From: an uncultured Pseudomonadota bacterium
GTDB taxonomy: Bacteria; Pseudomonadota; Alphaproteobacteria; RF32; CAG-239
Direction of reading: 5' to 3'
DNA: 61,819 bases
Assembly: GCA_949300375.1 (NCBI GenBank)
Contig: CASGEB010000009.1
Coordinates: forward strand, 1 to 61,819
The translations under genes and the position numbers were made by a program. Positions 1 to 61,819 of this stretch are shown piece after piece (positions within the stretch are counted from its first letter, which is position 1; each line of letters begins with the position of its first letter). The notes beneath the pieces are model-generated. The model saw nothing but the letters and a program-made list of their open reading frames with translations, was not told where the DNA came from and did no database searches.

Positions 1-1
1 T

Positions 2-562
2 TATTCCAGCGAAACCGGATGTTCCTGCGGAACTTATTCCTGCTCTGACGGCTGCGGCGGAACAAGAAAATGTTGTTCTTCCTGTCCCGACCCCGAACCA
101 GAGCCGGATCCTACGCCAAGCTGCACGCATTCAACCCACAAAAGCTGCTCTTACGGCTGCGCATCTTATTGCCCTTGTTGTTCCGCCTGCAAAACCTGCA
201 AATCCGCTCCGCCTATTGAGGACGATGATGAAGAGGATACCACGCCTGTCGACCCCTGCGCCGGCGTATCCTGCCCAACAGCAAAAACTTGCTCTAACGG
301 TTGTGCAAGCAGTTCAACTGCTACAAGCTGCTGCCCGTCCGTATGCACTTCGTGCAAACCATGTTACATATGCTATGGGACTTGTTATGATGAACCTATG
401 TCTGAATGTGCCGGTTCTTGCTACCCGAGTGGCTGGTCTTGCATTGACTATCCGGAATGGGAAGATCCCAGCTCTCCTGGGGCTGGAAACGCCACTTGGT
501 ATTATTGCGCCTGTCCGCCCGGATATAAAAATATGAGCGATTGCAGTTGTTCTCTGCAATAA
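2..562 (+). CDS. Cys-rich secreted-type protein, C-terminal part (5' end outside window)
   Basis: An open frame runs from the left edge to a TAA stop and gives 186 residues without an internal stop; the start lies outside the window. The protein is dense in Cys, Ser, Pro and Gly, with clusters such as CSYGCASYCPCC and CKPCYICYGTC. Acidic and Pro-rich linkers (EPEPDP and EDDDEED) separate the Cys clusters. It ends in a CPPGYKNMSDCSC motif that resembles the CPAGY and CLPGYIEWC turns of the Cys-rich proteins at 9016 and 41518. It does not show the alpha, beta or gamma modules of those proteins, so it is a divergent relative at best. It converges on pgeF, with a hairpin between them. Function is unknown; an extracytoplasmic, disulfide-bonded protein is inferred from composition. 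Confidence 0.75.
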   Translation, partial: YSSETGCSCGTYSCSDGCGGTRKCCSSCPDPEPEPDPTPSCTHSTHKSCSYGCASYCPCCSACKTCKSAPPIEDDDEEDTTPVDPCAGVSCPTAKTCSNGCASSSTATSCCPSVCTSCKPCYICYGTCYDEPMSECAGSCYPSGWSCIDYPEWEDPSSPGAGNATWYYCACPPGYKNMSDCSCSLQ

Positions 563-568
563 AGCTCT

Positions 569-598
569 AAAAAATCCTCGGCCTTGCACCGGGGATTT
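569..598 (-). terminator. Intrinsic terminator of deoB-pgeF
   Basis: A 10-bp stem (AAATCCTCGG with CCGGGGATTT, one wobble pair) and a 7-base loop are followed, on the minus strand, by a U-run (A-run at 569-574 on the plus strand). It lies just past the pgeF stop. The stem could also slow transcription of the converging Cys-rich gene, but there is no U-run in that direction. Confidence 0.7.
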
Positions 599-605
599 GG
601 CTAAA

Positions 606-1367
606 CTACAACCTGATAAGCGAAGCCTGGCAGGGAAAATCTTTCGGATCCCCTGCCAGTCCCTGATGACAATTACGGCGGTAGCTGAAATAATGCTTTT
701 CCTCTTGATAGGTATCAATTCCCGATACTGTAATATTTTTAATGCCGTATTGTCCCAAACGGAATTTAACCAGCCCCTCCAAATCAAATTGAAAATGGGC
801 ATTATCCTTTCCGGGAGCAAAAAAACGTTCATACAAAGGACTAACCGCTGTGCATTCCTCTTTCACTTCTGCCCCGACTTCAAATGACGGCTGTTGAATA
901 CACGGACCGAGCGCTGCGGCAATACATTCCGGCGCAGCCCCTTTCTTAAGCATTAAATCCAACGTATTTTCCAACACGCCGCGAACAGCGCCGCGCCAGC
1001 CGGCATGAGCCACCGCAATCACGCCATGCTCATAATCCGCCATCAACACCGGCGTACAATCGGCAGTAAACAGACCAAGTACCATTCCGGGCGTTTTTGT
1101 TACAACGCCGTCCGCCGCAATCTTTCCGATCGACGCTTCTTCGGCAAAATAAACATCCGTGCCTGACTGCTGCGCCAACACCATCAGATTCTCAAATTTG
1201 CCGCCGACGGTTTCAACCGCAATCCTCCGGTTTTCATCAACCCGGGCAGCAATATCCCCACACATTTTTCGCACGTTCAGACTGGCATATTTACCTTCCG
1301 AAACACCGCCTTCGCGCCCCAAAAAGCAATGCCGTTCCGCCGGCAGATTCGCCGCCCGGTAGCTCAT
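606..1367 (-). CDS. pgeF: PgeF/YfiH-type multi-copper-oxidase-like purine nucleoside phosphorylase
   Basis: The 253-residue protein has the full YfiH/DUF152 pattern: GVSEGKYASLN near residue 20, FTADCTPV with the metal-binding Cys, AHAGWRG with a metal-binding His, and GPCI. Family members use a zinc site of two His and one Cys and are reported to phosphorolyse purine nucleosides or deaminate adenosine; in E. coli PgeF also edits peptidoglycan precursors. The start ATG overlaps the deoB stop by 4 bp (ATGA), so the two genes are translationally coupled. Pairing with phosphopentomutase fits a nucleoside salvage role, since the ribose-1-phosphate released by one is the substrate of the other. 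The family assignment is firm; the substrate in this organism is inferred. Confidence 0.9.
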   Translation of the reverse strand: MSYRAANLPAERHCFLGREGGVSEGKYASLNVRKMCGDIAARVDENRRIAVETVGGKFENLMVLAQQSGTDVYFAEEASIGKIAADGVVTKTPGMVLGLFTADCTPVLMADYEHGVIAVAHAGWRGAVRGVLENTLDLMLKKGAAPECIAAALGPCIQQPSFEVGAEVKEECTAVSPLYERFFAPGKDNAHFQFDLEGLVKFRLGQYGIKNITVSGIDTYQEEKHYFSYRRNCHQGLAGDPKDFPCQASLIRL

Positions 1368-2581
1368 TTGCCCTCCCGCGTCAAAAAAGATGTCCCATAC
1401 TTCATTTTCTCCAGTCCGAAATATTCGGCAATTGTCTGCGCAATATCGGCAAATGTCCGGCGATGCCCGATAAATTCGGATTTTATCTTTTTGCCGAACA
1501 TAATAACCGGCACAAACTCGCGCGTATGATCCGTTCCGGCATAGGTCGGGTCATTACCGTGGTCAGCCGTAATAAAAACAATATCATCGTCTCGCAAAAC
1601 CTGTTCGATTTCCGGCAAACGGCTGTCAAAATATTCCAGCCCGCCGGCATAGCCTGCCACATCGCGGCGATGTCCCCATAACATATCAAAATCCACAAAA
1701 TTAGTAAAAACAATGCTGCCGCCGGGAACATTTTTAACCTCGTTAAGAGTCACGTTCCACAGTTCTTCCAATCCGCTGGCTTTCAGTTCTTTAGTCGTTC
1801 CCTGATGCGCATAAATATCACCGATTTTTCCGATGGCAACCACATTGCCGCCGGCATTTTTAACCTTGTCCAATATCGTCTCATCCGGCGGTGTTACCGA
1901 ATAGTCATGACGGTTTTTGGTTCGCACAAATTCGCCGGCCTTTTCTCCGACAAACGGACGGGCGATAATCCGGGCAATCCGATAAGGTTTAACTGCCTCA
2001 AAAGCAACCTCGCAAAGTTTATACAGGCGTTCCAGCCCAAAATATTTTTCATGCGCGGCAATCTGCAGACAACTGTCGGCAGAAGTATAAAAAATCGGTT
2101 TTCCGGTTTTGATATGTTCGTCGCCCAGCTCCTGGATGATGACTGTACCCGACGCTGCCTTATTGCCGAGAATCCCGTCTATACCGGCCTTTTGACAAAT
2201 CTCCGAAACCAACTCCGGCGGAAAAGACGGATAATCGGGTTTAAAATATCCCCATTCAAACAAAACCGGCACGCCGGCCATTTCCCAATGTCCGGAAGAC
2301 GTATCTTTGGCATGGCTGATCTCCTGCATAAAACCAAATTTTGCTTCCACCGACATTTTTGCCGGCGGCTGCACACCGAGCGGCGGAAAATATCCGCAGG
2401 CGGCTTTGGAAATCTCCGCCAGACCGAGATGCACCAGATTCGGAATTTTCAAACCCTGGTTTACCGTTGCAATATGGATAAAAGTATTGGCTCCGATATT
2501 GTCAAACTTGTCTGCGTCCGGCGCCTCTCCGACCCCGAATGAATCCATCATCAAAATGATCACTCTACCGTTTTTATTCAT
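1364..2581 (-). CDS. deoB: Phosphopentomutase
   Basis: DeoB interconverts (deoxy)ribose-1-phosphate and 5-phosphate, linking nucleoside phosphorolysis to the pentose phosphate pathway in the cytosol. The 405-residue length is normal for the family. Alkaline-phosphatase-fold motifs are present: MMDSFGVGEAPDAD (first metal aspartate, residue 13), DTSSGHWEM in the phospho-acceptor region, and TADHGNDPTYAGTDHTRE near residue 340 with the remaining metal ligands. It is the first gene of a two-gene unit with pgeF. A terminator follows atpC and a consensus promoter lies between atpC and deoB, so the pair is transcribed separately from the ATP synthase operon. Confidence 0.96.
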   Translation of the reverse strand: MNKNGRVIILMMDSFGVGEAPDADKFDNIGANTFIHIATVNQGLKIPNLVHLGLAEISKAACGYFPPLGVQPPAKMSVEAKFGFMQEISHAKDTSSGHWEMAGVPVLFEWGYFKPDYPSFPPELVSEICQKAGIDGILGNKAASGTVIIQELGDEHIKTGKPIFYTSADSCLQIAAHEKYFGLERLYKLCEVAFEAVKPYRIARIIARPFVGEKAGEFVRTKNRHDYSVTPPDETILDKVKNAGGNVVAIGKIGDIYAHQGTTKELKASGLEELWNVTLNEVKNVPGGSIVFTNFVDFDMLWGHRRDVAGYAGGLEYFDSRLPEIEQVLRDDDIVFITADHGNDPTYAGTDHTREFVPVIMFGKKIKSEFIGHRRTFADIAQTIAEYFGLEKMKYGTSFLTREGK

Positions 2582-2611
2582 AAGCTTCGCCTTTCAATAT
2601 TACCTTGCCGG

Positions 2612-2640
2612 ATTATATGCCCACGCACCGTTCCGGTCAA
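2612..2640 (-). promoter_or_regulatory. Promoter of deoB-pgeF
   Basis: Read on the minus strand, TTGACC (2640-2635), a 17-bp spacer and TATAAT (2617-2612) form a near-consensus sigma-70 promoter 31 bp upstream of the deoB ATG. GAAAGGCG precedes the start as a ribosome binding site. Confidence 0.75.
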
Positions 2641-2650
2641 CCTTGGTCAT

Positions 2651-2682
2651 AAAAAAATCCCCGCAGCAAAAAGCGCGGAGAT
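2651..2682 (-). terminator. Intrinsic terminator of the atp operon
   Basis: On the minus strand, ATCTCCGC pairs with GCGGGGAT (one wobble pair) and is followed by seven U residues. It lies 17-48 bp after the atpC stop and just upstream of the deoB promoter. Confidence 0.75.
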
Positions 2683-2698
2683 TTCAAACAGGAAAAAT

Positions 2699-3073
2699 TT
2701 AACGATTCAACAAAGTCAGCTTATCAATAATCATCTGATAAAAATCTTTGTCGTCCTGATGAGCCGCCTCGTCCCTTTTTTCCGTCGCCCGGGCAATGTC
2801 AATATTATCAAAAGCCACAACTTTCTCAGCCGAAACCGCACACCTGTTGCGGGCAATATCCGCTACGCCGCCTTTAATAAAATAACGCTCCTGAGGTTTG
2901 TTGTCTTTGTCAAGCACCTGAAGCAGGCCGTTTGTCAACAAAACAAGCGTCGGCGCCCGGTCGGGAAGAATGGTGATATCCCCGTTTGCCGCCGGCAAAA
3001 CCACTTTGGCAACCGCCGCCGTCATTGAAATTTTATATGGCCGCGACAAGCGGAAAATAATCTCATTTCTCAT
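2699..3073 (-). CDS. atpC: F1-ATP synthase epsilon subunit
   Basis: The epsilon subunit is part of the F1 central stalk and controls rotation and ATP hydrolysis. The 124-residue protein has the beta-sandwich domain signatures (VVLPAANGDITILPDRAP and the FIKGGVADI region) and a short C-terminal helical part (EKRDEAAHQDDKDFYQMIIDK). The helical hairpin is compressed compared with E. coli (about 139 residues). It is the last gene of atpHAGDC, 61 bp after atpD, and is followed by a terminator. Confidence 0.93.
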   Translation of the reverse strand: MRNEIIFRLSRPYKISMTAAVAKVVLPAANGDITILPDRAPTLVLLTNGLLQVLDKDNKPQERYFIKGGVADIARNRCAVSAEKVVAFDNIDIARATEKRDEAAHQDDKDFYQMIIDKLTLLNR

Positions 3074-3134
3074 CTTCTTTTCCTTTTTTACTACTCAGAC
3101 CAAATCTGCTTTTTTCAGCCGGTTTTCGTATCTG

Positions 3135-4814
<1,680 letters not shown>

Positions 4815-4852
4815 CTATAAACCGTTTGTTATTTATAATAATTTTTTTTTAA

Positions 4853-5255
4853 ACCATCGTAAAACCGCTCTAATCTTTCCTCTTTTAGTCTGCTTTTAGA
4901 GAGATAGACAAAGTGGTTTCTAGATGTGAGAAAAATTTTAGTGTACACAGAAGTACATGAATTTTTCGAACCATCGTAAAACCGCTTTAGATACCCTATA
5001 AAAGCGGACTAATAATTTTGTTTTAGAGGAGCAGATAAAGTAATTTTTGAAGGCGAAAAAAATTCTAGTGTACACAAAAGTACATGAATTTTTTGAGACC
5101 GAGCAAAATTGCTCTACGCTTTCCTCTTTTAGTCTGCTTTTAGAGAGATAGATAAAGTGGTTTCTAGATGTGAGAAAAATTTTAGTGTACACAGAAGTAC
5201 ATGAATTTTTCGAACCATCGTAAAACCGCTTTAGATACTCTATAAAAGCGGACTA
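4853..5255. repeat. Tandem repeats of about 122 bp inside the atp operon
   Basis: This fills the 447-bp gap between atpD and atpG. The segment 4875-5011 recurs at 5119-5255 with about two mismatches in 137 bp. A diverged unit (about 5017-5116) lies midway, so the array has a period near 122 bp. Each good copy contains a block bounded by imperfect 16-bp inverted repeats, TAGTCTGCTTTTAGAG (4886-4901) and CTATAAAAGCGGACTA (4996-5011), like a small palindrome-ended element. GTGTACAC and AGTACATGAATTTTT are common to all units. The last copy runs into atpG and supplies its TAG stop (5253-5255). There is no convincing gene inside; a 255-bp open frame (4938-5192) only translates the repeat. Confidence 0.85.
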
Positions 5256-6173
5256 TATTGCTTCTGCGCCTGAAATAATCTCAGTCAATTCCGTCGTAAT
5301 CGCGGTTTGACGGATTCTGTTATATTTCAGGGTCAGACGGGAAATCATATCTTTGGCATTGCGCGTCGCATTATCCATAGAGGTCATCCGCGCGCCATGC
5401 TCCGAAGCCTGCGAATGGACAACCGCCTGAAACAAACTGGCCTTAAACATCAGCGGTAAAAGTCCTGCCAGCAGTTCCATTTTGTCAGGCTCATAATCAT
5501 AAAACGCGCCACGAACAACATTCGTCGGCAGATTAAGTTTGTTATACTCAAAATCCTCAATCTTCACCGGCAAAATCGAACTGATTTTTACCTGACGGCT
5601 GATTGCCGAAACAAAATAGCTGAACACCGCCTCACAGCAATCAATTTCGCCTTTGTCATAGGCGGCCAAAATCTGCCGGGCAATATCAGATGCCTCATAA
5701 TATTTGGCACCTTTGCTGCCTAATCCTTCCAACGTTTCGACAATCAGTCCGGCATACTTGCGTTTCAGAATATCCCGTCCTTTCTTACCGATGCAAAAAA
5801 CCTTAACTTTTTTGCCTTCCGCCAACAGTTCCTCAATCCGTTTGACCGCGGCTCTGGCCACATTGCTGTTAAAACCGCCGCACAAACCGCGATCGGATGT
5901 GAAAACAATCAAAAGATAAGTTTCATCCTTGCCTGTTCCGCGCAAGAGTTTGGGATAAATATAGCTGACGCCCCTTGCCGTTTCTTCCTGCTTGAGTTCA
6001 AAATAAACCCGGTTGGCAGAAGAAACGAGGTTATTGTTGTAGAAAGACGACTTCTCTATCAAACCCTGAGCCCGGCGCAGGCGGGAAGCTGCCACCAGTT
6101 TCATCGCCGACGTAATTTTCTGCGTCGATTTGATGGATTCAATCCGAGTGCGTAATTCTTTCAAACCTGCCAT
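5253..6173 (-). CDS. atpG: F1-ATP synthase gamma subunit
   Basis: Gamma is the rotating central shaft of F1. The 306-residue protein opens with LKELRTRIESIKSTQKITSAMK and closes with a helix containing MTSMDNATRNAKDMI and YNRIRQTAITTELTEIISGA, the paired terminal helices of the coiled-coil shaft. FTSDRGLCGGFN marks the central Rossmann-like domain. The GAGAGGCAGG ribosome binding site lies a few bases before the ATG. The stop codon falls in the terminal inverted repeat of the downstream repeat array, so the final codons may have been set by insertion of the repeat; the EIISGAEAI ending is nevertheless normal. Confidence 0.97.
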   Translation of the reverse strand: MAGLKELRTRIESIKSTQKITSAMKLVAASRLRRAQGLIEKSSFYNNNLVSSANRVYFELKQEETARGVSYIYPKLLRGTGKDETYLLIVFTSDRGLCGGFNSNVARAAVKRIEELLAEGKKVKVFCIGKKGRDILKRKYAGLIVETLEGLGSKGAKYYEASDIARQILAAYDKGEIDCCEAVFSYFVSAISRQVKISSILPVKIEDFEYNKLNLPTNVVRGAFYDYEPDKMELLAGLLPLMFKASLFQAVVHSQASEHGARMTSMDNATRNAKDMISRLTLKYNRIRQTAITTELTEIISGAEAI

Positions 6174-6185
6174 AACCTGCCTCTC

Positions 6186-7736
6186 TTACGCTGCCTTTTC
6201 CTCACCGAGATATTCTGCCAGAAAACCGTCATAAAAGGCTTTAAGGGCACTCTCGGTATCTTCGGAAATAATCCTGTCTTTTCTGATACTTTCCAAAAGT
6301 TTCGGCTGATTTGCCTTCAAAGACGCAATGGCTTTTTTCTCAAAATCCTGCACTTCTTTAATGGCAATTTTATCCAAATATCCTTTGACACCGGCAAAAA
6401 TCGCCACGACTTCTTCTTCAACCGGCATCGGATGATTAACCGGCTGTTTCAAAAGTTCGGTCAGACGGGCTCCGCGCGCCAGCAGATTCTGCGTAGATGC
6501 ATCCAAATCGGAAGCAAACTGTGCAAACGCCGCCATTTCGCGATACTGAGCCAATTCCAATTTGATAGAACCGGCAACCTGTTTCATGGCCTTAATCTGC
6601 GCGGCAGACCCCACACGACTGACGGAAATGCCGACATTTACGGCCGGACGCACGCCCTGAAAGAACAAATTGGTCTCCAAAAAAATCTGCCCGTCGGTAA
6701 TTGAAATCACATTGGTCGGAATATAAGCCGAAACGTCTCCGGCCTGGGTTTCAATAACCGGCAGTGCGGTCAGAGAACCGGCGCCTTCTTCGTCGCTCAT
6801 TTTAGCCGCACGCTCCAGCAAACGCGAATGCAGATAAAAGACGTCGCCCGGATAAGCTTCACGCCCCGGCGGGCGGCGAAGAAGCAAAGACATCTGGCGA
6901 TAAGCCGTCGCCTGTTTGGACAGGTCGTCATAAAAGATAACGGCATGCATACCGTTGTCGCGGAAATACTCGCCCATTGCGCATCCGGAATACGGAGCCA
7001 GATACTGCATCGGCGCTGAATCCGACGCCGTTGCGGCCACGACAATGGTATAATCCATCGCGCCGTGATCCCGCAAAGTTTTAACAACCTGGGCAACGGT
7101 AGAACGTTTTTGTCCTACCGCAACATAAATACAATACAATTTATCTTTTTCCGATTTTGCTTTATCGTTAATCGACTTCTGGTTCAAAATCGTATCAATG
7201 ATAATGGATGTTTTTCCGGTCTGGCGGTCGCCGATGATAAGTTCGCGCTGGCCGCGGCCGATTGGAATAAGGCTGTCAATTATCTTCAAACCGGTCTGCA
7301 TCGGTTCATGAACGCTGCGGCGTGCAATAATGCCCGGAGCCTTAACTTCAGACATGCTGTACTCAGCGGCTTTAATCTCGCCTTTGCCGTCAATCGGTTT
7401 TCCGAGTGCATCAACCACGCGTCCGAGCAGTTCTTTGCCGACCGGAACGCTGACGATGCTGTCCGTTCTTTTAACCATATCGCCTTCGCGGATAAATTCG
7501 TCCGAACCGAAAATAACCACACCGACATTGTCTTCCTCCAGGTTCAGAGCCATTCCCTTAACACCGCTGGAAAATTCTACCAGTTCGCCGGCCTGAACTT
7601 TTTCCAAGCCATAAACTCGTGCAATTCCATCACCGACAGACAAAACCTGCCCGACTTCGGCCACATCGGCCATAATGTCGGAACCTTCGATTTTTTCTTT
7701 GATAATGGAAGATATCTCGCTGACGTTTACAGACAT
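6186..7736 (-). CDS. atpA: F1-ATP synthase alpha subunit
   Basis: Alpha is the non-catalytic nucleotide-binding subunit that alternates with beta in the F1 hexamer. The 516-residue length is typical. The Walker A motif is [10 protein letters not shown] near residue 170, and the arginine-finger region [17 protein letters not shown] lies near residue 375. The N-terminal part ([14 protein letters not shown]) is the region that contacts delta. Its ATG overlaps the atpH stop by one base (TAATG) and it is 12 bp from atpG, so the three are co-translated. Confidence 0.98.
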
Positions 7737-8290
7737 TATTGTCCACCTTTCATTATGTGTTCAAGACGATTCAGTTTTGCCAGGATAGTATCATCTATCA
7801 TGTTTGAACCGAATTTAATCTGCAGTCCACCCAAGATTTCCGGACAGACTTGATAATTAATCAAAACTTTCTGATTAAGCATTTTTTCCAAAGCAGCCTG
7901 CAGTTTTTTGTTCTGAGCCGGATTAAGAGGTTTTACGGCCTTCACTTGCACCTCGGCAATCCCGGCGCATTTATTGGCATAATGCTCAAATTCTTCCAAA
8001 ATAGATGCAAACTCTGCAAAACGTCCGTTTTCAGCCAAAATATCAAGGCAGCTTAACGTTTCGCGGTCAAGTTTCAGCTTATGCACAATCTGCTTTAAGG
8101 TATCTTTTTTAATTTGCGTTTCAATAATCGGATTCGCAAAAAACTTAACAAAATCAGGCAGCGCCGAAATCTCGGACAACAGCAGCGCCACATCTTTTTT
8201 AACCTTTTCAAGAACCTTCTTTTCTGCCGCCGCCTCATACAAAGCAATGGCATAAATAGAAGCTACTTTAGATTTTGAACGTTTTTTCAC
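7736..8290 (-). CDS. atpH: F1-ATP synthase delta subunit
   Basis: Delta joins the alpha3beta3 crown to the peripheral stalk. The 184-residue protein has the helical N-terminal domain ([14 protein letters not shown], then [14 protein letters not shown]) and the conserved C-terminal segment [18 protein letters not shown]. It is the first gene of atpHAGDC; the F0 genes are not adjacent, as usual in alphaproteobacteria. The only promoter candidate seen upstream is a TATAAT at 8330-8325 with a poor -35. In many alphaproteobacteria priA lies directly upstream of atpH; here a divergently oriented Cys-rich island separates them. Confidence 0.95.
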
Positions 8291-8506
8291 TTTTAAACAC
8301 TCGCAAAATCAATCCAATCTGGAAATTATAATATATAGCAATTTCTTTCTAATTTATTAACATTTGAGCCAATTTCCAAGCCCTTATTTTCAAATTTCCA
8401 GCAAAACGAATCCTGCCTGCGATTCGCTGAAAATAAAAATATTTTTTACGAACCTTTTTTTCCACATTTCACCCGATTTTCCGATTCTTTTTTCATTTTT
8501 TCTTTA
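8291..8506. other. AT-rich intergenic stretch upstream of atpH
   Basis: There is no open frame with coding character and no RNA gene that I recognise. It should hold the atp operon promoter; TATAAT on the minus strand at 8330-8325 is the only visible candidate. Confidence 0.4.
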
Positions 8507-8567
8507 GCCAAAATCCTCCCCCTGTTTTTCAATAATGCTTGACACACAAGCTTTGCTGTGTTATAGT
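8507..8567 (+). promoter_or_regulatory. Shared Cys-rich-gene promoter module, copy 1
   Basis: GCCAAAAT (8507-8514), TTCAATA, 4 bp, TTGACA (8539-8544), a 17-bp spacer and TATAGT (8562-8567). The order and total length (61 bp) match copies at 25421-25481 (minus), 41180-41240 and 61708-61768. The promoter core is a good sigma-70 match; the upstream GCCAAAAT could be an activator or repressor site. It drives the Cys-rich genes A-C after a leader of about 440 nt. Confidence 0.85.
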
Positions 8568-8643
8568 AATCTTGATGTTGTTCCGAGGAGTTGTTTCGGA
8601 GCGGCATCCACATCTCCTGCTGTCTCCGGATGTTTTGTTTTAA

Positions 8644-8731
8644 TGGTCATCCTCGGGCGGCTGGTTTTAATGGTCATCCCCGGGCGGCTGGTTACTTTAC
8701 GGTCATCCCCGGGCTTGACCCGGGGATCCAC
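8644..8731. repeat. Intergenic dyad repeat units in the leader of Cys-rich gene A
   Basis: Three units beginning GGTCATCC(C/T)CGGGC start at 8644, 8672 and 8701, spaced about 28 bp. The last ends in a hairpin, CCCCGGG-CTTGA-CCCGGGG. Related units occur at 8829-8976, in and after the second island, and at the right edge of the window. Confidence 0.75.
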
Positions 8732-8828
8732 AGGCAACGGCAGGGGTTGTGAATAACATAACACCCGTCATTGCCGGACTTGCCCTGCTCGGCAGAGTTG
8801 GTGAATGGCAAAGGACTTTAAAAGCATT

Positions 8829-8976
8829 GTCATCCTCGGGGCGGCTTGTTTTAATTGTCATCCCCGGGCTGCGACCCGGGGATCCAAATGAACAATAAAG
8901 CCTTATGATTGACCTGGATTCTCGGATCACACCCTCAGGGTGACGCCAAGTGGATTGCCGGGTCAAGCCCGGCAAT
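8829..8976. repeat. Further dyad repeats in the leader of Cys-rich gene A
   Basis: A GTCATCCTCGGGG unit (8829) is followed by GTCATCCCCGGG with hairpin arms CCCCGGG/CCCGGGG (about 8861-8881). A CACCCT/AGGGTG dyad follows (about 8929-8942). Last is the perfect hairpin ATTGCCGGG-TCAAG-CCCGGCAAT (8954-8976). The gene A ribosome binding site begins 25 bp after the final hairpin. Confidence 0.75.
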
Positions 8977-9015
8977 GACATAAGAAAAGAATTTTTATAA
9001 GGGAGGAGACCGAAA

Positions 9016-10512
9016 ATGAAAAACACTATGCTACACATGAAACTAAACGCTGCGGTGTCGGTATTTTCCATCGCCGCCGCTTTCTCGGTCTTTCTCCCAG
9101 CCTCTAATGCCTATGGTGGAATCTGTTTCTTGCCCGACTGTAATTTAGACTTACCATCATATGACGATGTCAACTCAGATTCTTCCTGGTGTCTGGACAA
9201 CGGTTATTACTTCTCTTGTCCGGACGGAACCTCTCCTGATTATTCTCAAACCTGCCCGCGTGATGAGAGTTATACCAAATGTTCTGCCGAACAATGGTGC
9301 AAAGACCAAGGATATGACAAAACAGAAGAATATTGCCGAAGTTTGGGAGACACCTGGTATGCCGACAAGGACACCAAATGTCCGAATGGTCAGAATTTAT
9401 ATAAAGAATGTGTCGAAGACACCGCCCAGGCCTGTGAGGACAAAGGTTATGTCAACAACTGTTCCCGTCCCGACAAGACCGAACTCTGCGAATGGAACTC
9501 TTCCTTTGCAAAATGCTGCAACGACACCGAATCAAACGGATGTCCCGAGAACTCGAAAGTTTCCGGCTGTGAAAACGGCACGATTGTCGGACAGGACACC
9601 TGCGGTTATGACTGTCATCAATGTTGTCAAACCTCCTGTCCGGCCGGTTATGCCTATACCGATGAACAAACTTCCGGCGGCACAAGCGGATATATCAAAG
9701 ACGGGGATGATTACTGTCTGCATTGCACGCGCGGAAAACTATATAAACGGAAAGAAAACCCCTGCACCGGTTATGACCTCTGCTCCGGTTATGGCGGGGT
9801 TGATAACGGGGACTATTGCTACACAGGTAACACAAAAAAATACTCAAAATGCCGCGAAGAATGTTTGCCGGGATATATTGAATGGTGCGACGCGCCGATA
9901 ACCGATTGCGAAAAGTTGGGATACAAAAAAACAGTTTCTCAATGCAACGGAAAATTTTCTTTCACCTGTCCGTTTAACAAAGACAAAGTTTTCTGCGCGG
10001 ATGATTGCAGCTATACTTTCACGGCATCTGACTGTGCCAGCCAAAACAAAAATATTGGTTCACAATCATGCACTCGAAACGGGACAACCTATTATGCCTC
10101 TTGTGGAACGACTTGCACAAACGGAAACTGTACATCCACACCTTCACAATCAGAATGCAACTACGTCTATTTGGCGTCAGATTGCGCCAACCAATGCAAA
10201 GATGTTGGGAGCAAATCATGTACCCGTGATGGAAAAACTTACTATGAAAGCTGTGGCAACACCAAATGTGCTGAAGACAAGCTCTGCAATGATAAAGGAA
10301 GCTGTATTACGCCATGGTACGGATATTGCTGCGATGATGTAGGATCCTGTGATACAACATTTTGCAAAGCATATAATTATCCGGATTGCAGCGATGTCAT
10401 AAACAGCTGTAAAAGCTTGGGAAGAACACCGAAATTTGACCGCTGTACCCAATCAGCCTCTGCTCATGTTGCAATATATACATGTGAAAAAGAATACCAA
10501 TGCTACATCTAA
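9016..10512 (+). CDS. Cys-rich secreted protein A (large N-terminal region + alpha + beta + beta + gamma-like)
   Basis: I do not recognise a described family. The 498-residue protein starts after GGGAGGAG and has a signal-peptide-like N-terminus (Lys, then a hydrophobic stretch to PASNAYG). Residues about 35-295 form a large Cys-rich region shared with protein E at 41518. Then come an alpha module (about 296-327: DC..LGY..T..C....CPF...K.FC), two beta modules (about 330-431: C.YT...DC, SCTRNGTTYY.SCG..KC) and a diverged gamma module (CC...YPDC....SC). Cys occurs throughout, often paired, and there is no transmembrane helix after the signal. It is first in a run with B and C in the same orientation. 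An exported, disulfide-bonded surface or matrix protein is inferred; its function is unknown. Confidence 0.88.
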   Translation: MKNTMLHMKLNAAVSVFSIAAAFSVFLPASNAYGGICFLPDCNLDLPSYDDVNSDSSWCLDNGYYFSCPDGTSPDYSQTCPRDESYTKCSAEQWCKDQGYDKTEEYCRSLGDTWYADKDTKCPNGQNLYKECVEDTAQACEDKGYVNNCSRPDKTELCEWNSSFAKCCNDTESNGCPENSKVSGCENGTIVGQDTCGYDCHQCCQTSCPAGYAYTDEQTSGGTSGYIKDGDDYCLHCTRGKLYKRKENPCTGYDLCSGYGGVDNGDYCYTGNTKKYSKCREECLPGYIEWCDAPITDCEKLGYKKTVSQCNGKFSFTCPFNKDKVFCADDCSYTFTASDCASQNKNIGSQSCTRNGTTYYASCGTTCTNGNCTSTPSQSECNYVYLASDCANQCKDVGSKSCTRDGKTYYESCGNTKCAEDKLCNDKGSCITPWYGYCCDDVGSCDTTFCKAYNYPDCSDVINSCKSLGRTPKFDRCTQSASAHVAIYTCEKEYQCYI

Positions 10513-10537
10513 ACCGGCATTCTATGGGAGAAAGATA

Positions 10538-11059
10538 ATGAAAAAAGACTTATTATCAGCTGCTATCGCTATATTAACCGTCACAACGGCTTCTAATGTC
10601 CGTGCAGCTTGTACTTCTACTCCGGACTGCAAATCTATGGGATACATTTACACTGTTGAAGAATGTTCCGGAAGTTATATAGCCTGCCCTTTTGATACCT
10701 CTAAAGTCTTTTGCTTTGACCCTTGTCTGTATACACTAAAGGCAGATAATTGCCCGGCATCACAAGGAAAAAGACCGGGTACACAATCTTGTATCAGAGG
10801 AGGAACAGTTTACTACGCAAATTGTGAAAATCTTTGTGATACTTTTGAAACCTATATTAATGGAACCTGTGTCCCAACAGTCTGCTGTGACAACACCAGT
10901 ACGTCAGAATATATTGATTCCGGCCTCTCCCTTTGTCGTAACACCTATAATTATCCGGACTGTACTTACCTTTTTGCCAGCTGCCGCAATGCTGGAGGAA
11001 CTGTTAAATACAATCACTGTATGCACCCTGGAATGGCCTCATTTAATTGTGAAAAATAA
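10538..11059 (+). CDS. Cys-rich secreted protein B (alpha + beta-like + gamma-like)
   Basis: The start at 10538 is chosen because GGGAGAAAG precedes it and the product begins MKKDLLSAAIAILTV, a signal peptide with a cleavage-type NVRAAC end; an in-frame ATG further upstream lies inside gene A. The precursor has 173 residues with 18 cysteines, all after the signal. Residues about 23-55 match the alpha module (PDCKSMGYIYT, ACPFDTSKVFC). The middle is a reduced beta module (CIRGGTVYYANC), and the C-terminal YNYPDC....SC part resembles a degenerate gamma module. It is 25 bp after gene A and 25 bp before gene C. Function unknown. Confidence 0.85.
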   Translation: MKKDLLSAAIAILTVTTASNVRAACTSTPDCKSMGYIYTVEECSGSYIACPFDTSKVFCFDPCLYTLKADNCPASQGKRPGTQSCIRGGTVYYANCENLCDTFETYINGTCVPTVCCDNTSTSEYIDSGLSLCRNTYNYPDCTYLFASCRNAGGTVKYNHCMHPGMASFNCEK

Positions 11060-11084
11060 CTTATATACTAAAGGGAATAAAAAA

Positions 11085-11831
11085 ATGAAAAAAGGATTAC
11101 TATTAGGCTCTGTCGGAATATTAACCATTCTCGGAAACACAAAAATCCAAGCCGGATGCATTCCGACTAACGATTGTTCTTCTTTAGGATACAAATACAC
11201 TAAAGATGAATGTTCTGGGCAAGGGATTGCCTGCCCCTTCGACGCTGCCAAATATAATTGCGAAAACCCGTGTACATACAAGGTGAGCCTTTCCGACTGT
11301 TCATCCAAATGTTTAAATAATGGTACAAAATCATGCACAAGAAACGGAACAACCTACTACGAATCTTGTGGCGTTTCCAAATGTTCCAGCGGATATGAAT
11401 GTCAAAACGGAAAATGCGTAACAGCATGTACCTATACATATTCAGAATATATGTGCAGCCAGGAATGCAAATCGCCGGCCGGACGTTCTTGTACAAGAAA
11501 TGGTATAACGTTCTATGAAAGTTGCGGAAATTACAAATGCCCAAGCGGAAAAAAATGCTACGAGGGCAGTTGCTACACCCCCGTTCCGGTCGGCGAATAC
11601 TGCTGCGGATATGAAAACCAATGCGGATACAGCGGGGGAACAAGCAGTTCTTTCGATAGCAGATGTTACAGCATATACGGACAAAGTTGTTATCAAAAAT
11701 GCAGATCCATGGGATACCCTGATTGCACAGACTGGATACCAAGCTGCTATGCAACGGGAAATTCTCCCCAGAGAAAAGGATGCAGTTCTGACGGAAATGC
11801 AACAAACTATGCTATAAGCTGGTATTGTTAA
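11085..11831 (+). CDS. Cys-rich secreted protein C (alpha + beta + beta + gamma)
   Basis: The start at 11085 follows AAGGGAATAA and gives a signal peptide (MKKGLLLGSVGILTILGNTKIQA). The 248-residue precursor shows the modules most clearly. Alpha (about 23-55) has 5 Cys (NDCSSLGYKYT, CPFDAAKYNC). Two beta modules (about 56-107 and 108-157) have 8 Cys each and both contain SCTRNG and ESCG. Gamma (about 163-248) has 10 Cys (YCCGY..QCGYSGGTSSS, GYPDCTD). The mature part therefore has 31 Cys. It is last of the A-B-C run; no strong terminator is visible in the 43 bp before the convergent priA end. Function unknown. Confidence 0.87.
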   Translation: MKKGLLLGSVGILTILGNTKIQAGCIPTNDCSSLGYKYTKDECSGQGIACPFDAAKYNCENPCTYKVSLSDCSSKCLNNGTKSCTRNGTTYYESCGVSKCSSGYECQNGKCVTACTYTYSEYMCSQECKSPAGRSCTRNGITFYESCGNYKCPSGKKCYEGSCYTPVPVGEYCCGYENQCGYSGGTSSSFDSRCYSIYGQSCYQKCRSMGYPDCTDWIPSCYATGNSPQRKGCSSDGNATNYAISWYC

Positions 11832-11874
11832 GCGACAAAAGATAGAAATTCTTCTTTTTATGCTTTTCGCTATC

Positions 11875-14058
11875 TTACATAAAGGAATACGGATCAATAT
11901 CCACTTCCACCCGCACGCCTGACGGAATCTTTACCTTTGCCAGCCAGTCGCGGATAACATCTTGGATTTTGATACTTTTTGACGTTTTCAACAGCAGCCG
12001 GAACCGAAATTTGTTGCGCAGCATAAAAATCGGCGCCGGCGCCGGCCCCAACGTCGTAATATACTCATTATTCGGCGCCACATTCCCGAGCCAGACCGCC
12101 AAACGTTCGGCTGTTTCCTGATTTGTCCCCGACACAATCAGCGCTGCTAATTTGCCGAACGGCGGCATTTTCAATATCTTCCGGCTTTGCTTTTCCAGTT
12201 TCAAAAACTCCTGCCGGTCATTATTGATTAACGCCTTTAAAACCGCATTTTCCGGATAAAGGGTCTGCACATAAACCGTTCCTTTTTTCTCTCCGCGCCC
12301 GGCCCGTCCGGAAACCTGCGAAAGCAGCTGATAAGTCTGCTCCGAAGCCCGAAGGTCGCTGCCCATCAGCCCCAAATCGGCATCCACAATGCCGACTAAA
12401 GTCAATGCCGGAAAATGGTGTCCTTTGGCCAAAATCTGCGTTCCGATAAGAATATCAACCAGCCCCTGCTCCATTTCTTTAATAACCGCTGAAACCTCGG
12501 CCATACTGGATGTAATATCGCTTGAGATAATTTTGACCCGCGCTGTCGGAAAGCGTGCTTTCACCTCTTCGGCAATCCGCTCCACCCCGGGGCCGCAGGC
12601 TGTCAGCCCTTCTTCAGAATGGCATTCCGGACATTCCTTTGGCATCGGCATGGAAAAACCGCAATGATGGCAAATCAGTTTTTTTTGCAAACGGTGTTCC
12701 GTTAACCAAGACGTACAATTCGGACATTGAATCCGATGCCCGCAATCCCGGCAGATGGTCAGCGGAGCATAACCGCGCCGGTTCAAAAACAACATTGATT
12801 GTTCGTTTTTATCCAGATTTTCCTTCAAAGCCGCAACCAGGCTCGGAGACAACCATGAAACGCCCCAGCTTCCTTTGACCGGCTTGTCTTTCTTCAAATC
12901 AACAACCTTAATTTCCGGCAGCTGCGCTGCGGCAAAACGGCTGGTCAGTTTCACACAGTCATATTTTCCTTCTTCAACATTATTGATTGTTTCCAAAGAC
13001 GGCGTCGCCGTTGACAGGATAATCGGAAAATTCTCAAACTTCGCCCGGACAACCGCCATATCCCGTCCCTGATAATTGACGACGTCTTCCTGCTTAAAAG
13101 AATGGTCATGACATTCGTCAACCACAATCAGCCCCAGATTTTTATAGGGCAAAAACAAGGCCGAACGCGCCCCGATCAACACCTGCGCCCTGCCGTCCGC
13201 CGCCGCTTTCCAGGTTTCGAGCCGTTCCCTGCTGCCAAGCGCCGAATGCCACTTGGCCGGCATAACGCCGAAACGTCGTTCAAAACGTCCGAGCCATTGT
13301 GTCGTCAAAGAAATTTCCGGCACCATAATCAAAACCTGTTTTCCTTGCCGGACAGTTTCCGCCACTGCTTCAAAATAAACTTCCGTTTTTCCGGAACCGG
13401 TTACGCCGTCCAACAAAGTTGCGGAAAACCCGTTGCCGACTTTTGACAACAACATTTCTGCCGCCGCTTGCTGTTCCTGCGTCAGGCTTACTTTTCCAAA
13501 ATCGGGAAGAGGACGCGCAAACACCCATTTGTCTTCCACTTCCACCGGCTCCAACACTCCGGCCTCTATCAATTTATTCACAACCGGCATTGTTACGCCG
13601 GCGCCTTTACAGATATCCGACCGGCTGAACGGCGCAAATTTTAAAAAATCCATCACCCGCCAGCGCGCATCGGAATTTTTGATTTTAGCCTCTGCCAGCG
13701 TTTTGCCGGAAAGTCTATAAAGCAGCAAAGTCTTCGGATCTTCAAACACGCCGCGCACGCTCAAAACCATTTTGAGCACCAAACCGGTAAAAGCCATATT
13801 ATATTGCGCCACAAAATCGACAAACTTTCTCAACGCGGCAGACAAGGGCGGAAAAGCATATTTCTCATTGACTGATTTGATTTTGGCATTGTCCAAACCG
13901 CAAGATTTGCCGATTTTCCAAACAACGCCTATAACCTGCTCGTGGCCAAACGGAACCCGGACAATATCGCCGATTCCGACATCATCCGCCGCCAGATAGT
14001 CAAAAACATTATTAAACGGCAGGGTCAGCATAACCCCGACAATTTTTCCCAAATTCAC
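11875..14058 (-). CDS. priA: Primosomal protein N' (replication restart helicase PriA)
   Basis: PriA recognises stalled forks and reloads the replisome. The 727-residue protein has an N-terminal DNA-binding region, Walker A GVTGSGKTEVYFE, a DExH box written DECHD (more often DEEHD), and the helicase-core zinc ligands CRDCGHRIQCPNC, CHHCG and CPEC. Helicase motifs IV-VI follow (GTQILAKGHHFPALT, QVSGRAGRG). The start is GTG at 14058, directly after GGAGGCG. Its 3' end converges on Cys-rich gene C. In many alphaproteobacteria priA sits between xerC and atpH, so the xerC side is conserved here and the atpH side is interrupted. Confidence 0.97.
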   Translation of the reverse strand: MNLGKIVGVMLTLPFNNVFDYLAADDVGIGDIVRVPFGHEQVIGVVWKIGKSCGLDNAKIKSVNEKYAFPPLSAALRKFVDFVAQYNMAFTGLVLKMVLSVRGVFEDPKTLLLYRLSGKTLAEAKIKNSDARWRVMDFLKFAPFSRSDICKGAGVTMPVVNKLIEAGVLEPVEVEDKWVFARPLPDFGKVSLTQEQQAAAEMLLSKVGNGFSATLLDGVTGSGKTEVYFEAVAETVRQGKQVLIMVPEISLTTQWLGRFERRFGVMPAKWHSALGSRERLETWKAAADGRAQVLIGARSALFLPYKNLGLIVVDECHDHSFKQEDVVNYQGRDMAVVRAKFENFPIILSTATPSLETINNVEEGKYDCVKLTSRFAAAQLPEIKVVDLKKDKPVKGSWGVSWLSPSLVAALKENLDKNEQSMLFLNRRGYAPLTICRDCGHRIQCPNCTSWLTEHRLQKKLICHHCGFSMPMPKECPECHSEEGLTACGPGVERIAEEVKARFPTARVKIISSDITSSMAEVSAVIKEMEQGLVDILIGTQILAKGHHFPALTLVGIVDADLGLMGSDLRASEQTYQLLSQVSGRAGRGEKKGTVYVQTLYPENAVLKALINNDRQEFLKLEKQSRKILKMPPFGKLAALIVSGTNQETAERLAVWLGNVAPNNEYITTLGPAPAPIFMLRNKFRFRLLLKTSKSIKIQDVIRDWLAKVKIPSGVRVEVDIDPYSFM

Positions 14059-14218
14059 CGCCTCCGGATTCTTTCAAACTTTTTCCATCATATCAAAAGC
14101 CATATAAAATAAAATAAAATTTTAAAATGCCCACAACAGAAAAATAATAAAAATTTCAAACAAGCCGGATAGTGTTAAATATGATAATACAGAAGAAATA
14201 TCTTCTTTTGAAATTTAA

Positions 14219-14248
14219 TTTACATTGGCAATTTATTCTTTCTATACT
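14219..14248 (+). promoter_or_regulatory. Probable xerC promoter
   Basis: TTTACA (14219-14224), an 18-bp spacer and TATACT (14243-14248), about 50 bp upstream of the xerC ATG, in an AT-rich gap between divergent priA and xerC. Confidence 0.5.
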
Positions 14249-14297
14249 CTGCCTATCTTTACCAAATAATTACCTTTTGAATTTACAATAAAACACT

Positions 14298-15239
14298 ATG
14301 AAAAGCGAAATCACATATCAGACAGACGAAGAAACTGCCGCCCTTATAAAAAAATGGAAAAACTGGCTGCAGAATGAACGCTGCTACTCGCCCAATACAC
14401 TTGACGGCTATTGCCGCGACTTATCAGATTTCTTCGTTTTTTTGCATAAAAGACTCAACCGGATTCCGAATCTGACTGTGCTGCAGGAAATTGACGTCCG
14501 AACGTTCCGCGGCTATATTTCTGCCCGGGCGGAAAGGCGGCTAAACAAAACAACAATAGCCCGCAATATCTCTACTTTAAAAAATTTCTTCCGCTGGTTG
14601 GACGATAACGGCATCATCAAAAATCCGGCATTAAGCGTTATTTCGTCTCCCAAACTTCCCAAAGCCCTTCCAAAAGCTCTGGACATCGGAGAAACGTTCA
14701 AAATTCTCAACAAAGCTGGAAACTACGCTAAAAATGAATGGCAGGGAGTTCGGGATACGGCCGTTTTTACATTGCTGTACGGTTGCGGTCTGCGTATCTC
14801 CGAAGCCTTGTCGCTAAATTTCGGCGACATCACCCGTCAGGCAAAAGTGGTACGCATCAGAGGTAAAGGTAATAAAGAAAGAATTGTGCCTCTGCTACCT
14901 GTTGTCATTGACGCGGTTGACGAATATCTTCAAAGCTGTCCCTACCAACTCAAAAAGGGCGAACCTTTATTTGTCGGCGCCCGCGGAGAAAGGCTGCTGC
15001 CCCGGATAATCCAAAGGCAGCTGCAAAAGATTCGGCTTGCATTGGGCCTGCCTGATTCTTTGACGCCCCATGCTCTGCGCCATTCTTTTGCCACTCACCT
15101 GTTGTCCGAGGGAACCGACCTGCGTTCGATTCAGGAACTGCTTGGACACAGTTCTCTGGCCACAACGCAAAGATACACCGATGTTCAAACCGAAACCCTC
15201 AAGAGAGAATATAAAAAAGCCGATTTGCTGGGAGATTAA
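14298..15239 (+). CDS. xerC: Tyrosine recombinase XerC
   Basis: XerC/XerD resolve chromosome dimers at dif. The 313-residue protein has the N-terminal SAM-like core-binding domain (NWLQNERCYSPNTLDGYCRDL). The catalytic set is complete: Arg in GCGLRISEAL, Lys in RGKGNKER, HxxR in HALRHSFATHLL, His in LGHSS and the nucleophile Tyr in ATTQRYT. The neighbour priA and the lack of mobile-element context favour the chromosomal XerC over an integrase. The XerC/XerD distinction rests on context and is not certain. Confidence 0.88.
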   Translation: MKSEITYQTDEETAALIKKWKNWLQNERCYSPNTLDGYCRDLSDFFVFLHKRLNRIPNLTVLQEIDVRTFRGYISARAERRLNKTTIARNISTLKNFFRWLDDNGIIKNPALSVISSPKLPKALPKALDIGETFKILNKAGNYAKNEWQGVRDTAVFTLLYGCGLRISEALSLNFGDITRQAKVVRIRGKGNKERIVPLLPVVIDAVDEYLQSCPYQLKKGEPLFVGARGERLLPRIIQRQLQKIRLALGLPDSLTPHALRHSFATHLLSEGTDLRSIQELLGHSSLATTQRYTDVQTETLKREYKKADLLGD

Positions 15240-15243
15240 AATC

Positions 15244-15307
15244 TGCCGGCAAAAGTTTTTCCGGCAACAAACAAAAAAAGTACCGCCCTGTTCCGGCGGC
15301 ACTTTTT
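15244..15307. terminator. Bidirectional terminator between xerC and rpmG
   Basis: There are two hairpins. TGCCGG/CCGGCA (15244-15266) is followed by AAAAAGT.CCGCC pairing with GGCGG.ACTTTTT (15275-15307), flanked by A- and T-runs. The second can terminate both converging genes. Confidence 0.75.
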
Positions 15308-15336
15308 CATTTCACTTACAAAACGCTCTAAAAAAA

Positions 15337-15504
15337 CTACTTCAGTTTTTTCTCAACAAACTCTTCGTGTTTTCTGGACTTCTTGTCATATTTTTTCAAA
15401 GTCAGTTTTTCCGGATGAGTTCTCGGATTTTTTTCAGCAAGAAAAAAAGTGCCTGTACCGGCCGTGCTTTCCATTTTTACTAAAACTTTAATTGCTTTTG
15501 CCAT
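15337..15504 (-). CDS. rpmG: 50S ribosomal protein L33
   Basis: This small gene encodes 55 residues beginning MAKAIKVLVKMESTAGTG and containing FFLAEKNPRTHPEKL and KKYDKKSRKHEEF, a clear L33. The conserved Cys of zinc-binding L33 are absent, so this is the zinc-independent form. L33 sits near the E site of the 50S subunit. A near-consensus promoter lies 46 bp upstream and a bidirectional terminator follows, so it is a single-gene unit. Confidence 0.95.
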   Translation of the reverse strand: MAKAIKVLVKMESTAGTGTFFLAEKNPRTHPEKLTLKKYDKKSRKHEEFVEKKLK

Positions 15505-15549
15505 TTTCTTTACTCTTAAAAGGTTACAAATTTAAAAACATTTGACTGC

Positions 15550-15577
15550 ACTATACATTTTTTTAGCGCAATGTCAA
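15550..15577 (-). promoter_or_regulatory. rpmG promoter
   Basis: On the minus strand: TTGACA (15577-15572), a 16-bp spacer and TATAGT (15555-15550), 46 bp before the rpmG ATG. It lacks the GCCAAAAT/TTCATTA upstream parts of the Cys-rich promoter module. Confidence 0.75.
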
Positions 15578-15585
15578 CAACAATT

Positions 15586-16683
15586 TCATAATTTTTTATA
15601 AATCAACGCTTTGGCAACCAAAAAGTCAAAAGGTTCATTTTCTCTTTGCTGACGCGGACAATCAGCAGCTTTTTGTTGATTGGCAACAAACTCGGGTTTT
15701 TGCCCCTCTCCCATAAACGCCGTACAAATGTCCGGAATCAAACCGCTTTTTGCCACCGGTGCGCCGGAAGGCCCGAAAAGCGCCGCTGTCGTCAAAGACA
15801 AGCGGGAGCCGTTCTCCAAATCCGACAATGTCTGCACCGTTCCTTTACCATAAGTCCGCGTTCCGACAAGCTCAGCCCGCCCTTGTTCCTGCAAACTCAA
15901 AGCCAAAACCTCGGCCGAAGAAGCAGTATCGGCATCAACAAGAACAACCAAAGGTTTTTGAGTCCACTCACCGCCGGACCGGGCATTATAAAACTTCTCC
16001 TCATTGTCAGCCACACTGTTGACCGACGCGATAATCCCGTCATCCAAAAACATATCGGCAATTTCAGACATCGCCGCCAACGACCCTCCGGAATTTCCCC
16101 GCAAATCCAAAACCATAGCGTCGGCATTTTTTTCGTTGGCCATCGCCTGACGCAGGAGAGACGGACTGTCTTTGTCAAAAACCTTAATTTTAATATGCAG
16201 CAGATTGCCCTTCCGATAAGCCGAAAAAGCCCGGTGGGGGATAAAAGCGCTATCGCCGGCCATATCCATGGCTTTATAATATTTGGAACCGTCATTCAAC
16301 GCAAGCGTCACAGCCGCCAGCATCTCGTCAGCAGCCTCAAAATCATGCAAAGAAATCTTCTCCGATATTTTTTTGACATCTTCCAACACTTCTTCTGCCA
16401 AAGCCGCCCAGCTTTCGGCTGTATCCTGTTCCGGCTTGCGCAGGCTCTTGGTCATTTTGCCGCCGTAATATACGGTAACGCGCCCGGCTTTCATACCGAA
16501 CTTCAGCCTGCCGTCCATATTCTGCAAGCCTTTAAGAGCCTCTTCCGTTATCCGTTCATAGCTTAAATGCTGAGGATTTTCTTCATGTATTTTTGCAAAA
16601 ACCGGCAGAAAAACGCCATAATCCGCTTTAACCGGAAATACCGCCGATAATCCCAAAATTAATGTAAAAATAAAACTGCGCAT
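15586..16683 (-). CDS. S41-family (C-terminal-processing-like) peptidase, periplasmic
   Basis: The 365-residue protein has an N-terminal signal peptide (MRSFIFTLILGLSAVFPVKA). The C-terminal half is an S41 core: MVLDLRGNSGGSLAAM, then VLVDADTASSAEVLALSLQ with the nucleophile Ser, and TRTYGKGTVQ with the catalytic Lys. The N-terminal half is helical, and no convincing PDZ domain is visible, unlike CtpA. Such enzymes trim or degrade periplasmic and envelope proteins; the substrate here cannot be inferred. It is 73 bp downstream of rnr on the same strand. Confidence 0.88.
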   Translation of the reverse strand: MRSFIFTLILGLSAVFPVKADYGVFLPVFAKIHEENPQHLSYERITEEALKGLQNMDGRLKFGMKAGRVTVYYGGKMTKSLRKPEQDTAESWAALAEEVLEDVKKISEKISLHDFEAADEMLAAVTLALNDGSKYYKAMDMAGDSAFIPHRAFSAYRKGNLLHIKIKVFDKDSPSLLRQAMANEKNADAMVLDLRGNSGGSLAAMSEIADMFLDDGIIASVNSVADNEEKFYNARSGGEWTQKPLVVLVDADTASSAEVLALSLQEQGRAELVGTRTYGKGTVQTLSDLENGSRLSLTTAALFGPSGAPVAKSGLIPDICTAFMGEGQKPEFVANQQKAADCPRQQRENEPFDFLVAKALIYKKL

Positions 16684-16756
16684 CAGTCCCCGCTTTTTAT
16701 TGCCTTTGTTCTTATTCTGCCTCCGAAAAGCATTTTTGACAAGTCCGGCGCCAAAG

Positions 16757-18709
16757 TTATTCGTCGTAAAAACGAAAAGTCAGTCCGCCGGTTACCGGAT
16801 TAGCCTCCCGCAGCATCGCCTTAATCCTGTCGCCGAGTCGAAATTCCCGCTTGCTTCGCACTCCGGATAAAGAAAGCTTGTTTTCCGGCAAAATATAACG
16901 GTCATTCGGCAGCGTTTTCATAAGAATCAGCCCTTCGGCGCCGATGTCTTCAATCCGGACAAAAATCCCGGCACTGCTGAAACCGGTTATCACCACATCA
17001 AAAACCTGCCCTTGCGCCGGCTTGAGATACGCGGCCAGATAGCGCGACAACATTTCTCTTTCGGCATTGACGGCCTTACGCTCCGTTTCTGAAATATGAG
17101 CGCCGATGTCTTCAAACAGCTTGTTGTCGGCACGCTCATTCAACGCCCCTCCGTCAGGCAGTTTCAAAGCTTTAATCAGTGCTCTGTGAACCAGCAAATC
17201 TGCATACCGCCGGATCGGCGATGTAAAATGCACATAATCCTTCAGCCCCAATCCGAAATGCCCGATATTATGCGGACTATACACGGCCTGAGACTGCATC
17301 CGCAAAATCAAATCGCTGATGCCCGACTGCAGCCCCCGCTTTTCACAAGTCTCGGCAATTTTATTAAAATGCCCGGGCTTCAAGGCAGAAAGATCAGGAA
17401 GTTTCATTTTCAGTTCCCGCAGCAATCCTTCCAAATCCGGCAGCCTTTCCGCCCGCGGCTTGTCATGAATCCTATACATGACCGGTATTTTCTTTTTCTT
17501 CAAAGTCTGCGCCGCCGCAACATTTGCCGCAATCATAAACTCCTCGACAATCTTTTCGCTGAGCAGATGAGGGCATTTTTCCACAGACTTGACTGCGCCG
17601 GATTTGTCAAACCTGACTTTAAACTCATCGGTCTCCAGCTCCAGCGCTCCGCGTTTTTTCCGGGCTTTTGCCAAAGCCTGATAAGCCTCCCAAAGGGGCA
17701 TAATGACCGGATAAAAAAGCGGAGCCGTTTTATCGTTTCTGTTGCCGTCCAGCGCATTCTGTACTTCACTGTAAGTCAGCCTCTCGGCAGACCGGATAAC
17801 TGCCCGGTGAAAATTATGGCTCAGAATTTTCCCGTCATTGTCAATTTCAATAAAACAAGCCAGCACCGGACGTTTTTCGCGCGGCCGCAGCGAGCATAAA
17901 TCATTGCTCAAAACTTCCGGCAGCATCGGCACGACCATATCCGGCAAATAGACCGAATTTCCGCGCTTATAAGCCTCCCTGTCAAGTTCGGACAAATCCC
18001 GCACATAAAAGGCCACATCGGCAATCGCCACGCCGAGACGAAAACCGGTCGGCGTTTTTTCTGCCCAAACAGCATCGTCAAAATCTTTGGAATCATCTCC
18101 GTCAATCGTTACAAACGGCAGATTTGTCAAATCCAAACGCGCCGACGGATCAAAATCGGGCAGTTTTTTGACCTCTTTATTCGCCTTGTTCGAAAAAACA
18201 AACGGAATATCATACTTGTCCAACACCAAAACGGACGTTGCCTTATGAAGGTCAAACGGACCGATAACCCTGATGATGCGTGCAGTCTTAAACCTTTTGT
18301 CCCCTTCCAGAAAAAAGCTGACAAAATCGCCTTCTTTCAATCCCTTGCCGGAATTCAGCCAATATGTTTCACGCGAATTCTTTTCTGCGCTGACCACCAA
18401 CGCCTTTTCGCCATACTTTTCAATCACGCCGTAACGCTTTTCCACAAAATCATCTGCATTGCCGAGACGGGTAACCGGACGGGCTGAAAAAACGCCATGC
18501 AGATAAAACAATTTGGCCAAAACCACATCGCCCGGCATCAGCGCCGGTTTTATTCTTTTATTCGGCTGCACAAAAATCTCCGCCCCGGAAGGATTGTGCT
18601 TTTCACAAACAGTTCTGGCCAAAAGTTCTCCGTCTTCCGTTTCGCCGCAAATTTCAATTTTTATCAATTCCGGCAGCCGGCGTTTGCTTTTTTTAACTCT
18701 CTTAGCCAT
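16757..18709 (-). CDS. rnr: Ribonuclease R (RNB-family exoribonuclease)
   Basis: RNase R degrades structured RNA 3' to 5'. The 650-residue protein has the RNB catalytic core (TIDGDDSKDFDDAVWA with the metal aspartates, near residue 200, and GNSVYLPDMVVPMLP) and a C-terminal S1 domain (FDVVITGFSSAGIFVRIEDIG). It is shorter than E. coli RNase R (813), mainly through a reduced N-terminal cold-shock region. Length and sequence fit RNase R rather than RNase II. The start overlaps the xthA stop by one base (TGATG), so the two are coupled. In several alphaproteobacteria rnr follows topA; here it does not. Confidence 0.92.
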   Translation of the reverse strand: MAKRVKKSKRRLPELIKIEICGETEDGELLARTVCEKHNPSGAEIFVQPNKRIKPALMPGDVVLAKLFYLHGVFSARPVTRLGNADDFVEKRYGVIEKYGEKALVVSAEKNSRETYWLNSGKGLKEGDFVSFFLEGDKRFKTARIIRVIGPFDLHKATSVLVLDKYDIPFVFSNKANKEVKKLPDFDPSARLDLTNLPFVTIDGDDSKDFDDAVWAEKTPTGFRLGVAIADVAFYVRDLSELDREAYKRGNSVYLPDMVVPMLPEVLSNDLCSLRPREKRPVLACFIEIDNDGKILSHNFHRAVIRSAERLTYSEVQNALDGNRNDKTAPLFYPVIMPLWEAYQALAKARKKRGALELETDEFKVRFDKSGAVKSVEKCPHLLSEKIVEEFMIAANVAAAQTLKKKKIPVMYRIHDKPRAERLPDLEGLLRELKMKLPDLSALKPGHFNKIAETCEKRGLQSGISDLILRMQSQAVYSPHNIGHFGLGLKDYVHFTSPIRRYADLLVHRALIKALKLPDGGALNERADNKLFEDIGAHISETERKAVNAEREMLSRYLAAYLKPAQGQVFDVVITGFSSAGIFVRIEDIGAEGLILMKTLPNDRYILPENKLSLSGVRSKREFRLGDRIKAMLREANPVTGGLTFRFYDE

Positions 18710-19503
18710 CAGTTTTTCAACTCAACTATCAACGGCGTATGGTCGGACGGTTTGAAACTGCGTCTGGGGTTCTTGTCTACTTCGCAGAAAGACAACCGGT
18801 CGGCTGCTTGCGGCGAAAGCATCATATAATCGATTCGCATTCCGTTGTCCGCAAAAAAAGCCTGCCCGGCATAATCCCAAAACGTATAGCCTTTTTCCTG
18901 CGGATGCAAAAGCCGGAAAGCATCATAAAACCCAAGATACCTGATAGCCGTCAGTTTTTGCCGGACTTCTTCCCGGCACAAAGCATTATTCAAAAAAGCC
19001 TTCTCATCATACACGTCCCCTGCCGTCAAAATCACGTTAAAATCGCCTCCGAGCAAAACCGGACGGTTCAGCAGCAGCAAATCTTTTGCGTGCGCATACA
19101 AGGCGTCCATCCATTTGAGCTTATAAGCATATTTGCTGTCATCGTCAGGATTATTATACGGAGGATTCCCATTCGGCAAATAAAGCGACGCCGCACGCCA
19201 GACATCGCCGGCCGCTTCCGTTTCCACTTCCAGATACCGGGCTTGCTCATCTTTCAAACCGGGCAGCCCCTCTTCAATCACCTTTATCTTTTTTTTGGAA
19301 AGAACCGCAACGCCGTTATAGCTTTTCTGTCCGAGGATTGCCGCCTCATAACCGGCTGCCTGCAGTTCAAAAAAGGGAAAACCGTCATACTCGGTCTTAA
19401 TCTCCTGCAGCAAAACAATATCCGGACTTTTCTCTCTCAGCCAGCTGAGCAAATTCTCCATCCGGGCATTAATCGAATTTACGTTATAAGTTGCTGCAAT
19501 CAT
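18709..19503 (-). CDS. xthA: Exodeoxyribonuclease III-type AP endonuclease
   Basis: This enzyme incises DNA at abasic sites in base-excision repair and has 3' exonuclease activity. The 264-residue length is standard. Catalytic motifs of the exonuclease/endonuclease/phosphatase fold are complete: YNVNSINAR (Asn), LLQEIKTE (Glu), GGDFNVI (Asp/Asn), DYMMLSP and SDHTPLIVEL (Asp-His at the C-terminus). It is the first gene of the xthA-rnr-S41 run. Confidence 0.94.
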   Translation of the reverse strand: MIAATYNVNSINARMENLLSWLREKSPDIVLLQEIKTEYDGFPFFELQAAGYEAAILGQKSYNGVAVLSKKKIKVIEEGLPGLKDEQARYLEVETEAAGDVWRAASLYLPNGNPPYNNPDDDSKYAYKLKWMDALYAHAKDLLLLNRPVLLGGDFNVILTAGDVYDEKAFLNNALCREEVRQKLTAIRYLGFYDAFRLLHPQEKGYTFWDYAGQAFFADNGMRIDYMMLSPQAADRLSFCEVDKNPRRSFKPSDHTPLIVELKN

Positions 19504-19580
19504 CTCTTTTACCTTTTATTTAATCATTTTGCTTATACTCTTACAACGGATTTAAAATATTTTCAAGGAAAGATAATCTC

Positions 19581-20735
19581 ATGGAACTTGCCACCTATGC
19601 CACTCTGCCGGAACAAAGCCGCGGACGGCTTCACCCGGACTTTGCCAATCTCATCCGTTCGCCGTTCCAGCGCGACCGCGACCGTCTGATTCACTCTTCG
19701 GCCTTTCGCCGCCTTGACGGAAAAACACAGGTGTTTGCCTATCACGAAGGCAAAAATTACCGCACCAGACTGACTCACAGCATTGAGGTTGCCCAGATTA
19801 CCCGGACATTATGCAAAAGCCTCGGATTAAACGAAGAACTCGGAGAAGCCATTGCCCTGGATCATGATCTCGGACATTCCCCGTTTGGCCACGCCGGAGA
19901 GCGCGGTCTGCAAAAAGTTATGAAAAAATATGGCGGTTTTGACCACAATGTCCAGGCTCTGAAAATCGTAACCAAGCTTGAAACCCATTATCCGGACTTT
20001 CCCGGACTGAACCTGACCTGGGAAACCCTTGAAGGAACGGTCAAACATAATGGCCCCGTTAAAGGCTCCCTCAACAATTACCTCAAACAATTCAATCAAA
20101 TTTTTGATCTTGATTTGAAACACTATCCGTCGTTAGAAGCTCAAATCGCCGCCAATGCCGATGACATCGCCTATTTAAATCACGATATTGAAGACGGTTT
20201 TCGCGCCGGATTTTATACATTGGAGCAAATGCGGGAACTGCCTTTCATCAAAGAAATTTTAGACGGCCTGCATAAAAGCCATCCCGGCTCCGATGCCAAT
20301 GTCTGCATCTATGCCGTTACCCGGAATATGATTGCCAAAATGGTTTTTGACCTGCTTGACAACACCCGTGCCAATTTACAGAAATACAACATTCATACAG
20401 CCGAAGACGTAAGAAAACACAACGGTTTTCTGGTTTGTTTTTCACCGATGGTCGATGCCGAAATCTCACGGCTGCGCATTTTTTTAAAAGAACATTTCTA
20501 CACTCACACCAACGTTGTCCGGATGGATATGAAATCGCAAAAAATCATCGAAGAACTGTTTAATGTCTTTATGTCCGACTGGAAACTTCTTCCGGATTCC
20601 GAACGCCGCCTTTTGAGCGGGCAAAGTCCGGAAAACCAGATTGCCGACGTCATCTGCGCCTACATTGCCAATATGACCGATATGTACGCCATAGAAGAAC
20701 ACCAGAAGCTTTTTGACAATCTGACCAGATTTTAG
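19581..20735 (+). CDS. dgt: dGTPase-like HD-domain triphosphohydrolase
   Basis: This is a type-2 dGTPase-like protein of 384 residues, which removes triphosphate from dNTPs. The HD metal site is clear: His in RTRLTHSIEVAQ and HD in ALDHDLGHSPFGHAGERGL; the final Asp is in NADDIAYLNHDIEDG. The N-terminal RGRLHPDF and SAFRRLDGKTQVF segments are also typical. It is divergent from xthA; AAGGAAAG precedes the ATG. In many alphaproteobacteria argS and then a SPOR gene follow; here the SPOR gene follows directly and argS is absent. Confidence 0.92.
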   Translation: MELATYATLPEQSRGRLHPDFANLIRSPFQRDRDRLIHSSAFRRLDGKTQVFAYHEGKNYRTRLTHSIEVAQITRTLCKSLGLNEELGEAIALDHDLGHSPFGHAGERGLQKVMKKYGGFDHNVQALKIVTKLETHYPDFPGLNLTWETLEGTVKHNGPVKGSLNNYLKQFNQIFDLDLKHYPSLEAQIAANADDIAYLNHDIEDGFRAGFYTLEQMRELPFIKEILDGLHKSHPGSDANVCIYAVTRNMIAKMVFDLLDNTRANLQKYNIHTAEDVRKHNGFLVCFSPMVDAEISRLRIFLKEHFYTHTNVVRMDMKSQKIIEELFNVFMSDWKLLPDSERRLLSGQSPENQIADVICAYIANMTDMYAIEEHQKLFDNLTRF

Positions 20736-20807
20736 GCTTTTGTTAAAAAATTATAAAGCTTTTATGATTATACTCAAAGTCAGACAATTACTTTAGGGAG
20801 ATAAAAA

Positions 20808-21764
20808 ATGTTTCCGGGGCTTCCTGACGACAACCAAGACAAACGCATAACCGCCGAACGCTTTAGCGAATTCCGGCAAAATATTGACAACCAGAATAAT
20901 TTTGCCTTTGAAGAACGGCGAAACGATCTGAACCGCTCAAAAAATGTTTTTATCGGCGCTGTTTCCGGCGTTGTTCTGGCCGGCATCGTCGGCTGGTTTG
21001 TTCTGTCGCCCCGCTACGCTCAGAATGATACAGCCGAGATTCCGGTTATCCGCCGTCCGCAGGCTGCCGTAAAAGTCCAGCCCAGCGATCCCGGCGGTAT
21101 GGAAATTCTTAACCAGGATAAAACTGTTTACAATATCATTGACAAAACATCAGGCGGAGAAAAACCGTCTGTAGAAAAACTTCTTCCGCCGCCTGAAGAA
21201 CCTCAAATTCCGGTAGTCTCCGCTGTTGCACCGGCAGCCGAAACAAACGCCGCGGCTAACACCGCAACAGAAATCAAAAAATCAGAAGTCAAAGCTGCGG
21301 AAGAAATCAAAGAAACCGCACCGGCTCAGGTTCTGATTTCCCAAGCGCAGGAAATTATAAAAACCGAAGAAAAGAAAAACGCTGTGCCGCTTCAACCGGC
21401 TAAAGAACAGGCTCCGGCTGCCGGACAGGAAAAGAAGATCGTCAACCTGCCGTCTATTGCCGTGCCAGAGCCGCAACCTGCCGCGCTGACCGTTGCTGAA
21501 AGCGGAAAAATCCCCGCCGGGCAATGGACGGTTCAGTTGATGTCTTCGCCTAACCAGAAGGCTGTTCAGTCCTCCTGGACAAACCTGAGCAAAAAACACG
21601 CATTCCTTGCACCTCTGCCGCATGAAATTGAAGCCGCGGACTTAGGCGCCAAAGGAACATACTACCGCCTGTACGCAGGAGCATTTGCCAACCGTGCCGA
21701 TGCCGACAGTTTGTGCGGACAAATCAAAAATGCCGGCGGCAGCTGTATTGTAAAGAAAAAATAA
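20808..21764 (+). CDS. SPOR-domain membrane protein
   Basis: The 318-residue protein has a cytoplasmic N-terminus of about 45 residues, one membrane segment (NVFIGAVSGVVLAGIVGWFVL) and a long Pro/Ala/Glu/Lys-rich periplasmic linker. The C-terminal SPOR domain covers about residues 240-318 (WTVQLMSSPNQKAV, TYYRLYAGAFANRADAD). SPOR domains bind denuded glycan at the septum, so a role in cell division or envelope remodelling is likely. It is 4 bp before the M50 gene and near nagZ, a peptidoglycan-recycling enzyme. Confidence 0.9.
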   Translation: MFPGLPDDNQDKRITAERFSEFRQNIDNQNNFAFEERRNDLNRSKNVFIGAVSGVVLAGIVGWFVLSPRYAQNDTAEIPVIRRPQAAVKVQPSDPGGMEILNQDKTVYNIIDKTSGGEKPSVEKLLPPPEEPQIPVVSAVAPAAETNAAANTATEIKKSEVKAAEEIKETAPAQVLISQAQEIIKTEEKKNAVPLQPAKEQAPAAGQEKKIVNLPSIAVPEPQPAALTVAESGKIPAGQWTVQLMSSPNQKAVQSSWTNLSKKHAFLAPLPHEIEAADLGAKGTYYRLYAGAFANRADADSLCGQIKNAGGSCIVKKK

Positions 21765-21768
21765 GCTT

Positions 21769-22425
21769 ATGGCAGCCGGTTTAATCATCAGCCTTTGCGC
21801 GGCAGTCATCGCCATCGTCGCCCACGAAATATCCCACGGCTGGGCAGCCCGGCTTTTGGGCGACGACACGGCATACCGGATGAACCGGCTGTCATTAAAT
21901 CCGCTGCATCATATTGATCCGGTCGGCACAATTATTCTGCCGGCTGTCTTAAGTCTTTCCCACTTGCCGGTTTTTGGTTGGGCAAAACCCGTTCCCGTCG
22001 ATTTTTCCCGCCTTCGCAATCCGACTTGGGCTGTTGTCGTCGTTGCCGCGGCAGGAATTGTTACCAATCTGGTTCTGGCGTTTATTTCCGCTTCGCTGAT
22101 TGTTTTTCACGCACCTGTTATGCCGGATGCTCTGAAAGCTTTTTTATCGGCATTCGCCATTGTCAATCTGGTTCTCGCTTTGTTTAACCTGATCCCCGTC
22201 CCGCCGCTTGACGGCTCAAAAATATTTTTCGGCTGGATTCAAAAACCCTGGGCGCAAAAATACGTTTTGTTTGAACGCCGGATGATTATACCGCTGCTGC
22301 TGGTTTTAATCATCCTGCCTTGGCTCGGACGGCAGTTCGGCTTCGGCGGAGACATTCTTACCGCCTACTTCAACTACGGACTGGGCGCGTTATTCCGCTT
22401 CATCCGCTTTATATACGGACTCTGA
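21769..22425 (+). CDS. M50-family (site-2-protease-like) membrane metalloprotease
   Basis: The 218-residue protein is almost entirely hydrophobic. It has the zinc motif HEISHG near residue 20 in the first membrane segment and PVPPLDGSKI near residue 145, equivalent to the NPDG motif that gives the third zinc ligand. There is no PDZ or CBS domain, so it belongs to the short YwhC/Rip3-type M50 group, distinct from RseP at 32742. The substrate is unknown. It lies between the SPOR gene (4 bp) and nagZ (10 bp), so all three are probably co-transcribed. Confidence 0.9.
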   Translation: MAAGLIISLCAAVIAIVAHEISHGWAARLLGDDTAYRMNRLSLNPLHHIDPVGTIILPAVLSLSHLPVFGWAKPVPVDFSRLRNPTWAVVVVAAAGIVTNLVLAFISASLIVFHAPVMPDALKAFLSAFAIVNLVLALFNLIPVPPLDGSKIFFGWIQKPWAQKYVLFERRMIIPLLLVLIILPWLGRQFGFGGDILTAYFNYGLGALFRFIRFIYGL

Positions 22426-22435
22426 GGAGAAAAAT

Positions 22436-23521
22436 ATGAAAAAACCAATCCTTGCCGCTATGCTGTCTTGTTCAGGAACCTGCCTGACCGATGACGAAAA
22501 ACGGATATTTTCAGAATTCAATCCGCTGGGCATTACGCTGTTCAACCGCAATATTTCAAATCCTCACCAGATAAAAAAACTTGTGGCCGAAATCAAAGAA
22601 GCCATCGGCCGTAAAAGCGTATTGATTGCCATCGACCAGGAAGGCGGACGCGTCCGGCGGCTTCACGAACCGGATTTTCGGAGTTATATGGCGCAGCGCC
22701 AGCTTGGTGAAATTGCCGAAAGCTGTGGGCTTGACGAGGCAAAAAAAATCGCCGCCGCTCACGCTTGGCTGATTGCCGATGATTTATACGGTCTGGGAAT
22801 AAACTGGAACTATGCCCCTGTTATAGACCTTTGCCACCCGCAAACATCAAAAGTCCTGGCAAGCCGCTGTTTTTCCGCCTCTCCTCAAATCAATGCCGCA
22901 TTGGCAAGAACTATGCTTGAAACCTACCGACAAAGCGCCGTATGCCCCTGCATCAAACACCTTCCCGCCCTGGGACCGGCAGAAACCGATCCGCATCTGG
23001 AACTTCCGGTTATCCGCTGCCCGCTGAAAGAACTGGAAAAAGACTTCTCTGTTGCAGCTTCTCTGGCTGCCGACACGCCGGCCGCCATGACGGCTCATAT
23101 CCTGCTGCCGGAAATAGACAACCGTCTGCCGGCCACCCAGTCAACAAAAATTATTGCCGAAATCATCCGCGGTTTAATTGGTTTCCAGGGCTTTTTAATC
23201 AGCGATGCCATTGATATGCGCGCCTTAAACGGCTCCCTCGGATTAAAAACACAGCTTTCGCTTGACGCGGGCTGCGATGCTGTCTGCTATTGCGGCGGAA
23301 CGCTGCAGGGACTCACGGAAGTTTGCAAGAACTGCCGCCCGCTGAGCGATATTTCCTGCACCCGGCTTGAAAAAATCCGAAACCTCATTGCATCACCGCA
23401 CAAAACTGTTGATATTCCGCAAATTTATAAAGACTATTTGCATTTTAGTGTTAATCTGAAAAACTATGATGAAGATTATGATGCGACGGAAGTCCTGCAT
23501 CGTATGACATCCAACCAATAA
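22436..23521 (+). CDS. nagZ: Beta-N-acetylhexosaminidase (GH3), peptidoglycan recycling
   Basis: NagZ removes GlcNAc from anhydro-muropeptides in the cytosol. The 361-residue protein has IDQEGGRVRRL, the nucleophile in LISDAIDMRAL and the catalytic Asp-x-His loop as TDPHLELP. The usual KHFPGHG motif before that loop reads KHLPALG, so its second His is replaced by Leu, while the Lys-His and the Asp-His dyad are kept. GGAGAAAAAT precedes the ATG. Activity is likely but the altered loop deserves testing. Confidence 0.88.
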   Translation: MKKPILAAMLSCSGTCLTDDEKRIFSEFNPLGITLFNRNISNPHQIKKLVAEIKEAIGRKSVLIAIDQEGGRVRRLHEPDFRSYMAQRQLGEIAESCGLDEAKKIAAAHAWLIADDLYGLGINWNYAPVIDLCHPQTSKVLASRCFSASPQINAALARTMLETYRQSAVCPCIKHLPALGPAETDPHLELPVIRCPLKELEKDFSVAASLAADTPAAMTAHILLPEIDNRLPATQSTKIIAEIIRGLIGFQGFLISDAIDMRALNGSLGLKTQLSLDAGCDAVCYCGGTLQGLTEVCKNCRPLSDISCTRLEKIRNLIASPHKTVDIPQIYKDYLHFSVNLKNYDEDYDATEVLHRMTSNQ

Positions 23522-23533
23522 AGGAGAAAATAC

Positions 23534-23725
23534 GTGTTTACCGGCTTGTTAGAATGGATATTAATCATTGCGGCAATCGTAATTATTTTCAATGCCAACA
23601 ACTTGTCTTCCTGGAAAGAAACTGCCCGCAAAAAAATCGATGTATTAAAAAAAGCGGCGGCAGAAAAAAAAGTTGAACTCGAAAACAAAATCAACACTTC
23701 CAAAAATAAAAAAGACAAAGAATAA
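23534..23725 (+). CDS. TatA-like small membrane protein (tentative)
   Basis: The 63-residue protein starts with GTG after AAGGAG. It has one N-terminal membrane segment (LLEWILIIAAIVIIF), a short hinge and an amphipathic, then highly charged, Lys/Glu-rich helix (ETARKKIDVLKKAAAEKK). This is the layout of TatA, and tatA follows nagZ-scpAB in many alphaproteobacteria. The hallmark FG before the amphipathic helix is FN here, and no tatB, tatC, scpA or scpB is nearby. It could be a divergent TatA or an unrelated single-span protein. Confidence 0.55.
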   Translation: MFTGLLEWILIIAAIVIIFNANNLSSWKETARKKIDVLKKAAAEKKVELENKINTSKNKKDKE

Positions 23726-23751
23726 TCCTCAGATAAATGTCTCTGATGTCC

Positions 23752-23788
23752 AAAATCGCGGTATTCTCAAGAATATTGCGATTTTTTA
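23752..23788 (+). terminator. Terminator after the SPOR-M50-nagZ-TatA-like run
   Basis: AATCGCGGTATTCT pairs with AGAATATTGCGATT (two G-U pairs) and is followed by a T-run. Confidence 0.75.
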
Positions 23789-23807
23789 TATAAAAATCAA
23801 ATAACTA

Positions 23808-23836
23808 TAGACTTTTCCCTGAATTTATGCTATATT
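23808..23836 (+). promoter_or_regulatory. Possible promoter of the 23885 gene
   Basis: TAGACT (23808-23813), a 17-bp spacer and TATATT (23831-23836), about 48 bp upstream of the ATG. The match is moderate. Confidence 0.4.
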
Positions 23837-23884
23837 TGATTATAGATTGTTAGAATAACAATTAATTTTACGCGGAGAAAGGCC

Positions 23885-24322
23885 ATGAGCATTAGCGCTA
23901 CCAGAAGAGTAACCGGCTCACCGAGAACCGATCGCAACTACACAGTTTCCCGTGGGCATGGCGAAAGTTTTGTGGAAAACGTCGACACATCCAACAATGT
24001 GTTTATTAATGAAGACGTCCGCAACGATGATAACCGGAGACAAAATCCCAAACAAAAATTTCAAGACGAAACAACGTCTGAAAAAAGTTCATCGTCGTCT
24101 ACTTCTGCCGCCTACGTTCCCAATGCAATCGAAGCCATTGCGGCCAGCAATTTGTATGAAACTTCCGGAGAAAATGCTTATCATTCGACCAAAAACGTCA
24201 GCGTATATGACAACAATCAGTCTTATGTCAAAGATGATAACAACGACAAACTTCCGCAATCTTATCTGAAACATTTCTACGAAAACAATCAGCCGCCGGA
24301 AGAAGTTGACGAACTGGTATAA
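23885..24322 (+). CDS. Hypothetical low-complexity hydrophilic protein
   Basis: I do not recognise this 145-residue protein. It is rich in Ser, Asn, Asp and Glu, with a SSSSSTSA run near the middle and no hydrophobic segment, signal peptide or Cys. The composition suggests a largely disordered cytoplasmic protein. GGAGAAAGG precedes the ATG and a candidate promoter lies upstream, which supports a real gene. It stands between two terminator-bounded units, with cspA 125 bp downstream on the same strand. Confidence 0.6.
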   Translation: MSISATRRVTGSPRTDRNYTVSRGHGESFVENVDTSNNVFINEDVRNDDNRRQNPKQKFQDETTSEKSSSSSTSAAYVPNAIEAIAASNLYETSGENAYHSTKNVSVYDNNQSYVKDDNNDKLPQSYLKHFYENNQPPEEVDELV

Positions 24323-24447
24323 CCTTTTTTCTAATTTCCATTGCCTTTAAAACCCCCTTTTCCGACTTATATGGAAAAAGGAACAAAAATCTTTCGAAAA
24401 TCAAAAGATTACAAACCGGATTAAAACAACAACAAAAGGATATATCA

Positions 24448-24657
24448 ATGCAAAAAGGTACTGTAAAGTGGTTTAACGTCAAAAAGGGCTATGGTTTTAT
24501 CACTCCGGAAAACAGCGACAAAGACATCTTCGTCCACATCACGGCTTTGGAAAAGAACGGTCTTCGCCGTTTAAATGACGGCGACGTCGTCAACTTTGAG
24601 GTTTACAATGACCGCGGCCGTCAGGCAGCCGGAAACATCGACCTCATCCGTCAATAA
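24448..24657 (+). CDS. cspA: Cold-shock-domain protein
   Basis: This is a single 69-residue cold-shock domain. The RNA-binding motifs KGYGFI (RNP1) and DIFVHI (RNP2) are intact, and it begins GTVKWFNVKKGYGF as in CspA. Such proteins melt RNA secondary structure; whether this one is cold-induced cannot be told. The 125-bp gap upstream holds a hairpin (CCTTTTCC/GGAAAAAGG near 24356-24382) that may be part of its leader. A strong terminator follows. Confidence 0.95.
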   Translation: MQKGTVKWFNVKKGYGFITPENSDKDIFVHITALEKNGLRRLNDGDVVNFEVYNDRGRQAAGNIDLIRQ

Positions 24658-24667
24658 CAACGGCTTA

Positions 24668-24728
24668 AAGCTCCCGTTTTGATCTGTCCAACTTTTGGGA
24701 AACAGATCACACCGGGAGTTTTTTTATT
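24668..24728 (+). terminator. cspA terminator
   Basis: A long stem (AGCTCCCG...GATCTGT with ACAGATC...CGGGAGTT, with an internal mismatch region) followed by a T-run. It lies about 60 bp before the convergent Cys-rich gene D. Confidence 0.75.
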
Positions 24729-24786
24729 ATTTATACAAGTCAAAAATCTTTTCAAACCCCAAACTACGGAACATATTACTAAAAAA

Positions 24787-25386
24787 TTACTGACATACAT
24801 AATATGCATTGCCAAAATAACCATAGTAACTATCTCCTTCACAAAGCTGGAAAACAGGATTGCGGCCGGAAGCACGGCAGCTTGCATGCATATCGCTGCA
24901 ATCCGGATAACCGCGGTATCTGCATTGTTCATAACAGCTCCGGCCATAGTAGCTTTGACAATAACTGTCATTGGAATTTGAAGTTCCGCCATTATACCCG
25001 CATTCATAAACATATCCGCAACACCAGCCGCTTGCTGAAACAGAAGTAAAACACGTTCCGTTATAACAGCTTTGCCCGCTTGAGCATTTGGAAGAACCGC
25101 AGGAAGCGTAATAAGTTACGCCATTTCTGACGCAGGAGGAAGAGCCTGGGTTTTGGCAGTTAGCGGCGCAGGCCTCGGCGGTGTAGGTGTAATCGCAGGT
25201 CTGCGGGTCGAAACAAAAATATTTTGTTGTGTCAAACGGACATTTAACCCCGTCGTTCGGGCATTCATCGGCGGTATATTTATAACCCATTGCCTCACAG
25301 TCCGGGGTCTGGGTGCAGGCCGCTAAGACATAACCGGATGCAAGAGCGGTACAGCACAAGGCGCTCCAAAAAATATATTGTTTCAT
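24787..25386 (-). CDS. Cys-rich secreted protein D (alpha + beta + gamma)
   Basis: The start at 25386 is preferred: it follows GGGAGAGG and gives a signal peptide (MKQYIFWSALCCTALASGYVLA), while the longer open frame begins upstream of the promoter -10. The 199-residue precursor has alpha (about 23-58, 5 Cys: PDCEAMGYKYT, CPFDTTKYFC), beta (about 60-110, 8 Cys: SCVRNGVTYYASCG) and gamma (about 118-199, 10 Cys: WCCGYVYECGYNGGTS, GRSCYEQC, GYPDCSDMHASCRASG). Gamma is very close to those of E and F. It is a single gene with its own copy of the promoter module and a leader of only about 28 nt. Function unknown. Confidence 0.88.
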   Translation of the reverse strand: MKQYIFWSALCCTALASGYVLAACTQTPDCEAMGYKYTADECPNDGVKCPFDTTKYFCFDPQTCDYTYTAEACAANCQNPGSSSCVRNGVTYYASCGSSKCSSGQSCYNGTCFTSVSASGWCCGYVYECGYNGGTSNSNDSYCQSYYGRSCYEQCRYRGYPDCSDMHASCRASGRNPVFQLCEGDSYYGYFGNAYYVCQ

Positions 25387-25420
25387 CAAACCTCTCCCGT
25401 CAAAACAAACACATAGGGAT

Positions 25421-25481
25421 ACTATACCACACCTCAAACGAATAGTCAATATATAATGAAAAGTATGACGGGGATTTTGGC
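25421..25481 (-). promoter_or_regulatory. Shared Cys-rich-gene promoter module, copy 4 (gene D)
   Basis: On the minus strand: GCCAAAAT (25481-25474), TTCATTA, 4 bp, TTGACT (25449-25444), a 17-bp spacer and TATAGT (25426-25421). The element spans 61 bp, as in the other three copies. Between the GCCAAAAT and TTCATTA boxes it is almost identical to the copy at 61708 (CCCCGTYAYACTT). Confidence 0.85.
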
Positions 25482-25543
25482 CAAAAGACAAAAAAATTCC
25501 TTAATTTTTCTAAAAATTAAGGGACTTTGAAAAACAAAAAAAC

Positions 25544-26419
25544 TCACCGTTCATAATAATTTTCATAGCGGTTCATTTTATTAACAGTATAACTAACCAT
25601 ATTTTCAAGAGAACTGGCAAATCGCTGTTCCATAATTTCTGCTCGTCCGGCCTCTGCAAAACATTTATGTTTCTTGTGCAATTCCGCCAAGTCGTGGTAA
25701 ATTTCCTGTTTGCGTTTAAACTTATTGCTCCTTTTCCAATCCAGCCAGTTTATTGCACTAATCATCTGCTCCATACACAAAACTCTTTCTCCGTACCAGA
25801 GAGCCGGATCTTCAAGTTTACGCGCCATTACATTATACATAACATAAGCCGTATTGCGGATTTTTTTAAAAGCATCGTTTTTTTCCTGCTCATTCATTTT
25901 TTTATATTTAAATGTCCTGACCGATGCTTTAAAAGCCTTTTCCAAGGGACTATGCCCGATTTCAACCAGTTTTTGGCCTTTTTCTTTTCTTTTGCGCAGC
26001 CGGGGCGGCAATTCTTCTTTTAATGTCTGTTTCAGATTTTTAAAATCCCGCTCTAACCGCTCCACCTGCTCGGACGTGAGATACTTTTTAATACGCGTCA
26101 TCTTTTCCAAAGCACAATAAGCATATTCATACAGCGGGTCTGAACGCTGATAATACTCATTCATCCCGGACACCCGATAATAGGAATCCAAAGCATTAAA
26201 GGCCTCATACACTTCAATCATCGGCAAAAGCTTTTCATCCTGACGGCCGTTGCGGGCGATAAACTCCATTTTTTCCTTAACTTCTAAAGCGGGCAGTCTT
26301 TCTGAAGACTGTAAAAAACGCTCGGCCATTATCCTCTCGGCCTCTGCTGCCCGATTTGAAACATACAATTCACAAATTGTTTTTAACAATATCGGATATT
26401 TATCTGCTGACCGAACCAT
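25544..26419 (-). CDS. Hypothetical helical protein
   Basis: I do not recognise this 291-residue protein. It is predicted by eye to be almost wholly alpha-helical and charged, without signal peptide, membrane segment or catalytic motif. Segments such as RAAEAERIMAERFL and HKKHKCFAEAGRAEIMEQRF resemble helical-repeat pairs, but no clear TPR consensus emerges. It is 14 bp downstream of the acetyltransferase gene on the same strand and probably shares its transcript. Confidence 0.7.
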   Translation of the reverse strand: MVRSADKYPILLKTICELYVSNRAAEAERIMAERFLQSSERLPALEVKEKMEFIARNGRQDEKLLPMIEVYEAFNALDSYYRVSGMNEYYQRSDPLYEYAYCALEKMTRIKKYLTSEQVERLERDFKNLKQTLKEELPPRLRKRKEKGQKLVEIGHSPLEKAFKASVRTFKYKKMNEQEKNDAFKKIRNTAYVMYNVMARKLEDPALWYGERVLCMEQMISAINWLDWKRSNKFKRKQEIYHDLAELHKKHKCFAEAGRAEIMEQRFASSLENMVSYTVNKMNRYENYYER

Positions 26420-26433
26420 ATTGAAAAGCCTCT

Positions 26434-26871
26434 TTAAAGTTCTTTGACCATCTTGGCGAAAGTAATGCCTTTTTCTTCAAAAATATCGCCTTCCTGCACA
26501 AAACCAAGCTTATCATAAAAAGCAACCACCGAAAGCATGGCGTGCATCACCAACCGGGAGTATCCGGCTTCTTTGGCGCGCTTTTCGGCATATTCTACCA
26601 ACTGACGCCCGACTCCTTCGCCCTGATATTTAGAATCCACCGCCACCTGCATCATTCTGATAACCTCATTATCAACCGGCACCAGCATCAACCCGCCGAT
26701 AAGTTTGTCATCCAGGCTTTCTATACAACCGATATGCAGATAACCGGCTTCCTGTGGGCGATAAGTATCCAAAAACTTCAACCCCAGCGGTTTCAAAAGG
26801 ATTTTATAGCGCAATTCCACCAACTCGTCATAACGGCTGGAACCATAATCAATATCAATCAGCTTTCTCAT
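26434..26871 (-). CDS. GNAT-family N-acetyltransferase
   Basis: The 145-residue protein has the GNAT acetyl-CoA motif: MMQVAVDSKYQGEGVGRQLVEYAEKRAKEAG, here split around Q-G-E-G-V-G-R near residue 85. A C-terminal FYDKLGFVQEG motif B follows. It resembles the single-domain ElaA/PhnO-like group; the substrate is unknown. AAAGGAGG precedes the ATG. The following gene is too large to be a GNAT-toxin antitoxin. Confidence 0.88.
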   Translation of the reverse strand: MRKLIDIDYGSSRYDELVELRYKILLKPLGLKFLDTYRPQEAGYLHIGCIESLDDKLIGGLMLVPVDNEVIRMMQVAVDSKYQGEGVGRQLVEYAEKRAKEAGYSRLVMHAMLSVVAFYDKLGFVQEGDIFEEKGITFAKMVKEL

Positions 26872-26899
26872 CGCACGCCTCCTTTTGTATTTTTTATTC

Positions 26900-26928
26900 A
26901 GTATAACCGCTTTTCTTGATTAGTACAA
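26900..26928 (-). promoter_or_regulatory. Possible promoter of the acetyltransferase gene
   Basis: On the minus strand: TTGTAC (26928-26923), a 17-bp spacer and TATACT (26905-26900). The -35 match is weak. Confidence 0.4.
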
Positions 26929-27004
26929 TCAATATTATATTGCTTAATCCAAAAATTTCATTTATTTTCTGATTTAACAACAACCAACGGGAATAAAAAA
27001 CAAG

Positions 27005-28810
27005 ATGAGTACAGATTTAAGCTTAATTCGCAATTTTGCAATTATCGCCCACATTGACCACGGCAAATCCACCCTGGCCGACCGCCTGATAGAATTTTGC
27101 GGCGGACTCGAAAAACGGGAAATGCAGGAACAGGTTTTGGATTCAATGGATATTGAGCGCGAACGCGGCATCACAATCAAAGCCCAGACCGTCCGGCTGA
27201 ATTACAAAGCAAAAGACGGCAACACCTATCAGCTGAATCTGATGGACACCCCCGGACATGTCGACTTTTCATATGAAGTCTCACGCTCATTGGCCTCCTG
27301 CGAAGGATCGGTTCTGGTCGTCGATGCGACTCAGGGCGTTGAAGCCCAAACGCTGGCAAATGTCTATCTGGCCATTGACAACAACCATGAAATTATTCCC
27401 GTCTTAAACAAAATAGACCTGCCGTCGGCAGACCCGGAAAGAGTAAAAACCCAGATTGAAGATGTTATCGGACTGGATACCTCCGACGCGGTTGAAACTT
27501 CCGGCAAAACCGGACTGGGCGTCGATGAGCTTTTGGAAGCCGTTGTCCGCCGCCTGCCTGCTCCTCAGGGAGATGTCGACGCACCGTTAAAGGCTCTGTT
27601 GATTGACAGCTGGTACGATCCTTATCTCGGCGTTATTATTCTGGTCAGAATCAAAGACGGCGTCTTAAAGCGCAAAACTCAGATTCGGATGATGTCCAAC
27701 AACAGCACCTATTTGGTGGACAAAGTCGGAATTTTCACCCCGAAAATGCAGGATATAGAAGCCCTCTATCCCGGAGAAATCGGCTTTATTACAGCCAGCA
27801 TCAAAAGTGTCAGCGACTGCCACGTCGGAGATACCATTACCGACAACAAAGCTCCCTGCGCCCAAGCCTTGCAGGGCTTTAAGCCTTCTGTTCCGGTCGT
27901 GTTCTGCTCTATATTTCCGGTTGACAGCAGCGAGTACGAGGCCTTAAAAGACGCTCTGGCCAAACTCAAATTAAACGACGCCAGCATTGATTATCAAAAT
28001 GAGAACTCGGCCGCTTTGGGATTGGGCTTTCGCTGCGGTTTTCTCGGACTTTTGCATATGGAAATCATTGAAGAGCGTCTGGAACGGGAATTCGATTTGG
28101 ATTTAATCATCACTGCGCCGTCGGTTGCCTACAAAATCAATATGACCGACGGCTCGCAGATAACCTTGCACAATCCTGCCGATATGCCGGATCTGACCCA
28201 GATAAAATCCATCGAAGAACCATGGGTAAAAGCAACTATTCTGGTGCCGGACAACTACCTTGGAGCGGTTTTAAAACTCTGCACCGAACGCCGCGGCGAA
28301 CAGGTCGAACTGACTTATGCCGGCAGCCGGGCAATGGTCGTTTACAAAATTCCGCTTAACGAAATCGTCTTTGATTTTTATGACCGCTTAAAGTCCATCA
28401 CCAGCGGCTATGCCAGCTTTGATTACGAAATCATCGGCTATGAAGAATCTGACCTTGTCAAAGTTGAAATTCTGATTAACGAAGAACCTATCGACGCTCT
28501 GGCCTTTTTGAGCCACAGAAGCGATGCCGAAAGCCGCGGCCGGCAGATATGCGAAAGACTAAAAGACCTGATTCCGAGACATCTGTTCAAAATTCCGATT
28601 CAGGCTGCTATCGGCGGAAGAATTGTCGCCCGGGAGACAATCTCTGCCCTGCGCAAAGACGTTACCGCCAAATGCTATGGCGGCGATATTACCCGCAAAA
28701 GAAAATTATTGGAAAAACAAAAGAAAGGGAAAAAGAAAATGCGCCAGTTCGGCAAAGTCGAAATCCCGCAAAGCGCATTCATTGAAGCTCTGCGTATCGG
28801 AGACGACTAA
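27005..28810 (+). CDS. lepA: Elongation factor 4 (LepA), ribosome back-translocase GTPase
   Basis: The 601-residue protein has all GTPase motifs: [14 protein letters not shown] (G1), GITIKAQTV (G2), [15 protein letters not shown] (G3) and NKIDLP (G4). It also has EF-G-like domains II, III and V and the LepA-specific C-terminal domain with many Lys. EF4 acts on stalled or mistranslocated ribosomes. It is a single-gene unit, divergent from the acetyltransferase and ended by a strong terminator. Confidence 0.98.
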
Positions 28811-28832
28811 AACGCCCTGCAATGCAAAAAAA

Positions 28833-28863
28833 AAAAAACGGAAGCTCAGACTTCCGTTTTTTT
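28833..28863. terminator. Bidirectional terminator between lepA and fabZ
   Basis: AAAACGGAAG-CTCAGA-CTTCCGTTTT with a 12-base A-run on one side and a T-run on the other; it serves both converging units. Confidence 0.85.
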
Positions 28864-28891
28864 GTTATTGTTGCATCCTCTGATACAAAAT

Positions 28892-29332
28892 TTACAACAC
28901 AATCATTGCCGTAAACTCAGCCTCCGACACTACTTTGCCGTCGACTTCGCATTGCCCTTTGAACACAAAAACCTTGCCGCGTTCTTTAATCTTCTCAACA
29001 TGCATAATCAACTGATCACCCGGCTTTACCGGTTTTCTGAACTTTACGCCGTCAATCGACATAAAATAAACCCCGGGTTTCTTTTCAAGATTCGTCATAC
29101 TGGAAATCGCCAGCGCGCCGGCCGTCTGAGCCATGGCCTCAATTTGCAAAACGCCGGGCATTACCGGATTCCCCGGAAAATGGCCTTGAAAAAATTCTTC
29201 ATTCATTGTTACGTTTTTCAGGCCAAAACCTTTAACCCCGGGTTCTTCTACCGTCAAACGGTCAACCAGCAAAAACGGATAACGGTGCGGCAAAAACTCC
29301 ATAATTTGTTCAATATTATAAATTTCAGACAT
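28892..29332 (-). CDS. fabZ: (3R)-hydroxyacyl-ACP dehydratase
   Basis: FabZ dehydrates beta-hydroxyacyl-ACP in fatty-acid synthesis. The 146-residue hot-dog-fold protein has LPHRYPFLLVDR, the catalytic His in GHFPGNPVMPGV and the catalytic Glu in QIEAMAQTAG. It follows lpxD by 36 bp, as in most Gram-negative genomes, but lpxA, normally the next gene, is missing; a terminator follows instead. Confidence 0.96.
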   Translation of the reverse strand: MSEIYNIEQIMEFLPHRYPFLLVDRLTVEEPGVKGFGLKNVTMNEEFFQGHFPGNPVMPGVLQIEAMAQTAGALAISSMTNLEKKPGVYFMSIDGVKFRKPVKPGDQLIMHVEKIKERGKVFVFKGQCEVDGKVVSEAEFTAMIVL

Positions 29333-29368
29333 TTATTTTCCTTTTCAATCAGTTCAAAATTAACAACA

Positions 29369-30388
29369 CTATTTCTTCACTTTAACAGCATTCTGCAAAA
29401 AGGCCGTCTGGCGCATAAATTGTTTAATCGGCACCACCGGATAACCCATAACCACGGCGCCGGGTTCTACATTGCTCATCACGCCGGATTGAGCGGCAAT
29501 CTGCGCACCGGAACCGATATGAATATGGTCCGCCAAACCGACCTGCCCGCCGCAAACAACATAATCGCCCAAAACTGTACTGCCGGCAATACCGACCTGC
29601 GACACCAAAATACATCCTTTTCCCAGCCGGACATTATGCGCCACTTGAACCAGATTATCAATCCGGCAGCCGTCGCCGATAACCGTATCATCCAACGCGC
29701 CTCTGTCCACACAGGAATTAGCGCCGATTTCAACATCGTTTCCGATAATCACCAATCCCAGTTGCGGGATCCGTTTATGCTGCCCGCCAATCATCATAAA
29801 GCCAAAACCGTCTTGCCCGATGCGCGCCCCGCTGAAAATATGGCAATTCTCTCCCATTCTGCAAAAAGCAATATGAGCGCCGGCACCGATTCTCGACCCC
29901 TGTCCGATTTCGCAATTATCATCAATAATAACATTAGCCTCAATAATACAGTTATTGCCGATTTTGACATTTTTGCCAATGACGGCGTTTTCTCCGACAA
30001 AACAGTTCATCCCGAGCTGAGCCGACTTGTCTATCTTGGCCGATGCGGCAATCTGCGCCTCCGGAAGCGGAATTTCATAAAACAGGGAATTCAGTTTCAA
30101 AAAGGCAAGTTTCGGATTTCCGCAAACCAAAACGGCAGTTCCCGGCGCAACAAATTGTGCAAGCTCTTCTGTTGTAACGCAAGCCGTAGCCTTGATTTTA
30201 GCAGCTTCATTCTTTGCTTTTTTATCATAGAAAAAGCAAACATCGCCTTTCCGGGCATTTTCCATCGTGGCAATATCATTAACTTCCAAACCCGATTTGT
30301 CATTGTCGGAAATCCGCGCCTCACATATCCGGGCAATCTCTGCCAGACTGAACGGCCCGTTGTTGCGATAAAAAGATTTGTCTACCAT
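29369..30388 (-). CDS. lpxD: UDP-3-O-(3-hydroxyacyl)glucosamine N-acyltransferase
   Basis: LpxD adds the second 3-hydroxyacyl chain in lipid A synthesis. The 339-residue protein has the N-terminal uridine-binding domain, then a left-handed beta-helix made of hexapeptide repeats (for example [19 protein letters not shown]) from about residue 100 to 310. The catalytic His is in [11 protein letters not shown] dyad hairpin separates it from bamA. Confidence 0.96.
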
Positions 30389-30406
30389 TTTTTCCTCCTC
30401 AGACAG

Positions 30407-30437
30407 TTTAGAGCAACTCGCCGAATTGCTCTAAACA
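30407..30437. other. Perfect-stem hairpin between bamA and lpxD
   Basis: GTTTAGAGCAA and TTGCTCTAAAC form an 11-bp perfect stem with a 9-base loop. No U-run follows on the minus strand, so it is not a standard terminator; it could modulate or process the bamA-lpxD transcript. The GAGCAA/TTGCTC core also occurs in the atp repeat array (5101-5114). Confidence 0.6.
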
Positions 30438-30451
30438 GTTTATTCTCAAAA

Positions 30452-32713
30452 TTACAATCTCGTACCGAAATTCAAACGGAAAGTCTCGGTCTTATCATAA
30501 TCTTCCTTAACAATCGGGAACGCAATGTCCACATCAATTTGCCCCATCGGCGACAGCCATTGGAAACCAAAACCTGCTGCAACACGCGGAGAAGAAGAGT
30601 ATTCCACAATTCTGCGGTCAATATCATCCGGCTCGCCCAACATACCCATATCAACAAAGGTACGTCCGCGAATACCGACCTCGTCCAATCCGATCGGAAA
30701 AGACATTTCCGCACCGGTATACAACATCCAGTTACCGCCCAAAGCATCGTCCGTATATTTATCACGGGCTCCGATACCGGCAAATTCAAAGCCCCGAAGC
30801 GTTGACCCGCCGAGATAATACCGCTGAGCCAAACGAACGTCTTCGTCGCCGTAACCGGTAATATAACCGGCATTGGCAAAGAGTTTGAAAGTATAATAAT
30901 CGGCCAGCGTATGATATGTATAAGCCTTAACGTCAAACTTAAGATATTTTTCATCACCGCCGGCTCCGGCCACATCATTGCCGAACGACAGGTAATATCC
31001 TTCTTTCGGATTAATCGAACTGTCGCGTTTGTCATAATACAAAGTCTGTCCGATAACCGAACCGGTACTCGTTCCTTCCTCCCGTTTAATATAAATGGAA
31101 GAATATTCATCAACATTCGAAATTTTATCCTGCCGTAAAGTATAGCGAAGCTGTTGGGACAAATCATCCGTATAGTTCCATCCCAAACGCAGGCGTCCGC
31201 CGGTCGTTTCACTATCATACGAGCCTTCATCCTGATAATCCTGCTCACTGCGGAACAAATCGACGCCGGCTCTCAGAGGCTGCCCCATAAAATAGGGTTC
31301 CGTAAAGCTCAAATCATATTCCTGCGCTCGTTGTGAAACAGAAACATCTGCCCCTAGCTGCTGGCCTTTACCCTGGAAGTTCTCTTCATAAATTCCGGCA
31401 CGAACCAAAGCGCCGTTAACGGTAGAATATCCGACGCCGACATTAAATGAACCGGTTGATTTCTCCTCAACATTAACATTAACGTCAGCCTTGTTATTAT
31501 CCGTCGGAACAGTTTCAATATCAACTTTGCTGAAATAATTCAAACGTTCGACATTGCGGCGGGAAGCTCTGATTTTGGCAGCATTAAAGGCATCGCCTTC
31601 CTCAATGCGGAACTCGCGGCGGATAACTTCGTCATTCGTCCGGGTATTGCCGGAAATATTAATTCTGTCGACAAAAATGCGTTCGCCTTCGTTAATATTA
31701 AAAATAACATCAATTTTGCCGCTTGCGGTATGCCGAACCAGCTGCGGTTCAACCTCGACAAAGGCAAATCCTTTCTTGCCGAGTTCTTCTGTCAGCGCCG
31801 TTACGGTATTTTCTACTTTCTGGGCATTATACCAGTCGCCTTTTTCAAACAACACTTCTTCATACATCGGATCGACGTTAACTTCTGAAATTTGCGACTT
31901 GATGGTAATATCGCCGATTTTATAACGCGGTCCTTCATCCAAAACGTAAGTAATAACAAAAGACGTCTTATCCGGACTAAGCTCAGCCACTGCCGAAGAT
32001 ACCGCAAAATCCGCATAACCATGTTTCAGATAAAAGCGGCGCAGCAGCTCTTTGTCATAATTTGTTTTTTCGGCATCATAATTTTCTTTGGAAGAAAAGA
32101 TTCGAAACCAACGGGTCTCTTTGCTCATAATCTCGCCTTGCAAATCATCGTCGGAATAATGCGTATTGCCAATAAAGTTAATCTTGCTGATAGAGGCAAC
32201 AGGTCCTTCATCAATTTCATAAATCAAATCGACGCGGTTTTCGGAACGGACAATAACTTTCGGCTCAACAACCACGGCATAACGGCCGGCACGCTTATAA
32301 ATCTCCAAAATACGTTGAACGTCTTCCTGTACCTTGGCTTTTGAAAAAACGGAACGGGGAGCCAGCTGAACCTCTTGTTCCAACATGGCATCGTCAATTT
32401 TCTCATTGCCGTCAAAAACGCGTTTATTAACAATCGGATTTTCAATTAACCTGATATTCAAGTTTCCGGCAGCGCTGACATCCATCACGACATCGGCAAA
32501 CAAACCGGTATTATACAGGCGTTTCAGGGCATCATCCAGCTCTTCCTGCGAAACGCTTTCGTTTTTCTGTATATTAATATATGAAAGCACCGTCTCAAGT
32601 TCGACTCTCTGCAGCCCGCTCACATCAATATTCCGAACCTGCACATCTGCCGCGTTTACGCTTGTCGAATACATCAACGACAAGGCCAGTCCCATAAGTC
32701 CAACTTTCTTCAT
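30452..32713 (-). CDS. bamA: Outer-membrane protein assembly factor BamA
   Basis: BamA inserts beta-barrel proteins in the outer membrane. The 753-residue precursor has a signal peptide (LALSLMYSTSVNA), POTRA domains over about residues 22-420 and an Omp85 barrel to the end. The barrel shows the VGYSTVNGALVRAGIYEENF strands and a YLGGSTLRGFEFAGIG motif near residue 620, equivalent to the conserved VRGF/Y motif. It ends in NFGTRL, so the usual terminal Phe is replaced by Leu. It lies 28 bp downstream of rseP. Confidence 0.96.
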   Translation of the reverse strand: MKKVGLMGLALSLMYSTSVNAADVQVRNIDVSGLQRVELETVLSYINIQKNESVSQEELDDALKRLYNTGLFADVVMDVSAAGNLNIRLIENPIVNKRVFDGNEKIDDAMLEQEVQLAPRSVFSKAKVQEDVQRILEIYKRAGRYAVVVEPKVIVRSENRVDLIYEIDEGPVASISKINFIGNTHYSDDDLQGEIMSKETRWFRIFSSKENYDAEKTNYDKELLRRFYLKHGYADFAVSSAVAELSPDKTSFVITYVLDEGPRYKIGDITIKSQISEVNVDPMYEEVLFEKGDWYNAQKVENTVTALTEELGKKGFAFVEVEPQLVRHTASGKIDVIFNINEGERIFVDRINISGNTRTNDEVIRREFRIEEGDAFNAAKIRASRRNVERLNYFSKVDIETVPTDNNKADVNVNVEEKSTGSFNVGVGYSTVNGALVRAGIYEENFQGKGQQLGADVSVSQRAQEYDLSFTEPYFMGQPLRAGVDLFRSEQDYQDEGSYDSETTGGRLRLGWNYTDDLSQQLRYTLRQDKISNVDEYSSIYIKREEGTSTGSVIGQTLYYDKRDSSINPKEGYYLSFGNDVAGAGGDEKYLKFDVKAYTYHTLADYYTFKLFANAGYITGYGDEDVRLAQRYYLGGSTLRGFEFAGIGARDKYTDDALGGNWMLYTGAEMSFPIGLDEVGIRGRTFVDMGMLGEPDDIDRRIVEYSSSPRVAAGFGFQWLSPMGQIDVDIAFPIVKEDYDKTETFRLNFGTRL

Positions 32714-32741
32714 CAGTCAAAATCCTTATTCTCAAAAAACA

Positions 32742-33890
32742 CTACACAAAAATTCTTTTGAATAAATGTACCAAATCATTCCAGGTTGCAAAAATCACTA
32801 AAGCCATTATTACCCCAAAACCAAATCTGAACATATATTCTTTTATTTTTTCCCCAATTTCTCTGCGGGCAATCATTTCGACAATCGAAATCACGGCCTG
32901 CCCGCCGTCCAAAACCGGAATGGGAAACAGATTAATCAAACCGAGATTAATGGAAAGCAGCGCCATAAAAACCATAAAATCAATCAGTCCGCGTTCTTTG
33001 CTGATATCGCCGGACATCTCCGCAATCCGGATAACGCCGCCGACATCGTCGGAAGCCCTTTTCCCGGTCAGCATCTGTCCGACGCCGCGCAGTGTTGCCG
33101 TTGTAATATCCCAAGTTTCGGCACACGCTTCTTTAAACGATTCGGCAAAAGACAAATCCTGTTTATCCAATTCAACGGCATTGACAGAACGAACGCCAAG
33201 CAGCAGCTTTTGTTGTTTAGGCGCGTTCTCGCTGTCATATTCGCTGGTAGGAACCTCTAACTCTTTCAAAGTAACATGAATATTCAAAACTTTGTCGCCG
33301 CGTTGAATAACGACATCGGCTTTTTTGTCAACGCTCAAATCCACTTCGCGCTGCAAATCGGCAAAAGTATCAATTTTTTTGCCGTTTATCTCCAATACCC
33401 GGTCATTTTTCAAAATCCCCGCGGCCTGAGCAGCACCGCCTTCAAGCACCTCGCCTATAACCGGAGGAAAAGTCAGACGGCCGAGAAAGAAAAATATCGC
33501 TGTAAAAATAAAAATGGCAAACAAATAATTGGCCGCCGGACCGGCAAGCGTAATCGCCAGTTTTTTAGAAGGAGGCTGAGCCGTAAACGTTTTTTTCAAA
33601 TCTTCTTCCGAAAGAGATTTAACTTCTTCGCTTTCCGTCGCGCTGGCCGCATCGGCGTCGCCCAGCATCTTGACATAACCGCCCAGCGGAACAGCGCAAA
33701 CTTTCCAGCGCGTTCCCGACTTATCATCAACCCCCCAAAGTTCTTTGCCGAAACCAAGCGAAAATTCCTCCACCTTGACGCCGACAAACTTGGCTACCGC
33801 AAAATGCCCGAGTTCATGCACAAAAACCAATATTCCCAATAAGACAATAAAAGGAACCAAATAATAAAAGATATCAATCAGCCAATCCAT
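32742..33890 (-). CDS. rseP: RseP-type site-2 protease (M50)
   Basis: RseP cuts anti-sigma factors and remnant signal peptides in the inner membrane. The start MDWLIDIFYYLVPF at 33890 is chosen because it follows GGAAG and matches family N-termini; a longer frame overlaps cdsA. The 382-residue protein has the zinc motif FVHELGHFAVAK near residue 25, one visible PDZ domain (EVLEGGAAQAAGILKNDRVLEINGKK region) and NLFPIPVLDGGQ near the C-terminus. It is 4 bp from cdsA. dxr, usually between cdsA and rseP, is absent. Confidence 0.95.
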   Translation of the reverse strand: MDWLIDIFYYLVPFIVLLGILVFVHELGHFAVAKFVGVKVEEFSLGFGKELWGVDDKSGTRWKVCAVPLGGYVKMLGDADAASATESEEVKSLSEEDLKKTFTAQPPSKKLAITLAGPAANYLFAIFIFTAIFFFLGRLTFPPVIGEVLEGGAAQAAGILKNDRVLEINGKKIDTFADLQREVDLSVDKKADVVIQRGDKVLNIHVTLKELEVPTSEYDSENAPKQQKLLLGVRSVNAVELDKQDLSFAESFKEACAETWDITTATLRGVGQMLTGKRASDDVGGVIRIAEMSGDISKERGLIDFMVFMALLSINLGLINLFPIPVLDGGQAVISIVEMIARREIGEKIKEYMFRFGFGVIMALVIFATWNDLVHLFKRIFV

Positions 33891-33894
33891 CTTC

Positions 33895-34695
33895 CTACAT
33901 CCCGCTGCTGATAAAACCAACAATAAACAAAGCCAGATAAAGCATCGGCGCAGCAAAAATCAAACCGTCCACCCGGTCAAACATTCCGCCGTGTCCCGGA
34001 ATAAGATTGCTGGAATCTTTCAAACCCAAACGGCGTTTAATTGCCGATTCGACCAAATCGCCGATCTGAGCGACCACGGCCACCGCCGCCGCCAAAAGAC
34101 AGAAATAAAGCAACGGCTCTGTACCGGCATAGTAATAAACCAGCGCTCCCGTCACGGCCACTGCCAACGCAATACCGCCGATAAGACCGGACCAGGTTTT
34201 GTTCGGACTGATTTTCGGAGCAAGTTTCGGCCCTTTAAGCGTCGAACCAACAAAATATCCGCCGATATCAACGCTCCAAACAGCCAGGAAAAACCACAAA
34301 GTCAAAGCAAAACCGCCAAATTCGTACAGCCAGTTGATTGATCCGGCACCGATGGCAATATACGGAACGCCGAGCATCAGCAGATATTTATGCTCCTCGT
34401 GGCGCGCCAGCCAGATTGCCGTCAGCCAGCAAACCAGCACCACCGTACCCCATATAATCCCGGGAAAAGGAACCATGGACGAAAGCACGGCCGGCACGGT
34501 ATAAGCTATGGCAAAAGCGTTCTGACGGGAACTCGGCACCATCGAACTCCACTCCCAGGCCAGCAAAACGCCAATCGCCATCACCAGAAAATTTATAAAT
34601 GGAGTGCCGTAAAACAATGCTCCCAAAACAACCGGTATCATAACAACTGCCGAAACCGTACGTTTCAGCAAAGATCTGGCTTTAGATTTTTCCAT
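33895..34695 (-). CDS. cdsA: Phosphatidate cytidylyltransferase
   Basis: CdsA makes CDP-diacylglycerol, precursor of all phospholipids, in the inner membrane. The 266-residue multi-pass protein ends with the family signature KRRLGLKDSSNLIPGHGG followed by MFDRVDG. The start MEKSKARSLLKR at 34695 follows GGGAGAG and overlaps uppS by 14 bp. A much longer in-frame extension upstream only reads uppS in another frame. Confidence 0.94.
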   Translation of the reverse strand: MEKSKARSLLKRTVSAVVMIPVVLGALFYGTPFINFLVMAIGVLLAWEWSSMVPSSRQNAFAIAYTVPAVLSSMVPFPGIIWGTVVLVCWLTAIWLARHEEHKYLLMLGVPYIAIGAGSINWLYEFGGFALTLWFFLAVWSVDIGGYFVGSTLKGPKLAPKISPNKTWSGLIGGIALAVAVTGALVYYYAGTEPLLYFCLLAAAVAVVAQIGDLVESAIKRRLGLKDSSNLIPGHGGMFDRVDGLIFAAPMLYLALFIVGFISSGM

Positions 34696-35392
34696 ATCTT
34701 CTCTCCCTTGCATTAAAATTCTTAATAATATCTTCCAGACACTTGCGGTCAAAATCCGGCCACAAAACATCTGTAAAATAAAATTCCGCATAAGCAATCT
34801 GCCACAACAGATAATTGCTGACCCGCTGCTCGCCGCTGGTTCTGATAACCAAATCCGGATCGGGAATATCCTTTGTATAAAGCAATCCGGCAAACATTTT
34901 GGCATCAACCTCTTCCGGATCGATATCGCCTTGCTTGGCCAGGGCGGCAATTTTCCGGGCGGCCTGCACAATCTCCTGCCGGGAACCGTAACTGAGCGCA
35001 ATACACAATGTCATTTTATCATTGCCGGCCGTTTCTTCTTCCAGTTTACTCATCGATTCGACAATATCCGCCGGCAGCATGGAACGCTCGCCGATAAAAA
35101 TAATCCGGACGCCGTTTTCCTGTAATTCTTTCAAATCAGACTTCAGATATTCGCGCAAAAGCCCCATCAGGGTTTCCACCTCTTCTGCCGGGCGCTGCCA
35201 ATTCTCGGTCGAAAAAGCATACAGCGTCAGGTACTTCACCCCCATTTCTCCGGCTGCCCGCGTAATTTCTTTTACTGTTTCTGCACCTTTCTTATGCCCG
35301 ACAGAACGCAGCAAACCTCTTTTCTTGGCCCAGCGTCCGTTTCCGTCCATAATAATCGCAATATGTTGCAGATTGCCTGTCTTAGTCGTCAA
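34682..35392 (-). CDS. uppS: Undecaprenyl (polyprenyl) diphosphate synthase
   Basis: UppS makes the C55 lipid carrier for peptidoglycan and other envelope glycans. The 236-residue protein has IAIIMDGNGRWAKKRG near residue 12 with the catalytic Asp, LYAFSTENW, and RTSGEQRVSNYLLWQ. The start is TTG at 35392, 5-6 bases after GAGGAATA; the next ATG lies inside the active-site motif and cannot be the start. Confidence 0.95.
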   Translation of the reverse strand: MTTKTGNLQHIAIIMDGNGRWAKKRGLLRSVGHKKGAETVKEITRAAGEMGVKYLTLYAFSTENWQRPAEEVETLMGLLREYLKSDLKELQENGVRIIFIGERSMLPADIVESMSKLEEETAGNDKMTLCIALSYGSRQEIVQAARKIAALAKQGDIDPEEVDAKMFAGLLYTKDIPDPDLVIRTSGEQRVSNYLLWQIAYAEFYFTDVLWPDFDRKCLEDIIKNFNARERRYGKI

Positions 35393-35439
35393 AATATTCC
35401 TCGTAACTTATTCTCGTTCAAAAAAAACACGGCTCTTGC

Positions 35440-36000
35440 TTATACCTGTAAAATATCCTTTTCTTTCAGTGCCTGAAGCTCATCAATTTTCTTAATCGAT
35501 TCGTCCGTCAGTTTCTGAATTTCATTTTCAAATCTTTTTTCTTCATCCTCTGAAATGGCATTGTCTTTTTTCAGTTTTTTAATCCCGTCGATTCCGTCGC
35601 GGCGGACGTTACGAACGGCCACTTTAGCCTGTTCGGCATATTTTCCGGCAACCTTAACCAGCTCTTTTCTTCTTTCTTCGCTGAGCGGCGGGATTGGAAT
35701 ACGGATAAGCTGCCCGTCTGATACGGGATTCAACCCCAAATCAGATTCGCGGATAGCTTTCTCGGCCGACTTTGCCAAGCTCTTATCCCAAACGCTGACG
35801 GAAAGCGTCCTGGCATCGGGAACACTGACGGTTCCGACCTGATTCAGCGGGGTCATCGACCCGTAGGCCTCTACCATAATGCCGTCCAGCAGGCTGGCAT
35901 GGGCGCGTCCGGCACGCAAACCGCCGAAATCGTTCTTCAATGCGTCGATTGTTTTATCCATTCTTGTTCTGGTATCGGTCTTTATCTCATTAAAATCCAT
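35440..36000 (-). CDS. frr: Ribosome recycling factor
   Basis: RRF splits post-termination ribosomes together with EF-G. The 186-residue length and the pattern are standard: [20 protein letters not shown] near residue 30, [19 protein letters not shown] and [18 protein letters not shown]. It lies 3 bp after pyrH and 47 bp before uppS, as in many proteobacteria. Confidence 0.97.
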
Positions 36001-36003
36001 AAT

Positions 36004-36723
36004 CTATTCCTCGCTTTTAATTATCGTAAACTCGCCTTTGCCGCACACAGCTTTCATCAGGGCCTTTTCAGCGGCCTGGGCAAACACCACAACCGGAATG
36101 TTATTTTCCCGCGCCAGGGCGATTGCCGTCGTATCCATCACCTTAAGTTGCTTATTGATAACCGTATCATAATCAATAACCTGATATTTCCGCGCCTGCG
36201 GATTCTTCAGCGGATCGCTGTCATAAACGCCGTCCACCTGCGTTGCTTTCAAAATCACGTCGCATTTCATCTCCGAGGCCCGGAGCGCTGCTGCCGTATC
36301 GGTCGTAAAAAACGGATTCCCCGTTCCCGCTGCAAAGATGACCACTCTTCCCTTCTCCAAATGGCGCAACGCCTTGCGATAAACATAATGCTCGCAAACA
36401 TCGGGAATATTCAGAGCCGACATAACCCTTGCCGCCGCGCCGATCCGTTCTAAAGCATTTTGAATAAAAAGCGCATTCATAACCGTCGCCAGCATACCGA
36501 CCTGATGAGCCACAACCGGCGCCATTTCTTTTGAAGCATCTTTTGCGCCGCGAAAGATATTGCCGCCGCCGATAACAACGCAGACTTCCGTCCCTGTATC
36601 GGCAATTTCCTTAATCTGCGCCGCCAAAGCGTCAACAACCTCTTCCGACATTCCGTAAGGCTTGTTTCCCAAAAGTCCCTCGCCGGAAAGTTTCAGCAGA
36701 ATTCTTTTATAAACAGGCTTCAT
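36004..36723 (-). CDS. pyrH: UMP kinase
   Basis: PyrH phosphorylates UMP to UDP. The 239-residue amino-acid-kinase-fold protein has ILLKLSGEGLLG, VVIGGGNIFRGAK and the C-terminal half with AAGTGNPFFTTDTAA. The start MKPVYKRI at 36723 is preferred because AAGGA lies 7 bases upstream; an ATG six bases earlier would have almost no spacing to it. rpsB and tsf, usual upstream neighbours, are absent; plsY lies divergently 200 bp away. Confidence 0.96.
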   Translation of the reverse strand: MKPVYKRILLKLSGEGLLGNKPYGMSEEVVDALAAQIKEIADTGTEVCVVIGGGNIFRGAKDASKEMAPVVAHQVGMLATVMNALFIQNALERIGAAARVMSALNIPDVCEHYVYRKALRHLEKGRVVIFAAGTGNPFFTTDTAAALRASEMKCDVILKATQVDGVYDSDPLKNPQARKYQVIDYDTVINKQLKVMDTTAIALARENNIPVVVFAQAAEKALMKAVCGKGEFTIIKSEE

Positions 36724-36921
36724 AAGCATCCTTAAACAAATACATTTTTTTACATATTAACGTCTTTAACAGATTTGTCATCATATTTCTTTACTTTATA
36801 TAAAAGAAAAATGCAACCTTATGCAAGTTATCTCCACCATAAAAAATAATATTGAAAAAACGGCGGCTTCGTTTTAAATTTGAAATAAAATTTTGAGACA
36901 TAAAACATAAGGATTGGTTCT

Positions 36922-37560
36922 ATGATGACAGCTTTTATATTCTCTGCCCTCGGAGGCTATCTGCTCGGCTCTGTGCCTTTCGGCCTTGTTCTGACCAGAA
37001 TAGCCGGTTTGGGCGACATTCGCAAAATCGGCTCGGGTAACATCGGCGCCACCAACGTTTTGCGTACCGGCCGCAAAGACCTGGCGCTGTTAACGGTTCT
37101 GCTGGATGCCTTCAAAGCCGGCATAGCTGCACTGGTTGCCAAACATCTGGTAACAAACGAGGCCATGATATTCTGCGAATATCTGACCTCCGTCAACACG
37201 GTTGCCGCGCTGATTGCCGGCACCGCCGCCGTCATCGGACACAATTTTCCGGTCTGGCTCAGATTTAAAGGCGGCAAAGGCGTCGCCTCTGCTTTTGGTT
37301 TCATCTTGGTTCTGTCGCCGGCGGTTGCAGGTCTGGCTCTTCTGACCTGGCTGGTTGTTGCTTTTGTTACGCGCTATTCGTCGTTATCGGCAATTACTGC
37401 CGCCGCTATGGTGCCTTTTTATGCCTTTTTCCTTTCCTCACCGGTTTATACGGTTTTTTATACCGCAATCGCGCTTTTGGTGCTGCTCCGCCATCATGCC
37501 AACATCGCCCGCCTGATTAAAGGCGAAGAAAGCAAAATTTCTTTTAAGAAGAAAAAATGA
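36922..37560 (+). CDS. plsY: Acyl-phosphate glycerol-3-phosphate acyltransferase
   Basis: PlsY makes lysophosphatidate, the first step of phospholipid synthesis, in the inner membrane. The 212-residue multi-pass protein has the three family loops: GSVPFGLVL, GSGNIGATNVLRTG and RFKGGKGVAS. The C-terminus is Lys-rich and its TGA overlaps the dprA ATG (ATGA). The plsY-dprA-topA order is common in alphaproteobacteria. Confidence 0.96.
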   Translation: MMTAFIFSALGGYLLGSVPFGLVLTRIAGLGDIRKIGSGNIGATNVLRTGRKDLALLTVLLDAFKAGIAALVAKHLVTNEAMIFCEYLTSVNTVAALIAGTAAVIGHNFPVWLRFKGGKGVASAFGFILVLSPAVAGLALLTWLVVAFVTRYSSLSAITAAAMVPFYAFFLSSPVYTVFYTAIALLVLLRHHANIARLIKGEESKISFKKKK

Positions 37561-38669
37561 GCAAAGAAAAAGAAACAGAAATCATAGACTGCCTGCGCCT
37601 GATTAATTCGGAAAATATCGGACCGGTTACTTTTTATAAACTAATTGACAAACACGGCACGATAGCCGCCGCGCTTGATGCCCTGCCGGTCGAAATGAAA
37701 ATTTCCCCCTGCCCGAAAGCGGATGCCGAAGCCGAACTTGAAAGGGCGCAAAAAATCGGCGCAAAAATCATCACTTACCGCGATCGGGAATATCCCGCTT
37801 TGCTAAAACCGCTTAACGACCGCCCGCCGCTGTTATATGTCCTCGGCAACCCCGCATTACTCAACCTGCCGCTCAGCATTTCCATTGTCGGCGCGCGCAA
37901 TGCCACAATTAACGGCCGTAAAACCGCCTCAAAAATCGCCCACGATCTGACAAACAACAAAATTTTAGTCATCTCGGGAATGGCGCGCGGCATCGATTCG
38001 GCGGCTCATAAAGGGGCAATGTACGCCTGTGCTCAACAAGGTCCCACGATAGCAGTACTCGGAACAGGCGTTGACATTCCTTACCCAAAAGAAAACTCAG
38101 GTCTGTATAACCAAATCATTGAGCAAGGCGCCATTATCTCGGAGTTTCCGCTCGGGACTTTGCCGCAGGCCGCCAATTTTCCGCGCCGCAACCGCATTGT
38201 CGCCGGGCTTTCCTGCGGAACATTGGTTGTCGAAGCGTCTTTAAATTCCGGCTCGCTGATTACCGCCCGGCTGGCTTTGGAACAAGGACGTGATATCTTT
38301 GCCGTTCCCGGCTCGCCGCAGGACAACCGCTCGCTAGGCCCCAACAAATTAATCAAAGACGGCGCCGTTCTGGTTGAATCCGCTGACGATATTTTGGAAA
38401 CCTTATCCCAAACTCACAGTGTCCAACTGACAGAATATATTGACAAGTTGCAAAAAAATGCCGATATTCCGGAAGAAGAAAACGAAGCGGAAGATTTGCC
38501 GGAAAACATCTGCCTGGTCGACTATATCAGCCGCGAGGGCGTCTATGTTGACGAACTGATTCGCACAACCGGCCTGACGGTTTCCGAGCTTTCGCCGCTC
38601 CTTTTGGAATTGGAATTAAACGGTAAAATCGAAAGACAGCCCGGCAACAAAGTTGCCCTCATAAAATAG
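37557..38669 (+). CDS. dprA: DNA-processing protein DprA
   Basis: DprA binds incoming single-stranded DNA and loads RecA in natural transformation. The 370-residue protein has an N-terminal SAM-like domain, a Rossmann-like core (SIVGARNATINGRKTA, ISGMARGIDSAAHKGAM, PRRNRIVAGLS) and a C-terminal winged-helix domain (DELIRTTGLTVSELSPLLLELELNGKI, split by a short gap). No other competence genes are in the window. Confidence 0.96.
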   Translation: MSKEKETEIIDCLRLINSENIGPVTFYKLIDKHGTIAAALDALPVEMKISPCPKADAEAELERAQKIGAKIITYRDREYPALLKPLNDRPPLLYVLGNPALLNLPLSISIVGARNATINGRKTASKIAHDLTNNKILVISGMARGIDSAAHKGAMYACAQQGPTIAVLGTGVDIPYPKENSGLYNQIIEQGAIISEFPLGTLPQAANFPRRNRIVAGLSCGTLVVEASLNSGSLITARLALEQGRDIFAVPGSPQDNRSLGPNKLIKDGAVLVESADDILETLSQTHSVQLTEYIDKLQKNADIPEEENEAEDLPENICLVDYISREGVYVDELIRTTGLTVSELSPLLLELELNGKIERQPGNKVALIK

Positions 38670-38681
38670 AGACGGAAGAAA

Positions 38682-41135
38682 ATGAAATTAGTTATTGTAG
38701 AATCTCCGGCCAAAGCCAAAACCATCAACAAATACCTTGGCAGCGATTATAAAGTTCTTGCCAGTTTCGGCCACATTCGCGACTTGCCGAGCAAAGACGG
38801 CTCCGTCAAACCGGACGAAGATTTTGCCATGAGCTGGGAATTAAGCCCCGGCGGCCAAAAACGCTTAAAAGACATCATTGATGCCGTCAAAGACGCCGAC
38901 ACGATAGTTCTCGCATCCGACCCGGATAGAGAAGGAGAAGCCATCGCCTGGCATATTCTGGAAGAATTGAAAAACCGCAAAAAAATCAAAGACAAAAAAA
39001 TTGAACGCGTTGTCTTTCACGAAATCACCAAACGCGCCGTTACGGAAGCTATCAAAAACCCGCGCCAGATTGACGACAACCTGGTTTCGGCCTATATGGC
39101 GCGCCGCGCTTTGGACTATCTCGTCGGCTTTACCTTGTCGCCGGTTTTATGGCGCAAACTCCCGGGCTCCAAATCTGCCGGACGCGTCCAGTCCGTTGCC
39201 CTGCGCCTGATTTGCGACCGCGAAACCGAGATTGAAAAGTTCAAACCGGAAGAATATTGGACAATCGACGTTGATCTGATTACCAAAACCCAGGCATTGA
39301 TAAAATCGCACCTGATGACGCTCGACGGCAAGAAGCTTGAAAAATTTGACATTAATACTGAAGAAAAAGCCCTTGCCGCCAAAGCCAAAATCGAGGCACA
39401 GGAGTTTAGCATCGCCAGCGTTGAACGCAAAAAAGCCAACCGTTATCCGGCACCGCCGTTCACAACTTCGACCCTGCAACAGGAAGCGGCCCGCAAATTG
39501 CGTTATTCGGCCAAAAAAACCATGCAGATTGCACAAAAGCTTTATGAAGCCGGTTTAATTACATATATGCGTACTGACGCGGTAAACCTTTCTCAGGAGG
39601 CCATTGCCGCCTGCCGCGAGGCTATCGTAAAATATTTTGGTGAGGCTTATCTGCCCAAAACAGCCAAAGAATACAAAACCAAGTCCAAAAACGCACAGGA
39701 AGCGCACGAAGCCATCCGTCCGTCCGACGTGATGAATACGCCGAAGAAAATGGAAACCAAGCTGGATTCCGATTCTCACAAACTGTATGAACTGATTTGG
39801 AAACGTACGGTTGCCTGCCAGATGAATCCGGCGGTTCTGAATAAGGTTACAATCGATTCGATTTCTGCCGACAAGCAAATCATCCTGCGCGCCAACGGAC
39901 AAGTCATCAATTTTGACGGATTCCTGAAACTGTATCAGGAAAGCAAAGACGACAGCGATGAAGACGATGAAAACCGCATTCTGCCGAATGTTGAAGAAGG
40001 CGAAAACGTCAACAAGGGAGAAATCACCACCGACCAGCATTTCACCACGCCGCCGCCGCGCTTTACTGAAGCCAGTCTGGTAAAAAAACTGGAAGAACTC
40101 GGCATCGGCCGTCCGTCGACTTACGCGACGATTATTTCCGTTCTGCAGGAGCGCAAATATGTCCGGGTCGAAAAACTGCGCTTTATTCCGGAAGACCGCG
40201 GGCGTATTGTTACCGTATTCCTGGAAAACTTTTTCAAAAAATATGTAGAATACGACTTTACGGCCCAACTGGAAGAATATCTGGATGACATCTCCGCCGG
40301 TGAAATGGAATGGAAAAAACTTCTGGGCGGTTTTTGGGCAAAATTCATTAAGACGGTTGAATCGGTTCAGCCGCTCCAAATTACCGAAGTCATCAACAAG
40401 ATTGACGAAGCGCTGTCTTTCCACCTCTTTCCGCCGCGTGAAGACGGCTCTGACCCGCGGGTCTGCCCGGAATGCGGCAAAGGCCGTCTGAGTATCAAAC
40501 TCGGCAAATTCGGCGCCTTTATCGGCTGCTCCAATTATCCGGAATGCAAATATACCAAACCGCTGGTCGATACCTCCGATGAAGAAGCTGCCGATTCGCA
40601 AAAGCCCAAATCCGGCGAGGATAAAGTTCTGGGCGAGCTGAACGGGATGAAAATTTACCTCAAAAAAGGCCCGTACGGATTTTATCTGCAACTGGGCGAA
40701 GACGCCACGGCCACAACCGAAAAGCCAAAACGTTCCGCCTTGCCAAAAAATCTGAGCCCGGAAGAAATCACGTATGAACAGGCGGCAACGTTATTAAGCC
40801 TGCCCAAACAGCTCGGCAACGGCATTGAGGTCAATATCGGAAAATTCGGCCCTTACATCAAACAGGGCGGAAAATCCAAATCGCTGACCGGCAATGACAA
40901 TATTTTCAATATTACGTTGGAACGGGCGGAAGAAATTTTGAAGAACGTTGCCGAACGTCCGGCCGGAAAAGTCATCGGACAACACCCGAAAGACAAAGCC
41001 GATATTACGTTGAATGTCGGACGTTACGGTCCGTATCTGAAATGGGGCAAAAACAACTATGCCCTGCCGAAAGCGCTAAAAGACAAAGAACCGACTTTGG
41101 AAGAAGCGCTCCAAATTATTAATGCAAAAAAATAA
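38682..41135 (+). CDS. topA: DNA topoisomerase I
   Basis: TopA relaxes negative supercoils. The 817-residue protein has the TOPRIM domain (IVESPAKAKTINKYLG; acidic triad in ASDPDREGEAIAWH), the catalytic Tyr in GLITYMRTDAVN, and a C-terminal zinc-ribbon (CPECGKGRLSIKLGKFGAF then CSNYPECKY). Repeated GKFGPY/GRYGPYL-type segments, as in alphaproteobacterial TopA, follow. A terminator follows at once, and the second Cys-rich island replaces the downstream neighbour. Confidence 0.97.
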   Translation: MKLVIVESPAKAKTINKYLGSDYKVLASFGHIRDLPSKDGSVKPDEDFAMSWELSPGGQKRLKDIIDAVKDADTIVLASDPDREGEAIAWHILEELKNRKKIKDKKIERVVFHEITKRAVTEAIKNPRQIDDNLVSAYMARRALDYLVGFTLSPVLWRKLPGSKSAGRVQSVALRLICDRETEIEKFKPEEYWTIDVDLITKTQALIKSHLMTLDGKKLEKFDINTEEKALAAKAKIEAQEFSIASVERKKANRYPAPPFTTSTLQQEAARKLRYSAKKTMQIAQKLYEAGLITYMRTDAVNLSQEAIAACREAIVKYFGEAYLPKTAKEYKTKSKNAQEAHEAIRPSDVMNTPKKMETKLDSDSHKLYELIWKRTVACQMNPAVLNKVTIDSISADKQIILRANGQVINFDGFLKLYQESKDDSDEDDENRILPNVEEGENVNKGEITTDQHFTTPPPRFTEASLVKKLEELGIGRPSTYATIISVLQERKYVRVEKLRFIPEDRGRIVTVFLENFFKKYVEYDFTAQLEEYLDDISAGEMEWKKLLGGFWAKFIKTVESVQPLQITEVINKIDEALSFHLFPPREDGSDPRVCPECGKGRLSIKLGKFGAFIGCSNYPECKYTKPLVDTSDEEAADSQKPKSGEDKVLGELNGMKIYLKKGPYGFYLQLGEDATATTEKPKRSALPKNLSPEEITYEQAATLLSLPKQLGNGIEVNIGKFGPYIKQGGKSKSLTGNDNIFNITLERAEEILKNVAERPAGKVIGQHPKDKADITLNVGRYGPYLKWGKNNYALPKALKDKEPTLEEALQIINAKK

Positions 41136-41140
41136 AGCCC

Positions 41141-41170
41141 AATCCCCGTTCTCCCGAACGGGGATTTCTT
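41141..41170 (+). terminator. topA terminator
   Basis: AATCCCCGTT-CTCCCG-AACGGGGATT followed by TCTTTAT, five bases after the topA stop. It ends 10 bp before the promoter module at 41180. Confidence 0.85.
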
Positions 41171-41179
41171 TATCTTCTA

Positions 41180-41240
41180 GCCAAAATACCACTCCAACTT
41201 TTCATTAATCATTGACACTGGCGTTTTGTTGTGGTATAGT
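41180..41240 (+). promoter_or_regulatory. Shared Cys-rich-gene promoter module, copy 2 (genes E and F)
   Basis: GCCAAAAT (41180-41187), TTCATTA (41201-41207), 4 bp, TTGACA (41212-41217), a 17-bp spacer and TATAGT (41235-41240). The spacing equals that of the other copies. The leader to gene E is about 270 nt. Confidence 0.85.
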
Positions 41241-41517
41241 AGTTTTTAATAATGTTTCTTTTGTCTTGTCATTCTGCGTCACCCTGAGGGTGTGACCCGA
41301 GAATCCACCTGCACGGCAGGCGCGCGGCGAGTTGAATGCACTGAGCTCAAGAGACCGCGATGCTATGACGGGGTTTGGAATGACAAAAGAAGAAAAGAAT
41401 TTTTATTAACTATTCCGGGCACGATGTTGTTCGGAAAAAAGAAAAGAGCAACGCGAAAGCTTTGGCACGATGATGACAAATGATCGGGTCAAGCACGTTT
41501 GCTTGGGGAGGAGACCG
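41241..41517. other. Leader of Cys-rich gene E
   Basis: There is no gene here. It contains a dyad TCACCCT/AGGGTGTGA (41279-41295) followed by CCCGAGAATCC, the same elements seen in opposite orientation at 8926-8942. The end (GGGGAGGAGACCG) is nearly identical to that before gene A. A short in-frame upstream extension from 41470 is not needed. Confidence 0.6.
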
Positions 41518-42777
41518 ATGAGAAATTATAACACTATGCTACACATGAAACTAAACGCTGCGGTGTCGGTATTTTCTATCGCCGCTGCTTTCTCGGTCTT
41601 CCTCCCGCCCTCTAATGCCTATGGAGGAGTCTGTTTTTTGCCTGACTGTAATCTGGACGGCACCTCTTTTGATGACGTCAACTCCGATTCTTCCTGGTGT
41701 ATTGATAATGGCTACTATTTCACCTGTCCCGAAGGCACGGCTCCTGATTATTCTCAGACCTGCCCGCGTGACGAGAGCTACACCAAATGTTCCTCCGAGC
41801 AATGGTGCATTGACAACGGTTACACCAAAACCGCTCAATCCTGTTATGACCTCGGGCCGACCTGGTTCCCGCAAAACCTCTGTCCAAAAGGCTTTGACCT
41901 CTACAAATCCTGTGTCGAAGACACCGCTCAGGCCTGTGAGGACAAAGGCTATGTCAACAACTGTTCCCGTCCCGACAAGACCGAGATTTGTGAATGGGAT
42001 TCTTCTTTTGCCAAATGCTGCAACGATACCGAATCAAACGGATGTCCCGAGAACTCGAAAGTCTCAGGCTGTGAAGACGGCACGATTGTCGGACAGGACA
42101 CCTGCGGTTATGACTGTCATCAATGTTGTCAGACCTCCTGTCCGGCCGGTTATGCCTATACCGATGAAGAAACCTCCGGCGGCACGAGCGGATATATCAA
42201 AGACATGGCGAATGAAGACGATTACTGTCTGCACTGCACACGCGGCAAACTGTATAAACGGAAAGAAAACCCCTGTACCGGTTATGACCTCTGTTCGACT
42301 TATGGCGGGGTTGATAACGGGGATTATTGTTATACGGGGAATACGAAGAAATATTCGAAATGTCTGACCGAATGCCGGCCGGGATATATAGAATGGTGCG
42401 ACACGCCGGTCACCGATTGTGAGAAACTGGGCTATACGCAGACGGCGGCGGAATGTGCGAACGTGCCGGCTGTCGCCTGCCCGTTCAACGGGGATAAGTG
42501 GTATTGTAAAGATTACAGCAATGTCCCGACGAGCGGGCGCTGTTGCGGATATATTAACGATTGCGGATACAACGGAGAAACATCAAGTTCTTATGATTCT
42601 AATTGTCAAAGTTATTATGGCAGAAGTTGTTATGAACAGTGCAAGAGTTATGGATTCCCTGATTGTCCTGATATGCAGGCGAGCTGTCGAGCCTCAGGCG
42701 GTACCCCGGTCTTCGATGGTTGCAACTACGACGGCTACCCCACCAACGACTACCTCGCCTACTTCCTCTGCCAGTAG
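41518..42777 (+). CDS. Cys-rich secreted protein E (large N-terminal region + alpha + gamma)
   Basis: The start at 41518 is chosen because GGGGAGGAG precedes it, exactly as for gene A, and the first residues (MRNYNTMLHMKLNAAVSVF) are nearly those of A. The 419-residue precursor has a signal peptide to PPSNAYG and a large Cys-rich region (to about residue 300) almost identical to that of A in long stretches, including CGYDCHQCCQTSCPAGYAYT. Then come an alpha module (DCEKLGYTQTAAEC, ACPFNGDKWYC) and a gamma module (RCCGY..DCGYNGE, GRSCYEQC, CRASGGTPVF). It lacks the two beta modules of A. Its C-terminal module and stop region closely match F. Function unknown. Confidence 0.88.
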   Translation: MRNYNTMLHMKLNAAVSVFSIAAAFSVFLPPSNAYGGVCFLPDCNLDGTSFDDVNSDSSWCIDNGYYFTCPEGTAPDYSQTCPRDESYTKCSSEQWCIDNGYTKTAQSCYDLGPTWFPQNLCPKGFDLYKSCVEDTAQACEDKGYVNNCSRPDKTEICEWDSSFAKCCNDTESNGCPENSKVSGCEDGTIVGQDTCGYDCHQCCQTSCPAGYAYTDEETSGGTSGYIKDMANEDDYCLHCTRGKLYKRKENPCTGYDLCSTYGGVDNGDYCYTGNTKKYSKCLTECRPGYIEWCDTPVTDCEKLGYTQTAAECANVPAVACPFNGDKWYCKDYSNVPTSGRCCGYINDCGYNGETSSSYDSNCQSYYGRSCYEQCKSYGFPDCPDMQASCRASGGTPVFDGCNYDGYPTNDYLAYFLCQ

Positions 42778-42898
42778 TCGTCTCTGCCTGTCATTGCCGG
42801 GGGATTTCTTCTTTTGTCATTCTCGGGCTGCGACCCGAGAATCCAGATAAAAAAGAAGCCATATGATTGACCTGGATCCCCGGGTCAAGCCCGGGGAT
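42770..42898. repeat. Dyad repeats after Cys-rich gene E
   Basis: This begins with a 32-nt segment (42770-42801) identical to 43476-43507 and spanning the E stop codon. Two hairpins follow: ATTCTCGGG-CTGCGA-CCCGAGAAT (42819-42842) and ATCCCCGGG-TCAAG-CCCGGGGAT (42876-42898). The arms belong to the same family as the dyads at 8701-8976. Confidence 0.8.
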
Positions 42899-43022
42899 GA
42901 CAAATAAAAAAAAAGAGCCCGGGGATGAAGAAAGAAAAAAGAGAACCAGGGGCTGAAAAAATAAAAAGGTGCTTAGGAATGACAAATAAAAAAGTGCTTG
43001 GGATAACAGAATAGAAAACGGC
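42893..43022 (+). repeat. Degenerate purine-rich tandem repeat upstream of gene F
   Basis: About five units begin with GGGGATGA or a decayed form (at 42893, 42921, 42949, 42975 and 43000), with spacing of 28, 28, 26 and 25 bp. Each has an A-rich middle (ATAAAAA) and a GAGCCC or GTGCTT end. It is non-coding. Confidence 0.65.
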
Positions 43023-43042
43023 AATTAAAAAGGAGAAAAGTT

Positions 43043-43483
43043 ATGAGAAAAGGAATGTTGATAACCGTGGCGGGGATGGCTTTGTTAGCCGGAACTGCCG
43101 ATGTCCGGGCCGCTTGTATTCCGACGCAGGACTGCGCCAGCCTCGGCTATAAATACACCGCCGCACAATGCCCCGACGGCGCCATCGCCTGCCCCGATGA
43201 CAGCGGCTCCACCACCCCAGACCCGGCTCCTTCCGTCCCGACAAGCGGATATTGCTGCGGGTATACGACTTATTGCGGATATAGTGGAGGAACGTCAAGT
43301 TATAGTGACTCAAGCTGTCGTAGTTATTGGGGTAGAAGTTGTTATGAACAATGCAAGAGTTATGGATACCCTGATTGTACTGATATGCACGCCCGTTGTC
43401 GAGCCTCCGGCGGTACCCCGGTCTTCCAGGGTTGCACCAAGGGCTACAACACCAACTTCGTCGCCCTCTTCGCGTGCCAGTAG
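43043..43483 (+). CDS. Cys-rich secreted protein F (short alpha + gamma)
   Basis: AAGGAGAAAAG precedes the ATG. The 146-residue precursor has a signal peptide (MRKGMLITVAGMALLAGTADVRA) and 14 Cys in the mature part. These form a truncated alpha module (CIPTQDCASLGYKYTAAQC, then ACPDD without the final Cys), a Thr/Pro/Ser linker (TTPDPAPSVPTS) and a full 10-Cys gamma module (YCCGYTTYCGYSGGTSS, GRSCYEQC, GYPDCTDMHARCRASGG). It is 265 bp after gene E with no separate promoter module, so it is probably transcribed with E. Function unknown. Confidence 0.85.
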   Translation: MRKGMLITVAGMALLAGTADVRAACIPTQDCASLGYKYTAAQCPDGAIACPDDSGSTTPDPAPSVPTSGYCCGYTTYCGYSGGTSSYSDSSCRSYWGRSCYEQCKSYGYPDCTDMHARCRASGGTPVFQGCTKGYNTNFVALFACQ

Positions 43484-43498
43484 TCGTCTCTGCCTGTC

Positions 43499-43522
43499 AT
43501 TGCCGGGCTGCGACCCGGCAAT
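43499..43522. repeat. Dyad repeat after Cys-rich gene F
   Basis: ATTGCCGGG-CTGCGA-CCCGGCAAT, a perfect 9-bp stem 15 bp after the F stop; same family as the hairpin at 8954-8976. It may act in 3'-end stability; no U-run follows. Confidence 0.75.
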
Positions 43523-43591
43523 CCAGAAAGCCAATAAAGCCGATTTATTAATGTGAGTACCCGCCCGGAAAAAACCGGTCATTGATGTTTT

Positions 43592-44734
43592 TTAATCCGA
43601 TTTTCCGAGATTAACATTCCTGTTGATATGAACACACAAGATAATCCCGAAAGACGCCATCACCGATAAGATAACCGTTCCGCCGTAAGAAATCAGCGGC
43701 AGCGGAATTCCGACCACCGGCAGCAGCCCCAAAACCATTGCCGTATTAATACAAACATACAGGAAAAAGTTTGTCGCCAAACCGATTGCCACCAGTTTGC
43801 CGAAGTAGCTCGTACTGCGCAGCGCAAAAGCAAAGCTGTAAGCTATAATCAGCATATTCAGCAAAATCACAAACACGGCGCCGACCATTCCGAATTCCTC
43901 AGAAAGCATTGTAAAAATAAAGTCGGTATGTTTCTCCGGCAAAAAGTTCAAATGGCTCTGCGTTCCTTTCAAAAAGCCCTTACCGAACACACCGCCCGAA
44001 CCGAGCGCAATTTTAGACTGGATAATATGATACCCGGCGCCCAGCGGATCCCTTTCCGGATTCAAAAAGGTCAAAACGCGGTTTTGCTGATATTCCCGCA
44101 AAAAATGCCAGGCAACCGGCGCCATAATAACCGCACCTAAAAATACTGCGCCAAACTTCCACAGCTGCACACCGACCACAAAAAACATCGCCCCGGCCGT
44201 CATCAAAAGCATCATCGCCGTTCCCAAATCCGGCTGGGTCAAAACCAGAAAAGCCGGAAACAAGACCAGCAGCAGCGGCGGAATAATGCCGCGAACGGTC
44301 TCAATCGTCTGCAGAGGCGTTCCGTGAAAATACTTTGCCAAAGCCAAAACCAATGCGATTTTCATCAGCTCGGACGGCTGCAGATTAAAAAACTTCAGAT
44401 TAATCCAGCGCTGCGCCCCCATGCCGACATGCCCCATCACTTCCACATAAATCAACAAAAGCAGCACAATAAAATAAAAGAAATAAGCATAACGCAGCAA
44501 ATATTTAATATTAATCATCGCCAGAAAAATCATCAGCCCGAAAGCCACGCAGAACCGCAACAGATGTTTCAGCGCCCACTGATTCCAATCCCCGTTTGCC
44601 GCCGAATAGAGCATAATCACGCCGACCGAAACCAAAAGCACAATAAACAAAATATAAGAAAAGCTTAAGTTAAAAAACTTCTCTTTCAAGGACATACTCT
44701 GATTTCTGATACTTGTTTCATAAAATTTATACAT
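43592..44734 (-). CDS. rodA: Rod-shape SEDS glycosyltransferase RodA
   Basis: RodA polymerises lipid II for side-wall peptidoglycan with its partner PBP2. The 380-residue multi-pass SEDS protein has AQRWINLKFFNLQPSELMKI (split around the QPSE motif), GKGFLKGTQSHLNFLPEKHTDFIF and a C-terminal PLISYGGT. The ATG at 44734 has AGGA 8 bases upstream; an in-frame TTG six bases earlier is less likely. It is the last gene of mreB-mreC-mreD-mrdA-rodA; the mrdA neighbour distinguishes it from FtsW at 59364. Confidence 0.95.
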   Translation of the reverse strand: MYKFYETSIRNQSMSLKEKFFNLSFSYILFIVLLVSVGVIMLYSAANGDWNQWALKHLLRFCVAFGLMIFLAMINIKYLLRYAYFFYFIVLLLLIYVEVMGHVGMGAQRWINLKFFNLQPSELMKIALVLALAKYFHGTPLQTIETVRGIIPPLLLVLFPAFLVLTQPDLGTAMMLLMTAGAMFFVVGVQLWKFGAVFLGAVIMAPVAWHFLREYQQNRVLTFLNPERDPLGAGYHIIQSKIALGSGGVFGKGFLKGTQSHLNFLPEKHTDFIFTMLSEEFGMVGAVFVILLNMLIIAYSFAFALRSTSYFGKLVAIGLATNFFLYVCINTAMVLGLLPVVGIPLPLISYGGTVILSVMASFGIILCVHINRNVNLGKSD

Positions 44735-44743
44735 CGGCAAATC

Positions 44744-46567
44744 CTATTCTATCACCTTTTTAACCGGGTCGAGCTTTAGCGCCTCCTGCAAAAGTTTGCT
44801 GGCTATCGGCGCCGCCACGGAAGAACCGCCGCCGCCGTGTTCCACCAGAACCACAACGGCATATTTCGGATTGTTATGCGGAGCATAGCCGACAAACAAC
44901 GCATGGTTTCTGAGCCGCCAGGGCAGTTCGCTTTCTTTCAAAATACCGGTCTGACGTTCTTTCAGGGAGATGCGCCGCACCTGGGTTGTTCCGGTTTTGC
45001 CGCCCATTTTCATCCCGTTATAATCAAAACGTGACATATAGGCCGTTCCGCCGGGAACATTCACCACGTTAAACATTCCTTCTTTCACGATATCAAGATA
45101 AGTCGGCGACAAGTTGATTTTCTTGATATTCTTCTGTTCTTCCTCGCTCACGCGCAAAAATGTCGGCTTAACCTCATAACCGCCGTTTACCAGCCGGGCC
45201 ATCATCGTTACCAACTGCAGCGGCGTTGTCAGAATATATCCCTGCCCAATGCCGGAAATCAGTGTTTCTCCCGGATGCCATGGTTCTTTATAACGTTTTT
45301 GTTTCCAGGCCTTATCCGGAATCAGACCGGCTTTTTCATTATCCAGCCCGATGCCGATTTTCTCCCCCAACCCGAGGCGGCGGGCCATATCGGCAATTTT
45401 CTCAATTCCGACCTTTTGCGCCGTTTCATAAAAGAAAATATCGCAGGAATGCTGCAAAGCCTGCACCACATCCAAATAGCCGTGCCCGGAATGTTTCCAG
45501 CAGTGGAACGGATGCGACCCCAAAAACATTTTTCCGGCGCAGAAAAAGCGCGTTTCCGGTTTAATCGCACCGGACTCCAACCCGGCAAGCGCAACAATCA
45601 TCTTAAAAGTCGAGCCCGGAGAATACTGCCCGGCAATCACTTTATTGGTCAGCGGATGGCGTTCGTTATTAAGCAAAGCTTTCCAATCATCGTTGCTGAT
45701 TCCGGTTACCATCAGATTCGGGTCATAAGACGGCGTTGAAACAAAAGCCAAAATCTCACCGTTATGAACATCCATCAACACAACCGCGCCGCTTTCTTCT
45801 CCCAAAAGCTCAAAAGCTTTTGACTGCAGCCGGGCATCAATGCTCAAATCGACCCTTTCGCCCAAAACACCGTCATTTTTCTCAATCTCTTTCATCACCC
45901 GGCCATAGGCGTTAACTTCCAGTTTTTGGTTGCCGCCCCTGCCGCGCAGACGTTTTTCAAAAAACTTCTCAATCCCTGCTTTGCCGATTTTAAAACCGGG
46001 AACTTCCAACAACGGATCATCTTTCACGTCACTGTCCGAAACTGATGACACATACCCGAGCAGATGCGTCATTTTTTCGCCGAAAGGATAATAACGCGAC
46101 AAGCCCTCATCAATCACAATCCCCGGCAGGCTCGGCGCATTAAGCTGGATTCTCGCCACTTCTTCCCAGGTCAGATTATCTTTGATTTTAATCGGCACAA
46201 AGCTTCTTTTCCGTTTCAGCTCCTTTTTGATTTTTTCCTCTTCCGCTTCAGTCAACGGCATAATTTTCTTAAACGCGTCTAAAGTTTCCTGCACATTCGG
46301 CGTCTGTTCCGCCACAATAGAAACCTGAAAATTCTGCCGGTTAGACGCCAGATGTTCCTGATTCCGGTCATAAATAATCCCACGCGGCGGAATCAGCAAG
46401 CGGGTACTGATTCGGTTTTCATCCGCCAGCATTTTGTATTTATCGGCCTGATACACCTGCAAATAATAGAGCCGCCCGATAATAATCATAAACATCACAA
46501 ACTCCGCCGCTGCCAAAATCAGCGACCGTTTGATTAAAACCTTCCCTTTATCATTATCCCGGTTCAT
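44744..46567 (-). CDS. mrdA: Penicillin-binding protein 2 (elongasome transpeptidase)
   Basis: PBP2 cross-links side-wall peptidoglycan. The 607-residue protein has a short cytoplasmic N-terminus, one membrane segment (LILAAAEFVMFMIIIGRLYY), a dimerisation domain beginning near RGIIYDRNQEHLA, and a transpeptidase domain with SxxK in SPGSTFKMI, SxN-like HSCDIF and KTG in GGKTGTTQV. It lies between mreD (2 bp) and rodA (9 bp). Confidence 0.96.
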   Translation of the reverse strand: MNRDNDKGKVLIKRSLILAAAEFVMFMIIIGRLYYLQVYQADKYKMLADENRISTRLLIPPRGIIYDRNQEHLASNRQNFQVSIVAEQTPNVQETLDAFKKIMPLTEAEEEKIKKELKRKRSFVPIKIKDNLTWEEVARIQLNAPSLPGIVIDEGLSRYYPFGEKMTHLLGYVSSVSDSDVKDDPLLEVPGFKIGKAGIEKFFEKRLRGRGGNQKLEVNAYGRVMKEIEKNDGVLGERVDLSIDARLQSKAFELLGEESGAVVLMDVHNGEILAFVSTPSYDPNLMVTGISNDDWKALLNNERHPLTNKVIAGQYSPGSTFKMIVALAGLESGAIKPETRFFCAGKMFLGSHPFHCWKHSGHGYLDVVQALQHSCDIFFYETAQKVGIEKIADMARRLGLGEKIGIGLDNEKAGLIPDKAWKQKRYKEPWHPGETLISGIGQGYILTTPLQLVTMMARLVNGGYEVKPTFLRVSEEEQKNIKKINLSPTYLDIVKEGMFNVVNVPGGTAYMSRFDYNGMKMGGKTGTTQVRRISLKERQTGILKESELPWRLRNHALFVGYAPHNNPKYAVVVLVEHGGGGSSVAAPIASKLLQEALKLDPVKKVIE

Positions 46568-46569
46568 GC

Positions 46570-47106
46570 CTATTCCTCATCCGCAATCATATTATTCTGC
46601 ACAAAAGCCAGTATCAGGCTCAAAAACGGATACACGGCCACAGTAAACATAAAACTGAAAAACACAATCGAAAACGGCAGAAATTGTGCATAATAAATCG
46701 ACAAGACCAGCCACTTGGTAATAAAGGCCGCAAAAGACATAATTATAAAACCATACCAGGTAATGACAAACGGCTTGCCGTTAAAAAAGCGGATCAGGCT
46801 GTTTAACAGCACATAAAGCACCAACATCGAAAAAATATTGGCGCCGAACGGCACGTTGCTGATAATATCATCCACCAGCCCCAAAAAATAAACCGAAAGC
46901 AGATTAAACAAATCCGGCCGGTGAATCAGCCAATAATAAACACAAACAAAACCGATTGCCGGACGAATATTATAAACCGGAAAAAGATCCAGCGGCGTAT
47001 AAGAGATGAACAACAGAAGCAGCGACGAAATAAGCGGCAGCAGCCTCTGCAAATAAGACATCAAATTTTCGTTCCAATCATCAAGCATGCTTTTTCCGCG
47101 CCGCAT
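46570..47106 (-). CDS. mreD: Rod shape-determining protein MreD
   Basis: The 178-residue, five- or six-span membrane protein has the MreD pattern PLDLFPVYNIRPAIGFVCVYYW (hydrophobic, split here) and GLVDDIISNVPFG. It helps place MreC and the elongasome in the inner membrane. The ATG at 47106 overlaps the mreC stop (TAATG). A second ATG at 47088 has GGAAAAAGC just before it and could be the true start. Confidence 0.9.
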   Translation of the reverse strand: MRRGKSMLDDWNENLMSYLQRLLPLISSLLLLFISYTPLDLFPVYNIRPAIGFVCVYYWLIHRPDLFNLLSVYFLGLVDDIISNVPFGANIFSMLVLYVLLNSLIRFFNGKPFVITWYGFIIMSFAAFITKWLVLSIYYAQFLPFSIVFFSFMFTVAVYPFLSLILAFVQNNMIADEE

Positions 47107-47951
47107 TAATCAATTAAAACTTCATCCAGATTATAATCCACCAGCTTAATATATTCCAATCGGTCAAGATTGCTGAAAGTCGAAACTTTCACGTTATTTT
47201 TCTCAATCGAACTGATACGCCCGATTGGAAGCCCTGCCGGAAAAACGCCGGCAACGCCGGAAGTAACAATTCTGTCGCCGACCGAAAGCTCTGCCTCCAG
47301 CGGAATAAAAATCATTTTCGGATAAGGCGTATTATCGCCGGATAAAATTCCGCGCACCCGCGTCCGTTCAACCATCACCGGGATTTTCGAGTTGATATCG
47401 GTAATCAGGATAATTTTGGAATACATTTCGCCGACTTTGTCGATTCTGCCGACCACGCCCTTATCGCTCAGGGCAACCTGCCCTTTTTTCACCTTATTGA
47501 TATGCCCGGTATATGCAATCAGCGAATGAGAAAAAGCATCGCCTTCTTCGGCAATAACCCGCGCCGTCACATATTTGGCTTCCGGCGGCGGCGTATAATT
47601 GAGCATATTGGCCAGCAGATTGTTTTCAATTTCCAGCGCCTTTGCCCGATCCAAAATCCCCATCAGATATCTGTTCTCATCCCGTAGTTTTTTATTATCC
47701 GTCCTGATTTGCTTCAATTCTTTAAAATAATCATAAACGCCGGCAACCGCCCTGGCCGGAACGACAAAGACATCAATAACCGGACTCAGAATATCCGTAA
47801 CGACCGATGATGTTTTTTCAATCAAAATCGTGTCGGTTTTATTAATCAGCATCAAAATAAAAGCCGATAAAAACAACAATACCAGCGCAAACTTTTTCGC
47901 CAGTTTCCTGATATTGCTAAAATGGATAAACAAGCTTTTCCGCCGTTTCAT
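47106..47951 (-). CDS. mreC: Rod shape-determining protein MreC
   Basis: MreC is a periplasmic scaffold that activates PBP2-RodA. The 281-residue protein has one N-terminal membrane helix (FALVLLFLSAFILMLI), a coiled-coil (ELKQIRTDNKKLRDENRYLMG, slightly longer) and a two-barrel domain with VARVIAEEGDAF-like and GVVGRIDKVGE motifs. A terminator-like hairpin lies between it and mreB, so its level is probably set below that of MreB. Confidence 0.94.
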   Translation of the reverse strand: MKRRKSLFIHFSNIRKLAKKFALVLLFLSAFILMLINKTDTILIEKTSSVVTDILSPVIDVFVVPARAVAGVYDYFKELKQIRTDNKKLRDENRYLMGILDRAKALEIENNLLANMLNYTPPPEAKYVTARVIAEEGDAFSHSLIAYTGHINKVKKGQVALSDKGVVGRIDKVGEMYSKIILITDINSKIPVMVERTRVRGILSGDNTPYPKMIFIPLEAELSVGDRIVTSGVAGVFPAGLPIGRISSIEKNNVKVSTFSNLDRLEYIKLVDYNLDEVLID

Positions 47952-47973
47952 AACCGCCTTTCAATCTGATGGT

Positions 47974-48028
47974 AAAAAAACAAAGGGCTGCCGGTCAGAT
48001 GCTGCCTTGCACCTTTCCGGCCCCTTTG
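47974..48028 (-). terminator. Terminator or attenuator between mreB and mreC
   Basis: On the minus strand CAAAGGGG.CCGG pairs with CCGGCAGCCCTTTG (bulged, with a loop of about 25 nt) and is followed by seven U residues. It lies 12 bp after the mreB stop and 23 bp before mreC. Partial readthrough would feed mreC-mreD-mrdA-rodA. Confidence 0.7.
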
Positions 48029-48039
48029 CATAATCAAAA

Positions 48040-49080
<1,041 letters not shown>

Positions 49081-49182
49081 TTAGATTTTCTCCACAAAAA
49101 AGATTTCACAAAATTTTGTTATTGCCATAATTTTTATAACTATAACGAATTTTATGCAACAGCTTATCTTTATTTTTTAACA

Positions 49183-50115
49183 TTAATTAACAATTTTTTT
49201 AACGACGGAAACATCGCCGTCATAGCAATGGTCCAAAATAATCCGGGCAGCCAGTTTGTTTGCAAACCATGTCCGCTGGCGCTTGGCATACTGCCTGCTG
49301 TGCAGTTTGGCTTTTTCAACTGCCTCTTTTTTGGAACACTGCCCTTTCAGATAAGCCAGCAGTTCCGGAACGCCGAGCGCACGCATCGCCGGCAGCTTGT
49401 TGTTATATTTTTTTGCATAAATATTTTCAGCCTCTTCCAAAGCTCCTGCCTCCATCATCTTGTCAAAACGGCAAAAGCAGCGTTCGTCAAGTTCTTCCTG
49501 CGGCGGTAATATTTTCACCACGGTAAATTCGGCGTCGGGCAGCACTTTTTTCATCGGAAGCTTGTGCCATTCGCTCAGCGTTTTTCCTGTATCAAGCCAG
49601 ACTTCATAAGCACGCCGCACCCTCGTTGTGTCATTGCGGTTCAGCCGCGCCGCCGCTTCGGCATCAACTTCCGCCAGTTTGGCGTGCAAAGCCTGAACGC
49701 CGTCGGTTTCCAGCATTTCCATAACTTTTTGGCGAACTTCAGGCTTGGTCTCGGGGATTGGCGTCGTGCCGTTAATCAGATTGTCGATATACAGTCCCGT
49801 CCCGCCGACAACGACCGGCGTTTTTCCTTCTTTCCAGGCTTTTCTGATTTCTTCTGCCGCCAGATTAAGCCATTCCACAACCGATCCGCTTTTTTCAATT
49901 CCCCAAATTTCATAAAGCCGGTGCGGCACGATTTTTTTGTCCCGGTCATCCGGACAAGCCGACAACAACGGCGTACAATTATAAACCTGCTGAGAGTCGG
50001 CGTTAATAACCACGCCGTCCGCAGCTCTGGCCACGTCAATCGCCAGCTGCGACTTTCCGGAAGCCGTCGGCCCGGCAATAACAATAACCCTGCGTTTCTC
50101 TTGCTTTGCGCTCAT
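49183..50115 (-). CDS. miaA: tRNA dimethylallyltransferase
   Basis: MiaA adds the isopentenyl group to A37 of tRNAs that read UNN codons. The 310-residue protein has the P-loop AGPTASGKSQLAI, DSQQVYNC, GGTGLYIDNLI and the C-terminal KLHSRQYAKRQRTWF. Its ATG directly abuts the ddl stop, so the two are co-transcribed. Confidence 0.96.
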   Translation of the reverse strand: MSAKQEKRRVIVIAGPTASGKSQLAIDVARAADGVVINADSQQVYNCTPLLSACPDDRDKKIVPHRLYEIWGIEKSGSVVEWLNLAAEEIRKAWKEGKTPVVVGGTGLYIDNLINGTTPIPETKPEVRQKVMEMLETDGVQALHAKLAEVDAEAAARLNRNDTTRVRRAYEVWLDTGKTLSEWHKLPMKKVLPDAEFTVVKILPPQEELDERCFCRFDKMMEAGALEEAENIYAKKYNNKLPAMRALGVPELLAYLKGQCSKKEAVEKAKLHSRQYAKRQRTWFANKLAARIILDHCYDGDVSVVKKIVN

Positions 50116-51033
50116 TTACCCTCTCTGCATTTTCCGGCAGCCGGCATCTTCAACCAGCATGGCACAAAGCTGCTCATAAGAAATCCCGGCATATTTCGCC
50201 TGTTCCGGAACCAGGGAAAGCGGCGTCAACCCCGGATGGGTATTGACTTCCAGAAAGACCACGCCGTCCGCCGGATTATAACGGAAATCACAGCGAGAAA
50301 CCGTCCAGCAGCCTAATGTCCTGTGCACAATCTCGGCATACCGTTTGCAGGTTTCGGCAACATCTTCCGGAATTTCCGCCGGCAGAATATGCTCGGTTGC
50401 CCCGTTGGTATATTTGGCATGATAATCATAAAAATTAACTTTCGGACGCAGTTCCGTAACAACATAGGCCTTGCCCTGCAAACACATACAGGTCAGTTCT
50501 TTGCCGTCAATAAACCGCTCAACCATTACCTCTGTTTCGTCATTATCATACACGGCGGCATCAGCATCTTCCGGCTTCCGGATAATATAAACACCGACGC
50601 TGGAACCGTCCGAAACCGGTTTAACCACATACGGCATCGGAAGATCCTTGGCCAGCTGCTTAAAAGTTCCGGCTTTCATCTTATCCCCCTGCACAACCTT
50701 GACCCCGGCCTGAGAAACCAGCATCTTGGTCAGAACTTTGTTCATTCCGATTGCCGAAGCCAGCATCCCGGAATGTGTATACGGAACCTGCAGCATATCC
50801 AACAGCGCCTGTATCTCCCCGTCTTCTCCCCAATTGCCGTGCAGGGCATTAAACACGACATCCGGTTTTTCGGCGTTCAGCACCCTGATAAATTCGGCCG
50901 TGTCTTTCAGATCATGGCAAACAATCTCATAACCGCCGTTTTTCAAAGCTTCGGCCACGCCTTGCCCGCTGACCAGACTAACTTCCCTTTCCGCGGAAAA
51001 GCCGCCGCTCAGCACCAAAACTTTTTTGCTCAT
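50116..51033 (-). CDS. ddl: D-alanine--D-alanine ligase
   Basis: Ddl makes the D-Ala-D-Ala end of peptidoglycan precursors. The 305-residue ATP-grasp protein has VLSGGFSAEREVSLVSG, HGNWGEDGEIQALLDM, KPVSDGSSVGVYI and EVNTHPGLTPLSLVPEQA. In most alphaproteobacteria ddlB sits in the dcw cluster between murB and ftsQ; here it is displaced next to miaA and the slot is empty (see 57312). Confidence 0.96.
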   Translation of the reverse strand: MSKKVLVLSGGFSAEREVSLVSGQGVAEALKNGGYEIVCHDLKDTAEFIRVLNAEKPDVVFNALHGNWGEDGEIQALLDMLQVPYTHSGMLASAIGMNKVLTKMLVSQAGVKVVQGDKMKAGTFKQLAKDLPMPYVVKPVSDGSSVGVYIIRKPEDADAAVYDNDETEVMVERFIDGKELTCMCLQGKAYVVTELRPKVNFYDYHAKYTNGATEHILPAEIPEDVAETCKRYAEIVHRTLGCWTVSRCDFRYNPADGVVFLEVNTHPGLTPLSLVPEQAKYAGISYEQLCAMLVEDAGCRKMQRG

Positions 51034-51100
51034 TTTTTTATTCCCTTTCTGAAAATTTATGTTATTCTACGCAAAAATGTTTTAAGAAAGACTAACACAG

Positions 51101-51880
51101 ATGAAAAAATTTTGCCTGGTTTCCTTGTTTTTGCTGCTGTTTTCTTTTCAGGCGCAGGCAGCAGCCGTACAACATAACTTTACGGTATTTCTCGGGCCTT
51201 TCAACGCCGGAAAAACACGTTTCAGCTATTTTCTGACGCCCCAAGATTACAGCGTCCGGTCCATCGTTAAAACAGCCGGAATTTTTGATACATTATATCC
51301 GTTCAGGGCTGAATACGCCACAACCGGAAAAATTGACGGCAAAGATATGGAAACCTCAAGCTACAAATACAAATCTCAAAGCCGTTTCACCTCCCGACGC
51401 AAAGAGCTGGTTTATGACGAACACGGCAATCCTGTCTTCCGCATCAGTGCAAAAAATAACAAAGTAAAAAAAGTAGAAATCCAACCGTCGCCGGACAACA
51501 AAGATACGACTGATCTTCAAACCGTTATTGCCGAGCTTGCCCTGCAATACAACAAAACCAAAAGCTGCAATGCCCGCATGCAGGTTTTTGACGGCAAACG
51601 CCGCTTTGACACCATATTCAAAGACGAAGGAACGGAAGAAATCAGCGCCAACGAATATTCGCCCTATGCCGGCACGGCGCACAAATGTTCAATGTACATT
51701 GACAAGCTCCTAAACGACGGCGATGATCTGTTATGGGAACTGACTTCCGAAAAACCGATTATCTTTTGGATTTTGGAAGATAAGGAAAGCAAACTTCCGT
51801 TCATTGCCCGGGTCGAGGTTGAAGACACGCCGTTGGGCAGATTGCTGGCTTATACGCAAACTATTCAGACAGAGAAATAA
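51101..51880 (+). CDS. DUF3108 secreted protein
   Basis: The 259-residue protein has a signal peptide (FCLVSLFLLLFSFQAQA) and then a beta-rich domain that fits DUF3108, an uncharacterised envelope family of proteobacteria (FTVFLGPFNAGKTRFSY, then TAGIFDTLYPFRAEYATTG). It is divergent from ddl and ends 1 bp before the U32 gene. A periplasmic location is inferred; the molecular role is unknown. Confidence 0.8.
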   Translation: MKKFCLVSLFLLLFSFQAQAAAVQHNFTVFLGPFNAGKTRFSYFLTPQDYSVRSIVKTAGIFDTLYPFRAEYATTGKIDGKDMETSSYKYKSQSRFTSRRKELVYDEHGNPVFRISAKNNKVKKVEIQPSPDNKDTTDLQTVIAELALQYNKTKSCNARMQVFDGKRRFDTIFKDEGTEEISANEYSPYAGTAHKCSMYIDKLLNDGDDLLWELTSEKPIIFWILEDKESKLPFIARVEVEDTPLGRLLAYTQTIQTEK

Positions 51881-51881
51881 A

Positions 51882-53279
51882 ATGCTTCAAAAATCAGAAC
51901 TTCTGCTTCCGGCCGGTTCGCTGGTCAAACTCAAAACCGCCGTTCTCTACGGCGCCGATGCCGTTTATGCCGGCACGCCGGACATGTGCCTGCGCGCCCA
52001 GTCAAAAATGACAATGGAAGATTTGAAAGAAGGCGTTGAGTTTGTTCACGCCCGCGGCAAAAAAATCTACCTGACATTAAACCTGTTTATGCATAACCGC
52101 GATGTGGAAAAGCTGCCGCAATTCGTTGCAACCCTGCGCGAACTCAAACCCGACGGAGTATTGATTGCCGACCCAGGTGTTTTTCAATACGTCAAAGACA
52201 ATGCGCCGGAATTAAACCTTTTTGTCTCCACTCAGGCAAACATCTGTTCGTGGCAGGCCGTTAAATTCTGGCAAAAGCAAGGAGCAAAACTCTGCGTCCT
52301 CGGCCGTGAAGTTACTTATGAAGAAATGAAAGAAATCAGGGAAAAATGTCCCGATATTCTGCTTGAATGCTTTATGCACGGCGCAATGTGTATGTCTTAT
52401 TCCGGCCGCTGCCTGATCTCCAATTATCTGGCCGACCGCAGTTCCAACCAGGGTAAATGCGCCCACTGCTGCCGCTGGCATTACAAACTGCACCTGCGTT
52501 TAAAAGATGGCAATATCAAAGAAATCGAAATCAATGACCAAAACAAAGACGCCTTTGAGTTTCTGCTGGAAGAAGAGTTCCGTCCCGGCGAATATTTTGA
52601 GGTTATGGAAGACGAACACGGCGGTTATATGCTCAACTCCAAAGATATGTGCCTGATGCCCCGGTTGGATGATCTCTTAAAAATCGGTATGGATTCGCTC
52701 AAAGTAGAAGGCCGCAACAAAACCGAATATTATGCCGGCATCGTCGCCCGTGCCTACCGCAAAGCAATCGACGATTATTATGCCGCGCCGGACAAATGGG
52801 ACTATCACAAATATATGCCGGAACTAGATACTTTGCAAAACCGCGGCTATTGCCTCGGATTTCACGACGGTAAACTGACCGGCATCAGCCAGAATTATGA
52901 ATATACCCGCACGTTGGGCGATTGGCTTTTTGCCGGTTCTATCGTCGAATGGCAGGGCAATGACGCTGTTTTTGAAATCCGGAATTATATCAACGGCGGC
53001 GAATTCATCGAATTCTTAATCCCGGGAAGCTTGGAAAACATCCGCCTGACGCTGAACGAATTTGAAGATGCCGAAACCGGCGAAACCACCCCGAAAGTTT
53101 CGGCTGGGCAAGGCAAAAAAATCCGCATAAAACCGGAGGCCTGGTCAAAACCGATACAAGAAATAAAAAAACTTCTGCCGCAATATGTCATCGCCCGCAA
53201 ACCGGCGGCGTTAACACCGGAAAACGAGCAAATGCTGCAGCATAAAAAATCAGAATTCGCCATTCTTTGCGGCAAATAG
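51882..53279 (+). CDS. trhP: U32-family protein, TrhP/YegQ-like tRNA hydroxylation factor
   Basis: The start at 51882 (MLQKSELLLPAGSL) is one base after the previous stop; a longer frame overlaps that gene. The 465-residue protein has the U32 signature ECFMHGAMCMSYSGRCLIS then NQGKCAHCCRW, with Fe-S-type Cys, and a C-terminal barrel domain. Length and sequence fit TrhP (YegQ), which promotes 5-hydroxyuridine formation in tRNA, rather than RlhA (longer) or UbiU/UbiV (shorter). The old name is peptidase U32; protease activity is doubtful. Confidence 0.85.
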   Translation: MLQKSELLLPAGSLVKLKTAVLYGADAVYAGTPDMCLRAQSKMTMEDLKEGVEFVHARGKKIYLTLNLFMHNRDVEKLPQFVATLRELKPDGVLIADPGVFQYVKDNAPELNLFVSTQANICSWQAVKFWQKQGAKLCVLGREVTYEEMKEIREKCPDILLECFMHGAMCMSYSGRCLISNYLADRSSNQGKCAHCCRWHYKLHLRLKDGNIKEIEINDQNKDAFEFLLEEEFRPGEYFEVMEDEHGGYMLNSKDMCLMPRLDDLLKIGMDSLKVEGRNKTEYYAGIVARAYRKAIDDYYAAPDKWDYHKYMPELDTLQNRGYCLGFHDGKLTGISQNYEYTRTLGDWLFAGSIVEWQGNDAVFEIRNYINGGEFIEFLIPGSLENIRLTLNEFEDAETGETTPKVSAGQGKKIRIKPEAWSKPIQEIKKLLPQYVIARKPAALTPENEQMLQHKKSEFAILCGK

Positions 53280-53318
53280 ATATCCCCGGCTAAAACTTTG
53301 GATTTGTAAGACATATAA

Positions 53319-53356
53319 AAAATTGCTCTTTCTTATCAAAAGAAAGAGCAATTTTT
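53319..53356. terminator. Bidirectional terminator between trhP and ftsZ
   Basis: AAAAATTGCTCTTTC and GAAAGAGCAATTTTT form a perfect long stem with a small loop and A/T-runs on both sides. It serves both converging genes. Confidence 0.9.
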
Positions 53357-53379
53357 TACACTCATCCGAAGAACAGTTT

Positions 53380-55065
53380 TTACCTTCTGCGCAGAAAAGA
53401 GGGAATATCCAAGTTCATCTTGTCTTCATAGTCATTATCGGCAAAAGAGGGAGAAACCGGCTCCTGAAAACGCTCGTTTTCTTTCTGTTTTTTGCGGTTT
53501 CTTCTCGCTATCGAAAAACCGGTAACCCGCTCAATTAATGTCGGCGTATGTTCTTCCTCGTCCACAATCAGTTGCTCCGGTTCTTCTCTTTTCGGTGCAA
53601 AGATTCCCGGATTATGCTCCGGAAACAGTTCGGGTTCTTCTTCTACGGCCCGTACGGTTGTCTTAGCCGAAAAAACATTTTCGTCTGAAGCCAGAATATT
53701 GTTCAAAGTTGCGGCATCATTTGCCGAAGTATCTTCTGTTTTGTTGATAATAGCCTTAAACAAAGCCGAAGCCTTGGGCATCTCATCCATGACCGAAGAT
53801 TTTTCCAACATATCAAAATCTTCAAAATTTTTCTTTTCGACCGGAGTTTCTGCTGCAGGCGCAGGTTTGGCGGTGGCAGTTTCTTTTGCAATTTTCTCTT
53901 CTTCAAAAGAGACAATTTCTGCCATATCAATGGTCTCTTCCATTTCTTCGGCCTCATTGGTATTATGCGCCGAGAATTTCTCCAAGTTTGAATCGATTTC
54001 AACATTCGGGGCAATCGGAGCGGAAACCTTTTCTTCCGTAAAGCTCTCGGCAATATATTCCTGAGCTTTCGGAGCTTTGGCTTTTGCCGCGATGGCGTCT
54101 CCGATACCGGTTGCCACAATTGAAACGCGGATTTTGCCGACCAAAGATTCGTCATAACTGGAACCGAAAATAATATTGGCTTCTTCATCAACTTCTTCTT
54201 TAATCCGGCTTGCAGCCTCGTCAATTTCAAACAAAGTAATGTCAGATCCGCCGGTAATATTAATCAGCACGCCCTTTGCCCCATGCATAGAACAGTCATC
54301 AAGCAACGGATTGGAAAGAGCTTGCTCGGCAGCCTTAACGGCGCGGTCATCGCCTTCGGCCTCGCCCGTTCCCATAATAGCTTTGCCTTTATCTTCCATA
54401 ATTGACTTAATATCGGCAAAGTCCAGATTAATCAGCCCTGGCATCATCATCAGGTCGGTAATGGAACGCACACCGGCGTACAAAACATTATCAGCCATCA
54501 CAAAGGCATCGGCCAGTGTGGTATTCTTATCGGCAACCCGAAACAGATTCTGGTTAGGAATAATAATGATACTGTCAACTTCTTTGGTAAAATTCTCAAC
54601 TGCCGTTTCCGCCGTTTCCATTCTTTTACGTCCTTCAAACTGGAACGGTTTGGTAACCACGCCGACGGTCAGGATTCCTTTTTCTTTGGCAATTTTAGCC
54701 ACAACCGGCGCGGCGCCGCTTCCGGTACCGCCGCCCATTCCGGCCGTAATAAACACCATATTGGCGCCTTCAAGCTCTTTCTCAATTTCTGCTCTGGCTT
54801 CTTCCGCCGCCATTTTTCCGACTTCCGGCCGGGCACCGGCGCCAAGCCCCTGGGTTGTTTCCAAACCGAGCTGGATTTTTCTGCTGGCCGACGAATGCGC
54901 CAAGGCCTGAGCATCGGTATTGGCAACAATAAAATCAACACCTTCCAGATTCTGTGCAATCATATTATTCACAGCGTTCCCGCCGCCGCCGCCGACGCCG
55001 ATAACCGAAATCCGCGGTTTCAGATGCATAACTGTTTTTTCAGGAACTGCTAATTTGATTGACAT
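53380..55065 (-). CDS. ftsZ: Cell division protein FtsZ
   Basis: FtsZ is the tubulin homologue that forms the division ring. The start ATG at 55065 ([10 protein letters not shown]) is preferred to the in-frame GTG at 55077, which directly abuts the ribosome binding site. The 561-residue protein has the GTP-binding loops [13 protein letters not shown] and [12 protein letters not shown] long acidic, low-complexity linker of about 230 residues ends in the conserved C-terminal peptide DIPSFLRRR that binds FtsA and membrane anchors. Long linkers are common in alphaproteobacteria. Confidence 0.98.
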
Positions 55066-55145
55066 GGTGTTTCTCACTCCAAAATACTAAAATCCACTTT
55101 GGATATCAGTATAAGCTTTCAATCATTAAGTTTTGGTTACCAAGA

Positions 55146-56387
55146 TTAAAAATTTTGCTTTATCCACGAGAAAATTTTGCCTAACCCGCCGGCGCTGCGA
55201 ACCGGTCGGTTAATAATCTTGTTCGGGCGTTTTTCGGTATAATTCAGGGCATACATCAGCAGCCCGACGCAGGTTGAATAAGCCGGATTGGTAAAAACTT
55301 CCGGCTGATTGATATCAGGCTTCGGTTTCCATACGCGCACCTCTTTATCCAACACCATCGCCGCCACTTCGCGAATGCCGGGAAGCTGGCTTCCTCCGCC
55401 GGTCAAAACCACACGATGGCTTGGCATATCTTTCAATCCCTGCTCTTCCAGCTTTCTGTTGACCAGTTCAAAAATCTCTTCAATCCGCGGCGTAATAATA
55501 CTAATCAAATCAGCCTTGGTAATCTGCCGGATACTGCTGTCATCTTCTTCCCCGACCGGATAAACGTTAATGGTTTCTTCTTTATCTTTACTGGTCAGAA
55601 AAGCACAGCCGTGATAGGTCTTTAACCGCTCTGCATTGGCAATCGACGTTGTCAGCCCATAAGCAATATCGTTTGTAACATTGTTGCCGCCCACCGGCAA
55701 AGCGGAAAAATACACCGGATAACCATGGCGAAACGTTGCAATGCTCGTCGTTCCGCCGCCGATATCAATCACCGTTGCGCCAATCTCTTTTTCATCTTCG
55801 ACCAGACACGCCAATCCGGACGCATAAGAAGAAAAAGCTCTGCCCACAATCTCAAGATGAGCATTTTCAATCACGGTTGAAAGATTGCGGTATGTAATAT
55901 CGGGTACCAGTCCCAATACGATGTCGACTGCCAGTTTTTCAGCAAAAATATTCCTCGGGTCTTTAATCTCTTCTCCACCGTCCAAACGATAATTCGTCGG
56001 CAGACAGTGAATCAGCTCGCATCCGTCCACGCTGATTTTATTCAGCCCTTTTTCCAAAACTTTGTTTAAATCCGCCTCATTAATCGGACGGTTTTTATTA
56101 AGGGAAATTGAGGCGTTTTTAATAGAACTGTGAACCTTGTCGCCGGAAATATTCACAATTATCTTGCTGATACGTTCGTTTGCCCTTTGTTCGGCCGCTT
56201 CCACAGCATTGCAGACAGCCAGCGTTGCTTTGTTAATATCGGTAACAACGCCGTTTTTAATGCCGCTGGAAGCGTTATATCCGTAACCGGCAATTTTAAT
56301 CTGCCCTTCTCTGCTGACTTTTGCAATCACACAGCACACTTTTGAAGATCCGACGTCCAAAGCTGCAAATGTAGACGATTTGTTCAA
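55146..56387 (-). CDS. ftsA: Cell division protein FtsA
   Basis: FtsA is the actin-like membrane anchor of FtsZ. The 413-residue protein has ALDVGSSKVCCVIAK, ATVIDIGGGTTSIA and VVLTGGGSQLPGI, and ends with an amphipathic targeting helix (LGKIFSWIKQNF). The start is TTG at 56387 after a strong GGGGGAGA; no nearby ATG fits. It lies 80 bp from ftsZ and 55 bp from ftsQ. Confidence 0.96.
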   Translation of the reverse strand: MNKSSTFAALDVGSSKVCCVIAKVSREGQIKIAGYGYNASSGIKNGVVTDINKATLAVCNAVEAAEQRANERISKIIVNISGDKVHSSIKNASISLNKNRPINEADLNKVLEKGLNKISVDGCELIHCLPTNYRLDGGEEIKDPRNIFAEKLAVDIVLGLVPDITYRNLSTVIENAHLEIVGRAFSSYASGLACLVEDEKEIGATVIDIGGGTTSIATFRHGYPVYFSALPVGGNNVTNDIAYGLTTSIANAERLKTYHGCAFLTSKDKEETINVYPVGEEDDSSIRQITKADLISIITPRIEEIFELVNRKLEEQGLKDMPSHRVVLTGGGSQLPGIREVAAMVLDKEVRVWKPKPDINQPEVFTNPAYSTCVGLLMYALNYTEKRPNKIINRPVRSAGGLGKIFSWIKQNF

Positions 56388-56442
56388 GTTCTCCCCCTTC
56401 TCAAACTTTCCGGTTTGTTCCGACGGTGTCGTTCTGTCGTTT

Positions 56443-57312
56443 TCAGGTCGCTCTTTCCTTGCCGTTATTAAGCCTTACCGGCTCTTCCGGAGCAGTCTTT
56501 TTTATTTTGATAATCACCTTGTCTTTTAATCTTAAATCAATTATGGTTAATTTACGTTTAAGAATCCCCTTTGTCGTATTCAATTTTAACAATTTTTTCC
56601 AGGCTTTCTCGACGCCGTCTTCCGGAAGCTTGATTGTAATTCCGTCTTTAATATCATCCAAGACCAGATTCCAACGCCTTTGAGAAATATAATTAGCCAC
56701 TTTGACACGCTTAAAAACAGTATTGTCTTTTTGAATAATCTCCAATAAAGCATTAATATTTTCCGGAGCGCCGGCACCGACAATCAGCAAAATCGGCTTA
56801 TCGGGCTTAAAGGCTGCGTCAATAACCTTGCCGTCTTCATCAATCGGATGAAATTTCTCGGAAATCTGCCAAATGGACTTAACCTTTTTTTCCTCAATAT
56901 TAATCAAGACCACATTCGGCATAAAAGATTTTCTGACCACGGCGCTTTTGACCCAGGGCAGTTTTTCCACTTTTTTCCTGATTTCCGCCACATTGACTTC
57001 AAAAATATTATCCTGCCTGGTAAGATTCACGGCTTGTCGCAACGCCTCAACCGAAGTCCGTTTATTGCCAAAGACCAAAACATCCTCAACGCCGAAACCG
57101 TGCCGGCTGCTGAAAGCATAAAATTCTTCGGTCCATTCGCTGAATTGTTTGCTCACCAGGCTTTGTTTAACTGTTGCCGTCAGCGAAGCCAAAACCAAAA
57201 TCACACCGAGAACGACCAGGCTTCCGGCCAGCCGAAAAGGCCATTCGGCCGGAAAACGGACAATATCCTCCAGCGGGTCAGGCGCCACTTTGGTTTTGTT
57301 TTTTCCAAACAT
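56443..57312 (-). CDS. ftsQ: Cell division protein FtsQ
   Basis: FtsQ is a bitopic divisome protein that links FtsL/B and regulates septal synthesis. The start ATG at 57312 overlaps the murB stop (TAATG); a start 36 bases earlier would overlap murB more. The 289-residue protein has a short cytoplasmic part, one membrane helix (AGSLVVLGVILVLASL), a POTRA domain (FGVEDVLVFGNKRTSVEALR, split) and the FtsQ beta-domain. Confidence 0.92.
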   Translation of the reverse strand: MFGKNKTKVAPDPLEDIVRFPAEWPFRLAGSLVVLGVILVLASLTATVKQSLVSKQFSEWTEEFYAFSSRHGFGVEDVLVFGNKRTSVEALRQAVNLTRQDNIFEVNVAEIRKKVEKLPWVKSAVVRKSFMPNVVLINIEEKKVKSIWQISEKFHPIDEDGKVIDAAFKPDKPILLIVGAGAPENINALLEIIQKDNTVFKRVKVANYISQRRWNLVLDDIKDGITIKLPEDGVEKAWKKLLKLNTTKGILKRKLTIIDLRLKDKVIIKIKKTAPEEPVRLNNGKERAT

Positions 57313-58247
57313 TACTTTTTCATAATTCCCATACGTTTGACTTCCCATTCCAAAACAATGGAAGTCTTGTCTTTTACCCGGTTGATAATCTCTTCCCCAA
57401 GCGTTTCGATGTCATTTGCCGTTGCTTTGCCCGTATTGATTAAAAAATTGCAATGCTTTTCCGAAACCTTCGCCCCGTTCACGCTCAAACCGCAGCAGCC
57501 GGATTTCTTAATCAATTCCCAAGCCTTCAGACCTTCAGGATTTTTAAATGTCGAACCGGCGGTTTTTTCGTTGTAAGGCTGATTCGCCATCCGGTATTGT
57601 TTTTGCTCCTCCAAAATCCGGGCAATATTTTCTTTTTTATCCTTGGCAACCCGGAAAGTAATCGACGTAATAATCCAGTCGTCGGGAAAAAGGCTGCTGC
57701 GGTATGAAAGCATTAAATCATCCACCGTAACGGTCTTTTTTTCGCCCCGTCCGTTCACAATCGTCGCCCGGGCAATCACATCTTTCACACAGCGCCCGAA
57801 ACAACCCGCGTTTGTTTTAACTGAACCGCCGATAACCCCGGGAATTGAACATAGAAACTCCAATCCGCCAAGCTCATGTTCCAGCATAACTTTTTTCAAA
57901 TCGGCATTTCTGACGCCGGCAAAACAAGTTATTTCATTACCCGAAATCTTTATCTGCCTGAAATATTTTGTATCCAGCCGGATAACAACGCCGGTAATCC
58001 CTCCGTCCCTCACCAGCAGATTGGAACCGCCGCCGATAACACAGACCGGCAGATTATACGGCATCATTTTGAGAAAATATCCCAAATCATCTTCATCCTC
58101 GGGATGAAACATCACATCTGCCGGACCGCCCACGCCGAACCAAGTATATTTTGACATCGGAACGTCTGTGTCATAACGTCCGCGAACCTCAGGCAGAAAA
58201 TCAACCAGTTTCTTTTTCTGAGGCCATATTTTTTTCAACCCGAACAT
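57312..58247 (-). CDS. murB: UDP-N-acetylenolpyruvoylglucosamine reductase
   Basis: MurB reduces enolpyruvyl-UDP-GlcNAc to UDP-MurNAc. The 311-residue FAD protein has TWFGVGGPADVM, VIGGGSNLLVRDGG, CSIPGVIGGSVKTNAGCFG and the catalytic Ser in GSTFKNPEG, typical of the shorter type II enzymes. CAGGGAGG precedes the ATG. murC usually lies between murG and murB, and ddlB after murB; both are missing here. Confidence 0.95.
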   Translation of the reverse strand: MFGLKKIWPQKKKLVDFLPEVRGRYDTDVPMSKYTWFGVGGPADVMFHPEDEDDLGYFLKMMPYNLPVCVIGGGSNLLVRDGGITGVVIRLDTKYFRQIKISGNEITCFAGVRNADLKKVMLEHELGGLEFLCSIPGVIGGSVKTNAGCFGRCVKDVIARATIVNGRGEKKTVTVDDLMLSYRSSLFPDDWIITSITFRVAKDKKENIARILEEQKQYRMANQPYNEKTAGSTFKNPEGLKAWELIKKSGCCGLSVNGAKVSEKHCNFLINTGKATANDIETLGEEIINRVKDKTSIVLEWEVKRMGIMKK

Positions 58248-58261
58248 AATTTACCTCCCTG

Positions 58262-59377
58262 TTATTTCGCCGAAATCTCACGTTCAACCGCATCGGCAAA
58301 ACGTTGGGCGGCATCAGTAATTGCAACTTTGCGTGCATTATCCGACATTTTTTTCATTTTCTTCGGATCCGCTATTGCCTCTTTAATAATATCCGCCAAA
58401 ATTTCCGGCGTAAATTCTTTCTGCCTGATAACGTTTGAAGCGCCGGCATCAGACAAAGTCTGGGCATTATAACTCTGATGGTCGTCGGCGGCAATCGGCA
58501 GCGGCACCAAAACCGACGGCAGACCGGCGATGGCTATTTCGGAAACAGACGACGCCCCCGCCCGTGAAATAATCAAATCAGTCGCGGCATACAACTCGTC
58601 CATATTATCAAAAAAAGCAGAAACCACCACTTCGGCGCCGCAATTGTTATAAGCGTTTTCCACCAGCGTAACATCATCTTTGCGGCATTGCTGAAAAATT
58701 TTCAATTTTTTCTGTTCCGTTTTACCCAAAAGCGCTATTGCTGCCGGCACTACTTCGCCAAAAACTTTAGCACCCTGACTGCCGCCCAGAACCAAAAGCT
58801 GAAAAGTATCCGCCGCCTGACGTTCTTTATACTTGCCTTCTCCCGTCTTCACAATCGCATCGCGAACCGGCATGCCTGTCAGCAGGGATTTAACGTTCGC
58901 CGGCGTATATTTGACATTTTTAAAACTCTGCGCAATCAACGCGGCATATTTGCTCAAAAAACGGTTTGTCCGGCTCATCACGGCATTTTGCTCATGCAAA
59001 ATCAAATCCGTCCCTAGCAGAATAGCGGCCATTGAAGCCGGAAAAGAAGCATAGCCACCAAAGCCGACCACACATTTCGGACGTTTTTTCAAAATCAGAA
59101 AACCAGCTTGCAAAACACCTATGCAAGTCTTAAACAAACTCTTGATTTTAAACCACTTTGATTTTCCGACCAGCGCCCCGGCCCAAACGGCATAATTCGG
59201 GATCTCTCCCAAACGGCCTTTATAATTGTCTTTGCCGCGGCTGTCGGTTATCAACGCCAGACGATATCCGCGTTTCAAGAGTTCTTCCGCCAAAGCCTCG
59301 GCCGGATAAATATGGCCGCCCGTTCCGCCGGCCGTTAAAAAGATTAAAGGCTTTGCTTTCTTTTTAGTACGTTTCAT
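58262..59377 (-). CDS. murG: Lipid II synthase GlcNAc transferase MurG
   Basis: MurG adds GlcNAc to lipid I on the inner face of the membrane. The start at 59377 (MKRTKKKAKPLIF) follows an excellent GGAGGATAAGG and overlaps ftsW by 14 bp. The 371-residue GT28 protein has FLTAGGTGGHIYPA, LVLGGSQGAKVFGE and ISRAGASSVSEIA. Confidence 0.95.
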   Translation of the reverse strand: MKRTKKKAKPLIFLTAGGTGGHIYPAEALAEELLKRGYRLALITDSRGKDNYKGRLGEIPNYAVWAGALVGKSKWFKIKSLFKTCIGVLQAGFLILKKRPKCVVGFGGYASFPASMAAILLGTDLILHEQNAVMSRTNRFLSKYAALIAQSFKNVKYTPANVKSLLTGMPVRDAIVKTGEGKYKERQAADTFQLLVLGGSQGAKVFGEVVPAAIALLGKTEQKKLKIFQQCRKDDVTLVENAYNNCGAEVVVSAFFDNMDELYAATDLIISRAGASSVSEIAIAGLPSVLVPLPIAADDHQSYNAQTLSDAGASNVIRQKEFTPEILADIIKEAIADPKKMKKMSDNARKVAITDAAQRFADAVEREISAK

Positions 59378-60500
59378 CCTTATCCTCCGCATGCACATTT
59401 TTCCGGGTTATAGCCAGCAGCATCCCCATTCCCAGCGCCGTTGCCAAAACCGAAGACCCGCCGTAAGAAACAAACGGCATCGTCATCCCTTTGGTCGGCA
59501 TCAGATGCAGGGTCGACGCCATATTGATAATGCCCTGCACGCCAAAAGACGCGCTCAGGCCGGAAGCCGACAAAATAATAAACAGATTATTGTCTTTAAG
59601 GGAAATAATCATTGAACGTATGACTATTATGGCAAAGACCGCCACAATAAACAAGCACAAAATAAGTCCGTATTCTTCCGCGGCCACCGCAAAAATAAAA
59701 TCGGTATGCGCATCGGGAATATTCATTTTAACCACGCCTTCGCCGGGACCTTTGCCAAACAGACTGCCGTTTTGAAAAGCCTCCAGAGATTTCCGCACCT
59801 GATAGCTCAAATCGCTGCCGGAAACCAAAAACTGGTTAACCCGGTTATGAACATGATCAAGCGTAAAATACGCCGTCAGGGCAATCCCGGCAAACACGGC
59901 AATAAGAGCGCCGACAAGTTTCATCGACAACCCCGCCAGAAAGAACTGAAAACCCCAAATGGCGCAAACAACAACCGTCATGCCAAAATCAGGCTGCAGC
60001 AGCAACAATCCGACTGTCAGAGCAAAAAGAAAAGATGAAATCATATTGCCGGGAAAATTCGCTGATTTCTGCTGGCCGTCAAACAACCACGCCGCCACGA
60101 CAATAAACGTCGGTTTGACAAATTCCGAAGGCTGCAGCGTAAAGCCGAAAAGCCGGATCCAGCGTGTTGCTCCTTTAACCTCAAATCCCCACAGCAAAGT
60201 AAAAATCATCAGCACTATCGTTGCCGCGTATCCGAGAATGGCAACCCGGCGGATAGTCTTCAGGTTTTGCATAGATAAAAAAAGCATCAAAGCAAGCGCC
60301 AGCGGCATAAAAAACAGCTGGCGTTTTACAAAATGATAACTGTCCGCCCCAATCCGGTTGGCCACGGAAGGACTGGCGGAAAAAGTCAACAGCAGCCCGA
60401 CCAGAACAAGCGCCAAAATCAAGGAAAGCAAGACCTTGTCAACAGTCCACCACCAATTGCTCAAAACACTCCGGCTGTTTCTGGCCAAACTAAACAACAT
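59364..60500 (-). CDS. ftsW: Septal SEDS glycosyltransferase FtsW
   Basis: FtsW polymerises lipid II at the septum. The start MLFSLARNS at 60500 has a GAGATAAG ribosome binding site; an ATG 15 bases earlier lacks one. The 378-residue multi-pass SEDS protein has RWIRLFGFTLQPSEFVKP, GKGPGEGVVKMNIPDAHTDF (slightly split) and PFVSYGGSSV. Position between mraY and murG identifies it as FtsW. murD, usually between mraY and ftsW, is absent. Confidence 0.94.
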   Translation of the reverse strand: MLFSLARNSRSVLSNWWWTVDKVLLSLILALVLVGLLLTFSASPSVANRIGADSYHFVKRQLFFMPLALALMLFLSMQNLKTIRRVAILGYAATIVLMIFTLLWGFEVKGATRWIRLFGFTLQPSEFVKPTFIVVAAWLFDGQQKSANFPGNMISSFLFALTVGLLLLQPDFGMTVVVCAIWGFQFFLAGLSMKLVGALIAVFAGIALTAYFTLDHVHNRVNQFLVSGSDLSYQVRKSLEAFQNGSLFGKGPGEGVVKMNIPDAHTDFIFAVAAEEYGLILCLFIVAVFAIIVIRSMIISLKDNNLFIILSASGLSASFGVQGIINMASTLHLMPTKGMTMPFVSYGGSSVLATALGMGMLLAITRKNVHAEDKDETY

Positions 60501-60504
60501 ATTC

Positions 60505-61587
60505 TTATCTCGCATTCAAAGACATTAACGCAGCCGCGGCCAAAATCAGAGCCACAATCCAAAAACGCACGACAACACGGGTCTCCGGCCATCCCGATTG
60601 TTCAAAATGGTGATGAATCGGCGCCATTTTGAAAAAACGTTTGCCTCCTGTTTTTTTAAAATATGCCACCTGTATCATAACGGATAACGCCTCAAGCACA
60701 AAGATTCCGCCGGCAATTGCCAAAACAATTTCTTGTTTCAGCATCACGGCAATCGTACCGAGCAAACCACCCAAGGCCAAAGAGCCGGTATCGCCCATAA
60801 AAACCTTTGCCGGAGAACAGTTAAACCACAAAAAGCCGAGACAACTGCCGATAACCGCTGCACAAACAACAGACACTTCACCGACATTCGGCAGCTTTGC
60901 CAAAGCAAACATATTGACCATCGGGCTGCCGCCGATATAAGCAAAAACCAAGAAAACAAACAAAGCCGCAATCATCAATCCGGAAGCCAGCCCGTCCAAC
61001 CCGTCAGAAAGATTAACGGCATTGGAAGCCCCGACAATAACGACCATGGCAAACGGAATATAAAACAGCCACAAATTAATGGCCAAATCTTTAAAATACG
61101 GAATAGTCAGGCTGAAACGGTTCTGTTCCGGCGTCAGATAAGAAACCACCAAAACAGAAACCAACGCCGTAGAAAACTGCAGCAAAAGCTTCATCCCCGG
61201 GGTCATGGCATTAGCCGTCTGCTTTTTGACTTTAACATAATCATCGGCAAAACCGACAAAACCATAAACCAACAACACCAGAATACAAACCCAGACCAAA
61301 GGATCATTCCAATACGCCCATAAAATCGTTGACAAAATGCCGCTGCCCAAAATCATCAGGCCGCCCATTGTCGGCGTTCCTTTTTTTGTCAGCAAATGGC
61401 TTTGCGGACCGTCTTCCCGGATTGGTTGCCCTTTTCCCTGATGCTTGCGTAAAAAATTAATGATTCGCTCCCCGCAAACCAACACCAGAATAAAAGCCGT
61501 AAAAAAGGCCGCAGCAGCACGCCACGCAAGCGTTGAACTGAATACCGGCATTTCATTTGCCACTGATTGAAATAGACTGTCAAACAT
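60505..61587 (-). CDS. mraY: Phospho-MurNAc-pentapeptide translocase MraY
   Basis: MraY makes lipid I in the inner membrane. The 360-residue multi-pass protein has GTPTMGGLMIL, the aspartate motif FADDYVKVKKQ, NAVNLSDGLDGLASG and APIHHHFEQSGWPE. GGAGAA lies before the ATG. It is the first gene of the reduced dcw run; no ftsI, murE or murF appears upstream, where the right-edge Cys-rich promoter begins on the other strand. Confidence 0.97.
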   Translation of the reverse strand: MFDSLFQSVANEMPVFSSTLAWRAAAAFFTAFILVLVCGERIINFLRKHQGKGQPIREDGPQSHLLTKKGTPTMGGLMILGSGILSTILWAYWNDPLVWVCILVLLVYGFVGFADDYVKVKKQTANAMTPGMKLLLQFSTALVSVLVVSYLTPEQNRFSLTIPYFKDLAINLWLFYIPFAMVVIVGASNAVNLSDGLDGLASGLMIAALFVFLVFAYIGGSPMVNMFALAKLPNVGEVSVVCAAVIGSCLGFLWFNCSPAKVFMGDTGSLALGGLLGTIAVMLKQEIVLAIAGGIFVLEALSVMIQVAYFKKTGGKRFFKMAPIHHHFEQSGWPETRVVVRFWIVALILAAAALMSLNAR

Positions 61588-61707
61588 GAGAATAGTTCTC
61601 CGGATGATAAAATTTTATTTTTTATCCTAACCGGAATTTCTAAAATAAACATTAAGATATTAACATCAAAAAAACTTTTCCTTTTTCATAATTCGCTCCT
61701 TTTCCTA
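61588..61707. other. Intergenic region upstream of mraY
   Basis: This is AT-rich and has no gene. On the minus strand it should hold the mraY promoter, but no clear consensus is visible. Confidence 0.4.
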
Positions 61708-61768
61708 GCCAAAATCCCCGTTACACTTTTCATTAAGCATTGACACGGGCGTTTTGTTATGGTATAGT
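61708..61768 (+). promoter_or_regulatory. Shared Cys-rich-gene promoter module, copy 3, reading out of the window
   Basis: GCCAAAAT (61708-61715), TTCATTA, 4 bp, TTGACA (61740-61745), a 17-bp spacer and TATAGT (61763-61768). It is followed by GATGTTGTTC, also found after copy 1, and by GGTTATCCTTAGGCAGC (61797 on), a decayed form of the dyad unit seen at 8644. No coding sequence begins before the window ends. Confidence 0.85.
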
Positions 61769-61819
61769 GGTCTTTAGATGTTGTTCTTGAGGAACCGGTT
61801 ATCCTTAGGCAGCTTGTTT

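Follow-up and report, generated by a model that had tools for sequence, protein, structure and literature searches.

A 61-bp block that occurs four times in the window, the 61,819-nucleotide stretch analysed here, is best explained as a sigma-70 promoter with an upstream activating element, inherited by each member of a Cys-rich secreted-protein family whose genes would be jointly and strongly expressed; we give this reading a probability of roughly 0.6. The window is the whole of contig C9, one of the 57 contigs of a 1.64-Mb genome (G000, 98.9% complete). The first-pass annotation had listed the four copies, and their letters, coordinates and strands all proved exact when compared with the window sequence (Table 1). 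Each copy reads GCCAAAAT, 13 bp, TTCA(T/A)TA, 4 bp, TTGAC(A/T), 17 bp, TATAGT. Three copies had been placed before Cys-rich genes and the fourth described as leading out of the window, and both statements hold: the three stand at the start of transcription units that together contain six Cys-rich genes, and the contig stops 51 bp after the fourth, whose leader matches the leaders of the L-type members of the gene family (described below) elsewhere. An Rfam scan of the window gave no match.

Table 1. Coordinates of the four module copies, the boxes of copy 1 and the downstream genes in the window
Feature	Position	Strand	Basis and remarks
Module copy 1	8507..8567	+	sequence; profile match C9:8505-8573, E 2e-19
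Copy 1, box 1, GCCAAAAT	8507-8514	+	sequence
Copy 1, box 2, TTTTCA	8526-8531	+	sequence
Copy 1, -35, TTGACA	8539-8544	+	sequence
Copy 1, extended -10, TG	8559-8560	+	sequence
Copy 1, -10, TATAGT	8562-8567	+	sequence
Long leader of unit 1	8568..9015	+	sequence; dispersed palindromes, GTCATCCCCGGG type
L-type Cys-rich secreted protein, 498 aa	9016..10512	+	
Second Cys-rich gene of unit 1 (MKKDLLSAAIA...)	10538..11059	+	
Third Cys-rich gene of unit 1 (MKKGLLLGSVG...)	11085..11831	+	
S-type Cys-rich secreted protein, 199 aa	24787..25386	-	start codon 34 nt after TATAGT
Module copy 2	25421..25481	-	sequence; box 1 25474-25481, -10 25421-25426; profile E 1e-16
Module copy 3	41180..41240	+	sequence; profile E 4e-18
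L-type Cys-rich secreted protein, 419 aa	41518..42777	+	
Second Cys-rich gene of unit 3, 146 aa	43043..43483	+	
Module copy 4	61708..61768	+	sequence; profile E 8e-19; contig end 51 bp further

The module accompanies one gene family across the genome and in related species

A search of G000 with the pattern GCCAAAAT-N13-TTCANTA-N4-TTGAC-N18-TATAGT, allowing up to 3 mismatches, returned 39 matches in 1.64 Mb and none in the reversed control, and so the recurrence of the module is not a matter of chance. A sequence profile built from 38 copies found 41 places at E ~1e-11 or better, the next best scoring 5e-5. By the same pattern, three other species of the genus carry 31 (G004), 23 (G005) and 35 (G006) copies, and none was found in two complete genomes of this genus (G001 and G003) or in the other genera of the bacterial family. 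Counting was also carried out from the gene side, beginning with the N-termini of the protein family, so that copies were not chosen by their promoter: 101 of 108 readable N-termini have a profile match no more than 1.2 kb upstream (23/23, 26/26, 28/32 and 24/27 in the four genomes). Five of the seven remaining N-termini are preceded by a diverged block of the same layout, one belongs to the second gene of a unit (contig C12 of G004), and one has just 410 nt upstream before its contig ends. The scan of genome and relatives that the first-pass annotation had called for, run here as both pattern and profile, thus shows the module accompanying Cys-rich genes genome-wide and in related species.

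Within ~900 bp after the promoter the contig ends in 26 of the 38 own copies, and the genes of these copies are for that reason partly readable or unreadable. The assembly is interrupted by this highly repetitive gene family, which seems to be the cause of many of the breaks in G000, the contig end at 61769-61819 being an example.

Ten modules with readable downstream sequence and no intact family gene are the chief departure from the rule of one family. In eight of them a box, the -35 or the spacing is damaged, and damaged relics stand at the same places in G000 and G006, namely before flgI and before a DEAD-box gene. The other two are intact, both in G006, one lying 270 nt before uvrA and one before no gene, which rules out the notion that every orphan is damaged (these neighbours were named by reading translations, not by family search). 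The pattern agrees with a course in which the gene was lost and its promoter then decayed. Equal abundance of the module ahead of unrelated housekeeping genes had been named beforehand as an observation that would speak against a dedicated system, and this is not what we found, the uvrA copy of G006 being the one intact module before an intact housekeeping gene.

The many dispersed copies, few orphans and sharp upstream edge (see below) could also be those of a mobile promoter, a block that spreads by itself as a repeat element. Against this, the copies are tied to a single protein family, with one intact copy before uvrA; the upstream end alone is defined, no conserved downstream end being seen; and the damaged relics share their gene neighbourhoods between two species. 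We therefore rejected self-spreading, which we regard as highly improbable.

The downstream genes encode two related Cys-rich secreted-protein types

Readable frames downstream of the modules of G000 nearly always belong to one of two related Cys-rich families. The S-type proteins (MKQYI..., 151-199 aa) have their start codon 34 nt after TATAGT, and the L-type proteins (M(R/K)N..NTMLHMKL...GICFLPDC, the complete ones mostly 376-635 aa) follow a leader of ~150-490 nt that varies between copies and holds dispersed palindromes. Both types have an apparent signal peptide at the start and a cysteine content of ~8-13%. Palindromic repeats of the GTCATCCCCGGGCTTGACCCGGGGATCC type are scattered through the L-type units of the window, in their leaders and gaps (8568-9015, 41241-41517 and 42778-43042). 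S- and L-type proteins have C-terminal modules in common (e.g. CCGY..CGY.G.TS...CYEQCKSYG.PDC) and differ in other parts, and therefore constitute a mosaic family that recombination may have shuffled; in the window this sharing is seen in the genes at 24787-25386, 41518-42777, 11085-11831 and 43043-43483.

The Cys-rich proteins matched no entry of Pfam or NCBIfam, and comparison of a Cys-rich protein with PDB sequences, with Foldseek and with VIA-align found nothing. Its AlphaFold model has a pLDDT of 54, with moderate confidence at about residues 98-199 only. The papers that we searched held nothing on Cys-rich proteins of this group and no description of the module or the family. A genome of another genus, G013, has ~20 related Cys-rich genes (ACIQTPSCSSLGYTSS...) close behind a second Cys-rich reading frame, and a module of this type was not seen with them.

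Both upstream boxes and their spacing are conserved

Alignment across the four genomes refined the anatomy of the module. The second box, given as TTCA(T/A)TA in the first-pass annotation, is TTTTCA, the (T/A)TA behind it being weakly conserved, and C or T frequently replaces the G of GCCAAAAT. Counted upstream from the -35, box 1, (G)CCAAAAT, begins at 32 bp, TTTTCA at 13 bp and the TTCA within it at 11 bp, and a C-rich linker lies between the two boxes. The annotation had also lacked one feature, an extended -10 in which TG stands one base upstream of TATAGT (TGnTATAGT), present in 38/38 own copies and 5/5 diverged copies. All intact copies are 61 bp long, contain no simple repeat and carry TTGAC-N18-TATAGT/TATAAT, by which the promoter was assigned to the sigma-70 class. 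In many copies of G004 and G005 the -35 reads TTGACTC, so that the -35 coincides with a GANTC site, the motif methylated by CcrM in Alphaproteobacteria; this is not the case in G000.

Between genomes, identity is 99.5% in CCAAAAT, 94% in TTTTCA, 99% in TTGAC, 98% in the extended -10 and 97% in the -10, compared with 51% and 42% in the linkers and 54% in the spacer; the copies compared had been gathered by pattern search, which by construction biases these figures towards the boxes. The five diverged blocks were instead found from the gene and missed by the profile, their register being set by a position matrix and fixed independently by TTGAC and TG; here the consensus is matched at 42/55 upstream-box positions as against 33/90 linker positions (p = 3e-6). 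Among own copies, identity upstream of the block is at the chance level as far as about -20, increases over the final 20 nt before it (T-rich, with TA at the end) and then climbs abruptly to 93% inside. In G001 and G003, genes of the GICFLPDC family are preceded by a different block, GACAAATA...TTGCAA...TATGAT, which has the same 32 bp from box to -35 and an equally sharp upstream edge, and we conclude that the layout is genus-wide though its letters differ. The earlier claim that the upstream boxes are kept at fixed spacing is therefore borne out by the conservation, by the G001/G003 layout and by the diverged copies, and as part of the best explanation we consider it probable that selection keeps both boxes and their spacing while the linkers drift.

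These comparisons also bear on whether the block could be a product of descent only, in which case recent duplication or gene conversion would account for it and the upstream boxes would have no function. Members of a subfamily do have letters of the spacer and leader in common, and the family is repetitive enough to interrupt the assembly. Boxes and linkers, however, occupy the same few dozen bases and differ greatly in conservation, within genomes, between them and in the diverged set, and G001 and G003 keep the layout with other letters. The contrast between boxes and linkers already disfavours descent as the sole explanation, and we consider it very unlikely.

The core resembles a strong sigma-70 promoter

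In G000, TTGAC with a near-standard spacer and TATAGT/TATAAT occurs 49 times, and ~40 of the 49 (~80%) are modules. The near-consensus core and the invariant extended -10 suggest that the modules rank with the strongest promoters of the cell, and such a core could work without an activator. Promoters regulated by CtrA carry the box TTAA-N7-TTAA, which is absent from the alignment consensus of the module. Like the sigma-70 promoters analysed in Alphaproteobacteria, the module has a TTG-containing -35, a -10 hexamer and the usual spacing (PMC8407463); most of those promoters lack a T at -7 (PMC8407463), whereas in the module this T is invariant and is joined by the extended -10.

A proposed mechanism and its alternatives

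We propose that the 61-bp block is a strong promoter of the housekeeping (sigma-70) type, with a core consisting of the -35 TTGAC, a 17-bp spacer and the extended -10 TGnTATAGT, and with an upstream activating element consisting of the boxes (G)CCAAAAT and TTTTCA. Each member of the lineage-expanded Cys-rich family would have received its own copy by descent, and transcription would start here, about 7 nt beyond the -10 as in other sigma-70 promoters. A sequence-specific activator on the two boxes would contact RNA polymerase, and joint, high-level expression of the whole family would be the result. Box 1 and TTCA, at 32 bp and 11 bp before the -35, lie about three helical turns and one turn away, a usual place for an activator. 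We put the chances that an activator occupies both boxes at about even, ahead of direct binding by the polymerase alpha-subunit C-terminal domains, with a repressor ranked third.

Direct binding by the alpha-subunit C-terminal domains would turn CCAAAAT and TTTTCA into an UP-like element of a constitutive, very strong promoter that needs no dedicated regulator. Four consecutive A or T letters occur in each box, both boxes precede the -35, and the core, which has an extended -10, is close to consensus; in promoters of the rRNA type, A-tract sequences ahead of the -35 raise output. Compared with these UP elements and with the E. coli UP consensus, however, box 1 is placed at a greater distance upstream (about -67 to -60) and has invariant C bases, and the linker between the boxes is C-rich; the short A/T runs are present, but position and C bases are atypical. 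We regard an UP-like element as a possible but rather unlikely account.

Near-consensus extended -10 cores are often under negative control, and a protein on the upstream boxes might accordingly hold a strong core off and be released under certain conditions. Both boxes, however, are wholly upstream of the -35 with no overlap with the core, and the alignment consensus displays no operator-like element between the -35 and the start, so that we consider a repressor or silencer improbable.

The dedicated regulator and regulon put forward in the first-pass annotation fared unevenly. The association with one family and the constrained boxes speak for them, but sharing of the module is in itself no proof of a regulon, since a paralogous family inherits its promoter by descent; the "regulon" is one such family rather than a set of unrelated genes recruited to the box. 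A dedicated regulator is plausible. More tentatively, a genus-specific transcription factor may co-evolve with the boxes (GCCAAAAT...TTTTCA in one branch, GACAAATA... in another) and switch on the whole mosaic set of ~40 Cys-rich secreted proteins at once. We rejected an AraC-type regulator for G000, from which the AraC family is absent. The OmpR and LysR families do occur; genomes that have this version of the module and genomes that lack it contain comparable numbers of them, and presence or absence therefore points to no candidate among them. In three species a LysR-type gene is found a few kb or less from a family gene (G003 C8:49852, G006 C3:39194 and G004 C2:62393), which may be coincidence.

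The known system closest in kind is that of the vlhA promoters of Mycoplasma gallisepticum, one for each member of a large variable surface-protein family and each with a conserved extra cis element upstream of the core (PMC6258824). There, a GAA repeat ~40 nt ahead of the start sets activity by its length, 12 repeats being the on state (PMC6258824), and repeat length thus picks the genes that are on. In contrast, the spacing of the module is fixed and it has no repeat, from which we predict joint expression; phase variation of the vlhA type was rejected, all intact copies being 61 bp without a simple repeat.

The module provides a handle on an undescribed, expanded family of secreted proteins in uncultured Alphaproteobacteria, since the promoter alone finds the family even where assemblies break inside its genes. 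It predicts co-expression and gives a defined DNA bait for the putative regulator, and it offers a clean natural case of promoter evolution in which, within one genus, the layout stays fixed while the letters change.

Follow-up and report, generated by a model that had tools for sequence, protein, structure and literature searches.

Lcl_C (DUF1566, PF07603) proteins, such as the collagen-like adhesin Lcl of Legionella, are exported and carry a C-terminal binding domain behind an extended N-terminal part. The Lcl_C domain of Legionella is lectin-like and binds glycosaminoglycans (PMC11162425), and DUF1566 is a common target of diversity-generating retroelements (DGRs) (PMC6642488). Type IVb pilus systems can secrete a Sec-exported protein, and the genes for the proteins secreted in this way, TcpF and CofJ, accompany those of the pili (PMC9565799).

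Here we describe a family of cysteine-rich, putatively exported proteins in an uncultured Pseudomonadota bacterium (GCA_949300375.1; here G000), whose genome comprises 1.64 Mb in 57 contigs. The stretch of DNA that was analysed (CASGEB010000009.1:1-61819; 61,819 nucleotides) is referred to as the window. The proteins consist of an N-terminal signal followed by three kinds of module, alpha, beta and gamma, the last at the C-terminus. Their closest counterparts are Lcl_C proteins of sister genomes, which join PF07603 to the same signal-alpha(-beta) carrier. In contrast to the Lcl_C proteins, the family in G000 is found without PF07603, its gamma end is Cys-rich, and the spacer is made of alpha/beta repeats rather than of collagen. 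Relatives diversify the C-terminus of alpha-Lcl_C proteins by DGRs, whereas G000 gives no reverse transcriptase match and gamma diversity is spread across many loci. As with TcpF and CofJ, there is a Sec signal and the genome has a type IVb cluster with a secretin, which could be the exit route, but the family genes lie outside the pilus cluster.

Organization of the family genes in the window

The first-pass annotation described six complete genes, and all six are intact open frames at the positions that it gave. It assigned the family to the interval 9016-11831, which does hold genes A, B and C; genes D, E and F fall outside. The features are as follows (8509..8567 denotes the first and last base, and Cys numbers refer to the whole protein):

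8509..8567, plus strand: family promoter of A, CAAAAT...TTGACA-N17-TATAGT, variant type
8568..9015, plus strand: long leader of A, with REP-like palindromes of the GTCATCCCCGGGCTTGACCCGGGGATCC type (by eye)
9016..10512, plus strand: gene A; signal, large Cys-rich region, alpha, beta, beta, gamma (short CCDD type); 57 Cys
10327..10509, plus strand: gamma of A
10538..11059, plus strand: gene B; signal, alpha, divergent beta and gamma; 18 Cys
11085..11831, plus strand: gene C; signal, alpha, beta, beta, gamma; 31 Cys
11601..11828, plus strand: gamma of C
24787..25386, minus strand: gene D; signal, alpha (25213-25320), beta (25051-25197), gamma (24790-25025); 25 Cys
25423..25479, minus strand: family promoter of D
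41182..41241, plus strand: family promoter of E
41518..42777, plus strand: gene E; signal, large Cys-rich region with alpha-like repeats, alpha (42409-42509), gamma (42541-42774); 44 Cys
43043..43483, plus strand: gene F; signal, alpha cut short, gamma (43253-43480); 14 Cys
61710..61771, plus strand: further family promoter; the contig ends 75 bases later, and its gene presumably lies beyond the window

Cysteine accounts for 9.6-12.6% of the residues of the A-F proteins. The sole hydrophobic segment of each is N-terminal, in line with the signal peptide and the lack of any further membrane segment that had been noted for all of them. The motifs and architectures reported earlier were also recovered, i.e. 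five Cys in alpha, eight in beta, ten in the gamma of D, and a short alpha in F. By eye, the large region of A and E is composed of repeats resembling diverged alpha units. Genes adjoining A-C are ATP synthase and PriA-like genes (by eye).

Gene B had been called degenerate, a description that does not hold. All 18 of its Cys are kept in the orthologue from genome G006, with a dN/dS of 0.23, and, to judge from its sequence, B is a divergent alpha-beta-gamma protein rather than a degenerate one. For A (partial) and C the dN/dS values against the G006 orthologues are 0.15 and 0.10, respectively, and A (partial), B and C each have as many Cys as their orthologues.

Modules and predicted structure

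The alpha consensus is C..T.DC..LGY.YT..EC.....CPFD..KYFC, with five Cys. Beta has eight invariant Cys and the core C.[RK]NG.TYY.SC, and gamma has ten Cys in its CCGY type, with a shorter CCDD type in A and some paralogues. Searches of Pfam, NCBIfam and PHROGs with A-F, up to E-values of 1-10, gave no usable match (Pfam none up to E=10), a PDB sequence search with C returned weak matches only, and no paper on an alpha-beta-gamma family was found in the literature. The earlier suggestion that the family is possibly undescribed agrees with these results, as no Pfam, NCBIfam, PHROGs or PDB family explains A-F. The gamma profile did match a designed helical repeat protein in PDB (5e-4), but no single stretch was significant and the match was attributed to chance.

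An AlphaFold2 model of D (27 sequences) reached a mean pLDDT of 88 and a pTM of 0.68. In this model beta is predicted to form a helix and hairpins, and gamma a helix-helix-helix-hairpin arrangement; the block of lowest confidence (63) is the gamma variable loop. The predicted secondary-structure elements of D sit inside the proposed modules, so that for this protein the model respects the module borders. The model of E had a pLDDT of 51 and its large region was unusable, although its gamma elements were as in the D model. Foldseek found no match for the D model in PDB and viral libraries at E<=0.001. The best hit in a VIA fold search had a Z of 2.7 over residues 96-177 only, a range that excludes no fold, least of all for alpha and beta. 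Gamma is an undescribed domain, in which a fixed disulfide frame seems to support a single variable loop.

One known domain resembles beta. Kazal/follistatin-like domains have the same core spacing, C-x2-[ND]G-x-TY-x3-C, and in PDB the beta profile matched best the Kazal domain of WFIKKN2 (E=0.072) and next the protease inhibitor haemadin (0.77); one family member gave a FIMAC match in Pfam (0.023). The proteins might accordingly be secreted protease inhibitors, with beta blocking host or microbial gut proteases and gamma tuning the targeting. We regard this as unlikely. The WFIKKN2, haemadin and FIMAC matches are all weak, and the Pfam Kazal model matched none of the family proteins searched. 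Beta has eight Cys rather than six, and around its core the D model predicts a helix before (48-53) and strands after (74-77, 83-86, 89-92), where a Kazal domain has a helix. Moreover, beta is conserved and has no copy in many members, e.g. F, E and the gene at C1:87826, and therefore cannot carry the diversified function.

A lipoprotein reading of the N-terminus was also considered and rejected: a lipobox-like LAAC occurs in the MKQ type only, and position -3 is occupied by R or Q in C, B and F (by eye), which makes signal peptidase I more likely for the family.

Family promoter and assembly breaks

The family promoter has the form CAAAAT-N9-ACTTTTCATT-N5-TTGAC, followed by the -10 element TATAGT, and lies upstream of D and E and, in a variant form, upstream of A. 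There are 37 copies in G000 against 0 with the reversed control; in the window, 4 matches compare with 0.01 expected from shuffles. Wherever enough sequence remains, the gene downstream of the promoter is a family gene. The shared regulation proposed in the first-pass annotation is supported by these counts. Elsewhere the promoter is found in 35 copies in G006, 31 in G004 and 18 in G005, with 0 in G001, 0 in G003 and 3 weak ones in G002. REP-like palindromes of the type listed above fill the leader and spacer sequences of both the A-C and the E-F unit (8568-9015, 41241-41517 and 42780-43040).

At least 25 of the 57 contigs of G000 end less than 930 bases past a family promoter, and others start inside family genes, which indicates that the family breaks the assembly. 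Broken family copies occur on C6, C16, C27, C37 and C44. A whole contig of G006 (also numbered C16) is colinear with window positions 9181-41251 at about 92% identity, and ends inside A and at the E promoter. Since contigs end at family genes, the repertoire exceeds the counted copies, and short-read MAGs in general will undercount such genes.

Family size and distribution

In G000, tblastn with C gave 40 matches and a profile search 41, from which 24 distinct gamma ends were extracted. Profile E-values reached 2e-81 (D itself was in the profile), and those of independent paralogues ranged from 1e-80 to 1e-50; together with the promoter count of 37 to 0, this excludes chance as the source of the family likeness.

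At 1e-6, matches were found in 41 of 101 genomes from the same taxonomic family. Of the matches listed, nearly all from beyond the genus span alpha or beta only, and those with a full gamma are in G000, G004, G005 and G006. A class-wide draw of 289 genomes contained three with a match, all within the same genus. The named matches are MAGs of uncultured Alphaproteobacteria, one of them from water deer rectum, and plasmid and phage sequences gave no family match. As far as these sequence searches go, the family is restricted to one lineage of uncultured gut Alphaproteobacteria.

Three further observations concern individual loci. The IMG/VR contig IMGVR_UViG_3300031555_010385 carries a signal-alpha-Lcl_C-like gene (L161:2293-2754), which may be phage cargo or may reflect a mis-called bacterial contig. 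An A-type gene on G000:C29 (L099:1187-2401) has the family promoter, ends in an unrelated C-terminal stretch and lacks gamma, indicating that other end modules exist. G006:C22 carries two A-type genes (L120 and L126), separated by about 10 kb, that share the same gamma and represent a recent duplication.

Module exchange and gamma diversity

Median identity among paralogues is 80% for beta and 39% for gamma. In CCGY-type gammas of G000 the diversity is concentrated in the loop between the last two Cys, whose entropy is 2.74 bits against 1.35 at other non-Cys positions (p=7e-8).

The syntenic D locus separates the histories of the two modules. Its beta is closer to the paralogue on C18 (95% identity) than to the orthologue (76%), while its gamma is closer to the orthologue (90%, against 41% for the paralogue). 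Informative sites split 30:3 in beta and 10:23 in gamma (Fisher p=6e-7), i.e. beta matches the paralogue and gamma the orthologue. Architecture may also differ between orthologues: the gene at C1:87826 is alpha-gamma, and its gamma-orthologue L121 is alpha-beta-gamma. The module shuffling suggested earlier is thus confirmed, and the comparisons indicate that the 5' part undergoes exchange and gene conversion while gamma is fixed by locus. As both genomes are fragmented assemblies, and G006 is a MAG, this conclusion is subject to the caveat that individual loci may be assembly chimeras. An internal tandem duplication was noticed in the gamma of L018 (G000:C52:6264-6782), which contains DNYCQNYYGISCYEQC twice and is probably a recent event.

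Despite its variability among paralogues, gamma is conserved between species. Against the G006 orthologues its pooled dN/dS is 0.16, indicating purifying selection, and gamma loops at the same locus are near-identical across species. Such values are a poor fit to an arms race with the host.

These data also bear on antigenic variation, in which a pool of copies of surface protein genes would recombine into new variants. The family has dozens of copies, several of them broken, and gene conversion takes place among paralogues, as this explanation would predict. However, conversion homogenises the 5' part rather than gamma, and the conservation of gamma loops between species runs against it. Furthermore, with 37 promoter copies, many genes have their own complete promoter, and so there is no silent archive feeding one expression site. 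We therefore find antigenic variation very unlikely. Cys-rich surface families of eukaryotic parasites, such as the VSPs of Giardia, likewise comprise many paralogues with a conserved and a variable part. The alpha-beta-gamma family differs from them in being bacterial, in having no membrane anchor and in its locus-fixed gammas.

Lcl_C domains on the same carrier

PF07603 matches are numerous in related genomes (G001 9, G002 7, G003 12, G030 26, G062 23, G013 19, G015 9; none in G031). The gamma-rich genomes have 0 (G000), 0 (G004), 1 (G005, a 41-residue frame) and 1 (G006, an ORF without alpha). PF07603 and promoter counts across genomes therefore show opposite patterns. A signal-alpha-beta protein of G001 has an Lcl_C end with E=8e-7, which is under the curated cut-off, and clear Pfam Lcl_C matches on alpha-bearing proteins were found in L167 and L180. 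An alpha HMM made from gamma-type proteins detected alpha in 27 of 41 Lcl_C ORFs; among loci fetched by Lcl_C alone, alpha lay within the same ORF in 12 of 20.

Gamma and Lcl_C show no sequence similarity (hhalign probability 0.1), and the idea that gamma is a diverged Lcl_C is unsupported at the sequence level. If gamma took the place of Lcl_C, it was not by detectable simple divergence. Because gamma shows no detectable similarity to Lcl_C, nor the whole D model to any solved fold, the functional parallel between the two ends is one of position only.

In some relatives the Lcl_C end is the target of a DGR. In G077, a signal-alpha-Lcl_C gene (L168:51-863) has a variable repeat at 746-864 and a template repeat at 1494-1612, with a reverse transcriptase from position 1619 of L168 (RVT_1, 2.7e-10); all 20 of the 20 mismatches in the repeat pair fall at template adenines. 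The same pattern was found on an Lcl_C gene of G062 (L188; 21/21 mismatches), and in G057 template adenines account for 13/13 and 19/21 mismatches (L194 and L197). Reverse transcriptase (PF00078) is present in G077, G062, G003, G005 and others, with no match in G000, G004 and G006. At G005:C22:957-2072, in a gamma-family genome, a reverse transcriptase adjoins a short Lcl_C-like frame with a stop; this frame is probably a template repeat, and the locus perhaps represents a transitional state.

The occurrence of Lcl_C on the same carrier, in one case with a DGR, raises the likelihood that the family proteins bind ligands. By this analogy the end piece is probably the binding part, since the carrier of the relatives holds a lectin-like domain at the same place, with a DGR in at least one case. 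Small secreted effectors or toxins acting on microbes or host cells, with alpha-beta as the carrier and gamma as the active domain, would share the combination of a conserved N-terminal and a diversified C-terminal part in many co-expressed paralogues. We think this fairly unlikely, given that Pfam, NCBIfam and PHROGs yield no toxin or enzyme match, that no immunity-like partner gene was noticed by eye beside A-F, and that it is a lectin-like domain that holds the position of gamma in relatives.

Export and folding

Export and disulfide folding of the family proteins are likely, considering their sequence features and the DsbA encoded in the genome. The single secretin found sits in a type IVb pilus cluster (G000:C11, L097:208-11930) that includes PilS, PilO, T2SSE, T2SSF, the secretin and TcpQ. 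A TrbC/VirB2-like gene and an assembly gap of N occur near this cluster. The family genes are scattered, and no secretion partner linked to them was found.

Disulfide-rich repeats, co-expression, the absence of an enzyme domain and the presence of the pilus cluster could also point to structural proteins of the envelope or matrix (sheath, pilus-associated or cell-wall) having no specific ligand. Such a role appears quite improbable to us, as it would need neither 24 different, locus-conserved gamma ends nor Lcl_C as an alternative to them.

Proposed function and evolution

By a slight balance of probability, we favour the view that these are exported proteins with a binding function, in which a disulfide carrier common to the family bears a recognition end specific to each locus. 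The Sec signal would take each protein to the periplasm, where DsbA-type oxidation and the dense Cys would fold a chain of small disulfide domains, i.e. alpha and at least one beta, to which A/E-type genes would add a long run of alpha-like repeats. This alpha/beta chain may act as a carrier or spacer that is stiff and resists proteases. At the C-terminus, gamma would be the recognition module, with a conserved disulfide frame and one highly variable loop between its last two Cys. Passage across the outer membrane, perhaps via the type IVb pilus secretin, would follow, and we infer a surface location and host contact, with a ligand that may lie on the host, in mucus or on other microbes.

Many units would be transcribed from one sigma70-like promoter type, a frequent arrangement being an A/E-type gene with one or two small genes behind it. 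Gene conversion would keep promoter, signal, alpha and beta alike among paralogues, while gamma would stay proper to its locus. In the gamma-rich group, gamma would have replaced Lcl_C on the signal-alpha carrier. It is possible, though we would not call it probable, that this group of gut Alphaproteobacteria swapped a retroelement-mutated lectin for a germline repertoire of dozens of locus-fixed, disulfide-rich modules under one promoter type. If true, this would be a bacterial shift from hypermutation to a multigene receptor repertoire.

Such a large and strictly modular secreted repertoire is unusual for a bacterial genome of 1.6 Mb, and its hosts are uncultured bacteria of the animal gut. 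If the view of gamma as a loop on a disulfide frame holds, the module would offer a natural scaffold for binding. Comparing DGR-mutated Lcl_C with many fixed gammas might also help in understanding when a lineage favours hypermutation and when a gene repertoire.
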